Below, one piece after another: positions 1 through 22,347 of a stretch of DNA of 22,347 nt. Where the stretch lies: positions 1 through 22,347 of the forward strand of contig JAHYIO010000034.1 in assembly GCA_020543525.1 (NCBI GenBank), in the 5' to 3' direction. The notes beneath the pieces are model-generated. The model was not told the origin of the DNA and made no database searches. It saw only the letters and a list, made by a program, of their open reading frames with translations. Source of the DNA: Coriolopsis trogii (taxonomy: Eukaryota; Basidiomycota; Agaricomycetes; Polyporales; Polyporaceae). The position numbers and the translations under genes are program-made. Numbering within the stretch: position 1 is the stretch's first letter; every line of letters begins with the position of its first letter.

Positions 1-957
1 CCCGTCGAGCACGAGGTCCTTGACGGATGGGGGCTCCTCGCCTGCAAGGTACGTCAGTCGCCCCCTTGCCGAGGGGCGTGCTCATGGCCTGCAGGCCCCC
101 AGGCCGCGTCGTACTTGCAGGCCCTCACCTCGTTCGACCTCCGCGAGCTCACGTTTGGCAAGTGCGCCTTTGTCCCCATCGAGGGCTTCAACCTGCACGT
201 CGCCCGCGGTGGCTACACCGGCGAGGACGGCTTCGAGGTGCGCGCGTGCTGTGCTCGTTTCCGGACACGCTCATCTAGGCTCTGCAGATCTCCATCCCTC
301 CGTCCCAGACGCTCGAGGTCGCCCAGCTGCTCTCCAAACCGCCCGTGCAGCTCACCGGGCTCGGCGCCCGCGACAGCTTGCGCCTCGAGGCCGGCATGTG
401 TCTCTACGGCCAGGACCTCGACGAGGACACCACCCCGGTCGAGGCCGGCCTCTCCTGGGTCATCGGTGCGTCCGCCGTGGGTGCATACTCGCTCCCTGTT
501 GACGTCACAATCAGGCAAGGACAGGAGGGAGCACGGCGAGTTCATCGGCGCCGAGCGCGTCAGGAAACACCTCAAGGAGGGTCCGCCCAGGAGGCGCGTC
601 GGCCTGACCGTCGAGGGCGCCCCTGCCAGGCGTGAGTCGTCCCGGTCTCTGTTCGCTTGTATCTCGACTCATCCGGCGCGCCAGAAGGAGCAAAGATCTT
701 CAAGCCCGAGAGCGACGAGCAGATCGGTACGTGCGTGTGGTTTGGTGCTGCCCCGGCGCTCGTTCACGTGCGCTCGCCCAGGCGTCGTCACGTCCGGCAT
801 TCCGTCCCCCTCGCTCGGGAAGAACATCGCGATGGCCTACGTCCAGAACGGCTGGCACAAAAAGGGCACAGAGGTCGCCGTCGACGTCCGCAACAAGCGC
901 CGCAACGCCGTCCTCACGCCCATGCCGTTCGTGCCCACCCGGTACTATCGCGGATGA
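1..957 (+). CDS. GCV1: Aminomethyltransferase (glycine cleavage T-protein), 3' part
   Basis: Partial at the 5' edge. The product is the mitochondrial T-protein of the glycine cleavage system, which moves the methylene group from the aminomethylated H-protein lipoyl arm to tetrahydrofolate, releasing ammonia. Spliced exons read 1-48, 95-237, 288-465, 515-631, 685-726 and 782-957, with introns of 46-55 nt and GT/AG ends. They give a continuous T-protein match: LTSFDL, the GYTGEDGFE motif of the folate-binding domain, [17 protein letters not shown], the [13 protein letters not shown] segment, and the C-terminal barrel with [13 protein letters not shown], ending in TGA at 955-957. One oddity is that the exon 1 and exon 2 frames agree only if one C is missing near 42-43, where LLAC-K stands in place of the family's LLALQGP. 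The N-terminus and any mitochondrial presequence lie outside the window. Identity is very sure. Confidence 0.95.
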
Positions 958-1119
958 GAGCGGGTCGTGGAGAGGCCGTATGTACATAGACTAGTGTTTG
1001 TCCCATCACAAACCGCCGCCGGTTGCTTTTGTCATACACGTTGTCGTAAAGTTGGCGAGTGACTGCGCGCGTGCCTTGGACGCGTGGGCGCTTGGCCCTG
1101 CTCTCTGTTCTCTACCACC

Positions 1120-3207
1120 ATGACTGGCTATCGACCCACAGCTCCGGCCTCCTTCTTCCCGCTGCAACCGCAGACGATCAAAGAGGACGCCGAGATTGAT
1201 CGCGACATCGCCCTGCTCACCACCCTCTTGCAGACCGTACGTCCCGGCAGCACACACAGCCCGGGAGACAAGCAGCCCAGTCGTTCTCCTCTGCAAGTGT
1301 GGTCCCATATCGCACATGTTCTCGCCCCCGGACGAGACGGCGTGGCGGTCACCGGCCAGCTTGACCCACATTCGCTCACTGTCACAGTCGCCCTAGCACA
1401 AGACGCCTCACCTCAGAGCACCCCCGAGCAAGCTGTACGTATCAGCCAGGTGGAGTTGGAAGGCGAGGAGACGGTGTCGCACTTGCTCGACATGGTGGAT
1501 GAAACGTCGTGCGTCGACTCATGTGTCCATCGTCTGCTGAGCCCGCTCATGTCTCGGTCCAGCGACGTCGAGTGGGACCCTCGGCAACACGTCACGAACG
1601 TCATGTCCATCATAGCCGACTTTGTACGGGAGCGTCCGACGGGTGAACGCGAGGCAGCGGCATACATCACTTTCTACCACTTCATCGTCGTACGATCCTA
1701 CCGCACGCTCTTCGCGCGTCTGCAGACCGCGTCTCTCGTGTGGGGCAAACACCCCCTCGTCGCGCTACGCGACTTTTACGCGTCCGCCGACGCGGGAGAG
1801 CCCCTCGCGCACGTCGCTCGCCCGCCGTCCATGGTCCGGACAGCCAAACTCTCCACGCTCTCCACCCCACTTCGCCGCGGTGCTTGGTACCAAGACCTGC
1901 TCGACTCGCACGGGATCCGCCCCGACGCGCCATCCGACGCGGGCCGCGTACGCTACACGGTCTCTGCGTCCACGGCGCCAGCCTGGGCCAGGCTTCTGTG
2001 CCATTGCTACACCCTCATGGTCCACACACTGGCGACCGCGGACGGCCAGGCGGCGCGGCTCCCTGGGCGGGCGGACCGACGAGACCTCCGGAAAGCTATG
2101 GCGGCGTTGGATGACGCCTTGGACGCCGGCATCGTGGACCGCCTGTTCGTGGATGAGCTCGTCGACCAGTTGGGTGTGCAATACAAGGAGAAGATGGAGC
2201 AGAGGCCGAGACCGCCCTTGGTCGGTACGTCGTCGGACGTGGCGTCTTTGGTGGGGATATTGACCCTCGAGGCGTACAGCGGCCCTCACCGACGCCACGC
2301 GACAGGCGGTGGAGATCGACTTTGGTGACCGGGACGATAGCGGTTGTTCAGTCTCTCCACTCTCCCCGTGTCCTTTTCGCTCATGTCTGTGATCAGCCGA
2401 TGGCTTGCAGGCGTACCCCGAGGAAGACGGGCGACAGCATATCACACGTCATCTCAGCGCCCTCGTCAACCCGCTTCGGGCTGCTCACAGCATCGTTCGA
2501 ACGTGCCTCGAACTCCCAAGATCGATGGATACGCTGCACGTGCACAGTGTCCTTGCCTCGCCTGATGCGAGTCGCCTCGCTGTCACCCCAGGGTACTATG
2601 AAAGCTTCAAGGACAAGTTTGTGACGTGGTCTGGTCTCGACACCGAGCAAGTCAACAGCGTCCTCGTCAGCTTGCAGGACATTGCTCTCAACAAAGTCGA
2701 GGCGAGCGTTCATGCGGAAGCTGCGCTCATGAGTGTTCTGTACCCCAACAGCAAAGGACAGACCTCGCCGCTGGTTGGCATATCGCCCGTGAGCAGATCC
2801 GATCCCTCTCGTTCTCTGGAATTGACTCACACTGTTCACAGTTCAGTGGGCCCATCGCGGTCGGGGTGGGCAAGCGGTGCTGCTATTGCTGCCATGCGCT
2901 CGCTCAACTCTTGATATCCGGGAGTGGCGTCGCAGCAATGGAAGGGTTCGCCTTGAGCGGAACACATGGAACCATATTACCCTGGGCGCCTCCCCCGGGC
3001 ATCCCACGCAAAGTCCTGTGCGAGATCCGGACGAGGTTGTTGAAAGTCCTGCTAAACACTTTCAAAACAAGCCTTGTCGCGCCTCGGTCCACACAGACTT
3101 TACCGGTGCGTCCCGATAGGAATTCAGACGAAGCTGATGTCTTGCATCCTTCCATCATGAACCCGATGATACCTGAGCCGCGGTACTCCCGGTCTTCATA
3201 TCCATGA
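1120..3207 (+). CDS. Putative OTT_1508-like nucleic-acid deaminase (fungal family)
   Basis: The start is ATG 1120, preceded by a C/T-rich leader (ctaccacc). Exons are 1120-2224, 2280-2350, 2411-2788 and 2842-3207, which sum to exactly 640 codons (639 aa). The intron at 2225-2279 is placed because the frame downstream (ALTDATRQAVEIDFG) reads as protein, whereas the unspliced frame stops at 2328. The long N-terminal region is alpha-helical in character and has no domain I can name. The C-terminal third carries the cytidine-deaminase-fold signature: HAE at about residues 493-495, then a loop, then GKRCCYCCHAL, with Cys 531/532 and 534/535 providing the CxxC zinc ligands. This HAE plus CxxC arrangement fits the OTT_1508_deam family, which I recall as expanded in basidiomycetes. 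Substrate and role are unknown; RNA or DNA editing or self-defence is family-level inference. The donor at 2351 (gtctct) is weak. Confidence 0.78.
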
Positions 3208-3379
3208 GTTGGCCAGGTTAAAGTATGGTGTTCGAGGGGCTGTGCAGTTTGTATTGCTACCACTCTTCTGCGACACAAAGGGGCTGTGCTCAAGCTGGGC
3301 CAAAGAGAAGTAAATGCAGTGCTGTAGCATACTATGAAATGGCTGACAATATATGTCTAAGGTTCACATCTATACTCTA

Positions 3380-4105
3380 GTAATAGTGTTATGCGCCGTG
3401 AACTTTGCCCCAAGGTTCAGAGGTGACAAAATAGTTTGGGCCATAGCCGGCCAACCGTTGCTCGGAATCTTGGTGACAAGGGGTCCTTCCTATAGCCAAG
3501 AAGCAGGAGTATCCAACAGTGTTGGTTTTGTGGCTGTGCGCCCAGTCCCCATGGAGATATAGCCAGGTGACAAGCCTCAATGCCTTTTGGCACCGGGTGA
3601 CAAGCTCAGTGTGGAGCCCATTGTGACTCAACCCCTGGGCAGAACCCAGGTGACAAGGGGTCATATGAAAGCCAAGATACAAGGCTACAAAATGAGGGTA
3701 GAACCGGGACAATCCATGCAGTCTCTGTTGAGAAATGGCTTGTCACCTGTTGTCACTGGATTCTGAGGCAGAGTTGGTCCGGGTGGTGACAAGCTCATTG
3801 TGGCTGCCCCTCTGATCGGAACCCAGGTGACAAGGGGTTCCCTGGGAGCTATGATATATGGCTACAAAATGAGGGTAAGATGGTGGCAATCCATGGAGTC
3901 TCCGTGGAGAAACAGCCAAGTGACAAGCAGAGTTTGCGTTCTGGGACTGTCACCAAGGTCATTGAGAGCCTTGTGGGCCAACCGTTGGTCAGAACCTTGG
4001 TGACAAGGGGTCCTTTGTATAGCCAGAAAAGAGACGAATCCAACGGTACCCATTTTGTGTCTGTACGATGTGTCCCCATATAGAAACTGCCTTGTCACCT
4101 CCGGA
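3380..4105. repeat. Diverged satellite of about 177 bp, four copies
   Basis: A shared anchor, GGTGACAAGGGG, starts near 3472, 3649, 3826 and 3999, giving spacings of 177, 177 and 173. Around each anchor further text is shared: a GTTGGTCAGAACC-like lead, a TATAGCCA-like stretch about 15 bases on, CTACAAAATGAGGGTA in two copies, and a CCCCATGGAGA / TCCGTGGAGAAA block about 80 bases on, followed by a second GTGACAAG or its complement CTTGTCAC. The copies are clearly decayed. The small ORFs here are translations of the repeat, not genes. No coding sequence is seen between 3208 and about 4270. Confidence 0.8.
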
Positions 4106-4141
4106 ATATCGCATTCTGGCATGCTGGGTCTGGTAGATTGG

Positions 4142-4240
4142 ACCATGTGACCTGACCAGCTGTCCAGGTCATGTGACTAAACTTGCTAGCAGTAAGGAAG
4201 TATGGTCACATGACTGGGTCACCCACCATGTCACATGACC
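4142..4240. repeat. CATGTGAC-rich patch related to the 37-bp repeat at 18.7 kb
   Basis: CATGTGAC lies at 4144-4151 and 4170-4177, and its complement GTCACATG at 4205-4212 and 4230-4237. The stretch from 4168 (GGTCATGTGACTAAACTTGC, then AGCAGTAAGGAAGTATGG) matches the unit of the tandem array at 18669-18850, so this looks like an older, rearranged copy of the same subtelomeric repeat. Confidence 0.7.
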
Positions 4241-4299
4241 ACTTTGAAGGTGGTGCTGATACGTCCAAAGGATCAATGTTGGCATAGCCTGTTTATTAA

Positions 4300-5173
4300 G
4301 TTCTTTGATGGGCAAAAGCATGTATACTTGGACAGCAAGTTTGACTGGTGGTGCTCTGCTTGTGCTAAGTGGTCCAACAGTTCTTGACCACCTTGAGGGA
4401 TCACCATTGCCAACAATGAGTCTACCAACATTGTGCCTATCCTTCCTCCAGCCCCTCTGATCTCCTCCTCCACTACATTATCTTCCAAGTTGGTGCAGTT
4501 CAAGCATGTGCTCCTTGGACAACTCTTCCCCTAGGACCTTCTAGTACCACAGCTACAGCCAGCCACCACTCTGCCCAGGATGATTCAACGTGGAGCAGCA
4601 TTTGCTGAAGCTGTACAGGCTGCCAAACGGGCAAGGCTAGATAGGGAAGCACAACTACAGCCACTACTTGAGCGGTGGAGGAAGGCTTTGGACAAGTTTT
4701 CTGGCACTGTGGATTGTGCCAGATTACGAGGCTGAAGAACTACCCGGTGCAAGATCAGCACAACATTGTTCATTGTCCAACCATGGTGGAGCTGCTGAAG
4801 AAGACAAATGAGGACAGTCGGCGGACTGGTGGAGAGTACTTGGACTGGAGGAAGCAGCTGAGGTACTATGGGTCAATGGGTGCGTGCTCAAAGTGCCACA
4901 TACCGTTCCTTCAAGATCTTCTTCATCCTACGAATGCTGGGAAGGGCAAGGGGACAAGCTGCAACGTGGCATGGCTGGACATGATAGGGGCCAATGGTAT
5001 ACTGGGCATACTACTCCAATGAGTGGTGTAGGTTGGCTGAGAGGGAGTTTGGGATAAGTTGGGCAAATGATATGTCATTTGCAGCATGGTTGGTGAGTAG
5101 GAACAAGGATGAGAGGTATCTAAACATTGCTAGGTTTTGGTTGTGGTTGGTAGAGTGTTGGCTAAGGCAGTAG
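4300..5173 (+). pseudogene. Remnant of a telomere-linked (RecQ-like) helicase C-terminus
   Basis: No intact gene is present, but several open stretches form one degraded protein. Frame 2 at 4580-4735 has a basic helix (AVQAAKRARLDREAQL, LLERWRKAL). Frame 1 at about 4690-5022 has cysteine and histidine pairs in zinc-knuckle spacing (CGLCQ, HNIVHCP, CSKCHIPF), a W-RKQLRYYG segment and a LHPT-KGKGTSC motif. Frame 2 at about 4994-5173 ends with NEWCRLAEREFGISW and a WLWLVE tail. An earlier possible zinc pair, WWCSACAKW, lies near 4347-4373 ahead of two stops. This order is what I recall from the C-terminal tails of subtelomeric RecQ-type helicases in basidiomycetes; the helicase core itself is absent. 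At least one missing base near 4720 and one further frame change near 4994 break it. Origin is moderately sure, lack of function very sure. Confidence 0.55.
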
Positions 5174-5362
5174 GGTAGTGTTTGTGGTGTATTGAATTAG
5201 TTGTGTGTTGTAAGAAGTGTTGGTTGATTGTTTGGGTTATGAAGTGTGTACGTGAACTTAGGGGAAGTAGGGTTGATTATGTGTTGTGGGGGGGGGGGGT
5301 TGGTTGGTTGTTTTGGGTGTAGGGTTAAAGCTATTGGGTGTAGAAGTGGTGTGCAGAGGGGT

Positions 5363-5450
5363 TAGGGTTATGAGAGAGATTTGGTGTTCATAGGCTTGGA
5401 TAAACCTAGGGTTATGAGAGAGATTTGGTGTTCATAGGCTTGGATAAACC
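5363..5450. repeat. 44-bp direct duplication with telomere-like ends
   Basis: TAGGGTTATGAGAGAG and the following sequence to TAAACC occurs twice in a row, starting near 5363 and 5407 (period 44). TTAGGGTTA at 5362-5370, TAAACCCTAG near 5451 and AATTAGGGTTTAAA near 5477 are telomere-like words clustered in the same 120 bases. Confidence 0.8.
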
Positions 5451-5591
5451 CTAGGCTTGGGCAGGACCTAATCCTAAATTAGGGTTTAAATATCTCTCTG
5501 AACACATAGGGAGTTGCTGAGCATCATACACAGCAGCCAATCTTCTGCACTTGTAGTCCCACAACCGCGCATCAAGTAATATTTTGTAACA
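5364..5591. mobile_element. Possible solo LTR (copia-like)
   Basis: The block starts around a TTAGGGTTATGAGAG sequence, carries a TATA-like TTTAAATATCTCTCT near 5485-5500 and ends in TTTTGTAACA near 5591, which resembles the short LTRs of fungal copia elements. There is no clear 5' TG boundary, target duplication, primer-binding site or internal coding region, so this is tentative. Confidence 0.3.
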
Positions 5592-6209
5592 TGCTACTCT
5601 TACTAGTATTATGCAAAGGATTCTGATTGAATTGAAGGAGAAGTGCTAGCCATTATTTTTCAGTGTTCCTGAGAGCTTAACGTGGAAAAGTAGTTCACTA
5701 TAATATTGCTAGTATTGTAACACACCTACCGTGAACAATCCTTCTATGCTTCATTTTAGAATGCTTATTCCAGGCCTTGAACACACAGCTGGCTAGATGA
5801 TTGGGTTGCACCAGATGCTCCTAGGAACAGACCACCTAGAGTATCTCACACCTAGAGAAGATCATTGTCATTATATAGGGTCAGAAAAGCGTACACAGAT
5901 ACAGAGCTTGAAGAGGCTTGTGTGCATGCACTTAGTAGATTGTTAATTGCATACTTGTAATGCTGCATAGCAAAGTGCTCAAAAGCACTGCAGCTGGGTG
6001 TGTAAACTTGGTGGAATCCAGATCAAGCTGAGTAAATTTTTCTTGAGGGGTGAACAAGCTCCAGACCTGAGGAGCATTTGTTCTGCCACCTCTTTCAGAG
6101 TATGACAAGCTTTCAGAAAGCCATTAAATTATCAAGATATTTACATGGGACTGTGAGGGACATTAGAAAGCAAACCTCTTCAGAGTTGAGAGATACCTTG
6201 CCTAAATTT
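5592..6209. other. Gene-free AT-rich stretch
   Basis: Both strands are full of stops and no ORF above about 60 codons is seen. GCTAGTATTGTAACAC near 5709 echoes TTTTGTAACA with ACTAGTATT at 5580-5612, which may be another piece of the same decayed element. No other structure is recognised. Confidence 0.6.
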
Positions 6210-6685
6210 GGTGGTGTGTGAGGCTGGAGGAGGCTCACATGTGTGCAGTACAGTACGAGTTGTGCCTATGTGGTGCTGCATTACAAAGGACCTCAAGAGT
6301 ATGAGGCTTGAGGAAACTCATTGCGTACGGGCCTCGAGGAGGCTCGCGAGCGTGCAGTATAGTGCGAATTGCGCGCTTGTGGTGTTGCACTACAGAGGGC
6401 CTCGAGGAGGCTCACGCGCGTACGGAGATGAGAGGAAACTCATTGCGTACGGGCCTCGAGGAGGCTCGCGAGCGTGCAGTGTAGTGCGAATTGCGCGCTT
6501 GTGGTGTTGCACTACAGAGGGCCTCGAGAAGGCTCACGTGCGTGCGGAGATGCGAGGAAACTCATTGCGTACGGGCCTCGAGGAGGCTCGCGAGCGTGCA
6601 GTGTAGTGCGAATTGCGCGCTTGTGGTGTTGCACTACAGAGGGCCTCGAGGAGGCTCACGCGCGTATGGGACTCGAGGTTGAGTG
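6210..6685. repeat. 122-bp GC-rich tandem array, about 3.5 copies
   Basis: AGGAAACTCATTGCGTACGG starts at 6311, 6433 and 6555, a period of exactly 122. Each unit has GGCCTCGAGGAGGCTCGCGAG, a GTGCAGT(A/G)TAGTGCGAA core and then TTGCACTACAGAGGG, so GTAGTGC...GCACTAC can pair. A more diverged copy precedes them (6215-6310) and differs largely by C/T and G/A exchanges. ORFs over the array are repeat translations. The array lies downstream of the minus-strand gene's stop and marks the sharp change from AT-rich to GC-rich sequence. Confidence 0.93.
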
Positions 6686-6756
6686 TCAAAGGAACAGAAT
6701 TATAAGAAATTAATATAATACATGCATTGAACTATAATGTTCAGTTCAAGAGTCCA

Positions 6757-6822
6757 AGTACATGCGATGCGTAGTAGATACAGCGTTCAGTCCATGTCCG
6801 AGTACATGCGATGCGTAGATAC
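6757..6822. repeat. Short direct repeat beyond the 3' end of the minus-strand gene
   Basis: AGTACATGCGATGCGTAG occurs at 6757 and again at 6801, each followed by ATACAG, a spacing of 44. It lies just beyond the stop codon of the minus-strand gene and so probably in its 3' UTR. Confidence 0.75.
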
Positions 6823-6849
6823 AGAATGCCAGTCCGTCCGAACTCACCG

Positions 6850-9774
6850 TCAGTCAAGCCGATTGTTCGCCAGGAAGTCCTTTGCCCTGTCGTCCAGTCC
6901 CTTCTGCACCTTCTGCGCTGTGATCGCGTGCTTCAGCGAGCGTCGCCAATGCGTGGCGGTGCGAAGCTGAAACGTCCCATTGCGGATGGCCTTGAGGTGG
7001 TTGACGAACCACGACTCGCAGTACGGCGTCCAATAGCCGACATTGAGGCTACACTTGTCCCAAGTGTCGCACCTGGGCCACCATGACATGAGGTACACGT
7101 CGTTCACGTTTTGGCGTTGGTCTGCAGCACAATATTAGTCGATAATAATATATATGTGAGGGGAACTTACCGATAAACACGCGATAGACACCACAGATGA
7201 CATCGAGCTCATCTGGGGAGAGCTCGTTATCGTAACTGTCATTACCTCGCGTCGGTCGGAAGGCTTTGCCATGCACCAGCACGTCGAGAGAGGGACCTTC
7301 AGCTGCGAGGTCGGCGAGGTTCCCCTGCGTGAGCTCCATAGCCAGGCGCCAGATGATACCTCCTCTTCGAATAGCAGCTCGCGCACGAGGACTGCTCAGG
7401 ATGTCCCGCGCGCGAGTTTCGTACGCAGCGTAGTCGTACCTATTGAAGATGGTGTTGTGAGCGCGCCACCCGAGAACCGCTCGAATGGGAGGGGCCAGTG
7501 AAATGGGATCGCGCGGCGATGGGGTGTACAGCGTCTGGTGTGCGATGCCGTACTTGCTCACATATCGAGCGGCCTCCTGGCTTGTCTTGATGCTGTGTTG
7601 CCGGTAGAGCTGGAGGACGCTGGCAGGACTATACAGCATTAGATCCCATAAGCTCGAGGACTTGTCGTCTTTGTACCGGACGCGGTACATGGGCAGACTG
7701 TTCAGCTCCATGACACGAACGGTCATTTTCGGATGCTGGCGGTGAGGGAGCAGGAGGTACTCGGGATTGGCGGGCGCACAGTCCCAGAGGACTGGTGGCA
7801 GAGGGCTCTTCTCCAGGAGGGCATGGATGAAGGGACACAGGCACTGGACCTTCGACTCCTCGATCTTGAGGTCCTCGTCGAGATAGCCGAGTGTCTTGGC
7901 AAGCTGCTCGACGGGGTACTTCTTGACGGGTTGTGGTGGCGGTGGCTCGGACCAAATGAGACCAAAGCGTTGACGAAGGATGACATCAACGTGAGCCATG
8001 AAAGGAGCGTACTCGATGTCCTCGCGCTGGTAATATGCCTCAAGGTCCGTGCGGAAGGATGCAGCAACGGGTGTCGGGGGCGCCTCGTTTGCCTGGCTGC
8101 TGCTGGGCCCGGCGACAGCGGGGTCGGCGGTAGGGTAGCCGTCTGCGTCCCAGTCGTCGGGGTCGTCGTCGTCGTCGCCGCCCTCCTCGCCTGGCGCAAG
8201 CTTGGCGCAGATGTCCCATTCGTCAGCGAAAGAGTCGTACCTCTTTGCCGCTGACTATACATGCCCCACACGTCCTGGATAGCCTGGCGGCCGACTACCG
8301 ACCGGTAGTCGAGTTCCCACCACTCTGGATTGGAGGTCATATCGATGTCGATATACTCCTTCCAGAGGTAGACTCTCGTGGGGCGAGTCGGCTGTTTGAA
8401 CGTCTTGGCGATCTCCTCCCGCTTGAGACGGCGCGCGCGCGACTCCGGACTCTCGTTCTTTGCTGCTTGCGCGTTTTGCGCCGCGCGTCGAGCAAAGAAC
8501 TCCAGATACGACTCGCCCTCCCGTTGCCCAGGTCCGTGAGGTTTTGTTACCCCCTCGGAGACAACTGGCTGGGCGGGAGGGGCTTGCTGGGCGGGAGGGG
8601 CTTGCTGGGCGGTTGGGGCTTGCTGGGCGGGAGGGGCTTGCTGGGCGGGAGGGGCTGGCTGGGCGGGAGGGGCTGGCTGGGCGGGAGGGGCTGGCTGGGC
8701 GGGAGGGGCTTGCTGGGCGGGAGGGGCTTGCTGGGCGGGAGGGGCTGGCTGGGCGGGAGGGGCTGGCTGGGCGGGAGGCCACCGGAAGAACATCTCCGCC
8801 CCAACCACACGTGCTTGGCCGTGGACGTACACCACCCGCCCTTCTGCAACCGGAGGTATGTGGATGAAATGTTGCAGCGTGGGGGGGAAGTAGGGCTGGA
8901 GGAAAGGGAACTCGGCCAATACAGCCGAGATGGACTCCCTCGCTGGCCAAATGATGTACACCGGGAGGCCAGCGCGGATCATGCAGGGGACATGCTCCAT
9001 CCACGGTGTGCGAGCTGGTCCAGCACCGGGATACACGTAGCATCCCACGCGCAAACCGGGCGACAAGTCGGGGATGCGGGAGTTGCGGAAGAGGTCGACC
9101 CAGGCCGCAGGGACGTTCGCGCGGAGCAGTGCGTGTACCCAGCGGGGAGGGTCCTGGTCTGAATTGTCGCTACACAGTGCTACGCCCATTGCGCAACGCG
9201 CGGCGAGGATCGCGCAGGCGTCCCGAGACTGGCTACATGCGGCTTGTGCTGCCTGCCGCGAGCGATGGATTTTCTTGTACCCCAACTCGTGCGGGAGGGG
9301 CCAGTGGGAGTCGAAAGGAATCTTGGCCTCGGGTTTACCGTGTGCCGCCGAGAAAAGAATCCCGCTGATGTGGGTGAGGGACCGCTCGAGGTCGCCCCAT
9401 CGAGCCATGAGCTGGTCCGTGAGGCGAAACCCGCCTTCGACCTCGATGATCCTTATCTCCCGGATGTCCACGTTCAGCCGCGCGATGAACGTGCTCTCAT
9501 TGTCGTACCGCTTGAGCATGTACGCGAGCTCGGGAGCCTTGTCGACCACCCAGAGCGCTTTGCGGAAGTCCCTCCCTTCGAGGCTCCGCTGGGGTTCCCC
9601 GATGGCGTACACGGGAGGGACTGACTCGGCAGCGGAGGGATTGATGACCGTGTACCATCTGTTATTGTATTCGAAGGCACGGCGGGGAGCGTTTGTACTA
9701 GTAGACAGAGAAGCTGGTCAGTTGGTATACAATAGGCAAGAACTTCTAACATACCTGGCAGCGGGAGCACTCAT
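6850..9774 (-). CDS. Uncharacterised basidiomycete family protein with PPAQ repeat
   Basis: The start ATG is at 9774-9772. Exon 1 is only 20 nt (9774-9755), followed by a GTATGT...CTACTAG intron. Exon 2 runs from 9697 to 7171, a GTAAGT...CTGCAG intron follows, and exon 3 is 7121-6850 (TGA); the total is about 939 aa. The N-terminal half has a conserved-looking globular region (VPAAWVDLF, DLSPGLRVGCYVYPG, HVPCMIRAGLPVYIIWPARE). Residues about 311-382 are twelve PPAQ(P/Q)A hexapeptides. Then come EFFARRAAQ, a basic charged helix, YSQRQR/YDSFADEWD, a D/E run, and a C-terminal region with WWPRCDTWDKC, YWTPYCESWF and WRRSLK. I recall similar proteins of unknown function across Agaricomycetes but know no assigned domain. 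One base is missing near 8241, between QRQR and YDSFADEW. It is divergent from the SNF2 gene and shares its motif-rich upstream region. Confidence 0.9.
8570..8786 (-). repeat. 18-bp in-frame minisatellite, 12 units (PPAQ repeat)
   Basis: The plus strand repeats GGGCGGGAGGGGCTTGCT or the GGCTGG variant twelve times. The minus strand encodes PPAQPA or PPAQQA, with one PTAQQA unit. Codon phase is kept because 18 is a multiple of three. The plus (template) strand is very G-rich, with GGG-N-GGG-N-GGGG runs in each unit. Confidence 0.95.
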
Positions 9775-9934
9775 TATTGTATTCACGGCTGGGAGGGTGT
9801 AGGGAGGGTAGTTGAAGGGCTAAATAAGAAGTCAGTACGCACTCTCGAGCCGCATGCTTGAAAATTGGAGCGTACCAGGTCGAAGAGTCAGGTATCGGTC
9901 CGAGCGCGATGCGATAGAGTCGAAGAGACGCGCG
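9775..9934 (-). promoter_or_regulatory. Proximal upstream region of the minus-strand gene
   Basis: This is the 160-bp stretch between the ATG of the minus-strand gene (9774) and the first CTATAC-core motif copy. It has no other ORF. The role as promoter and leader is inferred from position. Confidence 0.4.
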
Positions 9935-10380
9935 CAGTATAGCCGCACACGATCTCGAGGCCGGGAGGAGGGGAACCTTGGACTTGAGGAGTCGAAGAGA
10001 CGCGCGCAGTATAGCCGCACACGATCTCGAGGCCGGGAGGAGGAGAACCTTGGACTTGAGGAGTCGAAGAGACGCGCGCAGTATAGCCGCACACGATCTC
10101 GAGGCCGGGAGGAGGGGAACCTTGGACTTGAGGAGTCGAAGAGACGTGCGCAGTATAGCCGCACACGATCTCGAGGCCGGGAACCTTGGGATTGAGACTT
10201 GAGGAGTCGAAGAGACGTGCGCAGTATAGCCGCACACGATCTCGAGGCCGGGAGGACGGGAACCTTGGGATTGGAGCTTGAGGTGTCGAGGAGACGTGCG
10301 CAGTATAGCCGCACACAATCTCGGGGTGGGTGGAGGGGTTGGGAGGAGACGTGTGCAGTATAGCCGCACACGGTCTCGGG
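9915..10380 (-). repeat. 72-bp tandem array carrying the CTATAC motif, seven copies
   Basis: CAGTATAGCCGCACAC starts at 9935, 10007, 10079, 10151, 10222, 10301 and 10356, with spacings of 72, 72, 72, 71, 79 and 55. The full unit also contains GATCTCGAGGCCGGGAGG, GGGAACCTTGG and GAGTCGAAGAGACG. On the minus strand the core reads GTGCGGCTATACTGCGC, so it points toward the minus-strand gene at 9774. Units degrade toward the right. Simple ORFs through it are repeat translations. Confidence 0.95.
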
Positions 10381-10815
10381 GCCGGGGATCGTCGATGGAG
10401 GGGCGCGAGAGGGGGAGAGGGTGGCGGATGGACGGCGTGCGGGAAGCGCGAGTTATGCAGTGAGCGAGGTGGAAGGCGGGAGCACAGAGGAGGCCCTTGA
10501 GGGCATGTTGGACTTAGCGAAATCCCGCCTCTGTTTGGTCGTGTTGTCGTAGACGCCGGCGGGTGCGCTGGCAGAGATGATCTCCTGAGATTAGATTAGA
10601 CTTCAGAAGAGATTATCGCTTCGCGAAGTCAATGTGCCTGGAGATAAGATTGAATTATCAGATTGGCTACAAGGTTGGTTGTCCGAGAATCTCCGACTTG
10701 GCTTCTCGTGAGAATCCTAGCCACGTGATCACCCTGGGACGTTTGCATGGGACCCACAAGTCTCGCTAGCAGTCTCATTGTCCTCTCTATCCGACTACTC
10801 TCTCCCATCACTCTG
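10381..10815. other. Centre of the divergent intergenic region
   Basis: This separates the two oppositely oriented motif clusters. 10560-10760 is AT-richer and dense in GAGAT/GATTA words (GAGATTAGATTAGAC, GAGATTATC, GGAGATAAGATTG), with palindromes CTTCGCGAAG at 10619-10628, GAGATGATCTC near 10574 and GTGATCAC near 10725. No credible ORF is present. Confidence 0.6.
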
Positions 10816-11121
10816 GTCGTGTGCGGCTATACTGCGCACGACTGTTGGCGACAACCCTACGGCACTTTGGGCGACACTACTCTGCGTTTGTATGCGGCTA
10901 TACTGCGTGCAAACGTGTCTAGGCGACACGACCCTCTCTGCGTTTGTATGCGGCTATACTGCATGCGAACGTGTTCTAGGCGACGCGACTCCCCACTAGC
11001 TCGTGTGTGGCTATACTGCGCACGGCCGCCGACGACTCTGCATACGGATGAACCCCCAGACAAGCCCTTCAATCACCTGGGACTCTTTCCTGGCTTGTGT
11101 GCGGCTATACTGCGCACGGCT
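10816..11121 (+). repeat. Plus-oriented CTATAC motif cluster, five copies
   Basis: GCGGCTATACTGC or GTGGCTATACTGC lies near 10823, 10893, 10950, 11006 and 11101, pointing toward the SNF2 gene. The best copies read GTGCGGCTATACTGCGCAC, in which GTGCG and CGCAC can pair around GCTATACTG. The intervening sequence also repeats in part (GGCGACACGAC, TCTGCGTTTGTATGCGG). Spacing is 57-95 bp and less regular than in the 72-bp array. Confidence 0.9.
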
Positions 11122-12140
11122 ATGGGAAAACTTTGCCCCGCGCGACCTCCGAACGACATGGCCCACCTCGGAAGACATGCCAATCGAGCGCAATATCCCT
11201 TGTCCTCGTATGTTCGCTTCCTAACCCACCTGACACCTCTGCGGACTTGCTAACCCACCCGCACCTCGCATTCTTGCAGATCTCATGCGTCACTTAGACG
11301 CAACGACGCCCCACCTTCGTTCGGACAGTCCATGCCGCTCGCCTCACCCAACAGTCTCTCCATCCGGGCTCCATCCTCATCTTCCTCCACATCCTCAGCC
11401 AACATCTCCTCTCTCCTTTGGCACGCTTCCCTGGCTCCTCTTCAAACCCAATCGACCGACGCCCCTCTCCTACTTGACGATCAGATGTCCTCCGCCTCGT
11501 CGTCATCTTCGTTCCTCGGCCGCCATCCTCCCGAGAACTGACTGGGCGCTGACGCTGCTCGTTTCAACATTTGGAGACCCTAGCGAACTTATCGGCAATC
11601 CAGCCTCGTGCTCAACGCACTTACAGTGCTTGGCACTCCAAGCCTCCACCGCAGTACTCGCATAAACTCTCTGGAGGACGCGTGAAGTTCTTCTGGCGGA
11701 ATCGGGATCCTCTCGTCTGGTAAGTACGGGCATTAATTGCATGACGCCATACTCATCGCACAGCGCGCGTAAGCAGGCCTCCTCGAGCCCCAACGCACGC
11801 ACGCACATACGCGTACGTGGCGCGACGGCCCCGCATACCGCGCGCGCAGAGGCTTCCACGAGGCCCGCTCTCTGCACACCCGCGGGTCCTCCCAAATCCG
11901 GATTTTTGGGTCGGACGGAGTATCAAAGCCCCGCATGGTTAGGTGTGTATGTCGATCGATCGCGATCTCTCTTCCACTGGCTAATTACTCGGCAGCACGT
12001 TTTCGCGCACACTAAACAGTGATGGCAGTTGCTCGGACCCGACCCTCGCAACCCCATTTTTCGGGAGATATCTAAGACGCAGCCAAACCCCCAACCCCCC
12101 TCCCTCCTCCCGCCCGGTTTCTCTCCTGTCTGCGTGCTGT
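11122..12140 (+). promoter_or_regulatory. Long C/T-rich upstream region of the SNF2 gene
   Basis: There is no convincing gene here. The plus strand is C/T-rich (11290-11510), and a consensus-looking intron, GTAAGT...CACAG at 11720-11763, could belong to a spliced 5' UTR. The short ORFs in both orientations lack family resemblance. Confidence 0.35.
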
Positions 12141-12142
12141 CT

Positions 12143-12222
12143 GTCTGTGGCTATACTACAGGCATACTTGCACCACCCGCGCTTCCCTCTGCGTGTCTTC
12201 TGTCTGCGGCTACACTGCAGGC
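12143..12222 (+). promoter_or_regulatory. Two promoter-proximal CTATAC-type motifs
   Basis: TGTCTGTGGCTATACTACAG near 12141-12160 and TGTCTGCGGCTACACTGCAG near 12201-12220 are variants of the cluster motif, 60 bp apart, and the second ends about 60 bp before the SNF2 start codon. The core contains a TATA-like CTATAC, so a core-promoter role is possible. Confidence 0.5.
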
Positions 12223-12279
12223 AGATACACCGAGCCCTGTCTGAAATCCTCGCAATCTCTCGTCCACACCTCTGCCAAC

Positions 12280-15200
12280 ATGCCCACCGACAACCTTATG
12301 GTCTCGTTCCTCGAGCTTTCCCGCCTCGACAAGAAGCAATTTTCGGAGCCTGCGCCATGGTTCTGGCCCCAGTTCTGCGAGCGCAGCGGCCGGCAACGTC
12401 CACCATGGGTCCCTTCCGCGACACCCGAGTCAACTGGTCTCAAACAGGATCAATTGAATGCTATCGTCGCCTTCGTCCACGCCTACCATGCCCGCGAAGA
12501 CTATGCCGAATGTCTCAAGTACTCGAAGAAGCCCGACGCCAACGACAAGGATGGACGACAGGCCCTTGGGGCGTGGATCAACTCGTTTGCCAAGCGCATC
12601 CGTTGGAACCAGTTCTTCGACGAAACCATGGCTGAGTACGATCTCAACTCGTACTGCGTGGCAGCCGACGACGGCGAGAAGGTAAAACGTCGAGTCAAAT
12701 TCCCCACAATGTTCGTTACCGCTGACACAATGATTGCACAGTTTACTCCCATGGAGGAGAGCGGTGTTGCCAGTGCGAACAAGCAGCTCGTGATGAACCT
12801 CTTCGGCCAGGACGGCTTCCGACGCAACGGTAACCTGCTGAAATCGGAAGTGCACAAGTTCGTTCAGAGCACGTGTGCCCTCATGTGGCGTCGTTGGCGA
12901 AGGTCCTACACTTATCGCCTCACCGCCTTGCAAAAGGCGGAGAAGGAAATGGAGAACGCTCGCTCGAAGGTCGAGGCCTCACCGAACGACCCTCCGGCTG
13001 CACGCCGGTATTTCGACAAGCTGGAGACGTATTACCATCTACTGAAACCCTTCCGAGATGAGAAGCACAACGAGGATCGCGAGAGGGGGAAGCTCGAGCT
13101 CGAGTCTCTCCAGGCCATTGTCCGCGAAGGGGAGGACGCTCCGGTCAAAATCAGTAGGTTACCCTCTTCCGCAGGCAAGTAATCCACTAACACGACGAGC
13201 AGAGATTCCTCCCGCCTTGCGCAAGGCTCTCGCCCATCTCCCCACCCCCAAGGATGTCGACAGCGTCCTCCACGCCATCGCGGCTGCTATTCAGGCATTG
13301 GGGGACGATGTGGACGGAGAGATTCCCGTCCGCCACGCCGAGTTCGATATCAACCATTGGTCCGAGGGCGTTGAACACTATTGCAACACCACGCCGGAAG
13401 AACTCGACGCGTACTTGGGGATCACCGATGGCTACCTCGAGGGCTTCAACCAGACTGAGGACCCCGACGGTGCGACAGATCCTTGGACGAAGGAGGGTGA
13501 GAAAGTGCTGAAGTCTCCGTCGGCACTCCCCCTCCGCTTGCGTTGGCATCAGCTCATCGGGGTCCTGCACATCATGGACCGCATGTTCGAGGGGAAGCCC
13601 GTCCTCGTCATGGACAATGTCGGCGTCGGGAAGACCATCCAGGGCGTCGGGGTCATCACGCTCTATGCGTTCTTTCGCGCGTTCTTCGAGACTCGGGGCC
13701 ATTTCCCTGGCAAGTTCTGTAGGTTGTTTGATGCCCAGAGTGTGTTTTCGCTGTACTGACGTTCGTGTCGTTTCTCAGCGAAGAAACAGAACACTCCGGG
13801 CCTTGATGAAGATGGGAACCTGCCCAAACTACCATTGATGATCATCTGCCCCCCCGGCTTGGTCGACCAGTGGATCACTGAGCTCCACCGCTTCCTCATC
13901 GCTCGTTCTTTCGGTATCCTGCCGTACGTGGGCGCGTGCACCATGGAAAACCGGAGCGCATTCTGGGTCAAGTGGTCTGAGCTCAATTGCAGCGCAGATC
14001 ATTGTATTGTGGTTGCGAGCATGTCGGTGCGTATCCACTGCTCTCGTTGGGTTCTTTGGCATATTCAATGATTTGGGATAGGCCGTCAAAGCCGATGCTA
14101 CCGCCTGCCTCGTCAAGAACCCCCACAAGCTCGGCAGACCCTCCCGCGCACCCGGCGGGAACCAAACCCTCATTAACAAGACACTGTTTGCCGAGGGTCG
14201 CAAGTGGGGTGTGTGCATCATCGACGAGGTACACATGGCACGCAAGATTAATCAGCTTTACCTTGGTTGCTTGGAAATCCGCCATGCGAGCTTCATGACC
14301 ATCGGTCTCACAGCGACGCCAGTGATGACAACCCCGGAGGTAATGTTATATCTCCTGGACATGCGTAACGAGACCTGACAAGAGAATAGGACCTCTGCAA
14401 CCTGGGTCTTCTTCTCGGCTTTGATTATTTCACCGAGAATGCCGAACTTATGGATGGACATCGACGTGCCCTTGCACGCGGCATTCGCAACGACGGCAAG
14501 AATCGCAAGACCTTGGAAGAGACGGCTGAGACAGCTAACGCGATCGTGCATGGCAAGGCTCCCGAAGAGATGGCGAGCGAGGCTCGCGACGCTGCTAGCG
14601 AATGGTTGGAGGACATACGGACGGGCTATCAGGGCGGCATCATCCGGCGCACCATCCACTCCCTCGACTGGCAACGCCGTCCCATCTCCGGCCTCGACGA
14701 CTACCACGAGATCTTGCTGTTGCTCAAAATGACGCCGCAGGAGCGGCTGTGCCAAGAGCTCCTCACAGAACGACTCGCCAGGGACTCCGGCATAATCCGC
14801 GGCAAGAAATTGGAGGTGAGTCTCGTCTAACGATCTACGCAAGCTGTGTGCGCGCGGCTCGCAGCGTGCCTTCGAGATTGCTCACTTTATTGTATTTAGG
14901 CGTTTTATCTCGTCTTCCGGCAATCGATCTTGAACCCTGCTCTGAGCTACCTGCCTCAGTTCGCGTGGGACCCACGCACGGACGTGTATGCGAATCACGC
15001 CTCCACGAAACTGGACACCTTGCGCACCCTCCTTCAGCACCACCTAGCCACCCCTGGTGCACCTCCTCTGAAGGTAGCCGTGGTCGGTCCGGACAATCAG
15101 CTCATTCCTGACGAGCGGTATCTACCTGGGGGCGAATATCATATTGTTCAGAGCATTGCGCTCGGCCACGATCGCGTCGTCGTCTTTCTTCAGTTCCCGA

Positions 15201-16378
15201 AGAACAATTGGGTGGTCATTGCAGTATGTTATTCAAATAGAAAGATCAGTTTGGTCGCACAACACTAACGAAGCTATCACAGTGCCTTGAAGCTCACGAC
15301 ATCGCGTACATTGAGATCAACGGGGAAATGTCGCCCACGGCACGGCACCGTGCCTTGAAAACCTTTAAGGAGTCCCCTGATATTCGCGTGCTTCTCCTCT
15401 CGGGTGTGGGAGGCGTGGGCCTCAACATGGCCTTCGCGAATATCCTCATAATCGTTGTATGTGTAGCAGTTATCATCGGGAATTCGTATGCTGATATTGC
15501 TCTAGGATCCGGTGTGGTCGGCACAGGACGACGCGCAGATCAAAGGACGGGTCCACCGCCATCTGCAGAAGAAGCGGATCATCGTCTACAAGCTCCTCAT
15601 GAGAGGGACGTCCGATGTTTTCATGGACACGATAAGCAACGGGAAGGCTATGATGCATCAAGCATTCATTGGAGATGACAGCCCCCTTGGTTAGTCCACC
15701 AAAAACACCACACCGTAGTATTCTAATTGTCATACAGAGCGTATCATCAACGAGGACGACGAGGACGACGATGATGACGATGATGATTCAAGCGAAGCTT
15801 CCGGGGGAGAGGACAAACAATCGGCCGAAGACAAGAAGGGCAAGCGCAAGGCAAAGGCTACGGAGACTAAGCCGCGGGAGCCCAAGAAGCCCAGGACCGT
15901 CAAGGCCAAGGAGTCCAACAAGGAGAAGCCGAAGCCCAAAGCGGCCGGAAAGGGTGGAGGCAAACGGGGAGGCAAAGCCGCAAACTCGAAGCCTGATCGA
16001 ACCAACGATACGTCGTTGACCGCGAGTCCAAAGGCGGCTTCCTCGAGGCCCGAGGACGCGCTTGTCCCTCCGAGCGCCTCGACTTCCGCCAACCCCAGCG
16101 GCGAGCCCACATCGACGGCCGTATCGACAACTCGCAATGCAGAGGGGGCTTCCTCGAGGCCCGAGGACGCGCTTGTCCCTCCGAGCGCCTCGACTTCCGC
16201 GCACGCCAACGGCGAGCCCACCGCGACCCCCGGTTCCACAAGCCCGACTGCAGAGGGGGCTTCCTCGAGGCCCGAGGACGTGCCTGTCCCTCCGACCGCG
16301 GCGACTTCCGCGCACGCCAACGGCGAGCCCACCGCGACGCCCGGATCGACAACCCCCAGTGCAGAGGGGGCTTCCTAG
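12280..16378 (+). CDS. SNF2-family ATPase/helicase
   Basis: The start is ATG 12280. Ten exons are separated by introns 12682-12741, 13154-13202, 13719-13778, 14027-14081, 14340-14389, 14816-14899, 15224-15282, 15457-15505 and 15690-15737. The spliced frame is exactly 1195 codons, so the gene looks intact. All core motifs are visible: I, DNVGVGKT (Lys about 415); Ia, ICPPGLVDQW; II, DEVH (about 574-577); III, GLTATP; a RRTIHSLD segment; and in the second lobe VVVFLQF, V (GVGGVGLN, about 903) and VI (QIKGRVHR, 931-938). Such ATPases translocate on duplex DNA and remodel chromatin or other protein-DNA complexes. The acidic run EDDEDDDD, a Lys-rich stretch and three 37-aa Ser/Pro/Ala repeats form the tail. 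Oddities are DNVGVG for the usual DEMGLG and DEVH for DEAH. No reader domain is recognised. Divergent neighbour: the minus-strand gene at 9774. Confidence 0.94.
16037..16378 (+). repeat. 111-bp in-frame repeat at the SNF2 C-terminus
   Basis: GCTTCCTCGAGGCCCGAGGA starts at 16037, 16148 and 16259, a period of exactly 111 (37 codons), encoding ASSRPEDALVPPSASTSA and following residues. A fourth copy begins at 16370 but reads GCTTCCTAG, so the stop codon sits where earlier copies have TCG. Confidence 0.95.
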
Positions 16379-16399
16379 TGTTATAAACCGTGGAATTAA

Positions 16400-17060
16400 C
16401 CCCAAGCTCCATGGAGCCGGATGGAGCCGGGCTAAAGTAACTTGAATAACTCTTGAAGGAATGAGCCTAGCCTGGAGCCGGAGGGGACAATCTGATAGCT
16501 CTGCCTTTCCTCTATCCAGTGATACCACTGGTATGTGCATTGGTTGCCATTTGACCTTGCTACAGAGCTTGCAATGTCCGGCTCCACTGTTTGGGGGTAG
16601 AGCCGGGCCAAAGTAACTTGCATAACTCTTGAAGGAATGAGCCTAGCCTGGAGCCGGAGGGGACAATCTGATAGCTCTGCCTTTCCTCTATCCAGTGATA
16701 CCACTGGTATGTGCATTGGTTGCCATTTGACCTTGCTACAGAGCTTGCAATGTCCGGCTCCACTGTTTGGGGGTAGAGCCGGGCCAAAGTAACTTGCATA
16801 ACTCTTGAAGGAATGAGCCTAGCCTGGAGCCGGAGGGGACAATCTGATAGCTCTGCCTTTCCTCTATCCAGTGATACCACTGGTATGTGCATTGGTTGCC
16901 ATTTGACCTTGCTACAGAGCTTGCAATGTCCGGCTCCACTGTTTGGGGGTAGAGCCGGGCCAAATTAACTTGAATAACTTTTGAAGGAATGAACCTGGCT
17001 TGGAGCCAGAGGGGACAATCTGATAGCCCTTGCTGTCTTCTATCTAATACATCCAGAAAG
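16400..17060. repeat. 176-bp satellite, about 3.7 copies
   Basis: GAATGAGCCTAGCCTGGAGC anchors lie at 16459, 16635 and 16811, with a diverged copy at 16987, a period of exactly 176. The first three are almost identical and the fourth is decayed. Each unit has GGAGCCGG / CCGGCTCC in opposite orientation and the hairpin-forming CCAGTGATACCACTGG (first copy 16516-16531). The minus-strand ORFs of about 100 aa are only read-through of the satellite, since 176 is not a multiple of three. Confidence 0.95.
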
Positions 17061-17360
17061 ATGTTTGTACTCAGAAATTCTGCCAAGTTATCATATGATC
17101 TTTGCTTTCAATTGTACATTTATTACGCATTTTTGCATATTTACTATCAGAATCAGGTTCCTTGATTAGACTGAGAGGTGCATCTGATTTTATTAGCTGC
17201 CAGGGAGCTAACAGGGTTATATCAGTAGCTGTAATCATAGACTGGGCCAATAGTCATACCAAACTGACCAAGAAGATCTAAGAGTTTCCAGATCTTTCTA
17301 GAAGGTTTCATACCTTTTATGAGTGCCCCATTAGAGTTCAGGGTACAATGTGACATCACA
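17061..17360. other. AT-rich spacer
   Basis: This lies between the satellite and the promoter of the next gene. No gene, RNA or repeat is recognised. A short minus-strand ORF at 17222-17437 has no recognisable features. Confidence 0.5.
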
Positions 17361-17405
17361 GGGCGCTCAAATCGCCAAATAAGCGCCCAAAACTCGATAA
17401 ATAGG
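17361..17405 (+). promoter_or_regulatory. Inverted repeat and TATA-like box before the 17.5-kb gene
   Basis: GGGCGCT and AGCGCCC form a perfect 7-bp inverted repeat with a 14-nt spacer at about 17361-17388, followed directly by CGATAAATAGG near 17395. A pyrimidine-rich leader then runs to the ATG at 17517. The layout suggests a promoter. Confidence 0.5.
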
Positions 17406-17516
17406 CCCCCTTCCTGCCACACACACACTCTCTCCACTCACTCATTCTTCTGCCACTCATCTCTCTGACCTCCTTCTAACCTCTTTCTGCTCTGTTTCCT
17501 AGTCTCTGCTGCCCCC

Positions 17517-18430
17517 ATGGAGGAAGACTTTGCTCTCAACTCTCCCCCTTCCTCCCCCCTCCTTCTCCTCCCACCTGGCAGCTCCACCACTCCAGGTTTA
17601 CTGTGGCCTCTCCCCAGGTCTCCAGGTCTAACCAAGCACTCTGCTGGGTGTATAGGCCTAACCACCCTCATTTTATTTCTGATTGGGTAGTTTTGGCAGT
17701 GTACATTCCACCTGAGGCTCACCAAGATGGAGTGGATGAGTTGAACTTCTACTGGATTCCTTCCAGATTTGAAGGTCCTCTACTTCTTCTCTCTGCTGTC
17801 CTGGCCTCCTACAGTCCCCATCTTGAGCTTCCTCCTCTCAGAAAGATCACCAAGTGGATGGCTAACCAGTATGCCACTGCTACCTCTGTTATGGATGAGG
17901 TTCTTGGAGAGATAGAGAATCTACCAGGCTTTTTGGTTATGCCAGATAGAGGTGAGTCATTTTTTCTTCTTCATTCCACATTTGGTTACACCATTTTCTT
18001 TAAGAACCCCCCACCCATACTCCTCAAGAACTTGCCCAATTCCATCATCTTATCACCCTGCCCTATCTCACTCAGTGGTATACTGAGCAGCTCATGATGG
18101 GCTACAGTCTCAAGCCTCAAGTTGCACAAAGATTGTTGGCTGGAAACCACTATCTTCTAGACTGGTCTTGCCTCTCAGGTGAGTGATTGCTGGATATATA
18201 CTACTAGTTTGTGTGCTTATTCTTTTCCAGACTGGGAACACCTCCACAGGTGGGCTCTGATGGTAGAGAGTCACCTCTGTCTCATTCCCAAGGTGGTGAA
18301 GGCTCTAACCAAGGCTAAGGCTGAAGTTGGAAATGTTCTCAACTTCATGGAGTCAGCTAAAAGAGTTAATGCTCTTTTTACTGATGAGTTGAAGATTTCT
18401 GAACATCAGTGTCTTACTTGGATTAATCTG
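17517..18430 (+). CDS. Telomere-proximal gene of unknown function, 3' end unresolved
   Basis: I do not recognise the family. The ATG at 17517 (MEEDFALNSPPSSP) follows a TATA-like box and a C/T-rich leader. The main frame (VSRSNQALCWVYRPNHPHF) is joined to it only if one base is missing in the C run near 17554-17559. Introns are clear: 17952-18004 (GTGAGT...TTTAAG) and 18179-18230 (GTGAGT...TTCCAG). They link exons reading THTPQELAQFHHLITLPYL, WYTEQLMMGYSLKPQ, DWEHLHRWALMVE and KALTKAKAEVGNVLNFMESA. The last clear exon ends at a perfect GTAAGT donor (18431), but I cannot find a convincing next exon before the 37-bp array, so the gene is probably truncated at its 3' end or continues in short exons I cannot see. 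Codon use is AT-richer than in the SNF2 gene. No transmembrane or catalytic motif is seen. Confidence 0.65.
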
Positions 18431-18668
18431 GTAAGTCTGAATATATATTCTAGTTGATTGTGATGATACTTACAATTATGCAAGGCAAAGTAGTTGTAAT
18501 TTCCAAGCTATCCTTTAGTCACACTTTCCACTATTTGTAGAGCTTGATGAATTAGTTTGAATTAACCTACCATCTGGAGTGTGCCTGGTCAAATCACAGA
18601 GCTATTGGGGAAGCAGAATCAGAATATAACCAGCCTAAAGGTCACTTTTCACTTAATAACAGCTATAA
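18431..18668. other. Spacer after the last clear exon of the 17.5-kb gene
   Basis: It starts with the splice donor GTAAGT and is AT-rich with stops in all plus frames. It may be an intron with its downstream exon lost, or a 3' remnant. Confidence 0.4.
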
Positions 18669-18850
18669 GGAAGTTTGGTCATGTGACTCAACTTGCCAGC
18701 TGTGGGGAAGTTTGGTCATGTGACTCAACTTGCCAGCTGTGGGGAAGTTTGGTCATGTGACTCAACTTGCCAGCTGTGGGGAAGTTTGGTCATGTGACTC
18801 AACTTGCCAGCTGTGGGGAAGTTTGATCATGTGATCTAAATCTGAGATTT
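18669..18850. repeat. 37-bp tandem repeat with CATGTGAC, five copies
   Basis: GGAAGTTTGGTCATGTGACT starts at 18669, 18706, 18743 and 18780 (period exactly 37), with a fifth, diverged copy at 18817 reading GATCATGTGATC. The remainder of the unit is CAACTTGCCAGCTGTGG, which includes a CAGCTG E-box-like word. The same unit occurs, decayed, at 4142-4240. Confidence 0.95.
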
Positions 18851-18859
18851 GATTATCTC

Positions 18860-19098
18860 ATCATCTATTTAAATAGTTCAGCCACTGTCAAACTTCTACT
18901 CTCATCTTTTGATCTTCAACCACTATCATCCCCCATTCTACCATCATAGTAAGTCTTCTTTTAGTTATACTTTAGCTTATTCAACTACTTACAATCTATA
19001 TAAAGCATTCTGCCAACCTATCAGCTTGTCACTGGTACAGTTGTTATTACTAAAATGTGCACAATTTGCTAACCAACCATAACCAATAGTCAGACAAT
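18860..19098 (+). promoter_or_regulatory. Promoter and leader of the terminal gene
   Basis: The TATA-like TATTTAAATAG near 18866 is followed by a C/T-rich leader. A likely 5' UTR intron runs from GTAAGT (18949) to CCAATAG (19089), ten bases before the ATG at 19099. Confidence 0.5.
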
Positions 19099-22000
19099 AT
19101 GTCCTCCACCTCAGCCTCTACTTCTACTATCATTCCCACCTCAATCTCCTTTGACCAGGCTACTAAACCTGAGATCTACTCCTCTCTGTCCTCTGCTGCA
19201 GTGGTGGATATAGTCAAGACTGTCTACCCTCAGCTTCAGGATCCAGGTCTAGAGGATTTTAGAAAGTTGTTGCATGCCATTGCTCATGGGCCCTGTCTTG
19301 CTTCCATCTATGATGTGAAGCCCCATAAGGACCAAAGACCTCTGGATACTGAGGCTGTCTCCAGGCTGATTACCAAGCTTGCAGATTCAGATCTCAGACT
19401 CAAACATCCTGCTTTTCTCATGGTTCCCACTACTGTCTGGCAGAAATTCCAGGCTGTTCAGACCACCCACACCACCACACTCCTGGATCTTCCTATGTGT
19501 GATCTCACCACTTGTGGTGAAGATTATCCTGTGTCATTCACCCATGGGCACAGGTTTAGAGCTCTTAAGCAGTCTGTGGAGAATAAAGATGCATGGGCTG
19601 CATCTATCAAGGAGATATATGGGGAGAAGCTTCTGTGGCCATTCCTCCTTATTCCCTCTTGTAAGTGTGGTACTTTTTCTGGACTGTATTCTACTTCATT
19701 CTAACCTTTCAATTAGGCCTGAAGGAGGTTATTCCTGATCAACTATGGGCTACCTTCATTTTGGTGGATAATAAAGTGGACAAGCAGCTTATGGCTCTAT
19801 CAGAGCCCCAGTCCTGTGTCAGCTTCATTTTTGCTCTTCACCATCTCTACAAGCAACAATTCCTCCTAAATGGCTCTTATATCCCCACAAATCTCCACCA
19901 CTCTGCTCTGTCTATCCAGTACAACTCTGCCAAGTCTATCCACCTTCATGGCAACACTTCCTCCATTCCTGGTGAAGGATGTCTTTCACATCCCAAGATT
20001 CTTGGCAGCTTGGCACTTGCTTTCTCTTCTCCACCAGCTAGAACATATTTCACCAAGAAGTCTTTGGAGTTTATTGCCAAAAGCAACTGCTGGGTAAGTG
20101 TGTTTTTGTAAACAGATATATTTTGACATATGCTTACTATTATTCAGCCTTTTTCCACTTTCTTGCACCTTGCAGCTGTGCAGCTTACACCATTTCAAGA
20201 AGCCTCATGGGCATCTTGGAATGTGCTCAAGCATTCTCACAGAGATTCCATTGTGTTTTGCAATCTCAATCTTGCACAGCTCAGTCAACACAATAGGAAT
20301 GGTTATACCTTTGTATATCATTCTCATCCTACTGAGACTGAGAAGTTCATTGAAAGACTAGAAAGGGGAGATCCTGCCTCCTTGTGGTCTTTCAACCAGT
20401 CTATCAGACCAACTGGATCCTATAACTTTCTGAAACATTTGGACAATGGAGATGAGGTGAGTCTTAGATATATACATAAGCAGTATTAGACAGCTGATTA
20501 TGCAACAGGTCATGTGGCTGAAGTTCTTTGGCTCCACTGTCAAACAGACCAGAACCTACTTTATCAATCTGATACATCTAACACACATTGTGAGTTTACC
20601 TTATATTTCTGATCACTTATCTATCTAACAGATTATAGCTTGTTTGGGTCTTGGCAGGTCCTGATATTGCAGACATGCTAATGAACACCAAGAAGAATAG
20701 ACCTCCAACATCTGCCTTTGGCTTATTCTCCTTCTGGAGATCAGCTGATGGGATTATTCTTGCATATCTTCAATGTGCTGAGGCAGCCCAAAAAGGTCAA
20801 AAATCAGTCAGTCTCCCTAGTATAGGCACACCTCTTGGAGAGATCTACAATAAAGCCACATCTGAGCAACTTGAGAAGCTGCACAAGGTGAGTTAAATCT
20901 ATTCTTTTATGTTAATTACTTACATATGGATTAATCTAGCTGGCTTTGCTCCTCATTGATTGTGGTCACATTCTGCTAGAGGCTCTCCCAAAGGATCTTA
21001 AGCATCTTAGGGATAATCACTCCTCCCAGGAGGATTCAGAAGCATACTACTATTGGTGCTCTGATGGAACTCCAGCTCTTCATTCCTCTGATGGACTCAA
21101 TGCCCCTACTGGTTCTGCTACTTGCAGAGGAAAACTCTCTCCTATGCGCTATTCTCTGCAACAGCTCCCTATACCTCATCCTGATCTTCATGTTTCCTGC
21201 TATGCTCAAGCAGTTAGAAATGTGGTTCAGCATCCTATCTGGCAGGTTGTTTTCTTCCAGATTCTAAAGGTTGACCAACTGGTTAATCCTGGAGACATCT
21301 GGTTGTTGAACACCTATGCAGATATTACACCACCTCAGCCTACTATTCCCCCATCTCTTACTGGTCTGCCATCAAATCACTCTGCTTCACTTCCCAACTC
21401 TCCCTCTAGTTCACCTGCTCCTTCCATTCCAACACTCTCCAGAGACTCTTCACCTCTGAACAACTCTTCTTTTGATCCACAGTCCAAACTCCCTGCTACC
21501 TCATCTCCTTCACCCTCCCAATCTAATCCTGGCTCTTCATATCATCAAGTTGTTAACCCAACACATCTTCAAGTCTCTCCTAGTCAGCCCTCATCTGTTG
21601 CTCCCAACTCTCACACTCCCTTAAGCTGTGAACAACAAACTCCCTCCCATTGGTCTCCTACTCCTCCAAAGGCTGTACATTCTTTCCACACCAATCTCAG
21701 CCCCTGTCCTACCCATCATGTCAGTTGGCAGCAAGACTCTTCTGATGAAGAAGAGGATCAGCTTGCTTCTGATGATCATCCTCTTCCAGCTCTTCTCCCT
21801 CTCCTTGTAGCTAGCAAGCAGCACAAGCAATCAATCCAAGAGAGAGCAGAGAAGAGGAGGGAGCAACCAACAAAGATGATACATAGGAGAATGCATATGA
21901 AAGAAGTGCAACCAGAGGAAGAGGACCAGGAGGACCAGCACCAAGAAGAGGAGGAAGAGGAGGAGGAGAACCAGGAGGCCCAGGACCAGAAGAACCAGGA

Positions 22001-22347
22001 TCAAGAGGAGGACCAGGACCAGGACCAGGATCAGGAGGAACAGGACCAGGACCAGGATCAGGAGGAACAGGACCAAGAGGAGGAGGAGGAGGAACAGGAC
22101 CAAGAGGAGGAGGAGGAGGAACATGAGGATGAAGAATATGATGGAGAAGAAGAACTAGAACATCAAGAACAAGAGAAGCAGCATGAACAGGAGAGTCTGG
22201 GGAACTTGGAGCAAGGAGATGCAGAACTAGAGACACAAGAGGACCAGGAGGCTACTGTTACTCAAGCAAGCAGGAAGAGAAAGCAGAGGATTAGGGTTAG
22301 GGTTAGGGTTAGGGTTAGGGTTAGGGTTAGGGTTAGGGTTAGGGTTA
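19099..22347 (+). CDS. Terminal gene of unknown function, frame open into the telomere
   Basis: I do not recognise the family. ATG 19099 follows a likely 5' UTR intron. Exons are 19099-19660, 19717-20093, 20184-20456, 20509-20589, 20658-20887 and 20940 onward, all with standard GT/AG borders. Exon 4 fits exons 3 and 5 only if one base is missing near 20508; the alternative frame then reads HVAEVLWLHCQTDQ and joins PDIADMLMNTKKN. The last exon is open for 1408 nt to the window end. It contains ALLLIDCGHILLEALPKDL, a Ser/Pro-rich linker (about 21330-21700), an EE/DD patch, a long Glu/Gln/Asp tract (about 21900-22230) and RKRKQR, then runs into AGG-GTT codons of the telomere (Arg-Val repeats) with no stop. 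About 958 codons precede the telomere. The acidic tract suggests a nuclear or scaffold protein, but this is a guess. Confidence 0.75.
21912..22110 (+). repeat. Low-complexity GAG/CAG/GAC tract coding Glu/Gln/Asp
   Basis: Purine-rich imperfect repeats of GAGGACCAGGACCAG type occur here, with GACCAGGATCAGGAGGAACA duplicated 24 nt apart near 22023-22066 and GACCAAGAGGAGGAGGAG duplicated near 22071 and 22098. Codon phase is preserved throughout. The minus-strand Pro/Leu ORFs are its shadow. Confidence 0.85.
22291..22347 (+). repeat. Telomere repeats, (TTAGGG)9.5
   Basis: There are nine perfect TTAGGG units plus TTA to the end of the window. G-rich strand polarity shows that this is the right-hand chromosome end. 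The junction sequence is GCAGAGGA directly before the first TTAGGG. Confidence 0.98.

Follow-up and report, generated by a model that had tools for sequence, protein, structure and literature searches.

The last gene of the window, which belongs to a fungal gene family, was very probably truncated: the chromosome end would have been lost, and telomerase would then have capped the DNA inside the gene. The window comprised the entire contig C31 (22,347 bases) of a 38.8-Mb assembly of 39 contigs. The observations behind this reading were an open frame that continued into the telomere repeats, the junction itself, a relative of the gene with additional exons and a stop codon, and other chromosome ends that were cut at different points. 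Below, C31 is the window contig, the suffixes L and R denote the left and right ends of a contig, and w precedes a window coordinate.

Structure of the terminal gene and its open frame

The terminal gene was modeled on the plus strand, with six exons from 19099 to the contig end and GT-AG introns of 49 to 56 bases. The exons of the spliced model and the terminal array were as follows:

19099..19660, plus strand, exon 1, with the ATG at 19099; near-identical copies on C1R and C30L and a 31% relative on C5
19717..20093, plus strand, exon 2; 377 nt, equal in length to exon 2 of the C5 relative
20148..20456, plus strand, exon 3; the C1R and C30L copies break inside it, at 20205
20509..20589, plus strand, exon 4; alignable to the C5 relative
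20639..20887, plus strand, exon 5; alignable to the C5 relative
20940..22290, plus strand, last exon; 450 codons without a stop
22291..22347, plus strand, terminal TTAGGG array; about 9.5 repeats, in the Arg-Val phase

The predicted product had 976 residues ahead of the repeats and then continued as Ile-(Arg-Val)n. Its last exon encoded a Pro/Ser-rich part followed by an acidic Glu/Asp/Gln tail, which ended in ...SRKRKQR at the telomere. The original prediction was that this exon stays open into the TTAGGG repeats, and the analysis confirmed it: the stop-to-stop frame at 20940-22346 was open for 469 codons and ran off the contig, and 450 of these codons (20940-22289) preceded the telomere. The junction was GGA/TTAGGG at 22290/22291, with the first TTAGGG at 22291 and an ATT codon spanning the junction.

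We compared the length of the open frame with that in dinucleotide-shuffled sequences. For 20940-22286, none of 5,000 shuffles reached the real 449 codons, and the longest frame was 222 codons. In the part before the acidic tail, none of 5,000 shuffles reached 267 codons and at least one reached 266 (the second-frame maximum), while the full 182 codons of the acidic tail alone were reached by 14 of 5,000 shuffles. Thus, the frame-length test had less force when the exon was split in two, above all for the acidic tail. A simple pattern scan of the last exon found no GT[AG]NG donor, and the four AATAAA-like hexamers that were sought were likewise absent; such a hexamer is a weak sign in fungi.

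The phase in which the frame entered the repeats had been described as the one phase without a stop. The parts of this claim concerning endless Arg-Val codons and an immediate stop in another phase held, but the Leu-Gly phase was open as well. Because TTAGGG can be read without a stop in two phases (Arg-Val and Leu-Gly) and stops in just one, an open entry phase was no special coincidence.

Directly upstream of the gene, at 18669-18834, there was a 37-bp repeat in 4.5 copies that were 99% alike. This repeat had one copy fewer on C1R and C30L.

Copies and relatives of the terminal gene

A comparison of the 3' ends of other copies in the genome, which the original prediction had proposed, showed that the gene ended differently in different places. 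The first two exons and the beginning of exon 3 were also present on C1R and C30L and were >99% alike apart from the copy number of the 37-bp repeat. Both copies broke at w20205 in exon 3 and were followed directly by a subtelomeric element (element X, described below) and then by the telomere. DNA and protein searches of the genome located the last exon on C30 and C31 and nowhere else. They revealed no copy with DNA past 22290 and no internal copy in which a stop directly followed RKRKQR, C30 being the single other place in the assembly where the last exon was found.

A more distant relative was located about 17 kb inside contig C5, the left end of which had no telomere in its terminal 400 bases. 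The splice model of this relative had eight exons, 1,031 amino acids, and an ordinary stop. It was colinear with residues 21-764 of the window protein (27% identity, E value of 2e-57), and all five intron positions of the window gene were shared by the C5 gene, which then had two further exons and the stop. Beyond residue 764, the tails of the two proteins did not align. The candidate for a longer counterpart of the interrupted sequence was this 27% relative, and no close copy extended past 22290. At the end of exon 3 of the C5 relative, the splice junction lacked a canonical GT in the model, and the C5 gene or its splice model may contain an error there. Database relatives of the C5 protein were two hypothetical proteins from Lentinus tigrinus and Cerioporus squamosus, both of which are polypores; this suggests that the window genome belongs to a polypore as well.

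Searches for a function of the terminal protein

No Pfam family was matched by the 976-residue protein, by its N-terminal part, or by the relatives P0001 and P0002. The C5 relative gave one chance-level Pfam match below the cut-off (Glyco_hydro_48, E value of 0.044). At an E value of 0.001, neither the window protein nor a four-sequence alignment retrieved anything in protein searches. Two weak matches (E values of 0.00052 and 0.015) from a profile search against solved structures were set aside; they involved the low-complexity C-terminal part. The N-terminal part gave a ParB-like impression that had no Pfam support, and an AlphaFold model of P0001 with P0002 had a mean pLDDT of 32.6, too low for use. 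A search of plasmid sequences with the gene region as the query was negative, as one would expect of a fungus.

The window and contig C30 probably represent one chromosome end

The right end of contig C30 shared its sequence and its junction with the C31 end. In a base-by-base comparison of two stretches (9,208 and 9,736 columns, 18,944 in total), the contigs had no mismatches, and 13 of the aligned columns were indels. The region at about w9726-13124, which lay outside these stretches, was 100% identical in sequence searches. We considered whether C31 and C30 could be two independent telomeres that share one junction and rejected this idea, given 0 mismatches and differences that were only indels. 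The indels look like sequencing error in one chromosome end that was assembled twice. Because C31 repeats the C30 end, it was not treated as an independent second end.

The same kind of duplication was observed for other small contigs. As far as compared, C29, C31, and C32 duplicated the ends of larger contigs (C28R, C30R, and C33L, respectively), and sequence matches suggest that C35/C34 and C37/C36 are probably further cases. Such duplication means that counts of genes and telomeres at the ends of this assembly may be inflated.

Subtelomeric elements in the window

Proximal to the telomere, the window carried the following subtelomeric features:

3384..5369, plus strand, internal copy of element X; proximal boundary at GTGTTATGCGCC
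5370..22290, plus strand, long subtelomeric block (Y-like) of ~17 kb; starts after the telomere-like seam GGGGTTAGGGTT (5358-5369)
13760..15678, plus strand, helicase-like gene pieces in the block; Helicase_C above the cut-off at 15241-15678

A second helicase-related match, SNF2-rel_dom at 13760-14071, was weak and below the cut-off. The order of elements was therefore element X, the telomere-like seam, the helicase-bearing block, and the telomere. This order resembles that of the Saccharomyces cerevisiae subtelomere, in which an X element and a telomere-like seam are followed by a long Y' block with a helicase gene. The likeness is in element order only, and the pieces here match Helicase_C and, weakly, SNF2.

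A genome search with element X gave 34 matches, many of which were near contig ends. On C1R, C3L, C28R, and C36R, its copies formed a shared chromosome terminus that ended in ...TTTAGTAGGG. The proximal boundary of the element was compared at six places (the window, C1R, C2L, C3R, C30L, and C32L; the C3R copy was a diverged piece). It was fixed as CTA/GTGTTATGCGCC at five of these six, and the window had ATA instead of CTA. The flanks to which the element was joined differed and included the middle of exon 3 of the terminal gene on C1R and C30L. Element X may be mobile or may be copied onto broken ends. A Penelope-like or MoTeR-like nature of the element was also considered as a conjecture.

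The start of the long block was also found in more than one setting. The sequence ATGAGAGA lay directly after GGGTTAGGGTT or a GGGTT seam in the window (5358-5377), on C9R (1279-1297 of L054), and on C6L after w14053. From their sequences, it is as if subtelomeric blocks had been attached to telomere ends or to telomere-like sites.

Other chromosome ends are cut at different points

We counted contig ends that had at least four exact telomere repeats and inspected their sequences. Among the 100 listed of 128 repeat matches, there were at least 16 distinct telomere-bearing ends, and this number may fall short for the contigs that follow C32. The 16 ends were C1R, C2L, C3L, C3R, C4L, C4R, C6L, C7R, C9R, C11L, C20L, C28R (the same as C29R), C30L, C30R (the same as C31R), C32L (the same as C33L), and C36R. 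C6R and C34R, which had two consecutive exact repeats, were outside the count, as were C8L, C38L, C39L, and C5L, which had no terminal array in the bases shown.

An intact X terminus was present at 4 of the 16 ends listed (C1R, C3L, C28R, and C36R) and absent from the other 12. At the window junction, the telomere lay directly on nonterminal sequence without this terminus. Several ends carried the long block, cut at the following points:

w5599, on C9R; telomere repeats attached directly
w8427, on C7R; telomere repeats attached directly
about w10048, on C4L, ambiguous within 72-bp repeats; telomere repeats attached directly
w14053, on C6L and C36L; on C6L, another sequence, starting ATGAGAGA, attached before the telomere
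w20205, on C1R and C30L; element X attached
w22290, on C30R/C31R; telomere repeats attached directly

In addition, C2L and C32L were cut within element X. Two other ends were cut in gene-like frames: on C4R, a frame of 295 codons (L032) entered the repeats in the Leu-Gly phase, and on C11L, a frame of 420 codons (L055) entered in the stop (TAG) phase. Neither frame had a Pfam match, and the entry phase of each could differ if an intron lay close to its end.

These ends suggest that most of those listed, the 12 without an X terminus, resemble scars of end loss and recapping more than one fixed terminus, and that such events also cut genes. The window gene is one case in this genome-wide pattern of ends that look trimmed and recapped.

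We also scanned 17 ends (15 distinct) for forward frames of at least 80 codons that ran into the telomere. Such frames were found at six distinct ends; the entry phase was open at C30R, C4R, C7R, and C20L and stopped at C11L and C4L. Three of the six frames look like genes in our judgement, which is a small number: the C7R frame was antisense to a window open reading frame, and the C4L and C20L frames are probably not genes. The entry phase was considered as evidence of selection and rejected, given that two of three phases are open and that the six ends were divided four open to two stopped, in agreement with a chance expectation of 2/3.

Short telomeric seeds at other junctions

The telomere-like seed at a junction could be determined where the template was known. 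It was 1 nt on C7R and 0 nt on C9R and C4L, and both of the junctions with 0-nt seeds ended in C. On C30L, the seed was 1 nt, or 0 nt with a second possible template. On C2L, the colinear template at w3488 gave 1 nt, and the best-match rule, which chose w4015, gave 2 nt. In the case of C32L, a seed of 3 nt was assigned by eye, and a scripted search found no template.

Similar seeds have been described in the blast fungus, in which 19 of 24 new telomeres in rDNA had seeds of 1 to 4 nt and a terminal C was present on five of six truncated elements that lacked a seed, according to the sections of PMC7367193 used here. The pattern at these six ends (0 to 3 nt, with a terminal C on C9R and C4L) resembles the blast fungus pattern in those sections (PMC7367193).

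Alternative explanations for the junction

The original prediction had offered two accounts of the junction, namely, chromosome breakage healed by telomerase and a gene type whose C terminus is normally telomere encoded. The former was supported by the longer C5 relative with its extra exons and stop and by the many ends at which telomere repeats lay against internal sequence. The latter, in which the gene regularly takes its C terminus and its end from the telomere and (Arg-Val)n is a regular part of the protein, is extremely improbable. Although the open phase and a last exon with neither a GT[AG]NG donor nor an AATAAA-like hexamer would fit it, two of three phases are open in any case. Moreover, the two additional exons of the C5 relative lead to an ordinary stop, the copies on C1R and C30L break at another place and continue into element X, and the gene-like frame on C11L enters the TAG phase.

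It is also very unlikely that the junction is an assembly artifact, that is, a chimeric contig end at which telomere reads were stuck to internal sequence. C31 is a redundant 22-kb contig with indel differences from C30, and the terminal arrays are short (24 to 90 bp), as such an artifact might produce. However, the same junction is present in both assembled versions, which may rest on the same reads, and similar joins occur at many ends, where 1- to 3-nt seeds or terminal C residues resemble those of fungal cases in the literature; chimeras should not reproduce this. Finally, break-induced replication or subtelomere exchange could have copied the truncated gene, together with its telomere, onto this chromosome from a different end. 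Near-identical subtelomeric segments are common to C30R, C30L, C1R, C36L, and C6L, and C1R and C30L have one join of element X at 20205 in sequence that is >99% alike, both of which point toward copying between ends. Such an origin for the window junction is nonetheless unlikely, as its last exon and junction were found on no other end of the assembly except that of the duplicate contig.

A proposed order of events

End loss followed by capping by telomerase would account for the window junction as follows. Either breakage or attrition following telomere failure would remove the distal part of a chromosome end with a long subtelomeric block. The DNA end thus exposed would fall within the last exon of the terminal gene, and telomerase, the presumed agent, would add TTAGGG there. 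At other ends, telomerase would cap at a small seed, or another subtelomeric piece would join (element X or the block starting ATGAGAGA next to GGGTT). An end that falls in a gene would remove the 3' part of that gene; in the window, the lost piece would be expected to contain the stop codon and 3' end signals along with the remainder of the coding region. The open telomere phase at entry would be a matter of chance (2 in 3).

Because the entry phase is open, an RNA that ran to the chromosome end would have no stop. RNA without a stop is expected to be destroyed by nonstop decay, and the transcript of the terminal gene would probably be such a nonstop RNA, subject to degradation or poor translation. 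An RNA into the telomere is conceivable because the gene points to the chromosome end without a stop or an obvious 3' end signal, but judging from the sequence, a promoter-driven RNA that runs into the telomere and carries a UUAGGG tail is unlikely. If such a telomere-reading RNA were translated, then the product would be the 976-residue protein with an (Arg-Val)n tail, the length of which would follow telomere length. The cut frames on C4R (Leu-Gly) and C11L (stop) would be natural counterparts for nonstop and stop outcomes, and the three outcomes among the cut gene-like frames (Arg-Val, Leu-Gly, and stop) would provide a natural test of what happens to messages that enter telomeres.

Similar chromosome ends in other organisms

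In Plasmodium falciparum 3D7, telomere repeats lie inside truncated subtelomeric var coding regions at four chromosome ends (PMC5550746). The likeness to the ends described here is that telomere repeats are in a coding region and that several ends of one genome are involved. With respect to the portions of that report used here, the differences are that the present organism is a fungus with TTAGGG repeats, the cut gene matches no Pfam family, and the frame stays open through the repeats.

Terminal truncation, de novo telomere formation, and nested truncations are also on record for Pyricularia (Magnaporthe) oryzae (PMC8381367, PMC7367193). In the excerpts of those papers used here, the shared features are nested subterminal truncations at different points and short seeds at most junctions. 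The P. oryzae events were documented across strains with raw reads, whereas those described here were deduced from different ends of one assembly. The window case is in line with what malaria parasites and the blast fungus already show.

Among mushrooms, Agaricus bisporus has polymorphic chromosome ends with subtelomeric helicase genes, some of which are truncated (PMC7473861). It resembles the present fungus in having repeated helicase genes at its ends, both complete and truncated in A. bisporus. Its helicases are RecQ, and the parts of that paper used here do not describe telomere-in-gene joins; in contrast, the pieces in the window match Helicase_C and, weakly, SNF2.

A keyword search of open-licence papers (titles and the starts of abstracts) did not find a fungal protein frame that runs in phase into a telomere. 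In mammals, TERRA is reportedly translated to valine-arginine and glycine-leucine repeats (Al-Turki and Griffith 2023). The two open phases of TTAGGG would give the same two dipeptides, but here the repeat would be fused to a protein frame predicted from genomic DNA.

Additional observations in the window

Two further repeats were located within the long block. A 176-bp repeat (3.4 copies, 97% alike) was present at 16424-17027, between the helicase-like gene and the gene that follows it. An 18-bp repeat (11.7 copies) at 8568-8778 encoded Pro/Ala/Gln-rich repeats in a long minus-strand frame. At the innermost part of the window, positions 1-957 contained a piece of a glycine cleavage T-protein gene (GCV_T_C and GCV_T), which indicates that ordinary chromosomal genes start within about 22 kb of the telomere.
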